From assembly GCF_008692195.1 (NCBI RefSeq), contig NZ_RXOM01000009.1, positions 1 to 64,000 of the forward strand: a stretch of 64,000 nt of DNA, written 5' to 3'. Position 1 is the stretch's first letter, and every line of letters begins with the position of its first letter. The notes under the pieces are model-generated. The model did not search any database, was not told the origin of the DNA, and saw only the letters and a list, made by a program, of their open reading frames with translations. This stretch comes from Salegentibacter sp. R32 (GTDB lineage Bacteria; Bacteroidota; Bacteroidia; Flavobacteriales; Flavobacteriaceae). Below are positions 1 through 64,000 of this stretch, one piece after another. A program made the translations under genes and the position numbers.

Positions 1-39
1 ATGAATACTTGGAACATCACCGGCGTGATTCGAGTGATA

Positions 40-117
40 ATTCCAATTTTATATTGGAATAGTAAAGGGGACTTTTAGTCCCCAGTATTAATGAACCTCT
101 GCACTTTTAGTGCAGAG
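40..117. repeat. three consecutive perfect hairpins with TTTTA-like loops
   Basis: Three perfect inverted repeats follow each other: ATTCCAAT/ATTGGAAT (40-60), GGGGAC/GTCCCC (67-83) and CTCTGCAC/GTGCAGAG (97-117). The stems differ, but the second and third enclose the same loop TTTTA and the first encloses a very similar T-rich loop. They lie at the broken 3' end of a GNAT gene fragment. Function is unknown; a decayed interspersed element is one possibility. Confidence 0.6.
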
Positions 118-296
118 TGGTTTAGTTTAGCAACAAATGCTAAGGCTTTTTCTTTAGATTTGGCATTGGGTCTTTTGATGAATTCATTTACTTTTTCATC
201 GGAACGTAAATAGGAAATCATTTCCCAATCAGAGGTTTTTAGCTTTCGCAGTAGAAGCCGTTGGGTAGTTATTTCAGGAAAATTTTTATTTTTCAA
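75..296 (-). pseudogene. GNAT acetyltransferase, N-terminal fragment
   Basis: The first 55 or so residues (ITTQRLLLRKL, then SDWEMISYLRSDEKVNEFI) match the start of RimJ/RimL-type N-acetyltransferases. The frame then runs into the hairpins at 67-117 and stops after 73 codons, whereas the family needs about 170. The acetyl-CoA binding motif is absent, so this is a remnant and not an active enzyme. No convincing continuation is visible in positions 1-74. Its start overlaps the end of the upstream membrane-protein gene by 11 bases. Confidence 0.7.
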
Positions 297-1116
297 TTCT
301 TATTCTTACTAATGTTGCGTTAATCATTTCAATATAATTTCTACCTTCATCATTTTTTCCAAAAAGCCCCGCTCCAAGGGCAATAGCATAATTAGATTTC
401 CAGTGGGTATCTCTTAAGAGTTTCATGTTATTGGGTATTTGTCCGTTATCGGTTTTACCATATTCTACTTCTTCGCTGGACCATTTAATATTCTGCTTGC
501 TTTCCCCTTCACCAAACTTAAAAGTGTACTTTGCAATTTTATTACCATTACGGGTGGGGATATTTTCAATCTCATCAATTTTAAACCAAAAATTGGTGTT
601 TTGAATGTTATATAAAGAATCTTGGAAGTAAATATTCCCTTGTTGGTAGCTGAGGGCATTTTCAAATATATCTAAACTGAAATCACCTAGGGAAGATTCT
701 TCAAGGTTCACGTTATATTTATCATTGAAGCTATTGGATTTTTGGATGTCAAAATCTATATCTTGTTTAACTTTGGCAATGGTGGTATTGTTTAATTTTA
801 CGTGAATGCTGTCATCTTGAGAAAATTGTAGGCTCACTAAGTCTTTTTCGGTGTTTTTTAAAATTGTAATAGCATCTTCTACATCCATCGTTGGGGGAGT
901 GGGCTCAGGCTTATTTTCAAGTTCTAGGTAAGCTGAAGTTCCTGTTAAACCAATAATTAATACAACAAATGAAACTCCCTGCACCGTAATTACTCCCGCA
1001 ATTTTGGTTTCGCTATTACTGCCATCAAAAATCTTTTCCTGAAAAGTTTCACTAAAGATAGCCGCAATAACGATAACCCCGACAATAATTAATAATCCTA
1101 ACGCAATGTAATTCAT
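286..1116 (-). CDS. hypothetical membrane-anchored protein
   Basis: I do not recognise a named family. The 276-residue product has two hydrophobic helices near the N-terminus (about 4-22 and 41-62), then a proline-rich linker and a soluble domain of about 200 residues that is rich in acidic and polar residues. It is probably anchored in the inner membrane with the large domain on one side. The ATG start at 1116 directly precedes the first membrane segment. The neighbours are unrelated orphans, so context gives no function. Confidence 0.6.
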   Translation of the reverse strand: MNYIALGLLIIVGVIVIAAIFSETFQEKIFDGSNSETKIAGVITVQGVSFVVLIIGLTGTSAYLELENKPEPTPPTMDVEDAITILKNTEKDLVSLQFSQDDSIHVKLNNTTIAKVKQDIDFDIQKSNSFNDKYNVNLEESSLGDFSLDIFENALSYQQGNIYFQDSLYNIQNTNFWFKIDEIENIPTRNGNKIAKYTFKFGEGESKQNIKWSSEEVEYGKTDNGQIPNNMKLLRDTHWKSNYAIALGAGLFGKNDEGRNYIEMINATLVRIRIEK

Positions 1117-1280
1117 AGGTGAGTTGATTGTTGATGGTAAGTTTTCTTAGTGCTGTTTTATAGTCTTAGTTGAACGTCTTCCAACAAATATAACGGTTTT
1201 TCGGATATAAATATAATGTGTATGCTGAGTAATGAAATTAATTGATATCAGGTTTATGTGTAGCTAGGGAGTTAATTTTC

Positions 1281-1652
1281 TCACTTCTTTTTCAGCAATT
1301 TTTCCAATAATAAAATGCTTAGGAAAGCCAAGGTGTAAGCTGCCATATCTTTCCAATCAAAAGAAGAACCCAATACAATATGGGTAGTTGGGGAATTTTT
1401 GATTTTTAGTAATTGAAGAATGTTGATATATTGACCTACTTCAATGAGATAAGCCAATAATAAAACACCTATGGCCACATATAATTTCTTCCATTTAAAG
1501 AAGGTAAGTATAAAGTAATAAATTAAGAAGACCACCAAATAATCACCCAAGACGTTTCGTATAAACCCTCCGTGAAAAAAGCGTTCAATAATTACTTCTA
1601 CCAAAAAGAAAAACAAGCTAAGCAGTGCGTATTTATAATGAAACCGGAACAT
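1281..1652 (-). CDS. DUF2809 family membrane protein
   Basis: This is a 123-residue integral membrane protein with about four hydrophobic helices. The features of the DUF2809 family are visible: an early aromatic and charged turn (ERFFHGGFIRNVLGD), a mid helix with LIEVGQYI, and a C-terminal GSSFDWKDMAAYTLA segment. The length fits that family. Its function is unknown; the fold resembles VanZ-like small membrane proteins. It appears monocistronic, with about 70 bases to the next gene. Confidence 0.8.
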   Translation of the reverse strand: MFRFHYKYALLSLFFFLVEVIIERFFHGGFIRNVLGDYLVVFLIYYFILTFFKWKKLYVAIGVLLLAYLIEVGQYINILQLLKIKNSPTTHIVLGSSFDWKDMAAYTLAFLSILLLEKLLKKK

Positions 1653-1722
1653 ATAGGTGAAGTTATTATTTATAACCTAAAAATAGAGAAAGTTAGGTGT
1701 TCCTTTAAATTTTCTAACTTAA

Positions 1723-2133
1723 TTACCTTAACCACTTAATCATTTTAGGAAAGTCTTCTTTTGTACATAGCGACATCCATTCTAAAAGCGGTAATCCAAC
1801 GTAAGTTTTATTGGTAAATTGCTCGATAAGCCACTCCGATTGGTTTTTATAACCATCAGGATGAAATACAGTTTTTAAATCGAGCTTTAAATGATGTGAC
1901 GCGGCAAACGACCATAAAATGGCGGCAATTTCTTCCCCGTCGGTAGGCCAAGTGGTTGTTAATTCCTTCGTTCCTATGAGGGGTCTGATGGCTTCTTCAG
2001 TCACGGCAATATGTCCGGCTTCGTGTAGCATATCGCCCGGGTATTTTAGCTTTTTCCGGTCAAAGTAAATCTTACCCTCTTTAATCTCTAATCCTGGTAA
2101 AAATGTATCGTAGGAAAGTGGTTGCTCTTCCAC
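1723..2133 (-). CDS. hypothetical protein with HEAGH zinc-protease-like motif
   Basis: This 136-residue protein contains HEAGH at about residues 37-41, the HExxH pattern of zinc metallopeptidases. It is otherwise short and unrecognised. The listed start is GTG at 2133. The frame stays open upstream to a stop at 2197-2199, and the upstream codons read like protein (NPQENTLEKIISFLHSINIQ) but contain no ATG. The codon just after the stop is CTG, where an ATG may once have been. The true N-terminus may therefore lie near 2196, or the start codon may have been lost. Confidence 0.55.
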   Translation of the reverse strand: MEEQPLSYDTFLPGLEIKEGKIYFDRKKLKYPGDMLHEAGHIAVTEEAIRPLIGTKELTTTWPTDGEEIAAILWSFAASHHLKLDLKTVFHPDGYKNQSEWLIEQFTNKTYVGLPLLEWMSLCTKEDFPKMIKWLR

Positions 2134-2294
2134 CTGAATATTAATGGAATGAAGAAAGCTAATAATCTTTTCTAATGTGTTTTCTTGCGGATTCAGTTAT
2201 TTAATCTTTAAGATGAATGAGGTAATTATAATTTACTGAAGATTCAATAATTAACTAAGATAAAAAATCTCGGTTGAAGTTATGATGAATATTT

Positions 2295-2849
2295 TTAAAT
2301 AAATATTTCTGTAAACCCAATTACAATTCCCCAAATCAAAGCGTTTATGCCAATTACTAAACCTATTATTGAAAAAATTCTACTTTTTATCGGTATAGTT
2401 TCCTTTAAAATTACCTTGAGAGAATCGGCCTGTATGTTTTTCTGAAATATTCTCTTTGAGCTTAACATGGACTTTTTTGCAATCAACTCATTCAAGTACT
2501 TAAAAGTCAGTGTATATTTTCCTTTTTCATTGATTTCAAAAGTCCAATATTCCAAACCAAGTTTTCCATTTTTTCGGAATCGATAATGAGGAAATGTTTG
2601 ATGTAGTTGAATTAAATTTCCACTTTCTGATTTAAGCTCTCCACAGAACTTACCTGGATTTTCAATAAATCCAGCCCCTAAAAAACAGATTGAATAAAGT
2701 CCGATTGAATTGAACTCAATCACTTTAGTTTCATTGTCAAGAGTGAATTCTGAAATTTGTTTGTTTTTACCGGATTTAATTAAAATCTGAATCGAGAAAA
2801 CCAATAACAAAATTCCAATGATTCCAAGACCTATAAAAGCTAATTGCAT
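2295..2849 (-). CDS. hypothetical membrane protein
   Basis: The 184-residue product has one hydrophobic helix at the N-terminus (about 3-23) and another near the C-terminus (about 158-180), flanking a soluble middle domain rich in beta-type residues. No family is recognised. It ends in a membrane segment with only a few residues after it. It lies 6 bases downstream of a GNAT acetyltransferase gene on the same strand and could be cotranscribed with it. Confidence 0.55.
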   Translation of the reverse strand: MQLAFIGLGIIGILLLVFSIQILIKSGKNKQISEFTLDNETKVIEFNSIGLYSICFLGAGFIENPGKFCGELKSESGNLIQLHQTFPHYRFRKNGKLGLEYWTFEINEKGKYTLTFKYLNELIAKKSMLSSKRIFQKNIQADSLKVILKETIPIKSRIFSIIGLVIGINALIWGIVIGFTEIFI

Positions 2850-2855
2850 TATTTT

Positions 2856-3428
2856 CTAATTAATTGAAGCCTCTTCCAATTCTTGCCATGCATTTTTATT
2901 TATCGCGTAACAAAGGCATTTTTCAAGTTCGGGATAATCGTTGAGGAGTGGGTGGTTAAATTCTCCAATTTTTTTCATTCCTATTTTTTTCATCACCTTT
3001 TCAGAGTTGATGTTCTTTTCTGGGCAAGTGGAAATTATTTGTTCTAGGTTGAGGTGATCAAAAGCAAACTCCAAACACCTTTTGGCACCTTCAGTGGCAT
3101 AACCTTTTCCCCAAACACTTTTGTTCAATCGCCAACCAATATCTACCGCAGGCGTGAAGTCGCTTCTATAATCTTTATAAGCCAAACCAATAAAACCAAT
3201 AAATTCTCCCGTTTCTAAAATTTCGGTAGCAAAATAACAATAGCCGTATTTGGTGTAATGAGCTGTTAACCGCTCTATAAAATCAGCAGATCCTTGTTTG
3301 GTTAAGAGAGTGGGGAAATGTTCCATCACTTCCGGGTCTGAATTGATAGCAGCAAATGCAGTTAAATCCTTAGGATTCCAATTACGGAATCCGAGTCTCT
3401 TTGATGTGAAAATGTATGTTGTTTTCAA
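2856..3428 (-). CDS. GNAT family N-acetyltransferase (RimJ/RimL type)
   Basis: This is a complete 190-residue acetyltransferase that transfers acetyl from acetyl-CoA to an amine; the substrate is unknown. The family signatures are present: TSKRLGFRNWNPKDL near the start, GFIGLAYKDY on the central strand, and the acetyl-CoA pyrophosphate loop VWGKGYATEG at about 105-114. The C-terminal NINSEKVMKKIGMKKIGEF is also typical. Proteins of this type (Acetyltransf_3) act on ribosomal proteins, antibiotics or small metabolites. Confidence 0.88.
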   Translation of the reverse strand: MKTTYIFTSKRLGFRNWNPKDLTAFAAINSDPEVMEHFPTLLTKQGSADFIERLTAHYTKYGYCYFATEILETGEFIGFIGLAYKDYRSDFTPAVDIGWRLNKSVWGKGYATEGAKRCLEFAFDHLNLEQIISTCPEKNINSEKVMKKIGMKKIGEFNHPLLNDYPELEKCLCYAINKNAWQELEEASIN

Positions 3429-3469
3429 GGTATTGATAGTTTTTTACTTAGCTATTTACGCAAATTTTA

Positions 3470-4006
3470 TCAAAATCCATTTGTTTTCATCAACGCTAGA
3501 ATTATTGTTATCGCTATTCCAATAACTGAAGCAATTATGTTCTTACTTATCAATTCCATGTTGCCGATTCCATAAATTTGCTTACTTATTTTCTTTTTAT
3601 TCATAAGAATGATAGGTAGAAGAAAAAGCAAACCAACGAAAATGTATGCTAAAATTGACCTAAAATTGGTTAGATCAATATATTTTACTTTAAAAACCAG
3701 ATGGGTAATTAGAAAATAGAAATAAGATTGAATTAAAATCCAACCAATTTTTTTATTTATAAAAATTCCGATAAGTGGAATCAACAAGAAGATTACGGGG
3801 CTATAAAGTGATGTTTCTTTTGCTACATTCAAGTAGCTTAGAAATCCGTTTTTAGTTTCTACAATAAAGTTCCAGTAATTTGAAATTTCAATTTTTGCAT
3901 CAACTAATGAAAATATAAACAAACTCAAGATGAAGAGCTTGATTATAAAGATAAGATAATGATTTTTTATGTTTTCAACAGTTAGTTTCATGAGTGCTGT
4001 TGGCAC
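3470..4006 (-). CDS. hypothetical multi-pass membrane protein
   Basis: This 178-residue protein has about five hydrophobic helices separated by short lysine-rich loops (for example around ILMNKKKISKQIYG). No conserved family is recognised. It starts 3 bases after the secreted-protein gene at 4010-4546 on the same strand, so the two are probably one transcript and may work together. Base composition is strongly AT-rich. Confidence 0.5.
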   Translation of the reverse strand: MPTALMKLTVENIKNHYLIFIIKLFILSLFIFSLVDAKIEISNYWNFIVETKNGFLSYLNVAKETSLYSPVIFLLIPLIGIFINKKIGWILIQSYFYFLITHLVFKVKYIDLTNFRSILAYIFVGLLFLLPIILMNKKKISKQIYGIGNMELISKNIIASVIGIAITIILALMKTNGF

Positions 4007-4009
4007 TTG

Positions 4010-4546
4010 TTACTTTATTTTCAAGGAACTCATAATTTCTTTAGCGGTAGGTGTCCATTCTTCCATACTTTTTTTAGTACAATTGAAAGTACAAAGAAGT
4101 AATTTGCCTTCCAAGTCCGTAAAGAACATCAAATTGTAAATCTCGGTATCCATCGCTGGAGTGACTAATTCAAGATAACCAACTTCTTTTCCATTAATCG
4201 TTTTAACACCACTGCTTTTCCATTCAGCCGAGGGATAAAGGTTTTTAAAAGTCTGTACAAAATTATCTTTATATACAGGAATCATTTGTTGGGTTGCTTG
4301 GTTTTGAGTTAGGCTTAAAACTACATTAATTCCGCCCGATTCGTTAGAATACACCAAAGTTGGTCTTCTCTCTGAAGGATATTTGAATTTCAGCAATTCT
4401 TCAGACATTATATCGAAGTCCTTCGGTATTTTAAGCGCTACCTTGTCATTTAATAGTGATTTCACCTCTAAGTCAATAGGTAAAGTAAATGCAGTCGTTA
4501 AAACGATGGTCAAAATTATTATTACGATGGCTTTGATTCTCTTCAT
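4010..4546 (-). CDS. secreted hypothetical protein, PsbP/DcrB-like
   Basis: The first 22 residues form a signal peptide or anchor (RIKAIVIIILTIVLTTAFT). The rest of the 178 residues looks like the PsbP/DcrB/DUF1795 fold: ALKIPKDFDIMSEELLKFKYP early, a central NGKEVGYLELVTP, and a C-terminal TPTAKEIMSSLKIK. In such proteins the last helix often reads as a 'post-event' scoring segment. The role is unknown. It is likely cotranscribed with the downstream membrane protein. Confidence 0.6.
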   Translation of the reverse strand: MKRIKAIVIIILTIVLTTAFTLPIDLEVKSLLNDKVALKIPKDFDIMSEELLKFKYPSERRPTLVYSNESGGINVVLSLTQNQATQQMIPVYKDNFVQTFKNLYPSAEWKSSGVKTINGKEVGYLELVTPAMDTEIYNLMFFTDLEGKLLLCTFNCTKKSMEEWTPTAKEIMSSLKIK

Positions 4547-4675
4547 AGTTTTTGTTTTTCTTTGGTTGAAGTAAACGTTCTCTGGTTATGAGTGGTTACG
4601 AAATTTGGTATGTAATTTAGCAAATAAAATCGAATAGAAAATCTGATAGGAGTTCTGTAAGTAAGCTATACAAGG

Positions 4676-5059
4676 TTAGATGTTAGTTAGTTTTATCTGA
4701 TGTTTTTCTTTTACCGATTCTGCTATTTTTTCAATATAATTTTGTTCAGTATCTTGATGCTCTTTTAGTTGAAATTCTAGCATTTCTTTGTTTGAATGAC
4801 TTAAATCCGTTACTGAATCCCATAAGTTAAATTCAAATCCGTAGTCTACCGGATGGTAACTATTTTTAATTTGTACCGTTTTGCTAAGTTCAGGATTTTG
4901 ATATTCAAGAGTATCAGAGATTACAGTCCCATTAGGTTGTATGTATTCATTAAAAACTGGTTTATCATATTTATAGGTATCCACCAAAAAGGCAAAGTGC
5001 TTTAAACTTTGCTTTTTAAAGTTTTTTCTCTTTAAATCATATTTTTCTTTGTGGTTCAT
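4676..5059 (-). CDS. hypothetical protein
   Basis: The 127-residue product is hydrophilic and lysine-rich, without a signal peptide or membrane helix, and I recognise no family. It contains a DYGFEFNLWDSVTDLSHSN segment and a charged helical C-terminus. ATG at 5059 is the only plausible start. The upstream 700 bases hold no intact gene. Confidence 0.45.
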   Translation of the reverse strand: MNHKEKYDLKRKNFKKQSLKHFAFLVDTYKYDKPVFNEYIQPNGTVISDTLEYQNPELSKTVQIKNSYHPVDYGFEFNLWDSVTDLSHSNKEMLEFQLKEHQDTEQNYIEKIAESVKEKHQIKLTNI

Positions 5060-5225
5060 TTAATATACTACAACTTGAAGATAAAACCAATAACGTCTCC
5101 TTTCAATTTATAAATCGGTTAAATATAATGAATTTATTCAATTTTTTTACTTCTTAAAGTAACTCTTACTATCCCAAATAGGTCAGTTACAGTTCGAGAT
5201 TAACTCAGATTATAGACGAGTTAGT

Positions 5226-5332
5226 TTCTATGCTCCTTCGAGACTGCTTCGAGGCTTCTTCGAGATTTCTTCGAGATTTCTTCGAATAAAGTCCCTAAAA
5301 GCCTAGAAAACACGTATAAATCTCGAAGAAGC
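5226..5332. repeat. inverted repeat with internal TTCTTCGAGAT tandem copies
   Basis: GCTTCTTCGAGATTT at 5254-5268 is matched exactly by its reverse complement at 5318-5332, a perfect 15-base stem. The left arm is extended by tandem copies of the same unit (TTCTTCGAGAT) between 5257 and 5285, plus looser CTTCGAG copies from 5236. The TTCGAG vocabulary resembles the palindromic repeats at 8378, 8591 and 25768, so this may be a rearranged relative. Confidence 0.6.
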
Positions 5333-5432
5333 TACGGCGAAGCTATGACTAATTCTAGAGAAAATACACGAAGAATAGTGCAGTTGTTTTACGAAGAAAG
5401 AATCAAAATATTTTTAAAAGCTAAGGGCTAAC

Positions 5433-5610
5433 ATCAAGCGATTAAGTGAAGAAAAGGAAATTGACCAAAAGTGATTTGCTTTTGATGGCGAAGATAGGGG
5501 AGACTCAATTGTATATGATTGAAAAGGGCAGGACCAATCCCCGTTTGCTTACCTTATTAAAAATTTCTGAGGGTTTGGAAATTCCTATTTCGGAACTGTT
5601 GCGGGTTTAA
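5433..5610 (+). pseudogene. frameshifted XRE-family helix-turn-helix regulator remnant
   Basis: Two reading frames together spell an XRE DNA-binding domain. IKRLSEEKE is encoded from 5433, and after one extra base at 5460 the frame continues LTKSDLLLMAKIGETQLYM, then IEKGRTNPRLLTLLKI and a stop at 5608-5610. This is the standard order of helices in Cro/CI-type repressors (IERGxxNPSLxTLLKIA). The single-base shift and lack of an N-terminal start suggest a dead gene. The second half could be translated from TTG at 5461 as 49 residues, which is unlikely to be functional. Confidence 0.65.
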
Positions 5611-5755
5611 AAAGTGAGTGTTTTAATTTGTTTTCTTGAAATGTTGGTGGCTAATTATTTAGTATTAGTTTTTTTGATTGCTTAAATTAGACTTTCATAG
5701 AATGAAAAATAGATTTCAAAATTAGATTGATAAGATTCTTATAGGGTTTAGTTCT

Positions 5756-6274
5756 TCATATTTCTTTTAATATCTTATTTAATTCAGTAATTGCTTTTTC
5801 ATGATATTTTAAAAAATAAGAATATATTTTTTCGATATCTGGATTTTCTATTTTTCCATTATTTAATGTTATTTGTCTTTCGGATTCCACTTTTTGCACT
5901 TGTGACATATGGCTTGGTATTTTTAGAATATATTGGGTAAATAAATCTGGACCTGTCGGTATTACATTATAATCGATTAAGCTATCCGAATGCGCGATAA
6001 TATTACGCTTAGACATTAGAACTTTCATACTATTATAGAAACCTTTATCAACTTTAATTTTTTGACTTTCTATAATATACTGTAAGATTTTAAATTTTGA
6101 AGAAAAGTTTAGAATTAGGTTATTAAGTAATATGTTTTTTATAAATTCATTTCTTTCCGAATTAATAAATTCTGTTATAATTTCTTTAAGGAAATTTTCA
6201 ACTTCATTAAATTTTATAATGATATCAGAAATAATTTCTTTGTTTCTTGATATTAACTCTTCAGGAAATTCCAT
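5756..6274 (-). CDS. HEPN-motif protein, putative ribonuclease-like
   Basis: The 172-residue, largely helical protein carries RNIIAH at residues 90-95. This is the R-[NDH]-x3-H motif that defines catalytically active HEPN domains, found in many toxin, abortive-infection and RNA-cleaving proteins. The preceding helices (KFNEVENFLKEIITEFI, then FSSKFKILQYIIE) fit the HEPN four-helix layout. The gene is very AT-rich and lies 114 bases downstream of another orphan gene on the same strand. RNase activity is an inference from the motif. It could also be a non-catalytic family member. Confidence 0.6.
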   Translation of the reverse strand: MEFPEELISRNKEIISDIIIKFNEVENFLKEIITEFINSERNEFIKNILLNNLILNFSSKFKILQYIIESQKIKVDKGFYNSMKVLMSKRNIIAHSDSLIDYNVIPTGPDLFTQYILKIPSHMSQVQKVESERQITLNNGKIENPDIEKIYSYFLKYHEKAITELNKILKEI

Positions 6275-6388
6275 TTTTTAATGTTAGATTTTTTATCAAA
6301 TTAGTTGTAATAAACAAATAAAAACAATGTTTGTACGTGATTTTTGTAATTGTTCAGGATGTGTTTAAAAAATATCGTTATCCTAAAT

Positions 6389-7318
6389 TTAATTCAGGGT
6401 CTTATTTTCAGATATTATATTATTTAAATATGCTAATAACCATATTGTTATTCCTGTTTTAACTTTTAAACTTCTTACTTGATTTTCTGTTATTCCTATA
6501 TTTACCTGATGTACATTGCAAAGAACCGAATAGCAATCGCATATATATTGTATTTCGTTTTTTGTAAACTCCTCTAATATTGCGAATTCTATTTTTGATG
6601 TGAAATATTCAATTTTTCGTTTTCTTCCTATTTTAATGAATTCAATATTTTTTCTTCCTAAATGGTATTTTCTAAAATCTTTTTCAAACATTGGTGAGTT
6701 TTTAAGTTCTTCTATTGGTGCAAGCTTTTCGTCAATCAAATATTCTAGAATTGTTCGAAGCGAGATTAAACACTGTCTTAATCTATCAGGGTTTGATTTC
6801 GATTCTAAAACTTGAGTGCTACCAATCCATAAATTTTCAATTGCAAGTTCTTTCAAATATGGAAGTAAGTTTTGATTTAAAAGTTCTTCTTTTTCTTGAA
6901 TGTCTTCATCTGTTAAATTTGTTGTTAGAGACAATTTGAATTCTTCCGCAGATTTTAGGTTCAAGATTTCAAGATCGCTTATATATACAAATTGTAATTC
7001 AGGATTATTTTTAATCCTTTCTCCAATTTTTGAAAGTTTTTTAAGCGTTTCAAGTAATTCTGAATCAATAAAATCAAATTTTGGGATATTAAATTCAGGT
7101 AGACTAAACTTATAAGAGGCAAAATTAGGTAAATCAAGTTGTGGAAAATTATATTTGGGAACTTCAATTTTTGGAAAATTTGCCATAATTCGGTTATGAC
7201 TTTTCATTGTATTCCGAATATTTTTTGGAATAAAATTCATTCTTTCAGCTAATTTTGATAATTCAGATGCTTTTGAATTAATCCTGCTAATTTGGTTTAT
7301 TTTATTAAAACTTTTCAT
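6389..7318 (-). CDS. hypothetical protein with N-terminal P-x-hydrophobic repeats, possible pPIWI-associated nuclease-like C-terminus
   Basis: This is a 309-residue soluble protein. Residues 48-83 are a low-complexity run with proline every 4 to 8 residues (FPKIEVPKYNFPQLDLP, then SLPEFNIPKFDF). The C-terminal part (about 145-309) is helical, with SNPDRLRQCLISLRTILEYL at 175-194 and a histidine at 270 followed by ITENQVRSLKVKTGITIWLL. That last arrangement reminds me of the predicted pPIWI-associating nuclease/HEPN-like families, but the match is weak and from memory. Very AT-rich; probably a unit with the HEPN-motif gene downstream. Confidence 0.5.
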   Translation of the reverse strand: MKSFNKINQISRINSKASELSKLAERMNFIPKNIRNTMKSHNRIMANFPKIEVPKYNFPQLDLPNFASYKFSLPEFNIPKFDFIDSELLETLKKLSKIGERIKNNPELQFVYISDLEILNLKSAEEFKLSLTTNLTDEDIQEKEELLNQNLLPYLKELAIENLWIGSTQVLESKSNPDRLRQCLISLRTILEYLIDEKLAPIEELKNSPMFEKDFRKYHLGRKNIEFIKIGRKRKIEYFTSKIEFAILEEFTKNEIQYICDCYSVLCNVHQVNIGITENQVRSLKVKTGITIWLLAYLNNIISENKTLN

Positions 7319-7406
7319 TTGTATAAAATATAACTAATCAATACTTCAACAAATATAACGGTATTTATTAACATTTCCCACTCAGGTTATTTTCCATAAA
7401 AAGAAA

Positions 7407-7432
7407 TAAAAAAAGCCCGAAATAGGGCCTTT
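7407..7432 (-). terminator. intrinsic terminator downstream of the MBL hydrolase gene
   Basis: Read on the minus strand, GGCCCTATTTCGGGCTTTTT forms a GCCC/GGGC stem followed by a run of T. It lies just past the stop of the metallo-beta-lactamase fold gene at 7485-8279. Confidence 0.7.
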
Positions 7433-7484
7433 ATAATTAAATTTAAATATGTTTAATTCCTATGACCTATTTCCTAACCCCTCA

Positions 7485-8279
7485 TTAATACCAATTTAAA
7501 ATTTCAACTTCAATAGCCGGATTGTTGGTGGTCACGATGTTTTTAAATTGATTGACGTCGCTCATTCCGTCTTTTCCACGGTAGTGGTAAGGGTAAACCT
7601 TTTTGGGTTTAAAATCTAAGACCGCATCGGCAGCAGCGTCCACCGGCATCGTGTAGGGCAGGTTCATACAAACAAAAGCCAAATCAATACCTTTTAAATT
7701 TCGCATTTCCGGGATGTCTTCGGTATCACCAGAGATATATACTTTCTTATCGTTGGCACTTAACAAATACCCATTACCACGGCCTTTTACGTGAAAATCT
7801 TTGGCTTCTTCCCGTAGGTTATACATCGGGATGGCTTTTACGTTTACGCCCATCCAGGTTTTTTCTTCATTATTATTCATCACCTGAAGTCGGCTTTGTA
7901 AATTTTGAGGCAATTGTTCTTTCACGGCTTGCGGACATACAATTTGAAGGGTTGAATCTTGCTCGGTTAAAGCGGTTAAGGTTTCGGCATTCATATGGTC
8001 ACCGTGAATATCGGTCACAAAAATTAAATCGGGTTTGGGTAATTCATTGTATTTTTCGGCACCACCAACCGGATCAACATAAAAAACCTTATCGTTCAAG
8101 CGCATCGCAAACGAAGCGTGTTCTACCGGCATCACCGCAATAGAATCTTGGGTGGTGTTGGTTTCTTCTTTACTTTCTACCGCTGCACTTATTTCTTGTT
8201 GGTCTTTGTTTTCCTTTTTTTCTTGTTTGCAAGCCAGTAAGGAAAGGCTTAAGCAACTGAATAACATTAATTTTTTCAT
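7485..8279 (-). CDS. MBL-fold metallo-hydrolase, lipoprotein
   Basis: The 264-residue protein starts with a lipoprotein signal (SLSLLAC, cysteine 17), a charged linker, then a UlaG-like metallo-beta-lactamase fold. Visible metal-binding positions are HGDHMN at about 92-97, a histidine in EHASF at 54, ISGDTED in the middle, and PYHYRG near the C-terminus. The first histidine of the usual HxHxDH is aspartate (TDIHGDH), a variant I recall from related Bacteroidota proteins. It is probably a periplasmic hydrolase; the substrate is unknown. Confidence 0.85.
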   Translation of the reverse strand: MKKLMLFSCLSLSLLACKQEKKENKDQQEISAAVESKEETNTTQDSIAVMPVEHASFAMRLNDKVFYVDPVGGAEKYNELPKPDLIFVTDIHGDHMNAETLTALTEQDSTLQIVCPQAVKEQLPQNLQSRLQVMNNNEEKTWMGVNVKAIPMYNLREEAKDFHVKGRGNGYLLSANDKKVYISGDTEDIPEMRNLKGIDLAFVCMNLPYTMPVDAAADAVLDFKPKKVYPYHYRGKDGMSDVNQFKNIVTTNNPAIEVEILNWY

Positions 8280-8290
8280 GGTGTTTTTGT

Positions 8291-8377
8291 TTAAGGTTGG
8301 TAAATCATTTTAATATCGGCGCGTTCGTAAGTCGGGTTTTCTTCCAAAGGAACTTCTTTAAAACCGAACTTTCTAAT
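8291..8377 (-). pseudogene. GNAT acetyltransferase, C-terminal remnant
   Basis: Twenty-eight codons before a stop at 8291-8293 read IRKFGFKEVPLEENPTYERA then DIKMIYQP. This is the classical C-terminus of GNAT acetyltransferases (YRKFGFKEVPL..N.YERADIKM). The homology ends at 8377-8378, exactly where the palindromic repeat of 8378-8534 begins, and no N-terminal part is found beyond the repeats. The gene was therefore truncated, apparently together with the arrival of the repeat. Confidence 0.65.
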
Positions 8378-8534
8378 CTGAGTTCGACATAAAAGTTTTT
8401 TGCAGACATTTTGGATCATTGAGTGAATTTTCAAGGAAAATTTGTATCGAAATGCTACCAAAATGGAAACTTCGATACAAAATCTTTTACAAAGATTTCA
8501 CTCAGTTTCCGAAATTTCCTTAGATCGAACTCAG
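8378..8534. repeat. long palindromic intergenic repeat, copy 1
   Basis: This 157-base element starts with CTGAGTTCGA and ends with its exact complement TCGAACTCAG. Inside, TGAGTGAA pairs with a region containing TTTCACTCA, and TTGTATCGAA pairs with TTCGATACAA, giving one long interrupted hairpin. A diverged copy lies at 12571-12721. The size, nested symmetry and intergenic site suggest a miniature, non-coding mobile or structural repeat. Confidence 0.75.
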
Positions 8535-8590
8535 GTTTCTATAAAGATAAATAAATAAATAAATCCATAGGGCATTAAGAAATTAAAATT

Positions 8591-8708
8591 CGTCAGTTCG
8601 AGTGATTTTGTGCAGTATAACGAAGCAAAATTGTATCGAGAACCCAATTTTAGTTTCAAGCCTTATTCTCGATACAAAAATCTTAACAGATTTTCACTCG
8701 AATTGACG
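8591..8708. repeat. palindromic intergenic repeat, second type
   Basis: CGTCAGTTCGAGTGA at 8591-8605 faces TCACTCGAATTGACG at 8694-8708, and TTGTATCGAGAA faces TTCTCGATACAA further inside. The architecture (an outer TTCGAGTGA arm and an inner GTATCGA arm) is related to the 8378-8534 element but the sequence differs. I recall similar GTCAGTTCGAGTG...CACTCGAACTGAC palindromes in other Flavobacteriaceae genomes. Confidence 0.75.
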
Positions 8709-8794
8709 GTCTTGAAATTAAAATTACAAAAATGCACTAACCGATAACATTTATATCAATCTATTGAAGTAAACTCCTTTCTCTGTAAATTCAT

Positions 8795-9772
8795 TTACTT
8801 TTCTTCCCGTATAAAATCTGAAACAAAATAGCTCAACGATTTCCCAATCATCGGATTGTTTTCCGGGGAAGCTTCACATAAATGTAGGTATAACACTTCT
8901 TGTTTTTTAGAGAGTTTAATAAAACTTCTAATTTCATTTACATTAAATCCGCTGGGTGTCATCGCACTGCTATCAAAATTCTTCATGCAATCGCAATCTA
9001 TTTCCAGTCCAAATTTGTTTCTTACAAAATCGGTAGCCTTTTTAAACTTGATAAGCTTTTCAATGGTGGTTAGGTGCAAATAATCTTCCAGCGACGAATA
9101 TTTTATATGTTTATCGGCATCCATATAATCAAAAATATACTGCGGCGTATAGTTTTGATGAATGCCCACCATCGCGTAACGGTCTAGATATTCTTCTTCT
9201 TTGGCATAGCGAAAACCATTGCCACTATGGCGGTAATCGGCTTCCCGTAAATCGGTATGCGCATCTACATTTAATACGTGAATAGGACGTTCCAAAGCTT
9301 GGGAAGCACCTTTAATGTTTCCGTAGGCGTTGTTATGACCGCCGCCAATAATCACCGGGATTTTATTTTGACTAATCACCGTTTTCACGACCATCGCCAC
9401 TTGTGCGTCAATCTGCTGAACAATCTCGCCCAATTCAATTTTGGTATAAGTCCCCAGGGAAGCTTTCATAAAAGAAGAGCAATTAATTTCCCCTAAAATC
9501 AGGCAGTTTTCGGGTTGATTGTACCTATTTACTTGAATATTCACGAAGCTGTTTAAAAAAGCATTCCAGGCTTTTGCCGTTCCCGGTTTGCCGTGATTGC
9601 CCCGAACGCCGATATCTTCAGGAACGCCAAAAATTACATATTTAGCTTCTGATGCTTCCAGCTCTTCAAACGTGGAGACAAATTTTAAAGCTTCCCCAAA
9701 TTTGGTTTCACCCTTACGATGATTGATAAAATTGTTAATTCGGTCTTTGTTATAAAAATCAAAACCTTCCAT
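8795..9772 (-). CDS. hutG: formimidoylglutamase
   Basis: This enzyme hydrolyses N-formimidoyl-L-glutamate to glutamate and formamide, the last step of one histidine degradation route. The 325-residue protein has the arginase/agmatinase fold with manganese ligands in GGGHNNAYG (H146), NVDAHTDLR (D170, H172, D174) and EIDCDCMKN (D259, D261). SGNGFRYA at about 183-190 is typical of formimidoylglutamases. It lies 21 bases downstream of hutI on the same strand, which supports the pathway assignment and an operon. Confidence 0.9.
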   Translation of the reverse strand: MEGFDFYNKDRINNFINHRKGETKFGEALKFVSTFEELEASEAKYVIFGVPEDIGVRGNHGKPGTAKAWNAFLNSFVNIQVNRYNQPENCLILGEINCSSFMKASLGTYTKIELGEIVQQIDAQVAMVVKTVISQNKIPVIIGGGHNNAYGNIKGASQALERPIHVLNVDAHTDLREADYRHSGNGFRYAKEEEYLDRYAMVGIHQNYTPQYIFDYMDADKHIKYSSLEDYLHLTTIEKLIKFKKATDFVRNKFGLEIDCDCMKNFDSSAMTPSGFNVNEIRSFIKLSKKQEVLYLHLCEASPENNPMIGKSLSYFVSDFIREEK

Positions 9773-9793
9773 AGAAAAAATTTCAGTTAATAA

Positions 9794-11032
9794 TTACTCC
9801 ACTAGTCTTCCTGCTAAAATTACTTGATCTATATGGTTATTTCCAAATGAATAAGGTAAAAATCCGTAACTCGGGATAGCATCGGTAATCAAGAGGTTTG
9901 CGGTTTTCCCTTTAGTAATGCTGCCATGGGTTTTTTGAATGCCCATCGCGTAAGCGGCATTCACGGTAGCGGCATTGATGGCTTCTTCCGGGGTCATTCC
10001 CATGTTGATGCAAGCCAAGGAAACCACTAAATTCATATTTCCGTTAGGTGAACTTCCCGGATTATAGTCGGTAGCCAGTGCTAGAGGCAAGCCGGCATCA
10101 ATCATTTTTCGGGCTGGGGAATAAGGTATTTTAATAAATAAGGAACACGAAGGTAAAGCTACCGGCATGGTTTCACTTCCTTTTAAAGCTTCAATATCTT
10201 CCTCGTTCATCACTTCTAAATGGTCTACCGATAAGGCATGGTAATCTACTCCGGTTTTTACTCCGCCGATGGAGTTGAATTGATTCACGTGAATTTTTCC
10301 CCGAAGTCCGTATTTTTTTCCCGCTTCCAAGACTTGTTCCGTGTCTTTTAAGTCGAAATACCCTTGCTCACAAAAAATATCGATATAATCGGCGAGATTT
10401 TCCTCTGCAATTTTTGGCAGCATTTCTTCGCAAACCAAATCGATATAACCTTGTTTGTTGTCTTTAAATTCCTTCGGAAGGGCATGAGCTCCCAAAAAAG
10501 TGGTTTTAATGGTAATGGGATGTCTCTTTTGAAGCTTTCTCGCTACCCGAAGCATTTTCAGTTCGGCGTCGGTGGTGAGTCCGTAACCCGATTTAATTTC
10601 GATGGCACCGGTTCCCATTTTTATTACTTGCTCTAAACGTTGCAAAGACTGGGTAAATAATTCATCTTCATCGGTTTCTTGCAATTCTTTAGCACTGTTA
10701 ACGATTCCACCGCCTTTTGCCGCTATCTCTTCGTAGGTAAGTCCTTTAATTTTATCTATAAATTCCTGTTCCCGGTTTCCGGCATAGACCAAATGCGTAT
10801 GTGAATCTACCCAAGACGGTAACACCATTTTGCCGGTCGCGTCTAGTTCTACATCGGCTTCTATGTGTGGGACGCTTTCCATTCCGCCAAACGCTTCTAT
10901 TTTATGGTCGTTGAGTAATAACCAAGCATTGCTAAGTGTAGGAAGTATAGACATTTCTTCTCCCGAAAGTTTTTCAACCCCTGCTTCGCGTACTTGTACC
11001 AGTTGTTTTATATTTCTAATGAGTGTTTTCAT
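9794..11032 (-). CDS. hutI: imidazolonepropionase
   Basis: HutI hydrolyses imidazolone-5-propionate to N-formimidoyl-L-glutamate, feeding the HutG product encoded directly downstream. The 412 residues form an amidohydrolase-superfamily TIM barrel with the metal site DSHTH at 76-80, KIHVNQFNSIGG and DHLEVM in the second half, and ATDYNPGSSPNGNM near the C-terminus. Length matches the family. hutH and hutU are not in this window. Confidence 0.95.
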   Translation of the reverse strand: MKTLIRNIKQLVQVREAGVEKLSGEEMSILPTLSNAWLLLNDHKIEAFGGMESVPHIEADVELDATGKMVLPSWVDSHTHLVYAGNREQEFIDKIKGLTYEEIAAKGGGIVNSAKELQETDEDELFTQSLQRLEQVIKMGTGAIEIKSGYGLTTDAELKMLRVARKLQKRHPITIKTTFLGAHALPKEFKDNKQGYIDLVCEEMLPKIAEENLADYIDIFCEQGYFDLKDTEQVLEAGKKYGLRGKIHVNQFNSIGGVKTGVDYHALSVDHLEVMNEEDIEALKGSETMPVALPSCSLFIKIPYSPARKMIDAGLPLALATDYNPGSSPNGNMNLVVSLACINMGMTPEEAINAATVNAAYAMGIQKTHGSITKGKTANLLITDAIPSYGFLPYSFGNNHIDQVILAGRLVE

Positions 11033-11251
11033 TTAGGATTTTTCTTTTTCAATAAGGTTAGTTTTTCTGTAGCAATCTCTAATAATTACTACAATTTAAA
11101 AGTAAGCAATCCCACATAAAAGGAAAACTAAAATAGCCGATAAAAGGATAAATAGTTGATTTTTATGGAGAATTCTTATTGTGATAAATAAAATTTATAA
11201 TGAAATAAAATATTATAAGTAAAATGATATGGTAGAACCTTACTTTCCTTC

Positions 11252-11259
11252 TATTTTTG
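11252..11259 (+). promoter_or_regulatory. -7 promoter box for the peroxiredoxin operon
   Basis: TATTTTTG fits the Bacteroidota sigma-ABfr -7 consensus TAnnTTTG exactly and lies 44 bases before the peroxiredoxin start codon. A clear -33 TTTG is not visible. Confidence 0.6.
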
Positions 11260-11302
11260 TAATGAAAATAAACGAAATAATAATTAAAAAAATACAACAA
11301 CT

Positions 11303-11941
11303 ATGTCTATTGTAGGTGAAAAATTTCCAGATTTAGAAGTAAACGCAATGAACGAAATGGGCGATACTTTTAAACTAAATGTACTTGAAGAAGCTAAAAA
11401 GAATAACAAAAAAGTAGTGCTTTTCTGGTACCCAAAAGATTTTACTTATGTGTGTCCAACAGAGCTTCACGCTTTTCAAGAGGCATTACCAGAATTTGAA
11501 AAAAGAAACACTATCGTTATAGGAGCGTCTTGTGATACTGCAGAAGTTCACTTTGCTTGGTTGAACACTTCTAAAGATAACGGAGGAATCGAAGGAGTAA
11601 CTTATCCAATCTTGGCAGATTCTAACAGAAACTTAAGCTCTAGATTAGGAATTTTAGATACTACCAACGAAAGATATGATGAAGAATCTGGAGCCATCAC
11701 TGTAGATGGAGATAACGTTTCTTACCGTGCTACTTATTTAATTGATGAAGAAGGTACTGTATTTCACGAAGGTGTAAACCATATGCCATTAGGAAGAAAT
11801 GTAAGCGAATTCATTAGAATGATTGATGCTTATACACACGTACAAAAGCACGGAGAAGTTTGTCCAGCAAACTGGGAAGAAGGAAAAACTGCGATGAAAG
11901 CAGATAGAGAAGGAGTTTCTTCTTACTTAGCTGCCAACTAA
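11303..11941 (+). CDS. peroxiredoxin (AhpC/Prx1 type)
   Basis: A typical 2-Cys peroxiredoxin that reduces hydrogen peroxide and organic peroxides. In 212 residues the peroxidatic cysteine is C51 in FTYVCPTELHAF and the resolving cysteine is C187 in GEVCPANWEEG. The thioredoxin gene 84 bases downstream is the likely electron donor. Codon use is biased toward common codons (for example few CGG or CCC), as in highly expressed genes, and a good -7 box lies upstream. Confidence 0.93.
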   Translation: MSIVGEKFPDLEVNAMNEMGDTFKLNVLEEAKKNNKKVVLFWYPKDFTYVCPTELHAFQEALPEFEKRNTIVIGASCDTAEVHFAWLNTSKDNGGIEGVTYPILADSNRNLSSRLGILDTTNERYDEESGAITVDGDNVSYRATYLIDEEGTVFHEGVNHMPLGRNVSEFIRMIDAYTHVQKHGEVCPANWEEGKTAMKADREGVSSYLAAN

Positions 11942-11975
11942 GAATTTAAAAATTGCTAGAAAAAGAAAATTAATC

Positions 11976-12002
11976 TTACCGGTGAAGTTCTTTCACCGGT
12001 AA
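11976..12002. other. hairpin between peroxiredoxin and thioredoxin genes
   Basis: TTACCGGTGAA (11976-11986) and TTCACCGGTAA (11992-12002) form a perfect 11-base stem with a 5-base loop. No T-run follows directly, so it may be a partial terminator or a processing or stability element that sets the ratio of peroxiredoxin to the downstream genes. Confidence 0.6.
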
Positions 12003-12025
12003 ATTTTAACCAACAACAAAAAACT

Positions 12026-12340
12026 ATGGTACAGGAATTAGAACAAGATAACCTAAATGAAATTGTATCGGACACTGATACAGTAGTAGTTCAATATATG
12101 GCCGGATGGTGTGGAAACTGCCGATTAATGAAGCCGAAGTTTAAAAAATTGGCTTCAGAAAATGAAAATGCAAAATTCATTATGGTAGATGCTGAAAAAT
12201 ATCCGGAATCAAGAAAATTAGCCACGGTTGATAATTTACCAACTTTCGCGACTTTTAAAGGCGGAAGCTTTGTGAATCAAGTACAGACCAATAAATTAGA
12301 ATCTTTAAAAGAATTAGTAGATGAAGTTACCAGTAATTAA
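12026..12340 (+). CDS. thioredoxin family protein
   Basis: The 104-residue protein has the thioredoxin fold with active site WCGNC (residues 28-32), differing from the classical WCGPC, and the cis-proline in DNLPTFATF. It has no signal peptide and is therefore cytoplasmic. Lying between the peroxiredoxin and DUF6952 genes, it probably reduces the peroxiredoxin. The next gene starts inside its 3' end (20-base overlap), indicating translational coupling. Confidence 0.9.
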   Translation: MVQELEQDNLNEIVSDTDTVVVQYMAGWCGNCRLMKPKFKKLASENENAKFIMVDAEKYPESRKLATVDNLPTFATFKGGSFVNQVQTNKLESLKELVDEVTSN

Positions 12341-12569
12341 ACACTTACAGAAAAATAATGATAAGGAAAAGCTGGAACACACTGTTGAAGTTTTAGAATC
12401 TTTTACCGAGCATCGTTCTTGCACCGATGAAGATATGGATGTAATTGGTGAACTAATTACCAATATCTGCGGAGCGATTGAAGTGCACAATATGGTAGAA
12501 GAAGGAGTTCCAGAAAAAGATGCGGCCAATAACTTTGTAAAAAAAGTATTAGGCTCTATAGATAAATAA
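12321..12569 (+). CDS. DUF6952 family small protein
   Basis: The 82-residue acidic protein (KLPVIKHLQKNNDKEKLEHT, then a CTDEDMDVIGELITNICGAI helix) matches what I remember as DUF6952, which in Flavobacteriaceae follows peroxiredoxin and thioredoxin genes. No function is assigned. It contains two cysteines (in HRSCTDED and ITNICGAI) and overlaps the thioredoxin gene by 20 bases, pointing to a role in the same peroxide-reduction system. A palindromic repeat begins one base after its stop. Confidence 0.8.
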   Translation: MKLPVIKHLQKNNDKEKLEHTVEVLESFTEHRSCTDEDMDVIGELITNICGAIEVHNMVEEGVPEKDAANNFVKKVLGSIDK

Positions 12570-12570
12570 A

Positions 12571-12721
12571 TTGAGTTCGACACAAAAGTTTTTACAAGTA
12601 TTTTGGGCATTGAGTGAATTTTCATGGAAAATTTGTATCGAAATGCTCCCAAAATAGAAGTTTCGGTAAAAATCTTTTATAAAGATTTGACTCAGCCACC
12701 GAAGTTTTCTTAAATCGAATT
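12571..12721. repeat. long palindromic intergenic repeat, copy 2
   Basis: This copy is clearly homologous to 8378-8534: both share GAGTTCGACA, CATTGAGTGAATTTTCA and GGAAAATTTGTATCGAAATG, and end near ATCGAA. The pairing of the inner arm has decayed here (TTTGTATCGAAA against TTTCGGTAAAAA), so it is probably the older copy. It sits immediately after the DUF6952 stop codon. Confidence 0.75.
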
Positions 12722-12756
12722 AATAAAACTAAATTTTTCATAATTTTGATTGAAAG

Positions 12757-12784
12757 AAGGTTGCCACTGGGCAGCCTTTTTTTA
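12757..12784 (+). terminator. intrinsic terminator
   Basis: AAGGTTGCC and GGCAGCCTT pair around a short loop and are followed by seven T. It ends the peroxiredoxin-thioredoxin-DUF6952 transcript after the repeat element and before tpx. Confidence 0.75.
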
Positions 12785-12836
12785 TGATAGCTTTAATAGG
12801 TTTTACTAGGTTTATTTGTACTTTTAAAACAAAAAA

Positions 12837-13337
12837 ATGGCAACCATCACTTTAAAAGGGGAAGCTTTCAAAACCGTAGGGGAATTGCCAAAGGAAGGCG
12901 AACAAGCTCCCATTTTTCAATTGCTCAATCAAAAATTAGAAACCGTACAACTTTCAGACTATCAAGGCAAGCGGGTGATTTTAAATATCTTTCCGAGTGT
13001 CGATACGAATGTTTGTGCCACTTCCGTACGTAATTTTAATAAACGTGCCAAAGATTTAGATAATACCGAAGTACTTTGTATTTCGCGGGATCTGCCTTTT
13101 GCGCAAAAACGTTTTGTAGAGGCAGAAGAATTAAAAGAAGTCATCATGCTTTCCGATTTTCAAACGCAAAAATTTGGAAAGGATTACGGATTGGAAATTG
13201 AAAATGGACCTTTTAAAAATTTGTTGTCCCGCGTAGTGATAGTTGTAGATGAAAATGGAAAAGTAGTACATTCGCAACAAGTAACTGAAATTGCTGATGA
13301 ACCTGACTATCTTTCAGCCTTAAAAACACTATTGTAA
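12837..13337 (+). CDS. tpx: thiol peroxidase
   Basis: Tpx is an atypical 2-Cys peroxiredoxin preferring alkyl peroxides. The 166-residue product has the peroxidatic C60 in PSVDTNVCATSVR and the family block CISRDLPFAQKRF. In E. coli Tpx the resolving cysteine follows this block (RFCGAEG). Here the residue is valine (KRFVEAEEL), so the usual intramolecular disulfide partner is missing and the enzyme may act as a 1-Cys form or use C81. The stop overlaps the dgkA start by one base. Confidence 0.92.
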   Translation: MATITLKGEAFKTVGELPKEGEQAPIFQLLNQKLETVQLSDYQGKRVILNIFPSVDTNVCATSVRNFNKRAKDLDNTEVLCISRDLPFAQKRFVEAEELKEVIMLSDFQTQKFGKDYGLEIENGPFKNLLSRVVIVVDENGKVVHSQQVTEIADEPDYLSALKTLL

Positions 13338-13705
13338 TGCAAAATTCCTTTCTGGGGAAACGAATAAAAGCTTGTGGTTACGCACTCAAAGGAGCGTTCA
13401 TTTTAATTAAAACCGAGCCGCCCATTCAAGTGCAAGTGGTCATCTCTATTATCATGATTGCCTTGGGCTTTTATTTTGATATCACTACCACAGAATGGAT
13501 TTTTCAAATTTTCGCGATGGGAATGGTACTCAGTTTAGAAGCCGCCAATACCGCCATCGAAGAAATAGCCGATTTCATTCATCCTGATTTTCACCATAAA
13601 ATCGGACTCATAAAAGATATGGCCGCAGGGGCTGTGTTTTTCGCAGCGATTACAGCGGTTATAATCGGTTTAATTATTTATATTCCATATTTTTATAGTT
13701 ATTAA
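13337..13705 (+). CDS. dgkA: diacylglycerol kinase (DgkA family)
   Basis: A small integral-membrane lipid kinase (122 residues, three membrane helices) that phosphorylates diacylglycerol or undecaprenol. The family core LSLEAANTAIEEIADF (about 66-81), with catalytic and metal-binding glutamates, is present, followed by IGLIKDMAAGAVF. It overlaps the tpx stop codon by one base, so the two genes are translationally coupled, although no functional link is evident. Confidence 0.9.
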   Translation: MQNSFLGKRIKACGYALKGAFILIKTEPPIQVQVVISIIMIALGFYFDITTTEWIFQIFAMGMVLSLEAANTAIEEIADFIHPDFHHKIGLIKDMAAGAVFFAAITAVIIGLIIYIPYFYSY

Positions 13706-13723
13706 ATCTAAACAAAGTATAAT

Positions 13724-14722
13724 ATGAAACGAATTTTAATCCTACTTTCAATCATTTTATTTTCAAATTTCTCCATTGCACAAAAAGAGGAGGTCGAGGA
13801 ATTAGCAATTGACCTTTCTGATTATGAATATCCTTATAAGGTTTTTTTCTTCAAGTTCGAAGCACAGCAACAAAATCTAGAAATGGCGTATATAGACGAA
13901 AAACCAAAGAAATGGAATGGTCAAACAGTAGTTTTGCTTCATGGAAAAAACTTCAATATTGCGTATTGGGAAACTACAATAGAATTACTAATAAAAAATA
14001 ATTATCGAGTAGTTGCAGTAGATCAAATTGGTTTTGGTAAATCAACTAAGCCAGATTATTTTCAATATACTTTTCAGCAATTAGCAAAAAACACCAAGAA
14101 TTTACTTTCTGAAATAAAAGTTAAAAACCCTATCATTTTGGGACATTCGATGGGAGGGATGTTAGCTACCCGTTTCGCTTTGATGTATACTGAATATACT
14201 AAACAATTAGTCTTGGTAAATCCCATTGGATTAGAAGATTGGAAATTAAGAGTTCCTTATCAATCCATTACTGATTGGTATCATAGTGAATTGAAAAAAG
14301 ATTATGATAAAATTAAAGAATACCAGAAAGAAAGTTATTATGATGGTAAATGGAAACCAGAATATGATGAATGGGTGAATATTTTAGCAGGTTGGACAAA
14401 AAACGAGAAGTATCGAACTATTGCTTGGAACGCTGCCTTAACCTATGACATGATATTTACTCAACCGGTAGTTTATGAATTTTCAAGAATTGAGGTTCCT
14501 ACCCTTTTAATTATTGGTACTCGCGATAGAACTGCTTTAGGGAAAAACTTAGTTTCAGAAAGTGTTAGATCTAGAATGGGATTATATGATGAGCTTGGAA
14601 AAATAATAGCAAAAAAATTACCGAATGCAAAACTGGAAGAAATTGAAAATGTAGGACACTTACCACATATTGAAGCTTTTGACCGTTTTGCTGAAAAATT
14701 AATTCCTAATTTAATGAAATAG
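13724..14722 (+). CDS. secreted alpha/beta hydrolase
   Basis: The 332-residue protein has a signal peptide (ILILLSIILFSNFSIAQ) and an alpha/beta-hydrolase fold. The nucleophile elbow is GHSMGG (140-145, serine 142), the oxyanion strand is LLHGKNFN near 71, a probable acid lies in IIGTRDRTALG and the catalytic histidine in NVGHLPHIE. It is probably an esterase or epoxide hydrolase-like enzyme in the periplasm; the substrate cannot be read from the sequence. Confidence 0.87.
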   Translation: MKRILILLSIILFSNFSIAQKEEVEELAIDLSDYEYPYKVFFFKFEAQQQNLEMAYIDEKPKKWNGQTVVLLHGKNFNIAYWETTIELLIKNNYRVVAVDQIGFGKSTKPDYFQYTFQQLAKNTKNLLSEIKVKNPIILGHSMGGMLATRFALMYTEYTKQLVLVNPIGLEDWKLRVPYQSITDWYHSELKKDYDKIKEYQKESYYDGKWKPEYDEWVNILAGWTKNEKYRTIAWNAALTYDMIFTQPVVYEFSRIEVPTLLIIGTRDRTALGKNLVSESVRSRMGLYDELGKIIAKKLPNAKLEEIENVGHLPHIEAFDRFAEKLIPNLMK

Positions 14723-14785
14723 AACGCTGTTTATAATTAAATAGTCTATAAATAAGTTTTCTTACCTTTAATTCAGTTGAATTTG

Positions 14786-14793
14786 TATTTTTG
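14786..14793 (+). promoter_or_regulatory. -7 promoter box for ftsK
   Basis: TATTTTTG matches TAnnTTTG and lies 23 bases before the ftsK start. It suggests that ftsK starts a new transcript independent of the hydrolase gene upstream. Confidence 0.6.
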
Positions 14794-14815
14794 CTTCTTA
14801 GCGAGAAACTAACGA

Positions 14816-17278
14816 ATGGCAAAGAAGAAAAAGACCACATCTAAAAAGAAAGCTTCCACTAAATTTAAAAAGCCCAACCTAAATTTTAGCCGCAAACATA
14901 AGGTGATTTTAGGGAGCTTTTTAATTTTATTCGGTATCGCTTTGGTGGTCGCTTTTACGTCATTTCTATTCAACTGGCAGATAGATCAAAGCACTTTAAA
15001 TGATCTTTCAGATAGAAGTGTAGAAACCCAAAACTGGCTCAGTAAGTTTGGTGCGGGAATTAGCAATTTCTTTATTTACAAAGGTTTTGGAGTTGCCGCT
15101 TACAGCATTGCTGTCTTGGTAACGCTAACAGGTTTTTATTTTTTCTTCGGAATGAATAAAAAGAACCTGCAAACCTTTTGGTTTTGGGGAATCTTAGTGA
15201 TGTTGTGGTTTTCCACTGTGCTTGGCTTTTTCGCCGGAAGTAACGCTCTTTTAGGCGGAACAATTGGCTTTGAAACTAACGATTTTCTTCAGGATTATTT
15301 AGGATTCACGGGAACGGTTTTACTGCTGGCATTTATCTTAATTATTTATTTGGTAGCGAGATTAAATATCACTCCAGAGGCGGTGGCAAAATACTTTTAC
15401 CAAACCAAAAAAGAAGTCGCTGAAGATTTTGATGAAGCCCAACAACAAACTAGTGCTGCTAAAGAGGAAGAGAATACTTCAGAAGAAATTCAAGTAGCTA
15501 CCATAACAGAGAATTCATCACCTTCAGAAGAAACCGAAGCAGAACTCGCTATAAAATTTGAACGAAAAGAAGAAGGGGAAGAATCAGCTTCCATGCAAGA
15601 TTCTGATGAAAACACTTCTTTAGAATTAGAAAATACTTCAGCAGAGCCAGAGAAAGAAAAAATCGTTATCAAGTCCCACGATGAGGAAGATGTAGAAATG
15701 GAAGTGGAAACGGCCGAAGAAGAGGATGAGGTAGAGGAGAACTTGAGCAAAAAATTAGTAGAAGATTTTGGTGAATTTGACCCGACTTTAGATTTAAAAA
15801 ATTACAAATTCCCTACCATCGAATTGTTAAAAGATTACAATGCCGGCGGTTCGAGTATTACGATAGATCAGCGTGAACTGGAAGAAAACAAAGACAATAT
15901 TGTTAACACGCTCAAGAATTATAAAATTGAAATCGCTCAGATTAAAGCCACCGTCGGTCCCACAGTGACCCTGTATGAAATTGTACCGGAAGCGGGAATC
16001 AGGATTTCAAAAATTAAAAACTTAGAAGACGATATCGCACTTTCTTTGTCGGCATTAGGAATTCGTATTATCGCGCCTATACCGGGTCGAGGAACCATCG
16101 GGATTGAGGTACCTAATAAAAATGCGAGTATCGTTTCGATGCGTTCGGTGGTGGCTTCTTCAAAATTTCAAAATGCTGAAATGCAATTGCCCTTGGCGAT
16201 GGGAAAAACTATTTCTAACGAAACCTTCGTGGTCGATTTAGCTAAAATGCCACACTTGCTAATGGCAGGGGCAACCGGACAAGGGAAATCGGTTGGGTTA
16301 AACTGTATCCTTACTTCCCTGCTTTATCAAAAGCATCCGGCCGAGGTGAAATTTGTTTTAGTGGATCCTAAAAAAGTAGAACTTACCTTATTCAACAAAA
16401 TAGAAAGGCATTATTTAGCAAAACTTCCTGATAGTGAGGAAGCGATTATTACCGATAATACAAAGGTAATCAACACGCTAAATTCTCTTTGTATTGAAAT
16501 GGATGACCGTTATGAGCTGTTGAAAGACGCCATGGTGAGAAACATTAAAGAATACAACGAGAAATTTAAAGCCCGAAAACTCAACCCGGAAAACGGACAT
16601 AAGTTTTTACCTTACATAGTGCTCGTCGTCGATGAGTTTGCCGATTTGATTATGACAGCAGGAAAAGAGGTAGAAACGCCTATTGCGCGATTGGCACAGT
16701 TGGCTCGTGCGATTGGAATTCATTTAATTATTGCCACACAGCGTCCATCGGTAAATGTAATTACGGGGATGATTAAAGCCAACTTCCCGGCGAGGATTGC
16801 CTTTAGGGTAACTTCCAAAATCGATTCAAGAACCATTTTGGATAGTGGTGGTGCCGAGCAGCTTATTGGACGTGGAGATATGTTGTACACGCAAGGAAAT
16901 GACTTGGTACGATTGCAATGTGCGTTTGTAGATACGCTTGAAGTTGAAAAAATAACTGAATTTATTGGTTCCCAAAAAGCTTATCCCGATGCGCATAAAC
17001 TTCCCGAGTACGAATCGGAAGAAAGTGGCACAGGACTTGATATAGATGTGGACGAACGTGACAAACTGTTTAATCAAGCGGCAGAAGTGCTGGTAACAGC
17101 ACAACAAGGTTCAGCCTCGCTTTTACAGCGAAAATTAAAAGTAGGCTATAATCGCGCCGGAAGATTAATCGATCAACTGGAAGCAGCAGGAATTGTTGGT
17201 CCGTTTGAAGGAAGTAAAGCCCGTCAGGTATTAATTCCTGATTTGATGGCCTTAGAAGAACATTTAAATAATGAATAA
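14816..17278 (+). CDS. ftsK: DNA translocase FtsK
   Basis: FtsK pumps chromosomal DNA through the division septum and activates dimer resolution. The 820 residues comprise a basic N-terminus, about four membrane helices (30-195), a long acidic linker (about 205-320, rich in E, S and D), and the RecA-like motor with Walker A GATGQGKSVG near 485 and Walker B LVVDEFADLI near 600. The C-terminal winged-helix gamma domain (about 750-815, QGSASLLQRKLKVGYNRAGR) recognises KOPS-like DNA signals. It is shorter than E. coli FtsK because of the shorter linker, as in most Bacteroidota. Confidence 0.95.
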   Translation: MAKKKKTTSKKKASTKFKKPNLNFSRKHKVILGSFLILFGIALVVAFTSFLFNWQIDQSTLNDLSDRSVETQNWLSKFGAGISNFFIYKGFGVAAYSIAVLVTLTGFYFFFGMNKKNLQTFWFWGILVMLWFSTVLGFFAGSNALLGGTIGFETNDFLQDYLGFTGTVLLLAFILIIYLVARLNITPEAVAKYFYQTKKEVAEDFDEAQQQTSAAKEEENTSEEIQVATITENSSPSEETEAELAIKFERKEEGEESASMQDSDENTSLELENTSAEPEKEKIVIKSHDEEDVEMEVETAEEEDEVEENLSKKLVEDFGEFDPTLDLKNYKFPTIELLKDYNAGGSSITIDQRELEENKDNIVNTLKNYKIEIAQIKATVGPTVTLYEIVPEAGIRISKIKNLEDDIALSLSALGIRIIAPIPGRGTIGIEVPNKNASIVSMRSVVASSKFQNAEMQLPLAMGKTISNETFVVDLAKMPHLLMAGATGQGKSVGLNCILTSLLYQKHPAEVKFVLVDPKKVELTLFNKIERHYLAKLPDSEEAIITDNTKVINTLNSLCIEMDDRYELLKDAMVRNIKEYNEKFKARKLNPENGHKFLPYIVLVVDEFADLIMTAGKEVETPIARLAQLARAIGIHLIIATQRPSVNVITGMIKANFPARIAFRVTSKIDSRTILDSGGAEQLIGRGDMLYTQGNDLVRLQCAFVDTLEVEKITEFIGSQKAYPDAHKLPEYESEESGTGLDIDVDERDKLFNQAAEVLVTAQQGSASLLQRKLKVGYNRAGRLIDQLEAAGIVGPFEGSKARQVLIPDLMALEEHLNNE

Positions 17279-17294
17279 ACAAGAATACACCATA

Positions 17295-17942
17295 ATGAAA
17301 AAATTAACCTTTATACTAAGTTTTTTTGTAGTCTTTAGCTCGGTTTCTTTTGCGCAGAATTCAGAAAAAGCAAAAACCTTGTTAGATGATGTTTCTAAAA
17401 AAGTGAAATCTTACGATAACATTGAAATCGAATTTTCTTATGTGTTAGAAAATACGACTGAAAACATCAAGCAGGAAACCCGAGGTGATGTAGCGTTGAA
17501 AGAAGAAAAGTACCGATTGAATTTAATGGGAACTACCCGTTTGTTTGACGGTAAAAAATTGTACACTATTATTCCTGAAGATGAAGAAATAAATATTTCT
17601 ACTTATAATCCGGAAGATAATAATGGGATTACCCCTTCAGAAATGTTGACCTTTTACGAAGATGGTTATACCTATAAATGGGATATCAAACAGAATGTAA
17701 AAGGTAGAAAAATTCAGTATGTAAAATTAACTCCTATTGATTCTAATGCTGAAGTGAAAGAAATTTTATTGGGAATAGATGTACAGACCAAACATATCTA
17801 CAATTTAATTCAGAAACAAGATAACGGCACACAGGTAACCATTAAAGTGAATAGCTTTAAGACCAATCAGCCATTATCGGAGAATTTATTCAAGTTTAAC
17901 GAAGATAAGTATCAAGGATATTACATTAATCGTTTAGATTAG
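17295..17942 (+). CDS. LolA-like outer-membrane lipoprotein carrier
   Basis: Periplasmic LolA carries lipoproteins from the inner to the outer membrane. The signal peptide begins at the ATG at 17295 (MKKLTFILSFFVVFSSVSFA). An in-frame ATG at 17271 would add eight polar residues in front and overlap ftsK, so it is rejected. The mature part shows LolA features: an amphipathic first helix (AKTLLDDVSKKVKSYDNIEI), FDGKKLYTIIPED and GITPSEMLTFYE. It follows ftsK closely and precedes an LptF/G permease gene, an arrangement I associate with Bacteroidota. Confidence 0.85.
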   Translation: MKKLTFILSFFVVFSSVSFAQNSEKAKTLLDDVSKKVKSYDNIEIEFSYVLENTTENIKQETRGDVALKEEKYRLNLMGTTRLFDGKKLYTIIPEDEEINISTYNPEDNNGITPSEMLTFYEDGYTYKWDIKQNVKGRKIQYVKLTPIDSNAEVKEILLGIDVQTKHIYNLIQKQDNGTQVTIKVNSFKTNQPLSENLFKFNEDKYQGYYINRLD

Positions 17943-17946
17943 TCTG

Positions 17947-19455
17947 TTGAAAATATTAGACCGCTACATATTTACCAGTTTTGTAAGAACCTTTTTATCG
18001 GTATTCGTCATCTTGATGTTCATTTTTGTACTTCAAGGTATTTGGTTACATATCTCAGAGTTGGCTGGTAAAGATTTAGATTATGGTGTAATTGGTAAAT
18101 TCTTGCTTTACCTTACTCCAAGTCTTATTCCATTGGTATTGCCTTTAACCATTTTGGTTTCTTCCATTATGGTTTTTGGTAGTTTTGCTGAAAACTATGA
18201 GTTTGCCGCTATGAAGTCTTCAGGGATTTCACTTCAGCGTGCTATGCGCAGTCTAATTGTTTTCATTAGCTTTTTGAGTATTACTGCTTTATTTTTTGCT
18301 AATACCGTCATCCCGTGGGCAGAATTTAAATCCATTAACTTAAGGTACAATATTCGCGAGTTAAAGCCTGCCATGGCCATTGTGGAAGGTGCTTTTAACG
18401 AGATAGGAAATGTAAATATTAAGGTAAGGGAAAAGTACGGAGAAGATGGCGAAAAGTTTAAAGATGTCATCATTCATAAAAAAACACCTAGAAAACTCGG
18501 TAATTATACCGTCATTAAAGCGGAATCAGGTGAATTGGTAAGCACTAATGATAATGGTTTAGCGCTTATTTTGTATAATGGAAATTATTATGATGAGCTT
18601 CAACCTAAAGATTACCAAGAGCGAAAAAAGAAACCATTCTTAAAAAGTTATTTTGATAAGTATAATATCAATATCGATCTTTCCAATTTTAACGATGTAG
18701 ATCTAGATGAAACCAAATATAACTATTCTTATAAAATGCTGGATATTCCTGAGTTAAATGAATCCTTAGATTCGTTATCTCAAGATTTTAGCCAAGACAA
18801 AAAGAATTTTTCCAGAAATATATTGGTAAGAAGCGGAGCGAACAGGCTAGGGGAAGATACACTTTCAAAAAGCAAGAAAAAGACACCCATGAGTAAACGT
18901 ATTGAGTCTTCTAGAAAAGTTGAAGATACGATTACTTATAATATAAATTCGATAGAAGAATTTTTTGATTCTTACGATGTCAATAAAAAGCAACAGATTG
19001 TAAATATTGCATTGGGAGCTGTTCGTGGGACTGTCTCTAACATCAACGGCAAAGAAGGGATTTTTAAAAGCAAAGCATCCCGTTTAAACAAAACTGAAAT
19101 TCAACTGCATGAAAAATATGCATTAGCAGTAGCTTGTTTTATACTCTTTTTTGTAGGAGCGCCACTGGGAGCAATTATTAGAAAAGGAGGTATGGGTTTG
19201 CCGATGGTAATTGCGATTTTATTATTTTTAACCTATCACTTTATTGGTATTTTCGCTAAAAACAGTGCAGAAGATGGTACGGTAAGTCCATTTATTGCTA
19301 GTTGGCTTTCTACTTTCATAATGTTACCATTAGGTGTTTATTTAACTTATAGGGCAACCACAGACCAAGGATTTATTAATACCGATTTCATTACAGAACC
19401 TATCAGAAAGTTCTTCTTGAAAATTGGATTGGGAAAAAAGAAAGACCAAAAATAG
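17947..19455 (+). CDS. LptF/LptG family permease
   Basis: An inner-membrane subunit of the Lpt ABC transporter, which extracts lipopolysaccharide for export. The 502-residue protein has three N-terminal helices (LDRYIFTSFVRTFLSVFVIL typical of LptF/G), a large periplasmic domain (about 110-380), and three C-terminal helices including FFVGAPLGAIIRKGGMGLP. The start is TTG at 17947, four bases after the LolA-like stop, and gives the expected MKILDRYIF N-terminus. The periplasmic domain carries a long charged insert. Confidence 0.9.
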   Translation: MKILDRYIFTSFVRTFLSVFVILMFIFVLQGIWLHISELAGKDLDYGVIGKFLLYLTPSLIPLVLPLTILVSSIMVFGSFAENYEFAAMKSSGISLQRAMRSLIVFISFLSITALFFANTVIPWAEFKSINLRYNIRELKPAMAIVEGAFNEIGNVNIKVREKYGEDGEKFKDVIIHKKTPRKLGNYTVIKAESGELVSTNDNGLALILYNGNYYDELQPKDYQERKKKPFLKSYFDKYNINIDLSNFNDVDLDETKYNYSYKMLDIPELNESLDSLSQDFSQDKKNFSRNILVRSGANRLGEDTLSKSKKKTPMSKRIESSRKVEDTITYNINSIEEFFDSYDVNKKQQIVNIALGAVRGTVSNINGKEGIFKSKASRLNKTEIQLHEKYALAVACFILFFVGAPLGAIIRKGGMGLPMVIAILLFLTYHFIGIFAKNSAEDGTVSPFIASWLSTFIMLPLGVYLTYRATTDQGFINTDFITEPIRKFFLKIGLGKKKDQK

Positions 19456-19461
19456 ATTCCG

Positions 19462-19469
19462 TACCTTTG
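19462..19469 (+). promoter_or_regulatory. -7 promoter box for ribBA
   Basis: TACCTTTG fits TAnnTTTG and lies 20 bases upstream of the ribBA start, leaving a very short leader. No FMN-riboswitch-like sequence is present between the two genes. Confidence 0.65.
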
Positions 19470-19489
19470 CAGTAATAAAAAATTAAAAA

Positions 19490-20638
19490 ATGTCTGTCGA
19501 TATAACTACCGAAAATAAAATAAAATTAAATACCATACCTGAAGCGATAGAAGACATTCGTGAGGGAAAAGTAGTCATCGTGGTTGACGATGAAGATCGT
19601 GAAAATGAAGGGGACTTTGTCGCAGCCGCTGAAAAAGTAACACCGGAAATGATTAATTTTATGGCTACTCATGGTCGTGGATTAATCTGCGCACCGCTTA
19701 CTGAATCTCGTTGTGAAGAGTTACAACTAGATATGATGGTAGGCAATAATACTGATGCTATGGAAACTGCTTTTACCGTTTCTATTGATTTAAAAGGTTA
19801 TGGTTGTACTACCGGAATTTCAGCATCAGACCGGGCAAAAACTGTAAAAGCTTTAACCGATCCTAAAATAAAACCATACGAATTAGGACGTCCTGGTCAT
19901 ATTTTTCCTCTAAAAGCAAAAGAAGGAGGCGTTTTAAGAAGAACCGGTCATACCGAAGCAGCTATTGATTTTGCAAGATTGGCAGGACTTTCTCCAGCTG
20001 GTGTTATTGTTGAAATTATGAATGAAGACGGAACGATGGCCCGTTTACCTCAATTGGTAGAAGTGGCTAAACGTTTCGATTTAAAAGTGGTTTCTATTGA
20101 AGATTTGGTAGCTTACCGAATGCAACACGATTCTTTAATTGAAAAGAAAGAAGACTTCGATATTAATACCCGTTTTGGAACGTATCGGTTAAGAGCCTAT
20201 AAGCAAACCACTAACGACCAGATTCATCTTGCTTTAACCAAAGGAAGCTGGACCACAGAAGAATCGGTTATGGTACGGGTAAATTCCACCTTGGTGAATA
20301 ATGATATCTTGGGAACTTTAACTAATGATGCCGACAAAAAGTTGGACGATATGTTTAAAGCTTTAGAGAAAGAAGAAAAAGGAGCCATCGTTTTTATTAA
20401 TCAAGAAGCATCCAGTCTTAATTTATTGAACCGTCTACGGGGTTTAAAAGAGAATCAGGAAAACGGAGAAATGAAAGCACCTCGCATGGTTATGGACAAT
20501 AAAGATTTTGGAATTGGGGCTCAAATTCTTCACGATTTAGGAATCCATAAAATAAAGTTACTTTCCAATTCCCAGCAAAAGAAAAGGGTAGGAATGATAG
20601 GCTACGGATTGGAAATTACCGAATATCTAAGTTACTAA
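19490..20638 (+). CDS. ribB: 3,4-dihydroxy-2-butanone 4-phosphate synthase with degenerate GTP cyclohydrolase II domain
   Basis: The N-terminal half (about 1-215) is an intact RibB, making the four-carbon riboflavin precursor from ribulose 5-phosphate. It shows VDDEDRENEGDFV, GCTTGISASDRAKT, RTGHTEAAIDFARLAG and NEDGTMARLP. The C-terminal half (about 225-382) is homologous to RibA but has lost the three zinc cysteines: the usual SECLTGDVFGSLRCDCG reads STLVNNDILGTLTNDAD. It also lacks the RQEGRGIGL block (NQEASSLNL here), while DFGIGAQILHDLG remains. GTP cyclohydrolase II activity is therefore unlikely and a separate ribA should exist elsewhere. Confidence 0.92.
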   Translation: MSVDITTENKIKLNTIPEAIEDIREGKVVIVVDDEDRENEGDFVAAAEKVTPEMINFMATHGRGLICAPLTESRCEELQLDMMVGNNTDAMETAFTVSIDLKGYGCTTGISASDRAKTVKALTDPKIKPYELGRPGHIFPLKAKEGGVLRRTGHTEAAIDFARLAGLSPAGVIVEIMNEDGTMARLPQLVEVAKRFDLKVVSIEDLVAYRMQHDSLIEKKEDFDINTRFGTYRLRAYKQTTNDQIHLALTKGSWTTEESVMVRVNSTLVNNDILGTLTNDADKKLDDMFKALEKEEKGAIVFINQEASSLNLLNRLRGLKENQENGEMKAPRMVMDNKDFGIGAQILHDLGIHKIKLLSNSQQKKRVGMIGYGLEITEYLSY

Positions 20639-20663
20639 AGTCTATAAATACTATAAATAATAC

Positions 20664-20699
20664 AAAAAGCTACCTAAAATATAATTAGGTAGCTTTTTT
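20664..20699 (+). terminator. intrinsic terminator after ribBA
   Basis: AAAAAGCTACCTAA pairs with TTAGGTAGCTTTTTT around a 7-base loop, followed by T residues. Being A-rich on one side and T-rich on the other, it can serve both ribBA and the convergent DegT gene. Confidence 0.85.
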
Positions 20700-20773
20700 C
20701 TTTGGACGATTCCGAAAAGTTCTAGAAATGCTTATGTTCTTCAGAAAAGCTGAAAAAGTTAGTGATAAATAAT

Positions 20774-21967
20774 TTAAAGAGCTGCTTTTATGGCTTTAGC
20801 TATTTTTTGAGCTCGCTGTTTCATTTCCTCTTCTGTCCAACTTACCTTTACAAGAGTTGAAATATTTCTGCTTAGCCATTCATCACTTAAACTGAAATCT
20901 TCTTTATCGAAATCTTGAAGTTGTTCTCGTACTTCCTGTGGAAGTTTCCCTAAAGTTTTTTGCTCTTTTAAGTGTTCCCAGTATTTATAATAATGCCAAT
21001 TATTGGCATACCAATAAAAGCAAGCTTCGACTCCTTCAGCTTTTAGATGATGAGCTACTTTTTTGGTTTGCTCTTCTGTAGGAAGAAAGAAATTCAAAAA
21101 ACTATAATTAGGTTCGGCTTCTTTAGGAGTATGAGTTAAACTAACTTCAGTAATCTTGCTTAATTCTTCAGCAAGTATAGAATAATTAAGTTTTTGCTTT
21201 TCTAGAATTTGATTAAACTTTTTCAATTGTCCTAAACCAACAGCTGCGTGCAGTTCAGAAATTCTATAATTATATCCCAAAAACGGATGTGTTTCTGCGC
21301 CGCGGTCGTTTCCTATATGATCATGGCCATGATCTTGATATTTATCGGCATTTTCGGCAAATGTTTGGTTATTGGTAATTAATGCACCGCCTTCACCACA
21401 GGTGATAGTTTTTACAAAATCGAAAGAAAAACAACCTATATCACCATAACTTCCAACTTTTTTACCTTGATAAGTGCCGCCAATAGCTTGACAAGCATCT
21501 TCAATAAGTAATAAATTATGTTTTTTTGCTAGCTCTCGTAGAGGTTCTAGATGAACGATGGAACCACACATATGCACTGGCATAATTGCTTTGGTTTTGA
21601 TGGAGATTCTTTTTTCAACGGCTTTTGCATTTAGACCTAGCGTTTCATCTACATCAGCCAAAATAGGAACTGCTCCTAAGGCTAGTACAGATTCAAAACT
21701 AGCCACAAAGGTAAAGGTGGGAAGGATAACTTCATCTCCGGCACCAATTCCCGCACTTGCCAAAGCAACCGTTAAGGCAGATGTACCGCTAGAGGTAAGT
21801 TGGGCATATTCTGTGCCCATCACTTCACTAAATTTTTGTTCGAATTCTTTAGCTTTAAAATGTCCATTTCTAAGTCCATCAAAGCCATAACGCATTAAGA
21901 TACCTGTTTCCAGAACATCGTTCACTTCTTTTTTTTCTTCTTCTCCAAAGAGTTCAAATCCCGGCAT
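20774..21967 (-). CDS. DegT/DnrJ/EryC1/StrS family aminotransferase
   Basis: A PLP-dependent sugar-nucleotide aminotransferase type enzyme of 397 residues. It shows LTSSGTSALTVALASAGIG (cofactor phosphate region), IEDACQAIGGTYQGKKVGSYG and the Schiff-base lysine in FDFVKTITCGEGGALITN, all family hallmarks. The substrate is probably a keto-sugar nucleotide for a surface glycan, but no glycan genes adjoin it. The nitroreductase gene upstream is 7 bases away, suggesting cotranscription. Confidence 0.87.
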   Translation of the reverse strand: MPGFELFGEEEKKEVNDVLETGILMRYGFDGLRNGHFKAKEFEQKFSEVMGTEYAQLTSSGTSALTVALASAGIGAGDEVILPTFTFVASFESVLALGAVPILADVDETLGLNAKAVEKRISIKTKAIMPVHMCGSIVHLEPLRELAKKHNLLLIEDACQAIGGTYQGKKVGSYGDIGCFSFDFVKTITCGEGGALITNNQTFAENADKYQDHGHDHIGNDRGAETHPFLGYNYRISELHAAVGLGQLKKFNQILEKQKLNYSILAEELSKITEVSLTHTPKEAEPNYSFLNFFLPTEEQTKKVAHHLKAEGVEACFYWYANNWHYYKYWEHLKEQKTLGKLPQEVREQLQDFDKEDFSLSDEWLSRNISTLVKVSWTEEEMKQRAQKIAKAIKAAL

Positions 21968-21974
21968 AACTAAT

Positions 21975-22613
21975 TTAAGGTTTTGTTATTTCTATAATGG
22001 TTTCTTCCATAGGTCGCCGTACTTTCTTTAAGTCGGCAAAAATATCATCTTCTGCACGGTAACCCACCGGTAAAATCAATACCGATTGTAAATTTTTTTT
22101 ATCTAATTTTAAGACTTCATCATATTTTTCAGCATTAAAGCCTTCCATGGGGCAAGCGTCAATTCCTTCGTGAGCGCAAACGGTAAGTAAGTTTCCTAGA
22201 GCTAAATAAGCTTGGTTCACCGCCCAGATTTTAATTTCTTCTTCGGTTTTGTTTTCAAAATCTTTCAATAAAAATTCACGGAAAGGTTTCAAAATTTTTT
22301 CAGGAGTTTCCCGTATATCTTTCACCAGTTCAAAATTCTGTTTAATGAATTCTGAATTTACATTTTTTTCAATACAAATGACTAAAAGATGAGAAGCAGT
22401 CACTATTTGCTGTTGATGGGCACTATGCTCTAAAAGCTGCTCTTGTAATTCTTTATGTTGAATGACTACAAGCTTTAAAGGCTGAAGTCCATAGGAAGTA
22501 GGGGTAAGGTTAAAACTTTTTTTAAGAATATCTATTTTTTCAGGAGATAATAGTTTAGAATCATCAAATTTCTTGGTCGCATACCGCCATTGTAAAGATT
22601 TAATATTCCCCAT
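21975..22613 (-). CDS. NAD(P)H-dependent nitroreductase family protein
   Basis: A 212-residue FMN-dependent oxidoreductase of the NfsB/NfnB type, expected to reduce nitro compounds or quinones with NAD(P)H. It shows the N-terminal WRYATKKFDDSKLL, SLNLTPTSYGLQPLKLVVIQ-like segment (SFNLTPTSYGLQP), AYLALGNLLTVCAHEGIDACPMEGF and the C-terminal LPVGYRAEDD. These mark the flavin-binding and dimer regions. It is likely cotranscribed with the DegT gene. Confidence 0.9.
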   Translation of the reverse strand: MGNIKSLQWRYATKKFDDSKLLSPEKIDILKKSFNLTPTSYGLQPLKLVVIQHKELQEQLLEHSAHQQQIVTASHLLVICIEKNVNSEFIKQNFELVKDIRETPEKILKPFREFLLKDFENKTEEEIKIWAVNQAYLALGNLLTVCAHEGIDACPMEGFNAEKYDEVLKLDKKNLQSVLILPVGYRAEDDIFADLKKVRRPMEETIIEITKP

Positions 22614-22763
22614 ATAAATAATGAAATTCTACTATTCGCTATGCAAATATACATAAGCTTAAAGCGATTAAGGAATACTTAGATATATAATCATAAAACT
22701 TTTTTAAATCTGCTTGAAGTATAGGGATAATGCTGCAATTTGCACTAAATTTTTAAGTTGAAG

Positions 22764-23732
22764 ATGAAATTTAACCTACTCCCTTTTTTACTCCTTTTGT
22801 TAGTAAATATTCAATTGGCAGATGCGCAAGATACCATTCCTACACATGATCATTACTATCACCAATTAAATGTAGGAACAGATAACGATTTTTTTGCTAT
22901 TCTTACTAATAAAGATCGCTCCTACACATTTGGTGTAAATGCAGCTTATCGATTTGTACCTAAAAAGGAAAACTTTCTGACTAAAATCTTTTCAGAAAAA
23001 ACACATGCGTTTCACGATTTATCCTTGCATTTGGAAGCTTACACGCCAAATTACGATTTTGAAACGGGAATTCCTACCGGGGAGCGCCCTTTTGCGGGTT
23101 GGACTTATGCTACTTTAGCCACGAGATATATTTATGAAAACTCTTTTTTTACGTTGAAAACAGATCTTGGGGTATTAGGGGAAATCTCAAAAGCAGGAGC
23201 TGTGCAAGATTGGTTTCATCAAAACGTGTCGGGAGATACAGTTTTGCAAGGTTGGGAAAATCAAATTCCTAATATGTTAGGAGTAAATGTAAAAGCTAAT
23301 TATTACCGAAGTATTATTAGAAATGGGTGGCATGATTTTTTTGGAAGTGCTGAAGTCTCTGTAGGAAATGTACGTTCGTATGTGATTCCGCAACTTTATA
23401 TGCGCTTGGGAAGATTTTATGATATAGGTAGAACAACATCCTTGAATAATTCAATTCTTCAACCAAAAGATGCTGTGGAATATTTTTTGCAGGCTTCTAT
23501 TGGTTTTAAGATGATTGCTAATGATGCTACTTTACAAGGAAATATTTTTAGTGATAATAATGATAATCGAACCTTAGAACATATAGACCATTCTACTTTT
23601 CATGCAAACTTAGGAGGTTATGTAGCTTATCATCGGTTTAATTTCGGGATGGTTTATCATTTTAACAGCGGAGAAATTGATAGTATAAAAACACATAGTT
23701 ATGTGTCTGTAAATCTGGATTATAAATTTTAA
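22764..23732 (+). CDS. LpxR-like lipid A deacylase, outer-membrane protein
   Basis: LpxR-type proteins are outer-membrane barrels that remove the 3'-acyloxyacyl chains of lipid A. This 322-residue protein starts with a signal peptide from the ATG at 22764 (KFNLLPFLLLLLVNIQLADA). A TTG six bases earlier is a poorer start. The family block DNDFFAILTNKDRSYTFGV (the N, D and K/R positions near the active site) and GERPFAGWTYATLATRYIYE are present, and the C-terminus ends in an aromatic YKF, as expected for a barrel. Confidence 0.85.
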   Translation: MKFNLLPFLLLLLVNIQLADAQDTIPTHDHYYHQLNVGTDNDFFAILTNKDRSYTFGVNAAYRFVPKKENFLTKIFSEKTHAFHDLSLHLEAYTPNYDFETGIPTGERPFAGWTYATLATRYIYENSFFTLKTDLGVLGEISKAGAVQDWFHQNVSGDTVLQGWENQIPNMLGVNVKANYYRSIIRNGWHDFFGSAEVSVGNVRSYVIPQLYMRLGRFYDIGRTTSLNNSILQPKDAVEYFLQASIGFKMIANDATLQGNIFSDNNDNRTLEHIDHSTFHANLGGYVAYHRFNFGMVYHFNSGEIDSIKTHSYVSVNLDYKF

Positions 23733-23766
23733 TAATAACTTAATCTAGCATACCATAATAGTTGCT

Positions 23767-23774
23767 TACATTTG
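23767..23774 (+). promoter_or_regulatory. -7 promoter box for the secreted nuclease gene
   Basis: TACATTTG fits TAnnTTTG and lies 20 bases upstream of the start codon at 23794. Confidence 0.6.
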
Positions 23775-23793
23775 CAACCCAAAAATTGTATAG

Positions 23794-25755
23794 ATGAAAA
23801 ATATTTTTACCCCACTGCTACTTTTGGCATTTATTTCTTTGAATGCGCAAGTAGTAATTAATGAATTAGACTCTGATACAGATGGAATTGACGATCTAGA
23901 GTTTGTTGAGTTAAAAACCGACAATCCATATGCTTCTTTAGATAGTTATGTATTGGTATTCTTTAATGGTTCCTCTAGCGGAAATGATAGTAGTTATTAT
24001 GCCATCGATCTTGATGGATATACGAGTGATATCAACGGTATTTTCGTGATTGGTACTCAGTATGTTTCGCCAATACCCCAATACTATATTTCTTCCAATA
24101 CTATTCAGAATGGAGCTGATGCAGTTGCCATTTATCAAGGTGATGCTTTTGATTTTCCTGAAGAAACTTTAGCTACAACAACTAATTTAATAGATGCTTT
24201 GGTTTACGATACCGACGATTCTGACGATACCAATTTAATGAACCTATTAGGAGTTTCAGTTCAGATTAATGAAGATGAAAATAATAACAAAGATTTTGAA
24301 TCTATCCAGCGTGCCAATGACGGAAGCTATTTTGTAGCTGCCCCAACCCCCAGACAATTAAACGAAGGTGGCGGAATAACTCTAAATGGCGTAAGCATTA
24401 ATGTAAATGCTACCGAATACGATGAAGGCGATACTTTTCCTATTCAATTTACCACTGAAGAGAATGTTTCGGGAAGTGACTTAACTATTACTTTTAGTTT
24501 AAACAATGGTGGGTTTAACACTTCTGATTTTTCGGGGAATACTTCGGTAACCATTCCCCAAGGGCAAAATTCTGTCACTACTAATATCACTTTAATTGAT
24601 GATAACGATGACGAAGGCGATGAGGAGTTAATTATTCAAATGAATCCGCTTCCTGATGAATATGTAGAATTAAATGATAACATATTGATTCGCGTAGTCG
24701 ATAACGATTATACCGTAGCCACTTGGGGAACACCAGTAAACCCTACGTACGATCAAGTACAAAGCATAGCACCGAACGGTTATTATAATTCCTTAGATGG
24801 AACGTCAGGACAGGGTTTACGAGATGCTTTACAAGCAATTATTGCTGAAGAAGGTGTTGTAAGAGCGCAAACCTATGCCGATGTATACGATATTTTAGAA
24901 GAGGCCGATCAAAACCCACTAAACAGTAATGAAGTTTGGTTGGTTTATACCGAACAAGGTCGCCCAAAATTAGATAGACAAACTACTTCTAATAATACCG
25001 ACACGTGGAATAGAGAGCATGTTTTTCCTCGTTCAAGAGGAGGTTTTTATAGTATTGAAGAAGATGATATCGCCGACGGAATTAATGTATATTGGAATAC
25101 AACCGCTGATTCATTAAGACACGGAAATTCTGATGCTCATCATTTAAGAGCAGTAGATGGTCCAGAGAACAGTTCAAGAGGAAATCAATTTTACGGTCCT
25201 GGAGAATATACCGGTCCAGCCAACACCCAAGGAAGTTTTAGAGGAGATGTGGCCAGAAGTATTTTCTACATGGCAATTCGGTATAATGGTTTATCAGTGG
25301 TCAATGGTTATCCCGAGGGGAATGTTGGTGAATTTGGTGATTTAGCCACTTTGTTAGAATGGCACGAAAACGATCCGCCAGATGATTTTGAAATGAACCG
25401 AAATAACGTAGTTTACAATTGGCAAATGAACAGAAACCCATTTATCGATCAACCAGAATTGGTAGATTATATTTGGGGAGCTGAAGCAGGTCAAACTTGG
25501 GATCAAGACTTATTAACTCAAGAAAATCAACTAGCAAAAATTAAAATTTTCCCAAATCCAACACTTGGAGAAATTAATATTATAGGTGTAAACGGAGATT
25601 ATGAAGTTGAAATTTATTCAATACTAGGAAAAAAAGTGTTCAGCAAAAAAGCTAGTGGAAATACGAGATTGAATCCAACTTTAACAGCCGGGGTTTATTT
25701 AGTGAAAGTAAGAAATGAACGTACTTCGAAAGTTCAAAAATTAATTGTGAAATAA
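23794..25755 (+). CDS. secreted endonuclease I with lamin-tail-like and Calx-beta domains, T9SS sorting tail
   Basis: This 653-residue modular extracellular nuclease is exported by the type IX system. After a signal peptide comes a lamin-tail-like domain (about 20-190, VVINELDSDTDGIDDLEFVE), then a Calx-beta domain (about 205-310, DEGDTFPIQF and DDNDDEGDEELIIQM). The endonuclease I (NucM-type) domain (about 320-560) has the catalytic NREHVFPRSRGG motif and SDAHHLRAVDG. The final 75 residues (IKIFPNPTLGEINI to VQKLIVK) are a type A sorting domain. It probably degrades extracellular DNA for nutrients. Confidence 0.9.
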   Translation: MKNIFTPLLLLAFISLNAQVVINELDSDTDGIDDLEFVELKTDNPYASLDSYVLVFFNGSSSGNDSSYYAIDLDGYTSDINGIFVIGTQYVSPIPQYYISSNTIQNGADAVAIYQGDAFDFPEETLATTTNLIDALVYDTDDSDDTNLMNLLGVSVQINEDENNNKDFESIQRANDGSYFVAAPTPRQLNEGGGITLNGVSINVNATEYDEGDTFPIQFTTEENVSGSDLTITFSLNNGGFNTSDFSGNTSVTIPQGQNSVTTNITLIDDNDDEGDEELIIQMNPLPDEYVELNDNILIRVVDNDYTVATWGTPVNPTYDQVQSIAPNGYYNSLDGTSGQGLRDALQAIIAEEGVVRAQTYADVYDILEEADQNPLNSNEVWLVYTEQGRPKLDRQTTSNNTDTWNREHVFPRSRGGFYSIEEDDIADGINVYWNTTADSLRHGNSDAHHLRAVDGPENSSRGNQFYGPGEYTGPANTQGSFRGDVARSIFYMAIRYNGLSVVNGYPEGNVGEFGDLATLLEWHENDPPDDFEMNRNNVVYNWQMNRNPFIDQPELVDYIWGAEAGQTWDQDLLTQENQLAKIKIFPNPTLGEINIIGVNGDYEVEIYSILGKKVFSKKASGNTRLNPTLTAGVYLVKVRNERTSKVQKLIVK

Positions 25756-25767
25756 ATTCTTGAAGTG

Positions 25768-25842
25768 TCACTTCGAGCGGAGTCAGGATTTCGTTACAAA
25801 ATAAGTATTTTAAAAATTCTCGATTACTCTTGAACTGAAAGA
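25768..25842. repeat. degenerate palindromic repeat remnant
   Basis: TCACTTCGAGCGGAGT near the left end and TCTCGATTACTCTTGAACTGA near the right resemble the arms of the 8591-8708 element, but with several mismatches. It lies between the nuclease stop codon and the terminator. Confidence 0.4.
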
Positions 25843-25870
25843 ATTTATTAAATTATCATATTGTAAGTCA

Positions 25871-25897
25871 AAAACCTTCATTTTTATGAAGGTTTTT
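25871..25897 (+). terminator. intrinsic terminator after the nuclease gene
   Basis: AAAACCTTCAT and ATGAAGGTTTT form an 11-base stem with a 4-base loop, followed by further T residues. Confidence 0.85.
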
Positions 25898-25976
25898 TTA
25901 CACTTAAAAATTATGAAATCTTTTCATTTTTCAATTAAATTTTAATTTACATTTACTCGGTTTTTTAATCATGTAA

Positions 25977-27428
25977 ATGAACAAATACATTGTCGTAGAC
26001 AATCCCAAATCTTGGAAGTTTCTAGCAGAAAACATTCAGGTAGTTTCGGCTCAAGAATACCTTACCAATAAGGATTTTGCGAGTCAAAAAAACATTCGGG
26101 TTTTTAACCTGTGTAAAAATTACTCCTACCAATCTAAAGGTTATTACGTTTCCCTTTTAGCAGAGGCAAGAGGACATTCACCTATTCCCAGTAGTAAAAA
26201 TTTGGTAGATTTACGAGCACCTAAACTGGTTAAAGTAATTTCAGAAGAATTTGAAGATTTAATTCAGCAGAGTTTAAAGAATATCAAGTCACGGGAGTTC
26301 GTATTGAGTATTTATTTTGGGCAAAATGTAGCACAGAAGTATAAAGACTTAAGTGCAGCTTTTTACAAAAATTTTCAGATTCCATTTTTGCGTGTAAAAT
26401 TCAACTATACCCATAAATGGAACATACAGCATATTCGAGCTATTTCTTATGCTGAAATTCCGCAGGAACACAAATCGAGTGTAGAACAGTTTGCTCTTCA
26501 GTATTTTGCCAAAAAGCGTTACGATACCGCAAAACCTTCTAAGTTTTTATACGATTTGGCTATTTTGGTGAATGAGAACGACCCGGCACCACCTAGCAAC
26601 CCTAAAGCCTTAAAAAAGTTTATCGAAGTTGCTGAGAAAAACAACTTTTATGTGGAAGTAGTTCCCCCTAAAGATTTAACCCGGCTTTCTGCTTTTGATG
26701 CTTTATTCATTCGCCAAAGTACCGAAGTGAATAACGAAGCCTATGCTTTTGCAAGAAAAGCGCAGCAGGAAAATATTGCAATTATTGATTATCCCGATGC
26801 AATTTTAAAATGCTGTAATAAAGTTTTTATGGCAGAAGCTTTGCAAAATGCAAATATTGCTTCACCAATTACGAGAATTGTTCACCAAGAAAATATACAG
26901 CAAGTATTGGAAGAAATCAAATTGCCTTGTGTGTTGAAAAGTCCTGATTCCACCTTTTCATTTGGAGTAAAAAAAGCGCAAACTAAAATCGAATATTTGA
27001 GTTTGGTAAAAGAAATGCTCAAAACTTCTGACTTGATTATTGCGCAAGAATTTACTCCGTCTGATTACGATTGGCGGATTGGTATTCTGGACGGAAAACC
27101 TTTTTACGCTTGTCGCTATTATATGGCAAAAGGTCATTGGCAAATTTACAATTGGGCAGCAGAAGATAAAGAAGATCAAGATGGGAATGCCGATTGTATG
27201 GCTATTGAAGAAGTTCCGCAATCCATTATTGATGTAGCGGTAAAATCTGCCAAAATTATGGGCTTAGGATTGTACGGAATCGATATTAAAGAAGTAAACG
27301 GAAAACCTTTGGTTATCGAAATTAATGACAATCCCAACATCGATTTTGGTGTGGAAGATTTACATTACGGCGATGAGGTTTACCAACAAATTATTAAAGC
27401 TTTACTCAAACGGGTAGAGGAGAAGTAA
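25977..27428 (+). CDS. RimK-like ATP-grasp ligase with RLAN N-terminal domain
   Basis: ATP-grasp enzymes join a carboxylate to an amine through an acyl phosphate. The 483-residue protein has an N-terminal RLAN-type domain (about 1-160: VVDNPKSWKFL, FNLCKNYSYQSKGYYVSLLA, ARGHSPIPS), a linker, then a RimK-like ATP-grasp (about 282-480). The latter has LPCVLKSPDSTFSFGV, DYDWRIGILDGKP and the metal-binding GIDIKEVNGKPLVIEINDNP. The next gene, for a GCS2-type ligase, begins one base after the stop. The substrate is unknown; a glutamate- or cysteine-containing peptide is an inference from the neighbours. Confidence 0.88.
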   Translation: MNKYIVVDNPKSWKFLAENIQVVSAQEYLTNKDFASQKNIRVFNLCKNYSYQSKGYYVSLLAEARGHSPIPSSKNLVDLRAPKLVKVISEEFEDLIQQSLKNIKSREFVLSIYFGQNVAQKYKDLSAAFYKNFQIPFLRVKFNYTHKWNIQHIRAISYAEIPQEHKSSVEQFALQYFAKKRYDTAKPSKFLYDLAILVNENDPAPPSNPKALKKFIEVAEKNNFYVEVVPPKDLTRLSAFDALFIRQSTEVNNEAYAFARKAQQENIAIIDYPDAILKCCNKVFMAEALQNANIASPITRIVHQENIQQVLEEIKLPCVLKSPDSTFSFGVKKAQTKIEYLSLVKEMLKTSDLIIAQEFTPSDYDWRIGILDGKPFYACRYYMAKGHWQIYNWAAEDKEDQDGNADCMAIEEVPQSIIDVAVKSAKIMGLGLYGIDIKEVNGKPLVIEINDNPNIDFGVEDLHYGDEVYQQIIKALLKRVEEK

Positions 27429-27429
27429 G

Positions 27430-28650
27430 ATGAAAAAATACCATCTTTTTGAAGTTTTTGGGATCGAGTTGGAATATATGCTCGTTAACAAAAAAGCCTT
27501 AAAAGTCGCTCCGCAGGTAGATGAATTATTATTACTGAAAAATGGCGAAATCACTTCTGATGTAGAAAACGGTGAAGTTGCTTGGAGCAACGAATTGGTC
27601 GCACACGTAGTGGAATTAAAAACCAATGGGCCAACAAAAGATTTAGAAAAATTAAGTCAAAAATTTCATCAAAATATTATTGAAATTAATACGATTTTAT
27701 CTCCAAAACAATTGCAATTATTACCCACGGCCTCGCATCCGTTGATGAATCCGTTTACAGATACCAAACTTTGGGAACATAGTTATTCAGAAGTTTATGC
27801 GCTTTATAACCGAATCTTTAACTGCAAAGGTCACGGTTGGTCAAACGTGCAAAGTATGCACATTAACCTTCCTTTTTATGATGATAATGAATTTGAAAAA
27901 TTGCACGCTGCTATTCGGGTGTTATTACCTTTATTACCAAGCTTAGCAGCAAGTTCGCCTATTTTTGAAGGAAAGCAGACTGGTTTTAAAGATAGCCGAA
28001 TGCAAGTCTATAAAACCAACCAGAAAGAAATTCCGGTGTTGGCAGGGAAAGTGATTCCCGAGCGTGTGTTTAGTAAAGCAGCTTACTATCACCAGATTTT
28101 TGAACCGATTAATCAAGCGATTCAACCTTATGATACCGCGAAAATTTTAGAACATCATTTCTTAAATTCTCGTGGGGCCATTGCCCGTTTCGATAGAAAT
28201 GCAATTGAAATTCGAGTCCTTGATTTACAGGAATGTCCTAAAGGAGATTTGGCAATTGCTATTTTTATAGTGGAAGTTTTAAAATGGATGATAAATAATT
28301 TGAATCTTGAGCAATTAAAACGCTTGCACGAAGATGATTTGTTACCAATCTTAAATGAAACGATTTTAGCGGCAGAAGAAGCAAAAATTGAATCGATGGA
28401 ATTTTTAGCTGCTTTTGGTTTAGCTGAAAGAAGTTATACTGCTCAAGAAATATGGCAATATTTATTTGAAAAAGTAGTCGATAAGTTGAATGAAGAAACA
28501 AAAGAAACGCTTCAATTTATTCTGAAAAATGGTTCGCTTTCTACTCGAATTATAAAAGCTTTGAATAATGATTTTTCAGAAGAAAATATCTTCAGTGTTT
28601 ATAAGAATTTGGCGACTTGTTTACAGGAAAATAAACTGTTTGGAAGTTGA
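27430..28650 (+). CDS. glutamate-cysteine ligase family 2 (GCS2) protein
   Basis: The 406-residue enzyme belongs to the GCS2/YbdK group, which forms amide bonds on glutamate's gamma-carboxylate. It shows FEVFGIELEYML at 5-16 with the metal-binding glutamates, GHGWSNVQSMHINLPF, and RFDRNAIEIRVLDLQECPKGD. It is placed between the ATP-grasp ligase and amidohydrolase genes with essentially no gaps. True glutathione synthesis is not implied; YbdK-like members often have other amine partners. Confidence 0.87.
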   Translation: MKKYHLFEVFGIELEYMLVNKKALKVAPQVDELLLLKNGEITSDVENGEVAWSNELVAHVVELKTNGPTKDLEKLSQKFHQNIIEINTILSPKQLQLLPTASHPLMNPFTDTKLWEHSYSEVYALYNRIFNCKGHGWSNVQSMHINLPFYDDNEFEKLHAAIRVLLPLLPSLAASSPIFEGKQTGFKDSRMQVYKTNQKEIPVLAGKVIPERVFSKAAYYHQIFEPINQAIQPYDTAKILEHHFLNSRGAIARFDRNAIEIRVLDLQECPKGDLAIAIFIVEVLKWMINNLNLEQLKRLHEDDLLPILNETILAAEEAKIESMEFLAAFGLAERSYTAQEIWQYLFEKVVDKLNEETKETLQFILKNGSLSTRIIKALNNDFSEENIFSVYKNLATCLQENKLFGS

Positions 28651-29351
28651 AACTAATCATAACTTGTGAACACGGAGGAAATGAAATTCCGCCAATTTAT
28701 CAAACATATTTTGAAAATCAACAAGCAGTTTTAGCTTCACATCGAGGGTATGATTCCGGAACCTTAGATTTATTCAATATTGTAAAAGATTTAGCTGATT
28801 TTAGTATTAAAAATAAAGTAAGTCGATTGTTGGTAGAATTAAATAGATCTTTACATCATCCGCAATTGTATTCTGAAATTTCCAAAAAGTTTTCAGCAGC
28901 ACAGAAGGAGAATATACTTCAGCACTATTACTTTCCGTACAGAAATGCTGTGGAGCAGCAAATCGAAGTTTGGAGAGATTCAAATGAAAATGTTCTTCAC
29001 TTATCTTTACATTCGTTTACACCCATCTTGAACGGAATTCAACGAAATGCTGATATTGGGATTTTGTATGATTCTTCTAAATTGAAGGAGAAAATGTTCA
29101 GTAAGTTTTTAAAAGCGCAACTTCAACAAGAATTACCAGAATTTAAAATCAGGTTCAATTATCCCTATTTAGGAAAAGCCGATGGATTGACTACGTATCT
29201 TCGCAAAAAATTCCCTCAAAATTATCTCGGAATTGAATTGGAAATCAATCAGAAATATTCCGAAGAAAATAAATTTCCAAAGGAGTTAAAAAAAGCTATT
29301 GTTCGTGTGATTGGGCAACTTCGGGAAAATGAGCATTCAATGTTTCAGTAA
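28647..29351 (+). CDS. N-formylglutamate amidohydrolase-like protein
   Basis: A 234-residue FGase/HutG2-type zinc amidohydrolase. Family positions are CEHGGNEIP (6-14), HRGYDSGTLDL, LVELNRSLHHP and LSLHSFTP. It starts with TTG at 28647, overlapping the GCS2 stop in TTGA, which couples translation. Although the family includes N-formylglutamate deformylase, the hut genes lie elsewhere (8795-11032). Here it more probably hydrolyses an amide made by the two upstream ligases. Its 3' end overlaps the convergent rluE-like gene by 56 bases. Confidence 0.85.
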   Translation: MKLIITCEHGGNEIPPIYQTYFENQQAVLASHRGYDSGTLDLFNIVKDLADFSIKNKVSRLLVELNRSLHHPQLYSEISKKFSAAQKENILQHYYFPYRNAVEQQIEVWRDSNENVLHLSLHSFTPILNGIQRNADIGILYDSSKLKEKMFSKFLKAQLQQELPEFKIRFNYPYLGKADGLTTYLRKKFPQNYLGIELEINQKYSEENKFPKELKKAIVRVIGQLRENEHSMFQ

Positions 29352-29934
29352 CTTCTTCAACTTCTCCGGCTTGCATATTTTCAATCGTCATTTTATTTAC
29401 GCGATAACGAACCAAACGTAAGGTTGGGAACCCCACGGCAGCGGTCATTTTTTTAACTTGGCGATATTTACCTTCAGTAATCGTAATTGAAGCCCAACTG
29501 GTAGGGCCGTGGCGTTCGTCTCTAATTTTTTTAGCGCGTTCGGGCAGAGTTGGCGGATCAATTTTTCGAGCTTTACAAGGTTGTGTAGTGTATTTTTTTC
29601 CTTGAATCCCAATTTCAACACCAATTTGTAATTGTTCAATCGCTTCATTTGTAATTATACCATCCACTTGTACATAATATTCTTTTTCTACAGAAGTGCT
29701 TAACACAGCGTAACTCATTTTTCCGTCGGTACTCAGTAAAAGTAAGCCTTCAGAATCTTCATCTAATCGGCCAATTGACATTGCTTCTTCAGGGAAATTA
29801 TACAATTCTCCCAGCATTTTTTTCTTTTTAGCCTTTTGTTGATTAGTGATAAATTGACTTAAATAGCCGTAGGGTTTGTACAATTTAAAATGACGGTGCA
29901 TGGGTTTAGGTCTATTTTTGGAATAATAATTCAA
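29296..29934 (-). CDS. 23S rRNA pseudouridine synthase, RluE-like (RsuA family)
   Basis: The 212-residue enzyme isomerises a uridine in large-subunit rRNA. It lacks the S4 domain seen in RsuA and begins directly with the catalytic part, as RluE does: HFKLYKPYGYLSQF, the catalytic-Asp motif SIGRLDEDSEGLLLLSTDG, KEYYVQVDG, EGKYRQVKKMTAAVGFPTLR and LVRYRV. The start may be the ATG at 29934, or the methionine at MHRHFKLYKPYG (codon 12). The C-terminus is antisense to the end of the FGase-like gene. Confidence 0.9.
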   Translation of the reverse strand: MNYYSKNRPKPMHRHFKLYKPYGYLSQFITNQQKAKKKKMLGELYNFPEEAMSIGRLDEDSEGLLLLSTDGKMSYAVLSTSVEKEYYVQVDGIITNEAIEQLQIGVEIGIQGKKYTTQPCKARKIDPPTLPERAKKIRDERHGPTSWASITITEGKYRQVKKMTAAVGFPTLRLVRYRVNKMTIENMQAGEVEEVTETLNAHFPEVAQSHEQ

Positions 29935-30018
29935 TTTTTAGAAGTTTCCAAGTAACGACCATAGAAAATCAAATTATGAAAATCTGTCAAATATGTATAA
30001 AGTATGTTTTTTTAGAAA

Positions 30019-30447
30019 CTAAGCTTCAATAAAATCTTTATACTCTAAAAAGAAGAGCTCAAACTTCAACATATTTTCATTGAAAAATTCAAAGACTTCC
30101 GGCCAGGTTTTCTTATTGTGGATGCTGACTTGTTCTTTTAAGATGAAAATGGAAGCAACTATTTTACCCGATTCCGTTTCGTGATTGAGGTCAAAAATTA
30201 AATCATTGCTTATTTCTTCTTTCATTAAAAGCTTTAAACTTTCAAACTTTTCAAAATAATAAGGTTTTAAAATTTCATCTTCAGTATCTATTACAATTCC
30301 TACCGTTGCTTTTTTAGTATCAAAGTGAAACTTTAAATTAACTTCTTTAATTTTTGTGTTGTAAAGCATCCATTTTTTTGGACTTTGTTTGCCGAAGGCT
30401 GTCCAAAACTCTTGTCGTATTTTTTTCGATTCTTCCCTGCTAAACAT
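30019..30447 (-). CDS. DUF4268 domain-containing protein
   Basis: A 142-residue soluble protein matching what I know of DUF4268: EFWTAFGKQSPKKWMLYNTK near the start and a C-terminal KKTWPEVFEFFNENMLKFEL. DUF4268 occurs in proteins linked to nucleases and restriction-like contexts, but stand-alone copies such as this have no known role. It starts immediately after the stop of the ZIP transporter gene, so it is probably in the same transcript. Confidence 0.82.
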   Translation of the reverse strand: MFSREESKKIRQEFWTAFGKQSPKKWMLYNTKIKEVNLKFHFDTKKATVGIVIDTEDEILKPYYFEKFESLKLLMKEEISNDLIFDLNHETESGKIVASIFILKEQVSIHNKKTWPEVFEFFNENMLKFELFFLEYKDFIEA

Positions 30448-31113
30448 TTATAAAAGATATGCGGCGAAAACGCCCAAAACAATCACGAGTATTTTTGAAA
30501 AATTGAATTGATGATTTTTAGATGATTCGAATAAAATAATAGTTGAAACGTGTAAGAATATCCCTATCACCAGCGCAAAAATATATTTTTCTACATCCGC
30601 TAAAACAGAAACATTTTGCTGTAAAAAACTACCAAGCGGAGTCATTAATGCAAACAACAGTAAGAATAAGCCAACTTTTGCTTTACTTAATTTTGAAGTC
30701 AGTAAAAATGATGAAATAATAATGGCAATGGGTATTTTATGAATCACGACTCCAATAAGCAAGTGATGGTTTTCTTCAATAGGATAACCTTCTAAAAGTG
30801 CGTGAATACATAAACTTATAAATAAAGTTATCGGAAAATTTGTTCGTTCTTTGTTGTAGTGTAAATGACCGTGTTCAGCTCCTTTCGATAAAAATTCCAA
30901 GAATATTTGCAGTAAAATCCCTCCCATAATCAATAAACCAATCCATTGATTGTAGTGTTTATAAACTTCCGGCAGAAACTCAAAAATGGTGATAGATAAT
31001 AAAAAAGCTCCACTAAAGGAAAGTAATAACTTAATTGCATTACTGCTCGCTTTTATAAAATAAGCAATGATAAAACCAACAATAACGGCAATGATGGGTA
31101 AAAGTAAACTCAT
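30448..31113 (-). CDS. ZIP family metal transporter
   Basis: The 221-residue inner-membrane protein has about seven to eight helices and imports divalent metal, probably zinc. Diagnostic residues are the helix with HALLEGYPI and the next with GVVIHKIPIAIIIS (the paired HxxxE and HK.P motifs of the metal path), plus a histidine-bearing loop AEHGHLHYNKE. It sits between a methyltransferase gene (3 bases) and the DUF4268 gene (adjacent), forming a short operon. Confidence 0.88.
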   Translation of the reverse strand: MSLLLPIIAVIVGFIIAYFIKASSNAIKLLLSFSGAFLLSITIFEFLPEVYKHYNQWIGLLIMGGILLQIFLEFLSKGAEHGHLHYNKERTNFPITLFISLCIHALLEGYPIEENHHLLIGVVIHKIPIAIIISSFLLTSKLSKAKVGLFLLLFALMTPLGSFLQQNVSVLADVEKYIFALVIGIFLHVSTIILFESSKNHQFNFSKILVIVLGVFAAYLL

Positions 31114-31116
31114 TAA

Positions 31117-31857
31117 TTACTGAAAAATTAAAATAAGCCTATCAGATTTTTCTTCATCAAACTCGTGAAGATGATAGTCTCCAAAAACATTTAAAAGTTG
31201 AATGCCTGCTTGGTCGAAATAATTCTGAAAATCTTTCAACGTTAAAGCTTTTACCCGTTCTGTAAACGAATATTTTTCACCATCGTCTTCAAAATCAATT
31301 TGTTTGAAAATAAAATTATTTTCTATCCAACGTTCTTGATGAAATTTGATTCCTTCAACAGTTTTAGTGTTTCGTGGCACTAAATTCTGAATCACTTTCT
31401 TCACATTCATAAAATCAATCACGCCATAACCGTCAGGTTTTAATTCAGCTTTAATTGCTTTTATGGTATTCAGGTTGTTTTCTTCTTTTTCAAAATATCC
31501 AAAACTGGTAAATAAGTTAAAGACAGCATCAAACTCTTCTTCTAAAGCTTTACTCATATCCTGAACTTTAAAGTTAAGTCCGGGTTGCTCGTATTTTTGA
31601 GCTAATTCAATACTATTTTTAGATAAATCTGTTCCGGTGACTTTAAATCCTAATTGGTGTAAATAAATGGAGTGCCTTCCTTTTCCGCAGGCTAAATCCA
31701 AAATCTTTGAGTTTGGTGCTAATCGCAAATTTTTCACCAGATTTTGCATAAAAAGCTGTGCTTCTTTATAATCCCGGTCTTTATATAAAATATGGTAATA
31801 CTTGGTGTTAAACCATTCTGCATACCATTTTGTTTCCAGTTCTGCCATAGGCCGCAA
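31117..31857 (-). CDS. class I SAM-dependent methyltransferase
   Basis: A 246-residue methyltransferase with motif I ILDLACGKGRHSIYLHQLGF (near 55-74), motif II VTGTDLSKNSIELA, and VFNLFTSFGYFEKEENN, resembling the CmoA/UbiG-like 'Methyltransf_25' group. The substrate is unknown. The ATG at 31857 is 36 bases from the divergent THUMP methyltransferase start, so both promoters share this short gap. Confidence 0.88.
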   Translation of the reverse strand: MRPMAELETKWYAEWFNTKYYHILYKDRDYKEAQLFMQNLVKNLRLAPNSKILDLACGKGRHSIYLHQLGFKVTGTDLSKNSIELAQKYEQPGLNFKVQDMSKALEEEFDAVFNLFTSFGYFEKEENNLNTIKAIKAELKPDGYGVIDFMNVKKVIQNLVPRNTKTVEGIKFHQERWIENNFIFKQIDFEDDGEKYSFTERVKALTLKDFQNYFDQAGIQLLNVFGDYHLHEFDEEKSDRLILIFQ

Positions 31858-31865
31858 AATTAATG

Positions 31866-31873
31866 TATTTTTG
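31866..31873 (+). promoter_or_regulatory. -7 promoter box for the THUMP methyltransferase gene
   Basis: TATTTTTG fits TAnnTTTG and lies 20 bases upstream of the start at 31894. Confidence 0.6.
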
Positions 31874-31893
31874 CTGGGAAGAGAACTAAGAAT

Positions 31894-33054
31894 ATGGGAA
31901 ATAATTATTTGATGATTGCCAAAACCCTTTACGGTTTAGAATCTGTTTTGGCAAAAGAATTGCGCAATCTGGGAGCAATAGATGTAAAAGAAGGCATTAG
32001 GAGTGTGAGCTTTTATGGCGATAAAGGATTTATGTACAAAGCCAATTTATGTTTGCGAACGGCCATTAAAATTTTAAAACCCATTAAAAGCTTTAAGGTT
32101 TTTTCTGAAGAAGACCTTTATAAGAAAATTTACTCAATGGACTGGAGCGAGTATTTAAGTCCGCGAGGTACTTTGGCTATTGATAGTACGGTACATTCTA
32201 AAAAGTTTACCCACAGTAAATTTATTGCGTTGAAAAGTAAAGATGCAATTGTGGATTATTTTAGAAATACCACGGGAAACCGACCTAATATAGATTTAAA
32301 ACATCCCGATTTACGTGTAAATATTCATATTGAACACGATAAATGTTCGGTGGCTTTAGACAGCTCGAATGTGGCTTTGTTTAAAAGAGGTTACCGTAGT
32401 GCTACCAATTTAGCTCCGATAAATGAAGTATTGGCGGCCGGAATGTTATTGCTATCAGGTTGGGATGGACATTCTCACTTTTTGGACCCGATGTGCGGAA
32501 GCGGAACTATTCTAGCGGAAGCAGCAATGATTGCCTGTAATATTCCGCCTAACTTGAATATTCCTGAATTTGGATTTGAAAAATGGAAGGATTGGGATGT
32601 CGATTTATTTGAAAAAATTGAAGCTTCAGCTTTGAATAAAATTAGAGGTTTTGATTATAAAATTATGGGTTCCGATGTTTCTTCTTCTGTTATCAGAAAA
32701 GCGAAAGAGAATATTAGAAATGCCAATCTGGAAGAATTTGTTTCTATTGAAGAGAAAGACTTTTTTACTTCAGAAAAAACAACGGAAGGGCATTTGCATA
32801 TGTTATTTAATCCACCGTATGGGGAGCGTTTAGAATTAAAAAACCTAGAAGAATTCTACAGTAAAATAGGGGACACCTTGAAGCAAAATTATCCCGGCAC
32901 GCAGGCGTGGTTCATTGTTTCTAATCTGGAAGCGATTAAAAATGTAGGTTTAAAACCTACCCGTAAAATTAAATTGTTTAATGGAAAGCTAGAATCTAGA
33001 TTGGTAAAATACGATATTTATGAAGGTACTAAAAAGCTTCATAAGTTGAGATAG
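31894..33054 (+). CDS. THUMP-domain RNA methyltransferase (RlmL/YcbY N-terminal type)
   Basis: A 386-residue enzyme expected to methylate guanine N2 in 23S rRNA, equivalent to the RlmL half of E. coli RlmKL. It has a ferredoxin-like start, a THUMP domain (about 45-155, KSKDAIVDYFRNTTGNRPNI and RVNIHIEHDKCSVALD), and the UPF0020 methyltransferase domain. The latter contains LDPMCGSGTILAEAAMIA and the catalytic FNPPYGERLE. It is transcribed alone and divergently from the SAM methyltransferase. Confidence 0.93.
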   Translation: MGNNYLMIAKTLYGLESVLAKELRNLGAIDVKEGIRSVSFYGDKGFMYKANLCLRTAIKILKPIKSFKVFSEEDLYKKIYSMDWSEYLSPRGTLAIDSTVHSKKFTHSKFIALKSKDAIVDYFRNTTGNRPNIDLKHPDLRVNIHIEHDKCSVALDSSNVALFKRGYRSATNLAPINEVLAAGMLLLSGWDGHSHFLDPMCGSGTILAEAAMIACNIPPNLNIPEFGFEKWKDWDVDLFEKIEASALNKIRGFDYKIMGSDVSSSVIRKAKENIRNANLEEFVSIEEKDFFTSEKTTEGHLHMLFNPPYGERLELKNLEEFYSKIGDTLKQNYPGTQAWFIVSNLEAIKNVGLKPTRKIKLFNGKLESRLVKYDIYEGTKKLHKLR

Positions 33055-33126
33055 TTAGATTACTTTTACGTAAATTATTCAATTCTAGGTTTATAGATTG
33101 TTCTTGGCAATGTCATAAAAGTATAT

Positions 33127-33158
33127 CGTCACCCAGAACCTGTTTCGGGGTCTCATCC
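33127..33158. repeat. REP-like short palindrome
   Basis: CGTCACCCAGAACCTGTTTC followed by GGGGTCTCAT forms an imperfect ACCCaGAA/TTTCgGGGT hairpin. It strongly resembles the GTCACCCTGAACTTGTTTCAGGGTCTC elements I recall as dispersed repeats in many bacteria. Only one copy is present here, in the gap between two convergent genes. Confidence 0.6.
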
Positions 33159-33241
33159 TCAAATCTTAGATGTTGAATATTATATGAGTTTCGTTGTTAA
33201 GTTCTGAATGAAAAAAATGAAGTTAGTTTCACAGAGGATCT

Positions 33242-33979
33242 TTAATTACTAACTTCTTGTTTTTTATCTTTTTTAAAGATAGGGATTAAATAAGAAATAG
33301 AATATCCCCAACCTACGCCAATACTACTGTCTTGATAAGTTCTGTGGAAACCGGGTGCGTAAAGTGTTTCAAAATCATCTAAGGATTTGTCACTTATATA
33401 AGATTTCAATTGTACGTGAGCACTGAGGAAAAGGTTATTTAGAACTTCGGTTTTTATTCCAAATTGAAGTTCAATCCAGCTTCCGGTCAATCCATCATAA
33501 TCCCGGTTTACTTCCCGAATATCCGGGTCAAAATAAGTATCGGTGGTATAAATTTTATATTTTTCCAAGGTGTGATTAAAGCTGGCGAAGCCATACCGAA
33601 GACCTACAAATAATTCATTTTGCATTCCTGCCCAATTGCTATAAGCGTTATAATTTCCACCAATTTTCGCATAGCTCCCTTTAGTGTTCACAATTAAGTT
33701 AGGCTCTTCATAAGTATAATCTTCGTTACCAATTTCGGCAGCTAAATAATAGTTCTTATAAATTCTAAAATCACCCTGAACTTCAAGTCCTCTATAATCA
33801 TCATCTGTAAAAGATCTTATTAATTTCACCATATCTATACCAAGCCTAAGCCCATATTTTTCTTTGAAAGAAATAATGGTGTCAATGGGTTCTTTGCTAG
33901 ATTCTTCTTCTTGGGCGAAAGAAGTAAAACTTAAGCACAAAAAACTAATGGTAAATATATAAATGGGTAGTTTGTTCAT
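33242..33979 (-). CDS. DUF6048 family outer-membrane-like protein
   Basis: A 245-residue exported protein with a signal peptide (IYIFTISFLCLSFTSFAQ) and a beta-barrel-like remainder: alternating aromatic strands such as YGLRLGIDMVKLIRSF, NELFVGLRYGFASFNHTL and GVGWGYSISYLIPIF. I recall this as DUF6048, encoded after rlmD and a DUF6452 gene in Flavobacteriaceae. Its function is unknown. Its start overlaps the end of the DUF6452 gene by 35 bases. Confidence 0.8.
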   Translation of the reverse strand: MNKLPIYIFTISFLCLSFTSFAQEEESSKEPIDTIISFKEKYGLRLGIDMVKLIRSFTDDDYRGLEVQGDFRIYKNYYLAAEIGNEDYTYEEPNLIVNTKGSYAKIGGNYNAYSNWAGMQNELFVGLRYGFASFNHTLEKYKIYTTDTYFDPDIREVNRDYDGLTGSWIELQFGIKTEVLNNLFLSAHVQLKSYISDKSLDDFETLYAPGFHRTYQDSSIGVGWGYSISYLIPIFKKDKKQEVSN

Positions 33980-34466
33980 CTAAAATATCGTTAGGTTGTT
34001 GTACTTCTATGTTTTTAATCCAGTTGCCGTTATCTTCTTCGCTAACTAGATCTGCATCAAAATCAGTAAATTCTGCTTTGTAACCACAAGCTCTACTTAC
34101 GTATTCTTCATTTACCGCATACGAAAACTGAATCTCATCTCCGTTCGTCGTGTAATCATCTTCTTCCTCTTCAGAAAGATCATAATTTCTGTAAAAGGTG
34201 TATGTTGTGAAATTTTGATCGGTTCTTAACGGAATTGAAATGGTATTTTTATTGGAGGTAGTTTCATCAAAATAAGCAATGGTATCCCCTTCAGCAACAA
34301 TATTCAACCTCCTTACATCTTTAGGTTGATCTATATCTTCAAAATTAAAAAACTCAATGACCAATTTTGGAGTGGTTTGAGTAGCTTCGGGACAAATATC
34401 GTCGCGTTGGCAACTGCTTATGCAGAGCAAGCAAACCAAAAAGCTGAGTGCTAAATATTTTTTCAT
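33945..34466 (-). CDS. DUF6452 family lipoprotein
   Basis: A 173-residue lipoprotein: the signal peptide ends in LCISSC (cysteine 19), followed by QRDDICPEATQTTPKLVIEF. Two further cysteines (DICPE and SRACGYK) could form a disulfide. I recall this family as DUF6452, always next to DUF6048 and rlmD. Its start overlaps the rlmD stop by four bases and its end overlaps the DUF6048 gene by 35, so the three genes are coupled. Confidence 0.8.
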   Translation of the reverse strand: MKKYLALSFLVCLLCISSCQRDDICPEATQTTPKLVIEFFNFEDIDQPKDVRRLNIVAEGDTIAYFDETTSNKNTISIPLRTDQNFTTYTFYRNYDLSEEEEDDYTTNGDEIQFSYAVNEEYVSRACGYKAEFTDFDADLVSEEDNGNWIKNIEVQQPNDILDEQTTHLYIYH

Positions 34467-35875
34467 TTTCTTAAATCTAATCGAACAACATTTTCTACGT
34501 GATGGGTCTGCGGAAACATATCTACCGGTTGCACTTTGCTTACTTCATAATATTCATCTAGCAAAGCCAGATCTCTTGCCTGTGTAGCCGAATTACAACT
34601 AACATATACGATTTTCTTGGGCAAAATGCTAATAATTTGTGCCACCACATCTTTGTGCATTCCGTCGCGAGGCGGATCGGTGATAATCACATCGGGTTGA
34701 CCGTGGGTGTTTATAAAATCTTGAGTAAACACTTTTTTCATATCGCCTGCAAAGAATTCAACGTTGGTAATGTTGTTTAATTGTGCATTTTTCTTGGCAT
34801 CTTCAATTGCTTCCGGCACGGCTTCAACCCCAATTACTTTTTTAGCTTGTTTAGCTACAAATTGCGCAATGGTTCCTGTTCCCGTGTAAAGATCGTAAAC
34901 TAAATCTTCTTCATCTAACTCGGCAAAATCACGGGTTATTTTATAAAGTTCATACGCTTGGGCAGAGTTGGTTTGGTAAAAAGACTTGGCATTTATTTTA
35001 AACTTTAAGCCTTCCATTTCTTCAAAAATGTGGTCTCTTCCTTTAAAACAAATTACTTCTTGATCGTAAATGGTATCATTTCCTTTTTCATTTACCACAT
35101 ATTGAAGCGATGTGATCTCCGGGAATCGTTCAGCAATAAAATTCAGCAATAATTCACGTTGTTCTTTGGCTTCATAAAAGAACTGAACCAATACCATAAT
35201 CTCTCCGGTAGAAGAAGTTCTAATCATTAACGTGCGGAGTAAACCTTCTTGATTTCGGGCATTAAAAAACGGAATATCATTTTTGGTAGCAAAATCCCGA
35301 ATTTCATTTCTAATGGCGTTACTGGGATCTTCCTGCAAATGACATTTTTTTATGTTCAGGATTTTGTCCCACATCCCGGGAATATGAAAACCCAGTGCAT
35401 TTTTATCTTCAATATCTTCACCGCTATTAATTTCATCTAGGGTTAGCCAGCGACTATCGCTAAAAGAAAATTCCATTTTGTTTCTGTAGAAGTAAATATT
35501 TTCACTTCCTGAAATAGGGTTGGTTTCCGGTAATTCAATTTTCCCTAACCTGCGAAGGTTATTCTCAACTTCTTGCTGTTTGTAAAAAAGCTGATGTTTA
35601 TAATCCATATTTTGCCATTTGCAACCTCCACAGGTTCCAAAATGTTGGCAAACGGGTTCGGTTCTTTTCTCAGAATAAGAAATATAGTTGGTTACCTTAC
35701 CATGGTAATACGATTTTCTCTTTTTATAAGTCTGAATATCTGCAACATCCCCGGGAACTGCATTATCTATAAATACCACTTTGCCATCTGGAGCTTTGGC
35801 AATTGCCTTTCCTTTTGCTCCTGCATCGGTTACTTCTAACTCGTGAAATACTTTCTTTTTATTTTTTCTCGCCAT
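34463..35875 (-). CDS. rlmD: 23S rRNA (uracil(1939)-C5)-methyltransferase
   Basis: A 470-residue RNA methyltransferase of the RumA/TrmA group. It has an N-terminal TRAM domain (about 1-65), the iron-sulfur cysteines in PVCQHFGTCGGCKWQNM, SAM motif VYDLYTGTGTIAQFVA, DPPRDGMHKDV and the catalytic cysteine in VYVSCNSATQARDLALL. It heads the rlmD-DUF6452-DUF6048 operon. Some relatives modify U747 instead, so the target site is inferred. Confidence 0.92.
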   Translation of the reverse strand: MARKNKKKVFHELEVTDAGAKGKAIAKAPDGKVVFIDNAVPGDVADIQTYKKRKSYYHGKVTNYISYSEKRTEPVCQHFGTCGGCKWQNMDYKHQLFYKQQEVENNLRRLGKIELPETNPISGSENIYFYRNKMEFSFSDSRWLTLDEINSGEDIEDKNALGFHIPGMWDKILNIKKCHLQEDPSNAIRNEIRDFATKNDIPFFNARNQEGLLRTLMIRTSSTGEIMVLVQFFYEAKEQRELLLNFIAERFPEITSLQYVVNEKGNDTIYDQEVICFKGRDHIFEEMEGLKFKINAKSFYQTNSAQAYELYKITRDFAELDEEDLVYDLYTGTGTIAQFVAKQAKKVIGVEAVPEAIEDAKKNAQLNNITNVEFFAGDMKKVFTQDFINTHGQPDVIITDPPRDGMHKDVVAQIISILPKKIVYVSCNSATQARDLALLDEYYEVSKVQPVDMFPQTHHVENVVRLDLRK

Positions 35876-36016
35876 AGCTGCAAAAGTAACAAGATTTTAT
35901 AAGTTGAAGAGTTTAGATTTCAACAAAGATTTCTTATTTTGCCAACAAGCGTAAATGGGATGATTTCTCTCCCAAAAGAAGGAATCGTAGAAGTAAAATT
36001 GAAAAAGAAAAAACCA

Positions 36017-37267
36017 ATGTCAGTTGTAGAAATTTCTTCTTCGGAAGAAGCCATTAAATTAGAAGATAAATACGGAGCTCATAACTATCACCCACTTCCT
36101 GCAGTGTTAAGCCGAGGAGAAGGTGTTTTTATGTGGGATGTAGAAGGAAAAAAATATTACGATTTTTTAGCTGCTTATTCTGCGGTAAATCAAGGACATT
36201 GTCATCCTAAGATTGTAGATGCAATGAAAAAGCAAGCGGAAACTTTGTCGTTAACCTCTAGGGCATTTCATAACGATATGCTAGGAAAGTTCGAGAAGTT
36301 TGCTTGTGAATATTTTGGTTTTGATAAGTTGTTGCCTATGAATACCGGTGCAGAAGCGGTAGAAACAGCTATTAAAATCTGTAGAAAATGGGCTTACGAG
36401 AAAAAAGAAATTAGAGAAACAGAAGCACAGATAATTGTTTGTGAAAATAATTTCCACGGAAGAACGACTACTATTATTTCGTTTAGTAATGATGAAGATG
36501 CCCGTAAAAATTTTGGTCCGTACACACCGGGATTCTTAAAAATACCTTACGATAATACAGAAGCTTTAGAAAAAGCGTTAGAAGAAAACGATAATATTGC
36601 CGGATTTTTGGTAGAGCCTATTCAAGGGGAAGCAGGAGTTTATGTACCTTCTGAAGGTTATTTAAAACGTGCTAAAGAACTTTGTAAAAAACACAATGTA
36701 CTTTTTATCGCTGATGAAATCCAAAGTGGTATTGCTAGAACAGGAAAACTTTTAGCGGTAGATCACGAAGAGGTTAAACCTGATATGATTACTTTAGGAA
36801 AAGCAATCTCTGGTGGTGTTTATCCGGTTTCTGCGGTGTTAGCGAATGATGAAGTGATGGGAGTGATTAAACCTGGTCAGCATGGGTCAACGTTTGGAGG
36901 GAATCCTGTAGCGGCGGCTGTTGCTATTGCTTCTTTAGAAGTAGTAAGAGATGAAAAATTAGCTGAAAATTCTGAAAAGCTAGGAAATTTATTCCGGAGG
37001 GAATTGAACGACTATATTCGAAATTCTAAAATAGTTGATCGTGTTAGAGGAAAAGGTTTAATGAACGCGATTATCATTAACGATACCGAAGATAGCTCGA
37101 CGGCTTGGGATATTTGTGTGGCTTTAAAAGAAAATGGACTTTTAGCAAAACCAACCCATGGGAATATTATTAGATTCACGCCACCTTTAGTAATTACGGA
37201 AGAGCAAATCATGGATTGTGTTTCTATTATTACTAAAACTTTAGAGACTTTTGAAGATAAAATTTAA
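36017..37267 (+). CDS. rocD: ornithine--oxo-acid aminotransferase
   Basis: A PLP enzyme converting ornithine and 2-oxoglutarate to glutamate semialdehyde and glutamate (416 residues). It shows EKYGAHNYHP-type start (DKYGAHNYHPLPAVLSRGEG), FLAAYSAVNQGHCHPKI, the cofactor region NTGAEAVETAIK, ADEIQSGIARTG and the lysine in TLGKAISGG. I chose the ATG at 36017. An open frame reaches back to a TTG at 35939, but its extra 26 residues are lysine-rich and lie over a likely promoter (TTATTTTG at 35934). Confidence 0.93.
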   Translation: MSVVEISSSEEAIKLEDKYGAHNYHPLPAVLSRGEGVFMWDVEGKKYYDFLAAYSAVNQGHCHPKIVDAMKKQAETLSLTSRAFHNDMLGKFEKFACEYFGFDKLLPMNTGAEAVETAIKICRKWAYEKKEIRETEAQIIVCENNFHGRTTTIISFSNDEDARKNFGPYTPGFLKIPYDNTEALEKALEENDNIAGFLVEPIQGEAGVYVPSEGYLKRAKELCKKHNVLFIADEIQSGIARTGKLLAVDHEEVKPDMITLGKAISGGVYPVSAVLANDEVMGVIKPGQHGSTFGGNPVAAAVAIASLEVVRDEKLAENSEKLGNLFRRELNDYIRNSKIVDRVRGKGLMNAIIINDTEDSSTAWDICVALKENGLLAKPTHGNIIRFTPPLVITEEQIMDCVSIITKTLETFEDKI

Positions 37268-37292
37268 CATTTATATCTATAGGTTGTATAAT

Positions 37293-37300
37293 TAGTTTTG
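37293..37300 (+). promoter_or_regulatory. -7 promoter box upstream of the Cys-rich secreted protein gene
   Basis: TAGTTTTG fits TAnnTTTG and lies 38 bases upstream of the start codon at 37338. Confidence 0.55.
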
Positions 37301-37337
37301 TAGTTTTAGAGTATATCAATCTAAAATTTATTAAAAA

Positions 37338-37775
37338 ATGAAAAAAATTTATTTAACCTTATTGATCGCAGTTTGTTTTGTTTTTACTACTAGGGCTGGA
37401 GAAAACATATCATTTAATAATGAGGATGAATGTTGGATCGAATGTGAACTTCCTGCTGGATGGCCAATAAATGGTTGCAGGGATTTCGAAGTAGGGATTA
37501 ACGTAGGTGTGTTTAGTGTGACTACTACTATTAGACATTGTTGTCACAATGGTGCCTGTATTACTATAGATTTAATAGGTCCTTTTATGCCTTTAGAAGA
37601 AGCCTCTGATGAAGAGTTGTTTCCTGGTTTAGTTGAAATTGAAGGTATAGGAGAGGTCGAGCTGGTAACAGATGATGGACGTTTAGAGTATTATAGGGTA
37701 ATGAGTGGAGAATATTATGTTACTGAAGAGTATGAGATTAGAGGAGGATTACGTTTTGAAAGACTAGAAAGATAG
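37338..37775 (+). CDS. cysteine-rich secreted hypothetical protein
   Basis: A 145-residue exported protein with a signal peptide (KKIYLTLLIAVCFVFTTRAG). I recognise no family. The mature N-terminal half holds six cysteines (CWIEC, GCRD, HCCHNGAC) suggesting disulfides or metal binding, while the C-terminal half is acidic and ends in a tyrosine-rich, arginine-tailed segment. It is flanked by its own promoter box and a strong terminator, so it is a single-gene unit. Confidence 0.6.
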   Translation: MKKIYLTLLIAVCFVFTTRAGENISFNNEDECWIECELPAGWPINGCRDFEVGINVGVFSVTTTIRHCCHNGACITIDLIGPFMPLEEASDEELFPGLVEIEGIGEVELVTDDGRLEYYRVMSGEYYVTEEYEIRGGLRFERLER

Positions 37776-37796
37776 AATTATTTTTTAAACGAGTAT

Positions 37797-37839
37797 TAAA
37801 AAAAAGACGCCATCATAATTATGATGGCGTCTTTTTTTA
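37797..37839. terminator. bidirectional intrinsic terminator
   Basis: AAAAAGACGCCATCATAA and TTATGATGGCGTCTTTTT form a nearly perfect long stem with A and T runs on either side. It can terminate both the plus-strand secreted-protein gene and the convergent membrane-protein gene at 37882. Confidence 0.9.
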
Positions 37840-37881
37840 GAATTTTAGAAATGGTTAAGTTATATGTTGAAAATTTATCTT

Positions 37882-38223
37882 TCATTTATATGTTCCGCTT
37901 CCATATTGTCTTTGTATATCTTCCATATATTCGTAGTAACCATCAACTCCACCTAAAACTATAATTGAACCAATTATTAGGAGTAAGGTTAATATGCCAA
38001 GTATTAAACCTATAATGGCAATAATCCTAGCGGTTTTTACTTGACTGTAATTGTCATAATTTTCTGGGTTTTCTTGAAAGGTTTTTTTATCCTTATTAGC
38101 TAAATACATTGCAATACCTGAAAGTAATATCCCGCCGAATCCCCAAGAAAAGCAGCAGGCTATAAAAGAAATTATTCCTAAAATAAGGGAAATGGTAGCG
38201 TTAGGTAATTTTTGTTTTTCCAT
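37882..38223 (-). CDS. CCC-motif / DUF4190-like membrane protein
   Basis: A 113-residue protein with two pairs of hydrophobic segments. The first (ISLILGIISFIACCFSWGFGGILLSGIAMYLA) contains adjacent cysteines, and the second is IIAIIGLILGILTLLLIIGSII. Between them is a loop with NPENYDNYSQVKTAR. This is the layout of small 'CCC motif' DUF4190-type proteins, which in Bacteroidota are often encoded beside DUF2752 proteins, as here. Function is unknown. Confidence 0.8.
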   Translation of the reverse strand: MEKQKLPNATISLILGIISFIACCFSWGFGGILLSGIAMYLANKDKKTFQENPENYDNYSQVKTARIIAIIGLILGILTLLLIIGSIIVLGGVDGYYEYMEDIQRQYGSGTYK

Positions 38224-38261
38224 ATGAGTTATTATTGATTAGAAAATCAAATATAATAAAA

Positions 38262-38537
38262 TTAGAAAAGCATTTTAATGGCGTAGCTAATTAAAATTGT
38301 TGCTACACTTATAGCTCCGGTAATATTTAAAATTTTAGAATAATATTTAAGTGGAAAAAATAGGTTAATAAGCAAGGTTAAACCTAAAATAGCCAGCGGA
38401 TAGATAGCAGGGTACATAAAAAAAGCTTCGGTGAATTCTCCTTTTAGGAGAAGTACCAAAGCTCTTTGTCCTCCACATCCCGGACAATCAAAACCAAATA
38501 GTTTTTTATTTAAGCACGGGAGCATGTATTTTTCCAT
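38262..38537 (-). CDS. DUF2752 family membrane protein
   Basis: A 91-residue membrane protein with the DUF2752 signature CPGCGGQRA near residues 18-26 and a second part with two or three membrane helices. The family is widespread and uncharacterised; the cysteines may bind metal or form a disulfide. It is encoded 38 bases upstream of the CCC-motif protein and 2 bases after the T9SS surface-protein gene. Confidence 0.88.
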   Translation of the reverse strand: MEKYMLPCLNKKLFGFDCPGCGGQRALVLLLKGEFTEAFFMYPAIYPLAILGLTLLINLFFPLKYYSKILNITGAISVATILISYAIKMLF

Positions 38538-38539
38538 AA

Positions 38540-40438
38540 TTAGCCTCTGTTTAAAATGCTAATTTTTTTAGTGGTAATAATATTATCATTTGTTACAATT
38601 CTAACAACATATACAGCTTCAGCTAAGTTAGCTGTAGAAAAGGTATATCTATTGTTAGCTCCTACGTTAATGTTATTAATGATTTGTTTTCCTGAAATAT
38701 CAAAAACGCTCACATTTTTAATATCTATTCCTTTAGGGTTTAAGATCTCTAATTGAGCTAATTTGTTATTTTGAAAAACAGTAAAGCTTTCTGCAATCTC
38801 ATCAGCTACTGCTAAATTATCTTCATCGTCCTGAAAAGTAATTTCAAATCTTTCAGAATAATTTCCTGCTGGAAGAGTGATATAAAAATAATCTTCTTTT
38901 ATAGAGTGATATTCACCAGTATCCTTATCGTAAAGATAAACATTTTCAGTATCGAAGTTTTCAAAATTATTTACGTTAATAGCTAAATCTTTTTGGGAAG
39001 ATAAATTTAAATACAGGGGTAATCTGTCTTCGATATTAAATGGACGAACGTCAATCACATAATTTTTTGTATCCAATAAAAAACCAGCATCTGCACTAAT
39101 ATTGTCAAAATTTAAAGCATCTCTAGCTGCATCTACACCAGTTGTAGCATTATCATCAAAAGCCAGAGCTATTTGTCTAGTGTAATCGTCATCAAAGGCT
39201 ATGTTAAATCTTATTTTAGGGATTAAATTTTCTTCCTCTATAGTCGTCGTAGCATTAGACTGATTTGCTGCATTAGTACTTCTTCCAAATACAGATTCAT
39301 TAGCAGCAGCTTCTTCTACATATTCACGGTGAGTATTTTTAAATTGAATGTCAACAACAGTACCACTAGAAGGTGCTTGTACAAAAAATCCTTGACCAAT
39401 TGCTAAATATCTGCGGTATTGTTTATCATCTAACTCTTGTAGTTCTCCAGAACCATCCACCGGTTCTCCATTAACAGTATAATTATAAAATGTTGGTCGC
39501 GTAAATATTCCAATAGAAGAACAATCATTATCAGGAGAGTAAGTAGCATATCCTCCCACATAATCTGCAATGTTATGAGAGTTTACAGATGGATCACTAT
39601 CCCAAAAATACGCAATTCCTGTAGTAGCATTTCTTCTTGATACATTTCCAGAAGTACAGCCAGCATCAACAGTACCAGTTCCTGAATTTTCAAGTAGAAA
39701 ATAATTTAAATTTATAGCTGATGGGTAAGGATTTCCTACCAAAATAACATCATCTACTCCTCCCACAGGAACAGTAATTAAACCATCGTTAGGTCTTCCT
39801 CTAAAATCATAACGTTGACTACTTCCTGGGTTATTTTCAACTCCATCAATAGAAGTATTATCGGTGCCATTTACACCTTTCATGGTAAAACCTTCCCCAG
39901 CATTAATACTTTCTGCAGTTCCAACTTGAGACCAACTAGCGTAGCCTCCGCCAGAACTTGCATATTTATAAATCCAGTAGGAAGCAATATTTAATATGCC
40001 TCCATTAGCAGTAGAACCAGTATATCCACTTATCATATTAGCGGTATTACTTAAAAGTGCAGAAGTAGGGGCGCCTAGAGAAGCTACAGAAAATTGTAGA
40101 TTACCGTCAGTTGTTCCCGAACCTGGATTAGTTACGGGACTAGACCAGTAATTGTAGGCGTAAGCGTTTGTTGTACCTTCTTGAAAGACAGAGATATTTC
40201 CAGTTCCTGAATTAAGGGAAGCATCTGCTCTACCCTGAAGTAGTTGCCCTTCGTTTCTTAAATAGATATTGGCAATACCGGTATTGGTATTTTCAGAAAG
40301 GGTAATATCATCATCAACATAAAGAACTGTCCCTTTTACATACATATAATTATCTGCGTCTGTACTAGGCCTAACCGACAATTGAGCAAAACTTGCCGCC
40401 GCCACGAAAAATAATAAATAAGAGTAAACCTTTTTCAT
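38540..40438 (-). CDS. large secreted protein with T9SS type A sorting domain
   Basis: About 632 residues from the ATG at 40438 (KKVYSYLLFFVAAASFAQLS signal peptide). A second ATG two codons upstream is equally possible, and the open frame further upstream is AT-rich leader. The body is rich in N, G, S, T and Y, with repeated descriptions of beta structure (LRNEGQLLQGRADASLNSGT). The last 75 residues (ESFTVFQNNKLAQLEI to ITTKKISILNRG) are a type IX secretion sorting domain. It is probably an adhesin or surface-exposed protein. Confidence 0.8.
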   Translation of the reverse strand: MKKVYSYLLFFVAAASFAQLSVRPSTDADNYMYVKGTVLYVDDDITLSENTNTGIANIYLRNEGQLLQGRADASLNSGTGNISVFQEGTTNAYAYNYWSSPVTNPGSGTTDGNLQFSVASLGAPTSALLSNTANMISGYTGSTANGGILNIASYWIYKYASSGGGYASWSQVGTAESINAGEGFTMKGVNGTDNTSIDGVENNPGSSQRYDFRGRPNDGLITVPVGGVDDVILVGNPYPSAINLNYFLLENSGTGTVDAGCTSGNVSRRNATTGIAYFWDSDPSVNSHNIADYVGGYATYSPDNDCSSIGIFTRPTFYNYTVNGEPVDGSGELQELDDKQYRRYLAIGQGFFVQAPSSGTVVDIQFKNTHREYVEEAAANESVFGRSTNAANQSNATTTIEEENLIPKIRFNIAFDDDYTRQIALAFDDNATTGVDAARDALNFDNISADAGFLLDTKNYVIDVRPFNIEDRLPLYLNLSSQKDLAINVNNFENFDTENVYLYDKDTGEYHSIKEDYFYITLPAGNYSERFEITFQDDEDNLAVADEIAESFTVFQNNKLAQLEILNPKGIDIKNVSVFDISGKQIINNINVGANNRYTFSTANLAEAVYVVRIVTNDNIITTKKISILNRG

Positions 40439-40541
40439 CTGCATAATTTTTACACAAAAATAATACTTTTGTATAGAAAAATACAAAAAAACACTGAATA
40501 TAAGTTTTTTATAACGTTTTAATTTTGTAATGAAGTAAATA

Positions 40542-40745
40542 ATGAACACAAAAAAGCAGCTTTTTTCTACTTTATTTATTCTTATAGGTGCTGTGCTATT
40601 AGTCTATGGGATGATAGTAGAAAATACAAATGTATATATTAAAGTTATTGGTATAATTATTTTAATGTTTGGGCTTTACAGCTCTACAAAAGTTTGGGTA
40701 GAAGACAATAAACAAGACAAGGAGAATGATGATAATGAAGTTTAA
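40542..40745 (+). CDS. small two-helix membrane protein
   Basis: A 67-residue protein with two hydrophobic helices (FSTLFILIGAVLLVYGMIV and IKVIGIIILMFGLYSS) and a strongly charged tail (EDNKQDKENDDNEV). No family is recognised. Its 3' end overlaps the start of the Smr-domain gene, so the two are cotranscribed and probably coupled. It is transcribed divergently from the T9SS protein gene. Confidence 0.65.
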   Translation: MNTKKQLFSTLFILIGAVLLVYGMIVENTNVYIKVIGIIILMFGLYSSTKVWVEDNKQDKENDDNEV

Positions 40746-41277
40746 AAAAGGTGATATTGTAGAGGTGTTGGATGATAGCATTCGAGGAGAAGTGGTAAAG
40801 ACTGAAGATGCAAAAGTTATCATAAAAACCGAAGATGATTTTGAGATGATCTTTACCAACAATGAGCTCGTCAAAGTTTCCGGTGAAAATGAAATTAAAG
40901 TAGAAACGGATGAGTTAATGGAAGCACTTTCAGAAAAAACAATTAAGAAGAGAGTAATTCCAAAATCAACAAAAAAGCAAAAATCTATTCCTCCAATGGA
41001 AGTAGATTTGCATATACATAATTTAACAGACAGGGCAAAGCGAATGTCTAATTTTGAAATGCTTAACCTACAATTAGATACCGCTAGGAGTCAGTTGGAA
41101 TTTGCTATTAAAAAGAGAATTCAAAAAATTGTTTTTATTCACGGAGTGGGCGAAGGTGTTTTAAAAGCCGAACTGGAGACCCTGTTTAGCAGGTATGAAA
41201 ATGTAAAATTTTATGATGCTGATTTCCGTCAATACGGAGTAGGAGCCACAGAGGTTTACATTCTTCAGAATTACTAA
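40735..41277 (+). CDS. Smr/MutS2-C domain protein
   Basis: About 180 residues. The N-terminal part (KFKKGDIVEVLDDSIRGEVV) is a KOW/SH3-like fold. The C-terminal Smr domain (about 90-180) shows VDLHIHNL, IVFIHGVGEGVLKAEL and GVGATEVYIL, the LDLHG and HGxGxGxL motifs of DNA- or RNA-nicking Smr proteins. I chose the ATG at 40735, nine bases after an AGGAG; ATGs at 40726 and 40729 are in frame but give an unusual MMIM start. Confidence 0.85.
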   Translation: MKFKKGDIVEVLDDSIRGEVVKTEDAKVIIKTEDDFEMIFTNNELVKVSGENEIKVETDELMEALSEKTIKKRVIPKSTKKQKSIPPMEVDLHIHNLTDRAKRMSNFEMLNLQLDTARSQLEFAIKKRIQKIVFIHGVGEGVLKAELETLFSRYENVKFYDADFRQYGVGATEVYILQNY

Positions 41278-41286
41278 TTATGAAAA

Positions 41287-42327
41287 TTATTCTAGTTCAA
41301 CCTCTAAAACTTGATTTACACCTACTTCGAACCTTCCTAACTCCAAAGTTTCCAATGTAATTTGTTCATCAGAATTAGTACTGTTTAAAGTGATATTTCT
41401 GGCAATAACAATGGTTCTAAAACGTCTTGAAATTTCGTTATCCCTTAAATCTTCTAGTAGGGGTTCAATAGATTCAACGTTATCGGGGTCAAGAAAATTA
41501 GGAATCCCGTCTTCATCTGTATCATCATCTTGTGGATTTAAAATAGGCTCGTCATTTTCGTTTAATTCATCCCTTGCGTTTAAATCTTCGTTTCTTGTTG
41601 GCGTCCCATCTCCATCATCATCATCATCTAAATAATTGAGGATTCCATCTTGGTCGGTATCAGCAAGACCGGTAATAGGGTCTGCCGGAGTTTGTATATC
41701 TTCAGCATTCAATTCATTTATGGTTAATACATTATCATTATCATCATCGGTATCTAAAAAGTTAGGAATACCATCACCATCTGTATCATAATTTTCATCT
41801 GCAGGGTCTGTAGCTTCGTAAGGCCCATTATAATTATCGGGAGCATTTATTAGAGTAGGAACACCGTCTTCATCATCTTGTTCAATGATCCTAATACCAA
41901 ATTCTACAGAACCTCCATTAGCACTAACATATTCTTGGTTAACTTGTGGGGAACTCGGCGGGATGCTCTGGCAAAAATAATCTGAAGGGATATCATTGTT
42001 ATACCTTCTGTAAATAATTTTGTTAGTGTTTGATAAATTTACAGTAACGGTAGAGTCCTCTACTAAGCTCCCATTTTCATCTAATATTCTTAGAAAAGTT
42101 CCGCTGAAGCCGTTTCGTGTAAAAGTAAAAGCAATAGTTTCGCGAGTTTCATTATTAATATTATAAATAATTGCAGTTTCATTCTCAGAATCAGGATCTA
42201 AATCGCCGCTACAGGAAGTTAATTGAGTTTCATTGTCATAATCAAAAGTAGTGACAATAATATCTCCATCATCACACGCACTTAATAGAAAAATTCCAAT
42301 AAAAAGAATCGATAAATTTTTAATCAT
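41287..42327 (-). CDS. lipoprotein with calcium-binding D-x-D-x-D-G repeats
   Basis: A lipoprotein of about 346 residues: IKNLSILFIGIFLLSAC is a clear lipobox, so I place the start at 42327 and not at the ATG six codons earlier. Residues about 180-290 contain thrombospondin type-3-like repeats (DTDGDGIPNFLDTDDDND, DTDQDGILNYLDDDDDGD, DTDEDGIPNFLD), which bind calcium in homologues. It is probably exposed at the outer membrane; the role is unknown. Confidence 0.8.
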   Translation of the reverse strand: MIKNLSILFIGIFLLSACDDGDIIVTTFDYDNETQLTSCSGDLDPDSENETAIIYNINNETRETIAFTFTRNGFSGTFLRILDENGSLVEDSTVTVNLSNTNKIIYRRYNNDIPSDYFCQSIPPSSPQVNQEYVSANGGSVEFGIRIIEQDDEDGVPTLINAPDNYNGPYEATDPADENYDTDGDGIPNFLDTDDDNDNVLTINELNAEDIQTPADPITGLADTDQDGILNYLDDDDDGDGTPTRNEDLNARDELNENDEPILNPQDDDTDEDGIPNFLDPDNVESIEPLLEDLRDNEISRRFRTIVIARNITLNSTNSDEQITLETLELGRFEVGVNQVLEVELE

Positions 42328-42401
42328 TGCTACAATTTTCAACAAAAATAATTGAATTACGTATTTATAACGCTTCCTACTTAAAATAATTTTAAAAGTT
42401 T

Positions 42402-42409
42402 TATTTTTG
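42402..42409 (+). promoter_or_regulatory. -7 promoter box for the cysteine desulfurase-like gene
   Basis: TATTTTTG fits TAnnTTTG and lies 26 bases upstream of the start at 42436. Confidence 0.6.
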
Positions 42410-42435
42410 CAAGCATTTAACAGAAACAGTTTTTT

Positions 42436-43587
42436 ATGAACAATATATATTTAGATAGCGCAGCAACCACTCAAATTAGACAAGAAGTAATTGATAGGAT
42501 GGCTGAAGTGATGAGCGTGTATGGGAATCCTTCCTCTACGCATACCTTTGGAAGAACTGCAAAATCTTTAATAGAAAATGCTCGTAAAACTGTTGCTAAA
42601 CAATTAAATGTTGCCGCTAAAGAAATCATTTTTACTTCCGGCGGAACAGAGGCAGATAATCTTATTTTGAATAGTGCCGTAAGAGATTTAAAAGTTGAAA
42701 GGATTATCACTTCAAAAATTGAACACAAAGCTGTTTTGCAATGTGTAAATCAGCTGAAGGATTGTTTTAACGTTGAAATTGACTATGTGAAATTAGATGA
42801 AAAAGGAAATATAGACCTTCAGCATTTAGAAGAATTATTGAAGAATTCCGATAAAAAGACATTAGTGAGTTTAATGCATGTGAATAATGAAGTAGGGAAT
42901 ATGTTGGATATTGAAAAAACTGGAAATCTTTGTAAAGAATACAATGCTTTATTTCATAGTGATACCGTTCAATCCATTGGTCATTTCAATTTAAATTTAA
43001 ATGAACTTCCCGTAGATTTTGCTGCGGTGAGCGCTCATAAATTTCACGGACCTAAAGGAGTCGGTTTTGCTTATGTAAAAAGCAATAGCGGATTAAAATC
43101 TTTAATTTTTGGTGGCGGTCAAGAACGTGGTGTTAGGGCTGGGACCGAGTCGGTACATAATATTGTAGGTTTAGAAGAAGCCATTAAATTGACCTACGAT
43201 AATTTAGAAGAAGAAAAACAACATACTTCAGCTTTAAAAAAACACTTTATTGAAAGGCTTCAAACAGAATTACCAGGAGTAAAATTCAATGGTGAATGTG
43301 CCAATTTTGAAAAAAGTACTTACACTTTGGTGAATGTCTGTTTACCTATTTCTGAAGAAGAAGCAACGATGCTTTTATTTCAATTAGATTTAAAAGGAAT
43401 TGCCTGTTCTAAAGGAAGCGCTTGCCAAAGTGGAAGCGATCAAGGTTCGCACGTATTGGCAGAATTCCTTTCAGAAGAAGATCTTAAAAAACCATCCATT
43501 AGATTTTCTTTCTCTCGTTACAATACAAAAGAAGAATTAGATTACGTGGTAGATGTCTTAAAAGAATTTATTCAAGTGAACGCTTAA
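42436..43587 (+). CDS. cysteine desulfurase (NifS/IscS-like)
   Basis: A 383-residue class V PLP aminotransferase that removes sulfur from cysteine for iron-sulfur clusters or tRNA thiolation. It shows YLDSAATTQIRQEV at the start, TSGGTEADNLIL, the PLP lysine in SAHKFHGPKGVGF, GGGQERGVRAGTESV and the active cysteine in SKGSACQSGS. The short loop around this cysteine resembles the NifS/IscS type (group I). It is not next to suf or isc genes here. Confidence 0.9.
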   Translation: MNNIYLDSAATTQIRQEVIDRMAEVMSVYGNPSSTHTFGRTAKSLIENARKTVAKQLNVAAKEIIFTSGGTEADNLILNSAVRDLKVERIITSKIEHKAVLQCVNQLKDCFNVEIDYVKLDEKGNIDLQHLEELLKNSDKKTLVSLMHVNNEVGNMLDIEKTGNLCKEYNALFHSDTVQSIGHFNLNLNELPVDFAAVSAHKFHGPKGVGFAYVKSNSGLKSLIFGGGQERGVRAGTESVHNIVGLEEAIKLTYDNLEEEKQHTSALKKHFIERLQTELPGVKFNGECANFEKSTYTLVNVCLPISEEEATMLLFQLDLKGIACSKGSACQSGSDQGSHVLAEFLSEEDLKKPSIRFSFSRYNTKEELDYVVDVLKEFIQVNA

Positions 43588-46049
43588 AAACGCATTCCTA
43601 GCTTTACATTAAAAACCCGTGGCGATAAATAATTAGGCACGGCATACAAACTTTTAGTATAAACATCTCGTACAAACGTGTTGGTAATAGAGTTTTGGTT
43701 GTCAAACAAATTGAAAATTTCAAAGCCAATATTCAACTCCTTAAAACGATGAAGCCAGTGTCCTTTTGGATGTTGTTTATCTTTACCAGCCAAGACATAC
43801 GAAAAACCGGCATCGGCACGACGATAATCCCGTAACCTCGTTTGGTAATCATACGGGTCGGCATAACTAGGTGAACCTCCAGGTAATCCCGTATTATAAA
43901 CCATATTCAGGTAAAATTTAATATCCGGGATTGCTGGAACATAATCCTGAAAAAGTACCGCAAATTTCAATCGTTGGTCAGTAGGTCTAGAAATATAACC
44001 ACGGTCATTTATATTTTCTTCTGTTTTTAAATATCCAAAACTTACCCAACTTTCCGTTCCCGGAACAAATTCACCATTCAATCGTAAATCCAATCCGTAC
44101 GCATAAGCCACCGCATTATTTCTAGCGCGGTACCTAATTCTTACATTTTCTAGGGTATAAGGATTTACATTGGTGAGATGTTTGTAATAAGCTTCAGACA
44201 CTAATTTAAAAGGCCTACCACCCAGTTTAAAACTGTAATCATTGCCTAAAACCATATGAATAGACTGTTGCGCTTCCACTTCGGGGCGAACTGTTCCTGT
44301 AGAGTCCCGTAACGCTCGGTAAAAAGGAGGTTGATGGTACCAACCGCCGGAAAGTCTAAAAATCATATCGGTATCCCAATCGGGTTTAATGGCGAATTGC
44401 CCCCGCGGACTCCAAACCTGATGAGTTTTAATTTCTATGTTTTCTCCACTCACTTCCCAAGCTTGAGTTCTGATTCCTGCATTTAACCAAGCTTCAGCAT
44501 CACCAATTAAGGTTTTGTAACACCATTGCACAAAAGCTTGAAAACGATCAACCTGTGTTTTATTAATTGCACGAATATTATTGAAAGGAGCAATAGGTGC
44601 ATCGTAAGCTTCATAAGGTTGATTATTCTGAAATCCATCCAATGGAGGTCTAATAGAGAATCCCGCAGAATCTATAATTTCATATTCTCGCACTCGGTCC
44701 CGAATATCTTCGTGCGTATATTTTACGCCATAATCTATTTGGTGGTCTTCTTTTTTTAGAGTTCCTAAATGTTGAAGATTAATAATTAACGCATCTAAAT
44801 CGTTACGGGCGTGAGTGAGTTGTGAACCAATCCCTTCACTAAATTCAACCTCCCCTAAATTTTCGCCACCAATATCAGTATTCACGTCACCTAATCGATA
44901 TTGAGCCAATATGTCAAAATGTTCTTGTTCCTGAGTGTTGTAGGTGGAAGCGATGAATTTTGCTGAATAATTTTCAGAAACTTTATAAGTCGCTTTTAAC
45001 GCGCCAAAATAAGTTTCGTATTGGTCTTCCTCTTGTCCTTCATAATAAATTAAAAGGGCTTTTGGGTCTGTTATCGTTCCGAAGTTGGTTTGTCGGGTAA
45101 TAGGCTCATACTCGTATTGATTAATGGCGATATTTCCCAAGAAACTCAATTCGAATTTATCGTTAAACTGATAGGTTAAATAGGTTTGCGCATCGGCAAA
45201 TCGAGGTCTAAAATTGGTTTCGGTTTCTTTTGCATTCACAAAAAGCGAATTGTCGCGATAGCGAATTCCCAAAATCCCGGAGAGTTTCCCGTTTTCAGAC
45301 ATATCTTCAACGGAAGCACTTCCGCCCAGTAAACTTAAATTTAATGAAGCTCCAAAATCTACCGGACGTCGATACGTAATATCTAAAACTGAAGAAAGTT
45401 TATCTCCATATTTAGCTTGAAAACCCCCGGCAGAAAATTCAACATTTCTTACCATATCGGTGTTCACAAAACTCAAACCTTCCTGTTGACCGGAACGAAT
45501 TAAAAAAGGTCGATAGACTTGAATGTCATTCACATAGACTAAGTTTTCATCATAATTTCCGCCCCTAACGGCATATTGAGTACTCAATTCATTATTTGAG
45601 GTAACACCCGGTAATGTTTTTAAAAGATTCTCTACGCCGGCATTGGCACCGGGAATTTTCCGCACTGTTTCCGGGCTAATTGTGGTCACTCCTTCTACCC
45701 GCGAATTTCGATTACCGGTAATGACTACCGTTCCTATTTGCTCGACGCCGGTTTTTAAAACAAAGTTGAATTCTTTTCTCGTTCCTGCTTCTAATTCAGG
45801 GATGGTGACTTGGATTCTTTTGAAACCTACATAAGTGATTTCTAATTCAATTTCTTTATTCGTAGGAATTTGAATCGAGTAATATCCGTTTTCATTAGTT
45901 TGGGTTCCTCCGCCACGATAGCTTAAATTAGCCCCGGGAACAGGAACGTCGTATTCGTCTAAAATTATTCCTTCTAAAGTAGCTTCTTGAGCAAAACCGG
46001 TTAAGGTGAAAAATAAAAACAGTAGGGATAAATATGGAAAATTTTTCAA
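43584..46049 (-). CDS. TonB-dependent receptor with carboxypeptidase-regulatory-like domain
   Basis: An 821-residue outer-membrane receptor that imports a ligand using TonB energy. After a signal peptide comes a carboxypeptidase-regulatory-like beta-sandwich (about 22-105, ATLEGIILDEYDVPVPGANL), a plug (VEGVTTISPETVRKIPGANAG, then RGGNYDENLVYVNDIQV), and a barrel ending in LSPRVFNVKLGMRF. The C-terminal aromatic residue is typical. No SusD-like partner is encoded beside it, so the substrate is open. Its end overlaps the desulfurase gene by four bases. Confidence 0.92.
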   Translation of the reverse strand: MKNFPYLSLLFLFFTLTGFAQEATLEGIILDEYDVPVPGANLSYRGGGTQTNENGYYSIQIPTNKEIELEITYVGFKRIQVTIPELEAGTRKEFNFVLKTGVEQIGTVVITGNRNSRVEGVTTISPETVRKIPGANAGVENLLKTLPGVTSNNELSTQYAVRGGNYDENLVYVNDIQVYRPFLIRSGQQEGLSFVNTDMVRNVEFSAGGFQAKYGDKLSSVLDITYRRPVDFGASLNLSLLGGSASVEDMSENGKLSGILGIRYRDNSLFVNAKETETNFRPRFADAQTYLTYQFNDKFELSFLGNIAINQYEYEPITRQTNFGTITDPKALLIYYEGQEEDQYETYFGALKATYKVSENYSAKFIASTYNTQEQEHFDILAQYRLGDVNTDIGGENLGEVEFSEGIGSQLTHARNDLDALIINLQHLGTLKKEDHQIDYGVKYTHEDIRDRVREYEIIDSAGFSIRPPLDGFQNNQPYEAYDAPIAPFNNIRAINKTQVDRFQAFVQWCYKTLIGDAEAWLNAGIRTQAWEVSGENIEIKTHQVWSPRGQFAIKPDWDTDMIFRLSGGWYHQPPFYRALRDSTGTVRPEVEAQQSIHMVLGNDYSFKLGGRPFKLVSEAYYKHLTNVNPYTLENVRIRYRARNNAVAYAYGLDLRLNGEFVPGTESWVSFGYLKTEENINDRGYISRPTDQRLKFAVLFQDYVPAIPDIKFYLNMVYNTGLPGGSPSYADPYDYQTRLRDYRRADAGFSYVLAGKDKQHPKGHWLHRFKELNIGFEIFNLFDNQNSITNTFVRDVYTKSLYAVPNYLSPRVFNVKLGMRF

Positions 46050-46060
46050 GGGGATGTGCT

Positions 46061-47767
46061 TTAATTTTTTCTGAAAAATGTGCCTTCAAATGTAGTACTA
46101 TTTCCTACATTATCAACAACGATAAGCTTTAAATTATTTTCGGTAGCGTCTGTAATTATATTGTCATTAAAATCATACACCAAACTATTGGTTTTATAAT
46201 CGTATTCCATTAAAATGAATTTTCCATTAATGGTGGCGCGATAATTACTAATGCCAGATAAGTTATCACTAATTTTAAATTTTAGGTAACGATAATTGCT
46301 CATCCATTTTCCTTCCCTAAAATTAACCGGTTTTACTAAGGGTGGAGTGTCATCTACAGCTAATTTATAAGTGCCGAAGGTTTTTGTTCTGGTGGTAAAA
46401 CGGTTTCGCTTTTTGTACGTAGTAGAGTAGTAAGGACGACCCCAATCGCTCATTCTGGCAATGTAAAGCTTTTCTTTATCCTCGTCGCTATATCGGCTTA
46501 CATCAAAACCAATAGTCATGTTTTTGTGCAGGGCGGTTTCAGGATTATGGACGGTAATACTTTCTCCATCAGATTTAATATCTAAATATTCACTTTTGTA
46601 GAGAGCATTCCTCGGAATGTAGACATCAAAACCATCTTCATCAAAAGCGGTAGCTTCATTTGCATTTACGTAGTAATCGGTAATTTTTTCTTCTGGTTTT
46701 ATAATTTCTTCGGAAGGGATTTTTTTCGGAATTATAGGAATACGAATCGTAGAGGTGTTCCCTTCATAATCCCGAATTTTTATCTTATAATCGTAATCTA
46801 AACTATCGTTGGTGATATTGATGTAGCCTTCATCTTCTTTCCATTTAAAAATACTCAATGGATTATTATTGTCAATAAATAGTTTTTGAAATCTGTCGTG
46901 GTTGGTTTCATAATAAGCATAATCTATAAAATCGTTGATGTAACGTGATTCTGCAAACGAAAACTTATTAAAATCGATAGAAAGGAGTTTTTTTCCATTT
47001 AAGAAAGTTTCAATTAAATTCACTCCATTTCTGTTAGCGGCATAATCCAATAAATCTACACTGTTTACCGCAAAGCCTATTCTACCAAAAGCCTCAATAT
47101 CTTCTGTTTTGTACTCGTGATTTCCCAATGGAATAACCCGAAGTTTATCGCGCGAGCCGTTAGTGTTGATATGGGCATTTTCTGAAACTGGATACGCAAA
47201 AACACCTTTTACCATTGGGAAGTGCGTGTCTTTAATGTCAATCCCAAATTGCATTGGGTTCATAGGGCTTGCGTGACTGTCCCTAATTTCAAAATGAAGA
47301 TGGGGTCCACCGCTACCACCACTGTTTCCGCTGTAGGCAATTACATTCCCTTGTTCTACCGGTAGTTCGCCGGCATCCGGGAAAACTTCAATTTCATAAC
47401 TTTCTTTAGCGTATTGCCGTTCTTTAATATAAGCTTCAATTTCCGGTGCAAATTCTTTTAAATGTGCGTAAACTGAAGTATATCCATTAGGATGCTGAAC
47501 ATATAACGCTTTTCCGTAGCCAAAATGAGAAACTTTTATCCTACTTACATAGCCGGAAGCCGAAGCCAATACATTTAAACCAGTTTGCTGATGCGTTTTA
47601 ATATCCATCCCACTATGAAAGTGATTAGAGCGTAATTCACCAAAAGTTCCCGATAAAATTAAAGGGATTTCCAGAGGACTTTCAAAATAATCCTGCGGAA
47701 TACCCTTTTGGGAAAAACTTTTATGGAATAAGCATAAAAAGGTTGCAAACAAAATGACTGTTCTCAT
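46061..47767 (-). CDS. M23 family metallopeptidase
   Basis: A 568-residue secreted peptidoglycan endopeptidase-like protein. A signal peptide (TVILFATFLCLFHKSFSQ) is followed by the LytM domain (about 30-200). Zinc ligands lie in HFHSGMDI (H51, D55) and GGPHLHFEIRD, with GYGKALYVQHPNGYTSVYAHL between. The remaining 360 residues are beta-rich and unassigned. The domain is at the N-terminal end, a layout seen in Bacteroidota. The TonB receptor gene follows after 11 bases. Confidence 0.9.
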   Translation of the reverse strand: MRTVILFATFLCLFHKSFSQKGIPQDYFESPLEIPLILSGTFGELRSNHFHSGMDIKTHQQTGLNVLASASGYVSRIKVSHFGYGKALYVQHPNGYTSVYAHLKEFAPEIEAYIKERQYAKESYEIEVFPDAGELPVEQGNVIAYSGNSGGSGGPHLHFEIRDSHASPMNPMQFGIDIKDTHFPMVKGVFAYPVSENAHINTNGSRDKLRVIPLGNHEYKTEDIEAFGRIGFAVNSVDLLDYAANRNGVNLIETFLNGKKLLSIDFNKFSFAESRYINDFIDYAYYETNHDRFQKLFIDNNNPLSIFKWKEDEGYINITNDSLDYDYKIKIRDYEGNTSTIRIPIIPKKIPSEEIIKPEEKITDYYVNANEATAFDEDGFDVYIPRNALYKSEYLDIKSDGESITVHNPETALHKNMTIGFDVSRYSDEDKEKLYIARMSDWGRPYYSTTYKKRNRFTTRTKTFGTYKLAVDDTPPLVKPVNFREGKWMSNYRYLKFKISDNLSGISNYRATINGKFILMEYDYKTNSLVYDFNDNIITDATENNLKLIVVDNVGNSTTFEGTFFRKN

Positions 47768-47900
47768 AAACTGAATTGTAAAATTGTTAAGGGGCTGGGT
47801 TTAAATATAAAAACTTCTTTTTAATAACAAAAACTGGAAAAATAACAAGTTTAGTATAAAAATTACAGAAAAAACTATTGGCATATTAATAAAGGCATGT

Positions 47901-47908
47901 TAACTTTG
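47901..47908 (+). promoter_or_regulatory. promoter for the coiled-coil/zapA genes
   Basis: TAACTTTG fits TAnnTTTG, with ATTG at 47877-47880 as a partial -33 box 20 bases upstream. The start codon lies at 47934. Confidence 0.65.
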
Positions 47909-47933
47909 TGCGTAAGTATTACGTGAATGGCAG

Positions 47934-48224
47934 ATGAGTAAATTGGTAGAAAAAGTTGATTCACTAGAACAAAAGATTAGTAAGTTACTATATAAATACA
48001 AAGCTTTAGAGCAAGAAAACCAACAGTTACAAGACGAATTAAAAGCTGAAAAACAGAATAGTATACAACTCACTTCTAAGATAAGTTCTCTCGAGAATCA
48101 AACCCAAATGCTTAAAACTGCCAACGCAATGCTGGGCAGTAACGAATATAAAAGAGAAACGAAACTCAAAATAAACAGCTTAATAAGAGAGATAGACCAA
48201 TGTATTGTTCAACTCTCTGAATAA
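47934..48224 (+). CDS. small coiled-coil protein upstream of ZapA
   Basis: A 96-residue protein predicted to be almost entirely coiled coil (heptads in KLVEKVDSLEQKISKLLYKY and ALEQENQQLQDELKAEK). It is encoded 8 bases before zapA and is likely cotranscribed. By size, structure and position it could be a ZapB-like division partner, which is an inference only. It has no signal peptide. Confidence 0.7.
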   Translation: MSKLVEKVDSLEQKISKLLYKYKALEQENQQLQDELKAEKQNSIQLTSKISSLENQTQMLKTANAMLGSNEYKRETKLKINSLIREIDQCIVQLSE

Positions 48225-48232
48225 TCTTCTTT

Positions 48233-48526
48233 ATGAAGAATGAAAAGTTGAAAATTAAAATATCTATTGCAGATCGGGTTTACCCGCTTACTGTTTTTCC
48301 TCACCAAGAAGAAGGATTGCGTAAAGCTGCAAAAGAGATAGAGAAGGTAATTAAGCAATTTGAGCAGAGTTATGCTGTTCGTGATAAGCAAGATGTATTG
48401 GCTATGTGTGCCTTGCAATTTGCTGCAAAAAACGAACAAAAAACAATAGATAATAGTAACCAAGTAATGAAAGCAGAAGAAAAACTGGAAAATTTAAATC
48501 AGCTTTTGCAAGAATACTTAGGTTAA
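48233..48526 (+). CDS. zapA: cell division protein ZapA
   Basis: ZapA (97 residues) cross-links FtsZ filaments. It shows the N-terminal strand KLKIKISIADRVYPLTV, EEGLRKAAKEIEKVIKQF and the helical C-terminus with DVLAMCALQFAAKNEQ. This is the Bacteroidota form of the family. The 6S-like RNA directly downstream is an arrangement also known from E. coli, where ssrS follows zapA. Confidence 0.9.
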   Translation: MKNEKLKIKISIADRVYPLTVFPHQEEGLRKAAKEIEKVIKQFEQSYAVRDKQDVLAMCALQFAAKNEQKTIDNSNQVMKAEEKLENLNQLLQEYLG

Positions 48527-48558
48527 ATATACGTTCATTAAAATAAATTAGGTTTACT

Positions 48559-48727
48559 GCCTGTATTAGTCATCACAATTTGATAAACTCAACATGTTAT
48601 CATTAAAAAGGGTGAGTCATAGTTGTAAAAGCAAGCCGTCTTTGAACGGATCCTTGATCAGCTAGTTAGCCCTAAACCTGTTTAAACGGAGTTTAGACAT
48701 AATTCTATGCTAATACAGGCTTTTTTT
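48559..48727 (+). ncRNA. ssrS: 6S-like RNA (6S-Flavo type)
   Basis: GCCTGTATTAG (48559-48569) and CTAATACAGGC (48710-48720) form a perfect 11-base closing stem around about 140 bases, followed directly by a run of T that would terminate transcription. A terminal stem, large internal bulge region and T-run terminator are the layout of 6S RNA, which binds RNA polymerase in stationary phase. Position between zapA and rny supports this. I recall a 6S-Flavo family in Rfam; its covariance model was not run. Confidence 0.75.
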
Positions 48728-48743
48728 ATATATAAATTAAATT

Positions 48744-50309
48744 ATGGAAATAGTAATAATAGGAGTCGTAGCGTTAATTGTAGGATTGGCGATTGGCTTT
48801 TTTGTCGCAAAATCATCCGATAAGAAAAGAGCCAATTCAATTATCAATGAAGCTGAAAAAGAGGCGAAATCAATCATAAAAGAAGCTACCGCAGAAGGCG
48901 AAAGCAAGAAAAAAGATAAAATTCTTCAAGCAAAAGAAAAGTTCATCGAGCTAAAATCTGAGCACGAAAAGGTAATCCTTTCCCGTGATAAGAAAATTGC
49001 CGATGCAGAAAAACGTACCAAAGACAAAGAATCTCAGGTTTCTAGTGAACTTTCAAAAAATAAGAAACTCAACAAAGAACTGGAAGAAAAAGTAAAAGAT
49101 TACAACTATCGAAACGAATACCTGGAGAAAAAACAGGAAGAAATCGATAAAGTGCATCAGCGTCAAGTTCAGCAATTAGAAGTGATTAGTGGTATTAGTG
49201 CTGAAGAAGCTAAAGAGCAACTAGTAGAATCTTTAAAAGAATCTGCCAAAACTGATGCTATGGCACTTATTCAGGATACGATTGAAGAGGCTAAAATGAC
49301 GGCACAACAGGAAGCCAAGAAAATAATTATTAATACCATTCAACGAATAGGTACAGAAGAAGCCGTTGAAAATTGTGTTTCTGTATTTAACTTGGAAAGT
49401 GATGATATTAAAGGTAGAATTATTGGTCGTGAAGGTAGAAACATTCGCGCCATTGAAGCCGCTACTGGTGTAGAAATTATTGTAGACGATACTCCGGAAG
49501 CAATTATTTTATCTTGTTTTGATTCGGTAAGGAGAGAAGTGGCGAGATTATCTTTACATAAATTAGTCACCGATGGTCGAATTCACCCAGCAAGAATTGA
49601 AGAAGTCGTTAAGAAAACCCGTAAGCAAATTGATGAGGAAATCATTGAAATTGGTAAGCGTACTGTTATCGATTTAGGTATTCACGGACTTCATCCTGAA
49701 TTGATTAAAACTATTGGTAGAATGAAGTACCGTTCTTCCTACGGACAAAACCTCTTGCAACACTCTAGAGAAGTAGCTAAACTTTGTGGAGTTATGGCTG
49801 CTGAACTTGGTTTAAATCCTAAATTGGCAAAACGTGCCGGACTATTGCACGATATTGGTAAAGTGCCAGAAACCGAAACCGAAGTTCCTCACGCTATTTT
49901 AGGGATGCAGTGGGCAGAAAAATATGGAGAGAAACCAGATGTGTGTAATGCCATTGGAGCTCACCACGATGAGGTAGAAATGACTTCATTGCTTTCACCT
50001 ATCATTCAGGTGTGTGATGCTATTAGTGGAGCAAGACCGGGAGCAAGACGTCAAGTGTTGGATTCTTATATTCAACGTTTAAAAGACCTAGAAGATATTG
50101 CCTTTGGTTTTGGTGGTGTTAAAAAAGCTTATGCTATCCAAGCCGGTAGGGAATTACGTGTAATTGTAGAAAGTGAAAAAGTAAACGATGAAAAGGCTAA
50201 TAACTTGTCTTTTGAAATTTCTCAAAAAATACAAACAGATATGACTTATCCTGGTCAAGTAAAAGTGACTGTAATTAGAGAAACCAGGGCAGTAAATATT
50301 GCAAAATAA
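48744..50309 (+). CDS. rny: ribonuclease Y
   Basis: RNase Y (521 residues) is a membrane-bound endoribonuclease starting mRNA decay. It has an N-terminal helix ([20 protein letters not shown]), a long coiled coil (about 30-200), a KH domain ([22 protein letters not shown]) and an HD domain with [10 protein letters not shown] and [12 protein letters not shown]. Length and order match the family. The 6S-like RNA lies just upstream. Confidence 0.95.
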
Positions 50310-50330
50310 AAATTGTAATAAATTAAAATT

Positions 50331-50358
50331 GAGAGCGTCTGTTTATGCAGGCGCTTTT
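50331..50358 (+). terminator. intrinsic terminator after rny
   Basis: AGCGTCTG and CAGGCGCT pair with one mismatch around a short loop, followed by seven T. Confidence 0.8.
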
Positions 50359-50417
50359 TTTGTATTATATTCAACAAGAATTACAGAATAGAATTTTTTT
50401 AAGAAAGTCATCCCGTA

Positions 50418-50425
50418 TATCTTTG
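50418..50425 (+). promoter_or_regulatory. -7 promoter box for the exonuclease-FAH-Hpt-cinA operon
   Basis: TATCTTTG fits TAnnTTTG and lies 14 bases upstream of the start at 50440, so the leader is very short. Confidence 0.55.
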
Positions 50426-50439
50426 CAAAAAATTAATTT

Positions 50440-51216
50440 ATGAAGCTCAACCTCAATAAGCCCATTTGTTTTTTTGATTTAGAAACTACCGGAACCAATA
50501 TTGCAAAAGATAGAATTGTAGAAATAGCTATTTTAAAAGTTTTTCCCAACGGAAATAAAGAAAGTTACCGTTGGTTGGTAAACCCGGAAGTAGCTATTCC
50601 TACTGAAACTACAAAAATTCACGGGATTTCTGATGAAGATGTAGCGAATGAGCCTACTTTTAAAGAGCTTTCAAAAAAGATATTCAATATTATTAAAGGT
50701 TGCGATTTGGGAGGCTACAATAGTAATCGTTTTGATATTCCTTTATTGGCAGAAGAATTTTTACGGGCAGACGTAGATTTTGATATTAAAAATGCAGTCG
50801 CTATTGATGTGCAGACTATCTTTCATAAAAAAGAAAAAAGAACTTTAGAAGCTGCGTATAAATTTTATTGTGATAAAGATTTAACCGATGCGCATAGCGC
50901 CGAAGCAGATACCAATGCTACTTTTGAAGTGTTGGAATCTCAATTGGATCATTACCCAGATTTGGAAAATGACACCAAGTGGTTGGCAGAATTTAGTGCG
51001 CACAAAAAACATGCAGATTTTGCAGGCTTCATTTCATACAATAAAAAGGGAGAAGAAGTGTTTTCTTTTGGGAAGAATCGTGGTAAGTTGGTAGAAAAAG
51101 TTTTAGAAGAAGAGCCGGGCTATTACAATTGGATTCAAAATGCAGATTTTCCGCTTTATACCAAAAAAATATTAACCGCTATTAAATTAAGGAAGCTTAC
51201 CGATAAACTTAATTAA
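50440..51216 (+). CDS. DnaQ-like 3'-5' exonuclease
   Basis: A 258-residue DEDDh exonuclease like the proofreading subunit of DNA polymerase III. Exo I is FFDLETTGTNIAKDRIVEIA, Exo II is YNSNRFDIPLLAEEF, and Exo III is DAHSAEADTNATFEV. The C-terminal 80 residues (GFISYNKKGEEVFSFGKNRGKLV) form a small extra domain common in the Bacteroidota version. It begins a compact operon with the FAH, Hpt and cinA genes. Confidence 0.9.
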   Translation: MKLNLNKPICFFDLETTGTNIAKDRIVEIAILKVFPNGNKESYRWLVNPEVAIPTETTKIHGISDEDVANEPTFKELSKKIFNIIKGCDLGGYNSNRFDIPLLAEEFLRADVDFDIKNAVAIDVQTIFHKKEKRTLEAAYKFYCDKDLTDAHSAEADTNATFEVLESQLDHYPDLENDTKWLAEFSAHKKHADFAGFISYNKKGEEVFSFGKNRGKLVEKVLEEEPGYYNWIQNADFPLYTKKILTAIKLRKLTDKLN

Positions 51217-51218
51217 GA

Positions 51219-51833
51219 ATGAAGATAATTTGTATAGGCAGAAATTATACAGAACATATTGAAGAGCTTCAAAATGAAAAACCAAAAGACCCAGTAATTT
51301 TTTTAAAACCAGATACTTCCGTACTTTTAAAAAAACAACCGTTTTTTATCCCAGAATTTTCTGAAGATTTACAGTATGAAGTTGAAATTTTGGTAAAAAT
51401 TAATAAAGTAGGTAAATATATTCAAGCTAAATTTGCCAATAAATATTATAACGAAATTGGTTTAGGTATAGATTTCACGGCAAGAGACCTTCAAAATCAA
51501 TTAAAAGATAAAGGATTGCCGTGGGAAAAAGCCAAAGCCTTTGATGGTTCGGCGGTAATTGGTGAAAATTGGATTTCTAAAGAAAAAATCTCTAACCTCC
51601 ACAACATAAATTTTTCTTTAGAAAAAAACGGAGCAGTAGTTCAACAAGGAAACACAGCAAATATGCTCTGGAAAATAGATGAAATTATTGCTTACGTCTC
51701 CCAATTTTTTACCTTAAAAATAGGTGATATAATTTTTACAGGAACACCAAAAGGTGTAGGAAAAGTTCATCCAGAAGATATATTGACCGGAAAAATAGAA
51801 GAAAAAAACATTTTTGAAATAAAAGTAAAATAA
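51219..51833 (+). CDS. fumarylacetoacetate hydrolase family protein
   Basis: A 204-residue FAH-fold enzyme, which cleaves C-C bonds in beta-keto acids or tautomerises or decarboxylates oxaloacetate-like compounds. Metal-binding and active-site segments are LQYEVEILVKINKVG, GIDFTARDLQNQLKDKGLPW and FTGTPKGVGKVHPED. The substrate is unknown, and short stand-alone members often act on oxaloacetate. It begins 2 bases after the exonuclease stop, and its stop overlaps the Hpt start. Confidence 0.9.
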   Translation: MKIICIGRNYTEHIEELQNEKPKDPVIFLKPDTSVLLKKQPFFIPEFSEDLQYEVEILVKINKVGKYIQAKFANKYYNEIGLGIDFTARDLQNQLKDKGLPWEKAKAFDGSAVIGENWISKEKISNLHNINFSLEKNGAVVQQGNTANMLWKIDEIIAYVSQFFTLKIGDIIFTGTPKGVGKVHPEDILTGKIEEKNIFEIKVK

Positions 51834-52171
51834 TGAGTATTTATAATTTAGATAATTTGAGGGAGATGGCAGAAGGTGACGAAGTGTTTTTAAGGGAAAT
51901 GCTTAAAACCTTTATAGAAGAACTGCCGGAAGATGTAGCCGCAATGAATGATGCCATCGACAATCATAATGCTGTGCTTACTTATCAAATAGCCCATAAA
52001 ATGAAACCGAATTTAAAAATATTTGGTCTTCATTTAGATGAACAAGTAAAAAGGCTAGAGCATTGGTCTAAAAGCGACTTAAAGAAAGAAGATGTAATGA
52101 AAGATGCGCGCGAAATAGAAAGTACGGTTTTAACGGTCTGTAACGAATTAAAGCAGGACTATAACCTATAA
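51833..52171 (+). CDS. Hpt domain-containing protein
   Basis: A 112-residue stand-alone histidine phosphotransfer domain: LREMAEGDEVFLREMLKTFI and the phospho-accepting H55 in TYQIAHKMKPNLKIFGL. It would relay phosphate between a hybrid sensor kinase and a response regulator. No kinase or regulator is encoded nearby. It is tightly embedded between the FAH and cinA genes (one-base overlaps on both sides), so it is coexpressed with them. Confidence 0.85.
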   Translation: MSIYNLDNLREMAEGDEVFLREMLKTFIEELPEDVAAMNDAIDNHNAVLTYQIAHKMKPNLKIFGLHLDEQVKRLEHWSKSDLKKEDVMKDAREIESTVLTVCNELKQDYNL

Positions 52172-53415
52172 TGAAAGCAGAAATAATTACCATTGGCGAT
52201 GAAATTTTAATTGGCCAAATAGTAGATAGCAATTCAGCTTTTATAGCCAAAGAACTCAACAAAATAGGGATCGATGTACAGCAAATTACTTCTGTACAAG
52301 ATGAGGAAAATCATATTCTCACCACTCTAAAGGAAGCTTCACAAAGAGCTTCCATTGTTATTGTAACCGGTGGGTTAGGGCCTACCAAAGACGATATTAC
52401 CAAGAAAACTTTCTGTAAATACTTTCATGATGAATTGGTGAAAAATGAAGAAGTGCTTCAAAATGTAGAAGAACTTTTCAGGAAGTATGTAAAAGATCCC
52501 ATTTCAGATTTAAACAGAAGTCAAGCTTACATTCCTTCAAAAGCTACCGCCTTATTCAACAAATATGGTACAGCTCCCGGAATGTGGATAGAAGAAAATG
52601 AAGTAGTTTATATCTCACTTCCCGGTGTACCTTTCGAAATGAAAGCATTGATGGAGAATGAAGTAATTTCTAAACTGCAAGAGCGTTTTCAGCGTCCCTA
52701 TATTATTCATAAAACCGTACTTACCTACGGAATGGGCGAAAGTACCATTGCTGAAAAAATCGAAGATTGGGAAAATAACTTACCTACATTTATTCGCTTG
52801 GCTTATTTACCAAGTTTAGGACGGGTAAGATTAAGACTTTCAGCTCGCGGGCAAGATGAAAAAGTTCTGTTACAAGAACTCGACCATCAATTAGAACAGC
52901 TTCATTCTTTAATTGGTGATATCATTAAAGGCTACGAAGGCGAAGGAAGTTTAGAAGAGCAGATTGCCCAAAAATTTATTGAAAAAGGAAAAACCATCAC
53001 TACGGCAGAAAGCTGTACAGGAGGTAGAATAGCATCAAGATTAACCGTAGTTTCAGGAGCTTCTAAATTTTTTAGGGGCGGAATTGTTACCTACGAAACT
53101 GCCACTAAAAATTATGTTTTAGGGATTTCAGAGGAAATTATCAATACCTATTCAGTGGTGAGTCCAGAGATTACCAAAGAAATGGCGATAAAGGCCAAAG
53201 CTTTGTTCAGGACAGATTATGCGGTGGCTACCACAGGAAACGCAGGCCCCACTAAAGGCGATAGCGATGCAGAAATTGGGACGGTTTACATTGCAATTGC
53301 AACTCCTAATGGAGTAGAAGTGGTGGAAAGCCACTTAGGGAAACAGCGTGAAAAAGTCACTGAAAAGGCAGTTTACAAAGCATTAGGATTAATTTTAGAA
53401 GAAATAGAAAAATAA
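52171..53415 (+). CDS. cinA: CinA family protein, nicotinamide-nucleotide amidohydrolase
   Basis: A 414-residue two-domain protein. The N-terminal MoaB/MogA-like part (about 1-170) shows IITIGDEILIGQIVDSNSA and VIVTGGLGPTKDD. The C-terminal PncC-like deamidase (about 255-412) shows TITTAESCTGGRIASRL and ATTGNAGPTKGDS. It recycles nicotinamide mononucleotide to nicotinate mononucleotide in the pyridine nucleotide cycle. It ends the operon that starts at 50440. Confidence 0.93.
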   Translation: MKAEIITIGDEILIGQIVDSNSAFIAKELNKIGIDVQQITSVQDEENHILTTLKEASQRASIVIVTGGLGPTKDDITKKTFCKYFHDELVKNEEVLQNVEELFRKYVKDPISDLNRSQAYIPSKATALFNKYGTAPGMWIEENEVVYISLPGVPFEMKALMENEVISKLQERFQRPYIIHKTVLTYGMGESTIAEKIEDWENNLPTFIRLAYLPSLGRVRLRLSARGQDEKVLLQELDHQLEQLHSLIGDIIKGYEGEGSLEEQIAQKFIEKGKTITTAESCTGGRIASRLTVVSGASKFFRGGIVTYETATKNYVLGISEEIINTYSVVSPEITKEMAIKAKALFRTDYAVATTGNAGPTKGDSDAEIGTVYIAIATPNGVEVVESHLGKQREKVTEKAVYKALGLILEEIEK

Positions 53416-53426
53416 AATATTTTATA

Positions 53427-53458
53427 TTTGTTTGTTCTGTAAAAAAATCGTTAATTTG
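53427..53458 (+). promoter_or_regulatory. promoter for rpmB
   Basis: TTTG at 53427-53430 (-33 box) is followed after 20 bases by TTAATTTG at 53451-53458, one mismatch from TAnnTTTG. The rpmB start codon is 37 bases downstream. Confidence 0.65.
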
Positions 53459-53494
53459 CAGCCTGTTTTGAAATAACGAGAAAAGATTAGAAAA

Positions 53495-53734
53495 ATGTCA
53501 AGAGTTTGTGAACTTACGGGAAAAAAAGCGATGGTAGGAAACAATGTTTCTCACGCGATGAACAAAACCAAGCGTAAATTTAACGCTAACTTGGTAAAGA
53601 AGCGTTTCTACATCCCTGAAGAAGATAAATGGATTACGTTAAGAGTATCTACTTCTGCTTTAAAAAATATTAACAAAAGAGGAATCTCTGCTGTAATTAA
53701 AGAAGCAAGAGAAAAAGGATTCTTAAAAAAGTAA
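53495..53734 (+). CDS. rpmB: 50S ribosomal protein L28
   Basis: A 79-residue large-subunit protein. SRVCELTGKKAMVGNNVSHA and the central KTKRKFNANLVKKRF are conserved L28 elements. It leads the operon rpmB-rpmG-DUF4295, which is followed by ftsY. Codon use is biased as expected for a highly expressed gene. Confidence 0.97.
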   Translation: MSRVCELTGKKAMVGNNVSHAMNKTKRKFNANLVKKRFYIPEEDKWITLRVSTSALKNINKRGISAVIKEAREKGFLKK

Positions 53735-53760
53735 TCTCTTAACCCTTAATACAAAGAAAG

Positions 53761-53943
53761 ATGGCAAAAAAAGGAAATAGAGTTCAAGTAATTTTAGAGT
53801 GTACAGAGCATAAAACCTCAGGAAAACCAGGTACATCTAGATATATTACCACCAAAAATAAAAAGAATACACCGGATAGAATTGAGTTAAAGAAATTTAA
53901 CCCAATCCTTAATAAAATGACGGTTCACAAAGAAATAAAGTAA
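53761..53943 (+). CDS. rpmG: 50S ribosomal protein L33
   Basis: A 60-residue protein: [19 protein letters not shown] and [20 protein letters not shown] match L33. Only one of the four zinc cysteines (in ECTE) is visible, so this is a zinc-free (C-minus) type. It lies 26 bases after rpmB. Confidence 0.97.
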
Positions 53944-53949
53944 TAAGTT

Positions 53950-54102
53950 ATGGCAAAGAAATCGGTAGCATCGTTACAAACAGGATCTAAAAGACTTACA
54001 AAGGCGATCAAAATGAAAAAGTCTGCAAAATCAGGAGCTTATGTTTTTGAAGAGCAGATTATGGCGCCAGATCAAGTAAACGATTTTTTCAAAGAAAAAT
54101 AA
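53950..54102 (+). CDS. DUF4295 family protein
   Basis: A 50-residue basic protein: AKKSVASLQTGSKRLTKAIK, followed by AYVFEEQIMAPDQVNDFFKE. It starts 6 bases after the rpmG stop. In Bacteroidota such DUF4295 proteins always follow rpmG, and the basic N-terminus suggests association with rRNA or the ribosome. The function is not established. Confidence 0.9.
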   Translation: MAKKSVASLQTGSKRLTKAIKMKKSAKSGAYVFEEQIMAPDQVNDFFKEK

Positions 54103-54122
54103 ATCGTATTAAAAAAATATAT

Positions 54123-54160
54123 AAGCCGCTTTGATAATTTTCAAGGCGGCTTTTTGTTTT
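54123..54160 (+). terminator. intrinsic terminator after the ribosomal-protein operon
   Basis: AAGCCGCTTTGA and TCAAGGCGGCTT pair with one bulge, followed by a T-rich run. It separates the rpmB operon from ftsY. Confidence 0.85.
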
Positions 54161-54183
54161 TTGTATATTTACATCAAAATTAA

Positions 54184-54294
54184 TTAGGGCGTTCCCACGC
54201 AAAAAACGTGGTCGGGCTGTCGGCAGTCGCTTTTTTCAATTCCTGCTTAGCGCAGTAATTGAAAAAGAGCTTCAACAAATGCCTCCATCCCTAA
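54184..54294. repeat. structured GGGCGTTCCC...CCCTAACGC repeat element upstream of ftsY
   Basis: TTAGGG (54184-54189) pairs with CCCTAA (54289-54294), enclosing two further hairpins: CCACG/CGTGG (54195-54211) and a long one with CTTTTTTCAATT facing AATTGAAAAAGAG. Between the arms lies GTCGGGCTGTCGGCAGTCGC. This is a three-way-junction layout. I recall very similar GGGCGT..GGTCGGGCTATCCGC..CCATCCCTAACGC elements scattered through intergenic regions of Bacteroidota. It ends 20 bases before the ftsY start and could lie in its leader mRNA. Confidence 0.7.
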
Positions 54295-54313
54295 CGCAAA
54301 CCAAAGTACACGT

Positions 54314-55273
54314 ATGAGTTTTTTTAAAAAGATTTTTTCAAAAGAAAAAAAAGAAACGTTAGACAAAGGCCTAGAAAAGTCTAAAGAAAATTTCTTTGGT
54401 AAGCTAAGTAAAGCAGTTGCCGGTAAGTCTAAAGTTGACGATGAAGTTTTAGACGATTTAGAGGAAGTTTTGGTAACCAGCGATGTTGGGGTAAAAACCA
54501 CGATTAAGATTATTGATAGAATAGAAGAGCGTGTGGCCCGCGATAAATATTTAGGCACTTCAGAATTAGATAAGATACTTCGGGAAGAAATTGCCGGACT
54601 TTTAAGTGAAACCGGTTCTGGAGAGGAAACCGAGTTTGTGGTTCCCAGTAAAAAGCCTTATGTGATTATGGTCGTGGGTGTAAATGGTGTAGGAAAAACA
54701 ACGACAATCGGGAAGTTGGCCTATCAGTTTAAAAAGCAAGGCAAAAAAGTGGTACTTGGTGCTGGTGATACCTTTAGAGCGGCTGCAATAGACCAATTAC
54801 AAATCTGGGCAGATCGGGTAGATGTTCCTATTGTAAAACAAAAAATGGGTAGTGATCCGGCTAGTGTAGCTTTTGATACTGTACAAAGTGCTATCAAGCA
54901 AGATGCAGATGTAGTGATTATCGATACAGCAGGAAGGCTTCATAATAAAGTGAATTTAATGAATGAGCTTTCTAAAGTAAAACGGGTGATGCAGAAAGTG
55001 GTAGATAACGTTCCTGATGAAGTTTTATTGGTATTAGATGGATCAACCGGGCAAAATGCTTTTGAGCAAGCTAAACAGTTTACAGCAGCTACTGAAGTTA
55101 CTTCGTTAGCCGTAACTAAATTGGATGGTACGGCAAAAGGTGGAGTGGTGATTGGCATTAGCGACCAATTTCAAATTCCTGTAAAATATATTGGCGTAGG
55201 GGAAGGTATTGAAGATTTACAGGTTTTTAATAAAAATGAATTTGTAGATTCTTTCTTCAAAAAGAGTATTTAA
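54314..55273 (+). CDS. ftsY: signal recognition particle receptor FtsY
   Basis: FtsY (319 residues) docks ribosome-nascent-chain-SRP complexes at the membrane. It has a short basic N-terminus (SFFKKIFSKEKKETLDKGLE), the N domain and the GTPase G domain: VVGVNGVGKTTTIGKLAYQF, GDTFRAAAIDQL, IDTAGRLHNK and VTKLDGTAKGG. The acidic A domain of E. coli FtsY is absent, as in most Bacteroidota. A structured repeat lies in the leader. Confidence 0.95.
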   Translation: MSFFKKIFSKEKKETLDKGLEKSKENFFGKLSKAVAGKSKVDDEVLDDLEEVLVTSDVGVKTTIKIIDRIEERVARDKYLGTSELDKILREEIAGLLSETGSGEETEFVVPSKKPYVIMVVGVNGVGKTTTIGKLAYQFKKQGKKVVLGAGDTFRAAAIDQLQIWADRVDVPIVKQKMGSDPASVAFDTVQSAIKQDADVVIIDTAGRLHNKVNLMNELSKVKRVMQKVVDNVPDEVLLVLDGSTGQNAFEQAKQFTAATEVTSLAVTKLDGTAKGGVVIGISDQFQIPVKYIGVGEGIEDLQVFNKNEFVDSFFKKSI

Positions 55274-55277
55274 AGAT

Positions 55278-55571
55278 ATGCAAGAAAACAGGCCTAAACC
55301 TTTTTCTAAAGAGCGAACAAAAGCTACGATATGTAAGCTTATTTTCTTTTACAGTGTCTTTTTTGTAGTAATGAAAATTATCGCGGTTTTTGATGGCTAT
55401 CCGATGAAGGCTTCATTTATGTTGAGTATTCCTTTTTTACTTTTGGCGTTGTGGGGACTTTTTCAGGTAAGAAAAGACACCTATAGTTGGTTTTATGTAA
55501 TTTTAGGAATCCTCATAGTTTCGGCAATGCGGTATTATGAAGTGATGATTTATAATTATTTAATGGCGTAA
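55278..55571 (+). CDS. small hypothetical membrane protein
   Basis: A 97-residue protein with three hydrophobic helices (LIFFYSVFFVVMKIIAVF, ASFMLSIPFLLLALWGLF, SWFYVILGILIVSAMRYYEV) and a charged, proline-containing N-terminus. No family is recognised. It starts 5 bases after ftsY and is likely cotranscribed; its stop directly abuts the convergent DUF1573 gene. Confidence 0.65.
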   Translation: MQENRPKPFSKERTKATICKLIFFYSVFFVVMKIIAVFDGYPMKASFMLSIPFLLLALWGLFQVRKDTYSWFYVILGILIVSAMRYYEVMIYNYLMA

Positions 55572-56099
55572 TTATTTATTCTCCTCAGGAACGGAATACA
55601 TTAATTTAGCTTTACCATCTACCAATTCTTTTATTCCGTATTTTTCTTTCTTGCTTTGGTAAATTTGTTCATAATCCCTTATCACTAAAGGATCTGGAAC
55701 TACATTGGTAGAAAATTTCACTTCATTGGTTAGCGTATCCCTAATATTGGCGATAATTAAAATATAATGCTCCACATAGCCAATATTTTTAGAACTGTCG
55801 TATTCAAAATTTAAGTAAGCAGATTTGTTAGGTTTTATAGGACGGTCGTAATCGTCTGTAGTGATACAGGCACAACCTGCTTGCACATCTCTTATAATTA
55901 GCGGATATTTTCCCGTATTCGTAAATTTATAGCTTACGTTGAGTGTATCGCCACGCACCACAGGGTAATATTTTCTCACAGGGTCTTCAATGCTCATAGA
56001 AGTAATGGGCATCGCTTCTTGAACCCTTTCTGAGAAGTAATCGCAACTCATTAAAGTGCTTATGAAAAATAAAAATAATATGTAGGGAAGTAATTTCAT
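55572..56099 (-). CDS. DUF1573 domain lipoprotein of the polysaccharide operon
   Basis: A 175-residue lipoprotein (signal ending in FISTLMSC) with a DUF1573/ASH-like immunoglobulin-type domain: SYKFTNTGKYPLIIRDVQ, then AGCACITTDDYDRPIKPNKS. DUF1573 proteins are common periplasmic or outer-membrane-anchored modules in Bacteroidota, of unknown role. It is the last gene of the five-gene minus-strand operon (1 base after the DUF4838 gene), so it probably serves the assembly or anchoring of the exported polymer. Confidence 0.85.
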   Translation of the reverse strand: MKLLPYILFLFFISTLMSCDYFSERVQEAMPITSMSIEDPVRKYYPVVRGDTLNVSYKFTNTGKYPLIIRDVQAGCACITTDDYDRPIKPNKSAYLNFEYDSSKNIGYVEHYILIIANIRDTLTNEVKFSTNVVPDPLVIRDYEQIYQSKKEKYGIKELVDGKAKLMYSVPEENK

Positions 56100-56100
56100 T

Positions 56101-57882
56101 TTAATTAATTATAATTTCATCACAAGCGATTGCATTTTTACTGTTGCTGTTTTTTGGTCGTATAAAAGTTAAGCTAAAATCTCCATCAATTTTATTAAAA
56201 TCTACCGGAATTTCTATCGTTTTTTTCTCTTTTTCTGAAGAAGGTTCAATAGTAACTTTGTTTTCCTGACCATTATTCTTGAAAATTATTTCTGTAGGAA
56301 AATAGATTTGGTGTTTTGGCGCATTTAATAAACCAACTTTTATATGTGTTGCTTCTTTATAGATTTCTTGATTAGGCATTTCAACTTGTAAATCCGCTAC
56401 GGTGCAAATTAGCCAGTTGGTATTGTAATCTAGAAGCCCGTAAGTTCCGTTATTCAGAATTTTTATGTTTGAGTAAGCTTCATCTAATTGTGAACTTGCT
56501 TTTAATTTTTGATGAATAAAGTAATTGGTTTTATCTTTTTGAATGATTTCTTTATTCCACAAATGAATATAATCTGAAATTTTATCATTGGCTTCGTTAT
56601 AATCAGCTATTCCTGTTTTTTCAGCTAATAACTCTAAATTTTTTAGAAGCTTGTTAACTTCCGGTTGAATTGTAATTTTGAAATCTTCTAAAGTCGCATA
56701 ACCGTTCGGCTGAACTCCTAAGTATCGCATTTGCTCTAACTTTAAAAAAGTAGCTGAAAGTAACAAGGCTTGAGTGTTGAAATTATCCTCTAAAGGGGAA
56801 GCTTTTTCTAATTCCGTATAAAATTCATTAAACCTATTAACATCAATATATTTTTTTGTGGCTTCTTGGATTCCACTGTAAATCCCCATTGACTTTTTAG
56901 ATTCGGCAAAATCATCTTGAATACTTAGGTAATAATCACAAATTAATTGACTATAGCTTGAAGGATATCTTTTTTCAACTTCTGTAGAAATAATTTCATT
57001 TAAATCTGAATCTACATCAATTAATAGTTTAGCTATACTTCCCGCTTTTACTTCTTGCATAGCAGAATAGCTTTCACTGCCATTAATGAAAATGCCGGTG
57101 ACACCGTTTTCTTTTAAAAATTTTAAATTCTCCTGAAGGACTTTTAGGTTAGGGTAAAAATCTAGGTAATTATCGTAGTTCAACGTATATTCCCAAACAA
57201 AGATTTCATTTACTTTTTCTTTCCACTTATTGATTTTGGTTTTTAATTCATCAGCTTCCGGGAGTTCTTTGTACATTTTCCCTTCTTGGTAATCAATAGT
57301 GCTAAAAAAAACACCAACGTTTTGGGGTTGTTTTTCTTTAGGCGGATTTTTAACGCTAATGTAAGCGGTGGTGAAAAATTCTTGTTTAGGAAAATCTTTA
57401 GCTAGTTCTGCTAATAAGTTGAATAATGCCGGACTTGCATCTGTTTTGGTGTTTCCTGCGGTTTTGCATTTGTCACATTGGCAAACTAAAGCATTATCGT
57501 TGGGATTAATCATATAGTAGTCATATGATTCTTTCCTTTTTTCAATATTTTCGATAAGGATTTCCTTTAATTCTTCGCTTGAAAAACAGAATTGTTCTTG
57601 ATTTCTTTCACTATCTATTAAAGCATAAACAGATGAATTGGGCTGAATGTAAAATGGAATCCATTTGGGTAAATTATGTCCCCACAATCCCCAAGTTTCA
57701 TCTAACGGTGTGTTCTTATATTCAGCTTTAAATTCTTCAGTATTAGTAACCATTGGGAAATAGGTATCCCGGTATTTAAAACTGAATTCTTTTTTATTTT
57801 GTGCTGAAGAATAATTCATCATGAAAAAACAAAACCAGCATAAAAATGTAAGATTATAATATGTAAACTTTATGTGTTCCAT
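56101..57882 (-). CDS. DUF4838 domain glycosidase-like secreted protein
   Basis: About 593 residues with a signal peptide (FTYYNLTFLCWFCFFMMNYS). I chose the ATG at 57882, one base after the upstream stop; a GTG at 57900 is in frame but less likely. It shows DUF4838 features: INPNDNALVCQCDKCKTAG, GVFFSTIDYQ, LPEADELKTKINKW, WEYTLNYDNYLDFYPNLKVL and FLKENGVTGIFINGS. DUF4838 proteins are thought to be glycoside hydrolase-like. By position it parallels PgaB, modifying or cutting the exported polysaccharide, which is an inference. Confidence 0.85.
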   Translation of the reverse strand: MEHIKFTYYNLTFLCWFCFFMMNYSSAQNKKEFSFKYRDTYFPMVTNTEEFKAEYKNTPLDETWGLWGHNLPKWIPFYIQPNSSVYALIDSERNQEQFCFSSEELKEILIENIEKRKESYDYYMINPNDNALVCQCDKCKTAGNTKTDASPALFNLLAELAKDFPKQEFFTTAYISVKNPPKEKQPQNVGVFFSTIDYQEGKMYKELPEADELKTKINKWKEKVNEIFVWEYTLNYDNYLDFYPNLKVLQENLKFLKENGVTGIFINGSESYSAMQEVKAGSIAKLLIDVDSDLNEIISTEVEKRYPSSYSQLICDYYLSIQDDFAESKKSMGIYSGIQEATKKYIDVNRFNEFYTELEKASPLEDNFNTQALLLSATFLKLEQMRYLGVQPNGYATLEDFKITIQPEVNKLLKNLELLAEKTGIADYNEANDKISDYIHLWNKEIIQKDKTNYFIHQKLKASSQLDEAYSNIKILNNGTYGLLDYNTNWLICTVADLQVEMPNQEIYKEATHIKVGLLNAPKHQIYFPTEIIFKNNGQENKVTIEPSSEKEKKTIEIPVDFNKIDGDFSLTFIRPKNSNSKNAIACDEIIIN

Positions 57883-57883
57883 T

Positions 57884-60760
57884 TTAGAATCTAATTTCAC
57901 AAAGCATGGTTAGCTGATATTGATTTTGAAAATAATCTTGTCTTATTTCATAATTGTACCAGTTTCCGTAGAAACCAAAGGCTACATTTTTATTAACCGG
58001 CCATTGATATCCTGCACCCACCATGGTATGCACAAAATCGAAAAATGTATCGTATTGAAATGCTAATTTTTGGTCGTAGGGAGCTGTACCCACTGAGGCT
58101 ATAAGTTGAACGAACCGCCGATGATATAAATAGTATTTAGACCTAACTACCAAGTTGGTATAGCTATCGTCAAAGTCGGTAAGGTATTGAAATCTGGCAT
58201 TCAACCAAAAATCGTTTATGGTTCTAGAAGCGCCAACTATACCGGTAACCAAGTTTCTGTCATCTTGTAATTTATCGTAACGGGCTCCTAATTCTACTTC
58301 CCAATTGCTTTCTAGATTCTTGAATACAGAAGCTTGTAAACGATGTTTAGGGAAGTATTGTGTTCCCAAAAAGTAACTGGCTTTAGCATAAACTGTCGGG
58401 CTGAAAATATGTTGCCAATCTACATTTAATTGAACCCCGGCACCTTCACTTCTAGCCACATAATTGGCACCAATTCCATATGAATTATTGGTGTAAAACT
58501 TAGTGTAGTGCAAGGTAGCCATTCTATTAACAAACACGGTCGAGTCTGAATCAAATCGAATATAGCTTGCATCAATTTGATTGTCGTATGTTCTGTTGGT
58601 TAAATATTCAAGATGCCGTTTCCATTGCAAGGCTTCTTCAGGAGCAGGTTTGTAATATTTTTGATAATATAAAGCTGAATCATATTCTTTAAGGTTTTCA
58701 TAAACTTCGCCTTTGGCTACTTTTAGATTATCCAACCACGGATATTCCTTTATTTTTCCATTTAAATAAGTTAAAGCCCGTAAGTTTTCGTGTGCTCTTT
58801 TGTAAGCATCTACAAGTTCATTTACGGCAGGATTGTCCTTGGGCATGTAATCTACCGATTTGGTGAAATCTGCATATGCTGCAGTATAAAGCTCCACACT
58901 TTTTTTATACATTCCTCTTTTGTAGTAGGCAATGGCTATAGATTTTTTTATTTCCATATCGTATGGATTCCTTTCGTAAAAAGGTTCTAATAGCGCTATG
59001 GTCCAATCGGTTTTGTAATCTAGTAAGTAAGCATCTGCCAGTTTTAAAGCAATATCTTTGTCGTTAGGGTAAGCTTCTAGGGCTTTTTCACCTAAATTCA
59101 TTGCTTTTTGTTTGTGCTCCATTGCCAGAGCAGCATTAATACTATAAAGGTAAAGCGCTTTGCTGGGTTGTTGTTCTATAAGTTCATCTACTTCTTCTAG
59201 GGCTTGTGCATATTCTTCATTCTTCATTAAATTATTTACATAGATAGATAATTGATAAAGATGAATGTCTTCATATTTTTCAGAATCAGGGTATTCCCTA
59301 GTTAGGTTTCCGGTAATTTCCAGTCCTTCAGGATAGCGTTGTGTTTTAAAATAAATGTTGCTTTTATTTAATAGGTACTCTGGATTATCAGGAAATCTTT
59401 CAATTAAATAATCGGCATACTCCATAGCTTTGTCATACTTTTCTTGTTGCATGGCAATATTATAGAGTTGTTCATTGGCTAAGATTTCCCATTCAGGTTC
59501 CGTTCTTAGTAACAAAAATGCAGATTTTGCTTCATAAAGTTGATTTTGTTCTAAATAGCTTTTGGCTTTTTCAAATTTATTTAATTGATATAAATATTGA
59601 AGTTCTTCATCTTCCGGGTAATAGGAATAAAGTTCTTCTAGGGTTTTGTTGTAATTATTTTCATCTTCCAGTTCTTTATAGAGTGCTAGTTTTTTACTGA
59701 GTAAATCTTTGGAAGTTGGTGTTCTTTCTAAGCCTTTATTAATGTAATATTCAGCGTCTGTATAATATCCTTTTGCCAAAGCGGTTTTTATAATGTAATT
59801 GAGTGCTTCTTGATTGGCAGGATTTTCTGCATATATTTTTTTGTAAATAATATAAGGGTCTGTGTTCTCGTAATAATTGGCCGCTCTGGTTTGAAGATAG
59901 GTGTTCAACTCGCTATATTCATTTAATTTTAAATGTTGCTTGGTATCGTCAAGCAAATTCATAGCATTATTGTATTGACCCAATTCTTCCATGAGGCCAA
60001 TATTTTTTCTTATAATTTGTGGGTCTTCCGGTAATTTTTTAAGAGCAATGGAAGCATAATTTAAAGCTGCATTTTTATCTCCTTTGTTTTCCAATTCATT
60101 TTTAATGAGCATTAAATAGGCTTGTTTATTATCTGGGTCCTCTTCAAGGATAGATTCATAAATACTTTTGATGCTATCGTAATCTTCAGAATTTTTTAAA
60201 TCCCTTCCTTCCTCTTCCAGCATATAGACATAATCTCTTTGTATTTCATTGTCTTCGGGAAAGATTTGCTTTATTCTTTTTAATTCACGTAAAGCTTCTA
60301 CCTCGTTGCCCATTTCTCGGTATAGGTTCATTTTTTTTATCCACAAGCCTTTTTCGTACGGGGTTTGCTCGAGCATTTCATTTACATAACAAATAGCAGA
60401 AGAATAACGCTTGGTTTGATGCTCGACATTCAACAAGTAGAGTAGGGCGGTATAATTTTGTAAGCGTGCATCTGCTGCTTTTCGTAAAATATATCTCGCT
60501 TTATCGTATTGTTTGAGTTCTAAATAACATTTACCTAAATATTCTTGAATATCTACATCATTTGGTGCTTTTTTATTTGCCTGTTTAATGGTCTCAAGGG
60601 CTTTTACGTAGTTCCCCTTTTTTTGTCCCCACTCTTTGGCAACTTCATATAAACTGTCTGATGATGATTTTCTTTTTATTAGTTGACTATGTCCTTCTAT
60701 AGTAGCTAGCAGAAGAAAAACAGGTAATATGATTTTTATTATTTGAAAAATATTTTTCAT
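57884..60760 (-). CDS. TPR protein with YaiO-type outer-membrane barrel (PgaA-like)
   Basis: A 958-residue outer-membrane protein with a signal peptide (IIKIILPVFLLLATIEGHSQ). Residues about 30-690 are tetratricopeptide repeats, more than a dozen, with A-x(2)-Y/L-x-A patterns (for example YLGKCYLELKQYDKARYILR). The last 230 residues are a YaiO-like barrel (IDASYIRFDSD and GIGANYVARSEGAGVQL, ending LTMLCEIRF). TPR plus barrel is the layout of PgaA, the exporter of poly-N-acetylglucosamine. It lies between the glycosyltransferase (20 bases) and DUF4838 (1 base) genes. Confidence 0.88.
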   Translation of the reverse strand: MKNIFQIIKIILPVFLLLATIEGHSQLIKRKSSSDSLYEVAKEWGQKKGNYVKALETIKQANKKAPNDVDIQEYLGKCYLELKQYDKARYILRKAADARLQNYTALLYLLNVEHQTKRYSSAICYVNEMLEQTPYEKGLWIKKMNLYREMGNEVEALRELKRIKQIFPEDNEIQRDYVYMLEEEGRDLKNSEDYDSIKSIYESILEEDPDNKQAYLMLIKNELENKGDKNAALNYASIALKKLPEDPQIIRKNIGLMEELGQYNNAMNLLDDTKQHLKLNEYSELNTYLQTRAANYYENTDPYIIYKKIYAENPANQEALNYIIKTALAKGYYTDAEYYINKGLERTPTSKDLLSKKLALYKELEDENNYNKTLEELYSYYPEDEELQYLYQLNKFEKAKSYLEQNQLYEAKSAFLLLRTEPEWEILANEQLYNIAMQQEKYDKAMEYADYLIERFPDNPEYLLNKSNIYFKTQRYPEGLEITGNLTREYPDSEKYEDIHLYQLSIYVNNLMKNEEYAQALEEVDELIEQQPSKALYLYSINAALAMEHKQKAMNLGEKALEAYPNDKDIALKLADAYLLDYKTDWTIALLEPFYERNPYDMEIKKSIAIAYYKRGMYKKSVELYTAAYADFTKSVDYMPKDNPAVNELVDAYKRAHENLRALTYLNGKIKEYPWLDNLKVAKGEVYENLKEYDSALYYQKYYKPAPEEALQWKRHLEYLTNRTYDNQIDASYIRFDSDSTVFVNRMATLHYTKFYTNNSYGIGANYVARSEGAGVQLNVDWQHIFSPTVYAKASYFLGTQYFPKHRLQASVFKNLESNWEVELGARYDKLQDDRNLVTGIVGASRTINDFWLNARFQYLTDFDDSYTNLVVRSKYYLYHRRFVQLIASVGTAPYDQKLAFQYDTFFDFVHTMVGAGYQWPVNKNVAFGFYGNWYNYEIRQDYFQNQYQLTMLCEIRF

Positions 60761-60780
60761 TGTATATAAATATACTTGTA

Positions 60781-62187
60781 TTAGGTTTCAACTCCTTTTC
60801 TTGTCATGGTTCCCCAAGCTAATTCCTTAGATGATAAGAATTTAAGGTAACCTCTTATTCCAAAAAAAGTAATCATTGGGTGGTACAAAAATGGTTCCAG
60901 AAATGCAACTAAGATAAGTTTTAATACCTCGGAAAAATTCTTGTAATATTTGAAAGTAATATTATCCCAAATGACCACTAAAATTGAAATCATCACTGCA
61001 AAACTATAGGAATAGAGAAAGACCAATCCAGCCAAATCCCAATTGATTTTTCCGAATAATATTAAGTAGATGACAGAAATTACACCTCCTAACTCTATAA
61101 TAGGAGCTAAAAACTCGAAAACAAAAGCATAAGGGAAAACTATTAATCCCATCCTTTTAAACTTCGGGTTGAATAATATTTTACGGTGAACTACGAATAA
61201 CTGTACCAATCCGGCAGCCCAACGTGTACGCTGTCTCGATAAAATTTTGGCATTAGGAGGGCCTTCTGTCCAACAACAAGATAACGGAATATAATCTATC
61301 TTATATTTCAATTTATTGTTAATCATATAGCTAGCCATTCGGGTAATAAGGTCCATATCTTCTGCGTGTGACCTTCCATCGTACCCACCCGACCTAATTG
61401 CTATATCTTTATCAAACATTCCTAAACCTCCAGAAACATTGGGAACACAGTTTACAAGTGACCATCCCATTTTACTTAATAAATACGCACGGATGTACTC
61501 AAGTTCTTGAAATCTTGGAATAAGGTCTTTAGGAGGTCTTACCCTTGTTATCATTCCTTTTTTTACTTCACAGCTATTTACCATTCTTAAAGTAGCACCT
61601 ACCGCAATTACCTTTTTCTTTTCTACAAGAACGGGCTTAATCATTTTTAATAGTGTATTCCTAGCAAGAATACAATCTACATCTGTACATAAAAAGTAAG
61701 GGAAAACAGAGGCGTTAATACCTGCATTGGAAGCATCTGCCTTAGTACCACCATTTTCTTTATCAACAATGGTAAGTTTGTCATACTCTGGATTGGTAGA
61801 TTTAAAAATTCGCTTAAAAGGTTTGGTTTTAATCCGTTCTATGTAAGCATAAGGTACTTCTACTAGCTCAAATTCTTCAATAAGCTTTTCTAGGGTTTTA
61901 TCTTTACTTCCATCATTAACAATAACTACTTCAAATAAAGGATATTCTAAAGTAAGCAAAGAGTGAACGTTGGTGATAATTGTTTTTTCTTCATTGTAAG
62001 CGGGCGCTACTACCGATATCCCTGGTGCTATTTCAGAATTGTATAAAGTTTCGTCGTCAAGATTTGAATTATAGCTTTTATATCTTATAATAGTAATGAT
62101 AGAAAAAATGGCTAACATTAAATAGCTTGCTATCAATACACTGCTGTAAAAGAAAATAAAATATTCAAAAAAGTATTCTCCAACCAT
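60781..62187 (-). CDS. processive family 2 glycosyltransferase (PgaC-like)
   Basis: A 468-residue membrane glycosyltransferase. There is an N-terminal helix pair (about 10-35), the GT-A domain with VVAPAYNEEKTI (59-70), IVNDGSKD (D92), GGTKADASNAG, TDVDC (DxD, 169-171) and AEDMDL (D277), then QRTRWAAGL (319-327) and three to four C-terminal helices. QxxRW after the ED motif marks processive synthases such as PgaC, cellulose and hyaluronan synthases. The sugar is unknown. It follows the HEAT-repeat gene by 5 bases. Confidence 0.92.
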   Translation of the reverse strand: MVGEYFFEYFIFFYSSVLIASYLMLAIFSIITIIRYKSYNSNLDDETLYNSEIAPGISVVAPAYNEEKTIITNVHSLLTLEYPLFEVVIVNDGSKDKTLEKLIEEFELVEVPYAYIERIKTKPFKRIFKSTNPEYDKLTIVDKENGGTKADASNAGINASVFPYFLCTDVDCILARNTLLKMIKPVLVEKKKVIAVGATLRMVNSCEVKKGMITRVRPPKDLIPRFQELEYIRAYLLSKMGWSLVNCVPNVSGGLGMFDKDIAIRSGGYDGRSHAEDMDLITRMASYMINNKLKYKIDYIPLSCCWTEGPPNAKILSRQRTRWAAGLVQLFVVHRKILFNPKFKRMGLIVFPYAFVFEFLAPIIELGGVISVIYLILFGKINWDLAGLVFLYSYSFAVMISILVVIWDNITFKYYKNFSEVLKLILVAFLEPFLYHPMITFFGIRGYLKFLSSKELAWGTMTRKGVET

Positions 62188-62192
62188 TAAAA

Positions 62193-63320
62193 CTATTTAA
62201 ATTTAATTAGCTGAGTTTCGATGTGATTAAATATAGTTCTGTCGAAACCACTTTGTCCAGATTTTAAATCTTCAAAAAGATTATATTTAGCTTTGTAATT
62301 ATAGGTAACTAAAGCAACTTCCTTTTTTAATTGAACGTTTTTAGCATCTTCAAAAGCTCTTCGGAGAAAATCTACAGCATTTCCCGTATTCATTTCCCCA
62401 ATACTTTCTATGATGGCCATTTGGCATTCCTCATGCTCTGTAAAAAAATGGTTCATTAAGTATTCTTCATATTCTGTAGCGTGAATTTTACCTAAACTTT
62501 TATAGGCTTCCTTTCTAACTTTATGGTTGTGATGTTTTAATTTATCAAATAAAATTTCTTTGGTATCTTCTTGTTTAAAACTACCGGCGGCCTTAATAAG
62601 GAATATGATTAAAGAAATATTATCTGAATAATTAATCCATTTTCCTAAATTACTTAATTGGTTATTTTCTTTATGTATTTTAAGCAACCTCATTAAGTTA
62701 ATTTCGTCCCAATAACTTAAATCACCTTTAATCTCGTCTAAAAAACGATAAGGGTCATTGGTACTTAAATGTAGGTGTGAAAATCTGGCTTCCCGTCTTA
62801 ACTCTTTATTTTTACTGTAAGCTAATGGAATTACCTTTGCATCTAATTCTTTTAAATCTAATAGTTGCAGTTTCTGTAATACCTTAACTTTAGTACTGTC
62901 TTTAGAGAAATTCAATTTTTTCTCTAGATAGTGATCAAATTGTAAAGCATTTACAATTTTCGAATAGCCTGCTGATTTTTTCTTAGATTTAAATTTTATT
63001 TGCAGTAAAACATCTATGGCTAAAGTGATATTTTCACTATTTAGCTTGCCTACAATTTTTACATATTCCTTTTCAATCTCAGATTCAGTATAATTTTTTT
63101 CGCCAAAAAGGATGTCCTTAAATAACTTTTCAATTTGTGGTTTTAGTTTTTTTCGATGATCAGATATCTTCTTGTAGTAATACCTCATGAAGCTGAGATA
63201 GATAAACAATGTTATAATAAGACTTAAACTAAATAAAATTGAAATTATTACAATCTGTGTGATAGGAGCAAATGTCCTAATTTCATAGTATAGATTAACG
63301 AAAAAGTCGAAAATTTCCAT
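62193..63320 (-). CDS. HEAT-repeat membrane protein of the polysaccharide operon
   Basis: A 375-residue protein with one N-terminal membrane helix (QIVIISILFSLSLIITLFIY, about 22-45) followed by about 330 cytoplasmic residues of helical HEAT-type repeats (LRREARFSHLHLS, HNHKVRKEAYKSLGKI, HEECQMAIIESIGEMN, NVQLKKEVALVTYNYKAK). It is the first gene of the operon. It may scaffold or regulate the synthase at the membrane, as PgaD or c-di-GMP-binding partners do elsewhere. That role is an inference. Confidence 0.85.
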   Translation of the reverse strand: MEIFDFFVNLYYEIRTFAPITQIVIISILFSLSLIITLFIYLSFMRYYYKKISDHRKKLKPQIEKLFKDILFGEKNYTESEIEKEYVKIVGKLNSENITLAIDVLLQIKFKSKKKSAGYSKIVNALQFDHYLEKKLNFSKDSTKVKVLQKLQLLDLKELDAKVIPLAYSKNKELRREARFSHLHLSTNDPYRFLDEIKGDLSYWDEINLMRLLKIHKENNQLSNLGKWINYSDNISLIIFLIKAAGSFKQEDTKEILFDKLKHHNHKVRKEAYKSLGKIHATEYEEYLMNHFFTEHEECQMAIIESIGEMNTGNAVDFLRRAFEDAKNVQLKKEVALVTYNYKAKYNLFEDLKSGQSGFDRTIFNHIETQLIKFK

Positions 63321-63666
63321 TTTAAAAAATTAAATACACTTATTTACAAGCATTATTTCTAAACAGTAAGTTGAATGTATATGTAGCATTTTGATTAAAT
63401 GTCTGTTACAAATTTCTAAAAAAAGTAAATAGCTATCAAACATTATCGATGAATACGTTCTTAAATCTGATTAAATGTATAAATAACATAGATAACTGGT
63501 TTTTTTAGCGCATAACTGTTATTTTATGAGATATGAAAAAAAAATTGACAGGCTTATAACTGTTATGCATGTGTTTATTAAATTACTTGTCAAAATTAAA
63601 TCATTGAACAAATAGGTATTTCTTTCTTTAATACTTTTTATCTTTGCCACCATTTTAAAAATTGAT
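63321..63666. other. divergent intergenic region with repeated 11-mers
   Basis: No gene is visible in these 346 very AT-rich bases. They separate the minus-strand polysaccharide operon from rimO. TGATTAAATGT occurs at 63392-63402 and 63468-63478. ATAACTGTTAT, almost palindromic (ATAAC/GTTAT), occurs at 63512-63522 and 63556-63566, with a weaker copy near 63492. These could be operator sites controlling the operon or rimO. No convincing -33/-7 pair was found on the minus strand. Confidence 0.5.
63639..63646 (+). promoter_or_regulatory. -7 promoter box for rimO
   Basis: TATCTTTG fits TAnnTTTG and lies 20 bases upstream of the rimO start codon. Confidence 0.6.
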
Positions 63667-64000
63667 ATGAGAACCAAGTCGTTAAAGAAGAACAAGATTA
63701 ATGTAGTTACTTTAGGATGTAGCAAGAACATCTACGATTCTGAAGTATTGATGGGACAGCTGAAAGCCAATAATAAAGAAGTTGTTCATGAGCAGGAAGG
63801 AAATGTAGTGGTGATTAATACTTGTGGCTTTATTGACAATGCCAAAGAACAGTCTGTGAATACCATTTTAGACTTTGTTCAGAAAAAAGAAGAAGGCTTG
63901 GTCGATAAAGTTTTTGTAACTGGTTGCTTATCTGAACGCTATAAACCCGATTTGCAACACGAAATTCCTAATGTAGACCAATATTTTGGTACTACAGAAT
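63667..64000 (+). CDS. rimO: ribosomal protein S12 methylthiotransferase RimO, partial
   Basis: Only the first 111 codons are in the window; the gene continues past the right edge. RimO is a radical-SAM enzyme that adds a methylthio group to an aspartate of ribosomal protein S12. The visible N-terminal domain has the three cluster-binding cysteines in VVTLGCSKNIYDSEVLMG, VVINTCGFIDNAKEQSV and VFVTGCLSERYKPDL. SEVLMG distinguishes RimO from MiaB. Start: ATG at 63667. Confidence 0.93.
   Translation, partial: MRTKSLKKNKINVVTLGCSKNIYDSEVLMGQLKANNKEVVHEQEGNVVVINTCGFIDNAKEQSVNTILDFVQKKEEGLVDKVFVTGCLSERYKPDLQHEIPNVDQYFGTTE

Follow-up and report, generated by a model that had tools for sequence, protein, structure and literature searches.

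Gene content of the locus

The window, that is, the entire stretch of 64,000 nucleotides analyzed here, contains five adjoining minus-strand open reading frames, all found as originally predicted, and they form the operon listed in Table 1. All five domains named in that prediction exceed their Pfam cut-offs: HEAT_2 at 39.7 bits (cut-off 27.7), Glycos_transf_2 in the family 2 glycosyltransferase (GT2) at 69.3 bits (23.3), PF19413 in the TPR-YaiO protein at 71.1 bits (23.9, with TIGR04390 at 66.5 bits, cut-off 32), PF16126 in the DUF4838 protein at 135.7 bits (26.6), and PF07610 in the DUF1573 protein at 61.1 bits (26.1). Three of the junctions between genes are gaps, of 5, 20, and 1 bases. At the fourth, the listed GTG start of the DUF4838 gene overlaps the TPR-YaiO gene by 17 bases; an internal ATG at residue 7 (base 57882) leaves a gap of 1 base, and we regard it as the likelier start. 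In the genus of the window, the operon is an accessory element, inserted between ftsY and rimO; the gene at the right border is presumably rimO-like, a name suggested by its sequence.

Table 1. Genes of the operon and of the borders of its insertion site.
Feature	Position	Strand	Basis
ftsY, bordering the insertion site on the left, outside the system	54314..55273	+	SRP54 domains, empty-site comparison
DUF1573 putative lipoprotein, 175 aa	55572..56099	-	PF07610, lipobox-like LMSC (by eye)
DUF4838 protein, signal-like N-terminus	56101..57900 (likely start 57882)	-	PF16126, model, Foldseek
TPR superhelix and YaiO outer-membrane barrel, 958 aa	57884..60760	-	PF19413, TIGR04390, AlphaFold2 model
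Processive-type GT2 membrane synthase, 468 aa	60781..62187	-	Pfam, NCBIfam, motifs, profile match to hyaluronan synthase structures
HEAT-repeat protein, 375 aa	62193..63320	-	Pfam HEAT_2, hydropathy, pairing with GT2 in 99 genomes
rimO-like gene, truncated at the edge of the window, right border	63667..63999	+	ORF call, empty-site comparison

The same gene order was found again in other genomes, so the five-gene arrangement is more than chance, and the objection that the neighborhood might not be conserved, raised with the original prediction, fails.

The HEAT protein and its glycosyltransferase partner

Hydropathy analysis places one hydrophobic segment at the N terminus of the HEAT protein, which is thus predicted to consist of a single membrane helix followed by a cytosolic HEAT solenoid. 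Among 99 related genomes, HEAT and GT2 genes occur in the same 29; all 32 pairs are neighbors by coordinates, and no orphan of either gene was found in the 99 genomes at the cut-offs used. We then fetched 110 loci with labels spanning 11 bacterial phyla: the HEAT gene lies upstream of the GT2 gene in 104 of them, with a median gap of -4 bases, while three of the other six look like HEAT-GT2 fusions and three are interrupted by contig ends. One fused protein (L144) has both HEAT and GT2 matches, and there are two further proteins (L141 and L114) whose front halves are related to one another and to the L144 protein. Where an upstream reading frame had no match to the HEAT profile used, Pfam detected HEAT repeats in every case (10/10). 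The operon in the window has its HEAT gene directly upstream of the GT2 gene, the arrangement by which we define the HEAT-partnered GT2 family named here. This GT2 family is distinct, is seen in many phyla, and has the HEAT protein as its constant partner; the view of HEAT as simply a PgaD substitute in an operon of the Pga kind is not supported. A literature search, with subscription papers mostly outside its scope, returned no description of a HEAT-GT2 synthase pair.

Comparison of the synthase with known systems

The operon GT2 carries the motifs DVD, AEDMDL, and QRTRW together with five hydrophobic segments, the features of a processive GT2 (DxD, ED, and QxxRW with transmembrane helices), and the synthase motifs are unchanged in 13 of 13 aligned GT2s. 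The GT2 profile matched 34 sequences of solved structures. Hyaluronan synthases were the sole matches through most of the profile (positions 15-401 of 478); the best E-values belonged to short N-terminal matches to varied enzymes, some of them lipid-sugar enzymes such as dolichol-phosphate mannose synthase. The best NCBIfam match is PgaC_IcaA (TIGR03937), as it is for all three GT2s tested from other phyla. On the second objection raised with the original prediction, that the closest characterized relatives of the GT2 might make a lipid- or protein-linked glycan, PgaC is the nearest NCBIfam model and hyaluronan synthases are the structures matched through most of the profile; many shorter matches are to varied GT2 enzymes.

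These matches raise the question of whether the operon is a divergent Pga system producing poly-beta-1,6-GlcNAc, with the HEAT protein acting as PgaD and the DUF4838 protein as PgaB. The layout of TPR superhelix plus barrel resembles PgaA, and the operon is like E. coli PgaABCD in combining a membrane GT2 synthase, an outer-membrane porin, and a periplasmic glycan enzyme; it differs in its HEAT partner, YaiO barrel, and DUF4838 protein. The scores, however, fall far short of the cut-offs: the GT2 reaches 107.9 bits against the PgaC_IcaA cut-off of 422.3, and the exporter 39 bits against the PgaA (TIGR03939) cut-off of 366.65. Neither PgaD nor the PgaB deacetylase has a match among the five proteins (Pfam and NCBIfam, E 0.1), so we rejected both proposed replacements as claims of homology. 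In the GT2 tree, the PgaC branch is ∼5 changes per column long, compared with end branches of ≤1.6 for the 45 HEAT-partnered GT2s, and the HEAT profile had no match in the pga region of E. coli. A divergent Pga system is thus improbable. The original prediction is supported in part: the combination of a processive-type membrane GT2, an outer-membrane protein with TPR superhelix and barrel, and a glycosidase-like secreted protein is consistent with secretion by the synthase-dependent route.

Two other clusters show partial likeness. The E. coli yaiS-yaiP-yaiX-yaiO cluster also combines a GT2 with a YaiO barrel, and E. coli YaiO groups with our barrel profile when included as a seed; but this cluster lacks DUF4838 and encodes YaiS (a putative deacetylase), its YaiO is much shorter (258 codons), YaiP lies on a long branch of the GT2 tree, and a profile search of the yai region gave no HEAT match. 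The Xanthomonas xagABC(D) cluster, compared by description, likewise contains a GT2; the portions consulted of PMC3609779 and PMC3528676 present it as a biofilm polysaccharide cluster of unknown chemistry. For the xag-like clusters that iron oxidisers carry, PMC4643136 describes the neighbor of xagB as BcsB-like and not as a HEAT gene, which speaks against identity with xag.

The predicted TPR-YaiO exporter

The AlphaFold2 model of the TPR-YaiO protein (pLDDT 87.4, pTM 0.49) contains a barrel of 14 strands, and its best 50 Foldseek matches are solenoid-type. The barrels of PgaA, BcsC, and AlgE have more than 14 strands, so the pore here is not necessarily wide. To count YaiO barrels near HEAT-GT2 loci we used a barrel-only profile, since an earlier YaiO profile matched the TPR tails of sulfatase-type proteins and missed E. 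coli YaiO. A barrel was found near none of 11 Bacillota loci, compared with 66 of the 99 non-Bacillota loci (p 2e-5 by Fisher test; 67/99 without E. coli YaiO as a seed); in the remaining 33 of the 99, no match lies within 5 kb. The lack of a barrel near the Bacillota loci is expected if the polymer must cross an outer membrane. With a synthase, a periplasmic TPR scaffold, and an outer-membrane barrel in one operon, as judged from genes and model with predicted location and secretion, the locus has the gene set of a synthase-dependent exopolysaccharide system.

Putative modifying enzymes of the operon and its relatives

The DUF4838 protein was confidently modeled (pLDDT 90.4, pTM 0.87) with a hexosaminidase-like fold, a TIM barrel followed by a C-terminal beta-sandwich. 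Its nearest Foldseek matches are GH20, GH84, and GH115 enzymes, at low TM-scores of 0.15-0.34 on the query; its profile matches the beta-hexosaminidase 6q63 (E 8e-10), and one relative (L072) has a GH20b domain. The modeled protein is therefore different in kind from the PgaB deacetylase whose place it had been thought to take. A weak alignment (E 0.64) sets D135-N136 opposite the DE motif of a GH20 enzyme. We dropped the reading of N136 as the mark of a dead enzyme because D-N is also present in four of four ordinary DUF4838 proteins of related genomes; D-D or D-E occupies this position in 4 of 18 DUF4838 locus members. A DUF1573 gene lies beside DUF4838 in 12 of the 18 DUF4838 loci.

Other HEAT-GT2 loci carry a sulfatase/LtaS-fold enzyme in place of DUF4838, fused to the GT2 in one case (L052); another (L048) has lipoteichoic acid synthase as its one NCBIfam match, at 45.3 bits (cut-off 970). 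Sulfatase-fold enzymes of the lipoteichoic acid synthase type build or decorate membrane-linked polymers. These enzymes, and the short structure matches to lipid-sugar enzymes described above, suggest a different product: a lipid-linked, cell-wall, or periplasmic glycan, processed at the surface by the barrel and DUF4838 proteins, rather than a released matrix polymer. We consider such a product unlikely, given the processive-type motifs of the GT2 and the restriction of the YaiO barrel to bacteria where an outer membrane is expected; in the GT2 tree, moreover, the lipid-linked sugar transferase ArnC falls on one of the two longest branches, its placement unsure.

The DUF4838 protein shares its modeled TIM-barrel fold with GH163, GH20, and GH84 hexosaminidases, and differs from them in being encoded beside a GT2 synthase. 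The link to GH163 is a table label for a DUF4838 protein in the consulted part of PMC9870897, where GT2 and DUF4838 genes of Polaribacter dokdonensis, two locus tags apart and tabled as GT2 and GH163, show 8.8-fold and 18.5-fold induction in the presence of an alga. Together with a GH163 enzyme of B. thetaiotaomicron that cuts N-glycan antennae (PMC10154615, in part), this could make DUF4838 a catabolic endo-hexosaminidase in an operon for uptake of algal or host glycans, but that is very improbable: Pfam finds no SusC/SusD-like gene among the five, the conserved core is the GT2 with its HEAT partner, and the Polaribacter authors place their gene pair outside PULs. BT1044, at first taken for a GH163 enzyme, was dropped; the part of PMC10154615 consulted sets it beside GH18 enzymes.

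Receiver-domain genes and a proposed mechanism

Of the 110 HEAT-GT2 loci, 81 have a gene with a receiver domain nearby, and 64 have a stand-alone one, which suggests a direct two-component switch on the polymer synthase. Profile searches found no receiver gene in the window, nor within 4 kb in 14 of the 18 DUF4838 loci, so such a relay is not general in the DUF4838 version; two loci (L074 and L076) have receiver matches further downstream.

Our preferred reading, to which we assign a probability of roughly 0.7, is that the products of the operon synthesize a surface polysaccharide and export it through a synthase-dependent pathway, with GT2 and HEAT subunits, export through TPR-YaiO, and editing by DUF4838. 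The GT2, judged by its family, would polymerize sugars from a cytosolic nucleotide-sugar donor and extrude the chain across the inner membrane. Held in the membrane by a single helix, with the solenoid on the cytosolic side, the HEAT protein would bind the GT2 as a second subunit, as their constant gene partnership and probable fusions suggest; in many relatives it may pass on to the GT2 the state of a receiver-domain protein encoded nearby. The periplasmic TPR superhelix would then lead the chain to the outer-membrane YaiO barrel. Given its modeled fold, DUF4838 may trim or edit the chain as a hexosaminidase-like enzyme, with the DUF1573 lipoprotein a probable accessory of this version.

BcsA and PgaCD are under c-di-GMP control. 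More tentatively, at somewhat less than even odds, HEAT and GT2 would constitute an unrecognized class of two-subunit polysaccharide synthase found in no fewer than 11 bacterial phyla. Its HEAT solenoid, tethered to the membrane, would directly link a phospho-receiver to the synthase, with protein phosphorylation playing the part that c-di-GMP plays for BcsA and PgaCD. The periplasmic modifying enzymes of this class would be interchangeable (DUF4838, LtaS-like, and others), and in the DUF4838 version the receiver would mostly have disappeared or been relocated.

Should the HEAT protein prove to be a constant subunit of a widespread GT2 synthase, many gene pairs annotated only as "HEAT repeat protein" and "family 2 glycosyltransferase" would belong to a single exopolysaccharide class that has yet to be named. 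The alga-induced GT2 and DUF4838/GH163 genes of Polaribacter may reflect polymer production and not only glycan use.

The operon and its site in the genus

The original prediction described an operon of five genes, all on the minus strand, and ORF, Pfam and NCBIfam checks bear this out in both coordinates and domains. The GT2 has five hydrophobic segments and carries the motifs DVD, AEDMDL and QRTRW. The HEAT protein has a single hydrophobic segment, close to its N-terminus, and because lysine and arginine are absent from residues 1-14 and number seven in residues 56-75, its charge pattern suggests that the HEAT solenoid is cytosolic. By eye, an LMSC resembling a lipobox can be read in the DUF1573 protein.

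Coordinates of the operon genes and of the other proteins located in this analysis
Feature	Position	Strand	Remarks
Small 97 aa protein	55278-55571		Between ftsY and operon; no Pfam match
DUF1573	55572-56099	minus	
DUF4838	56101-57900	minus	
TPR-YaiO	57884-60760	minus	
GT2	60781-62187	minus	
HEAT	62193-63320	minus	
~575 aa protein	L045:2983-4704		LVIVD match (Pfam)
~575 aa protein	L047:10730-12478		LVIVD match (Pfam)
707-738 aa protein, upstream	L115:5498-7714		Bacillota; no Pfam match at E 0.001
707-738 aa protein, upstream	L119:4829-6952		Bacillota; no Pfam match at E 0.001

The window comes from a genome of 4.08 Mb, where it is part of contig C8. We compared the site among 16 same-genus genomes including this one, with FtsY detected in 15. 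The site is empty in 10 of these 15, with rimO in the fetched piece adjoining ftsY, while in four genomes (G000, G002, G004, G012) the operon adjoins ftsY in place of rimO. This pattern makes the operon an accessory insertion. In G009 the operon and ftsY are on different contigs, and in G010, where FtsY was not detected, the operon occupies a short contig next to a gene of 443 aa. DUF4838 matches occur in 6 of the 16 genomes, exactly the six whose operon is of the DUF4838 version. The small protein adjoins ftsY in 12 of 15 pieces (own counted). The HEAT genes of G002:C3 and G010:C38 each have one in-frame stop within or beside the HEAT match, which may reflect a longer frame or a broken copy.

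Partnership of HEAT and GT2

Conserved co-occurrence of the operon's genes was proposed as a check of the original prediction, and for HEAT and GT2 it holds. A search with the GT2 protein matched 29 of the 99 related genomes at E 1e-50, giving 32 loci (one split gene joined). The HEAT alignment, which takes 11 of its 13 rows from the same genomes, matches the same 29 of 99 at E 1e-10, and all 32 matches adjoin a GT2 locus by coordinates, six of them being the front portion of a long ORF. Neither gene was found without the other in any of the 99 genomes at these thresholds, with no more than 16 or 20 candidates per genome scored in both searches.

A wider set of 110 loci combined 31 fetched regions with 79 of the best 80 of at least 342 GT2 relatives in a species-genome scan (L068 was left out as a copy of L036; L130 and L140, with GT2s 98.7% alike, were both retained). 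Both sets were picked by GT2 similarity and are not a sample of all GT2s. A HEAT gene lies upstream of GT2 in 104 of the 110, called by our own profile at E 1e-4 in 94 and by Pfam in 10 (10 of 10 tested; one of these, L121, was also found in an earlier run of the profile). The median gap is -4 bases, and it is at most 150 bases in 96 of the 104; in L071 a second GT2 gene sits between the two. Three of the 110 loci (L080, L093, L100) end at contig ends. The 44 of these loci placed in the tree carry labels from 11 bacterial phyla, plus one from an archaeal bin that may be mis-binned. As controls, our HEAT profile was run on the surroundings of four further GT2 hits in the window's own genome, on a pSymA region and on the yai, pga, bcs, opg and arn regions of E. 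coli, and matched nothing in any of them. The HEAT-GT2 partnership is shown at the gene level.

The other three loci, L114, L141 and L144, look like HEAT-GT2 fusions. For Pfam HEAT_2 (cut-off 27.7 bits), L144 scores 30.0, with no single stretch below E 0.001, L141 scores 21.4, under the cut-off, and L114 has no match; the L114 front half resembles that of L141 (E 1e-44) and weakly that of L144 (E 2e-6).

Two further arrangements were observed. Four loci (L071, L072, L073, L101) have a tandem GT2 pair, with full motifs in both, downstream of a single HEAT gene, which suggests a two-synthase version. In nine (L055, L056, L058, L060, L062, L064, L098, L102, L104) the HEAT partner has several hundred added C-terminal residues; in the 914 aa partner of L055, Pfam recognizes the HEAT part alone.

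Placement of the GT2

The tree has 51 rows. In it, no end branch exceeds 1.6 among the 45 GT2s with a HEAT partner, that of the window included, whereas PgaC, YaiP, BcsA, OpgH, ArnC and a NodC candidate are on branches of 5 to 10. The tree does not prove that the HEAT-partnered GT2s form a single clade, because the references join its interior at two places with weak support. Among solved structures, 34 sequences matched the GT2 profile: the ones that span most of it are hyaluronan synthases (positions 15-401), the matches of cellulose synthases cover 260-398, and the lowest E-values belong to short matches at the N-terminus, to GT2 enzymes of varied kinds. Among the tested HEAT and GT2 proteins, none exceeded the cut-off of an NCBIfam enzyme model. 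The operon had been likened to PgaA, PgaB and PgaC, with HEAT in place of PgaD; by the models tested, it is not a Pga system.

Putative modifying enzymes and proposed export

The DUF4838 model is confident (pLDDT 90.4, pTM 0.87, 18 aligned sequences). Foldseek placed BT0459 (6q63), GH84, GH115 and GH138 enzymes on top, followed by GH20 enzymes and lectin-like modules, at low TM-scores (0.15-0.34 on query). The DUF4838 profile matches 6q63, which its PDB name calls a beta-hexosaminidase, with E 8e-10; the match consists of two outer stretches and does not cover the barrel center. The relative L072 has a GH20b domain over cut-off, and the tabulated data of PMC9870897 list a Polaribacter DUF4838 protein as GH163.

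DUF4838 lies within 6 kb in 18 of the 110 loci and a sulfatase-fold enzyme in 25, the two occurring together in L082 only. DUF1573 is present in 12 of the 18 DUF4838 loci. The sole NCBIfam match of the L048 sulfatase-fold enzyme is LtaS, far under cut-off. In L052, L053, L057, L061, L094 and L097 the GT2 is 1142-1145 aa long and has a sulfatase/LtaS-fold domain fused to it, called by Pfam in L052 and by our own profile in the others; by these predicted domains, it is a natural synthase-modifier fusion. In L045, L047 and L050 (the last by our own profile), a protein with an LVIVD match replaces DUF4838 or sulfatase 3' of the GT2.

The TPR-YaiO model (pLDDT 87.4) has a signal-like helix, 39 helices (~20 TPR pairs) and 14 barrel strands; because its pTM is 0.49, the domain orientation is not fixed. 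A YaiO barrel lies within 5 kb in none of the 11 Bacillota loci but in 66 of the other 99 (Fisher p 2e-5; 75 of 99 with a looser profile, in the same direction), which fits a polymer requiring outer-membrane exit in two-membrane cells only. The 33 non-Bacillota loci with no barrel match within 5 kb count against this reading, and may partly be due to truncation at contig ends, barrels farther away or exporters of another kind.

Expression and proposed function

In the tabulated data on Polaribacter dokdonensis MED152 co-cultured with Micromonas, GT2 gene 03905 rises 8.8-fold and DUF4838 gene 03915 18.5-fold (PMC9870897), an induction interpreted there as glycan use (Table 3). Tags in the table advance in steps of five, which makes one gene in between probable. 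A Polaribacter genome in our set (L069) has the order HEAT-GT2-TPR/YaiO-DUF4838-DUF1573, and we infer the same operon in MED152. The induced genes are probably part of this kind of synthesis operon.

A receiver gene lies within 4 kb in 81 of the 110 loci, and 64 of the 110 have a stand-alone one no longer than 160 aa; Pfam found a receiver domain in all seven such proteins tested, three of them also with GGDEF. Among the 18 DUF4838 loci it lies within 4 kb in four, with matches farther downstream in L074 and L076. That HEAT serves as a receiver relay is a fair hypothesis, and the operon likely secretes a synthase-made polysaccharide.
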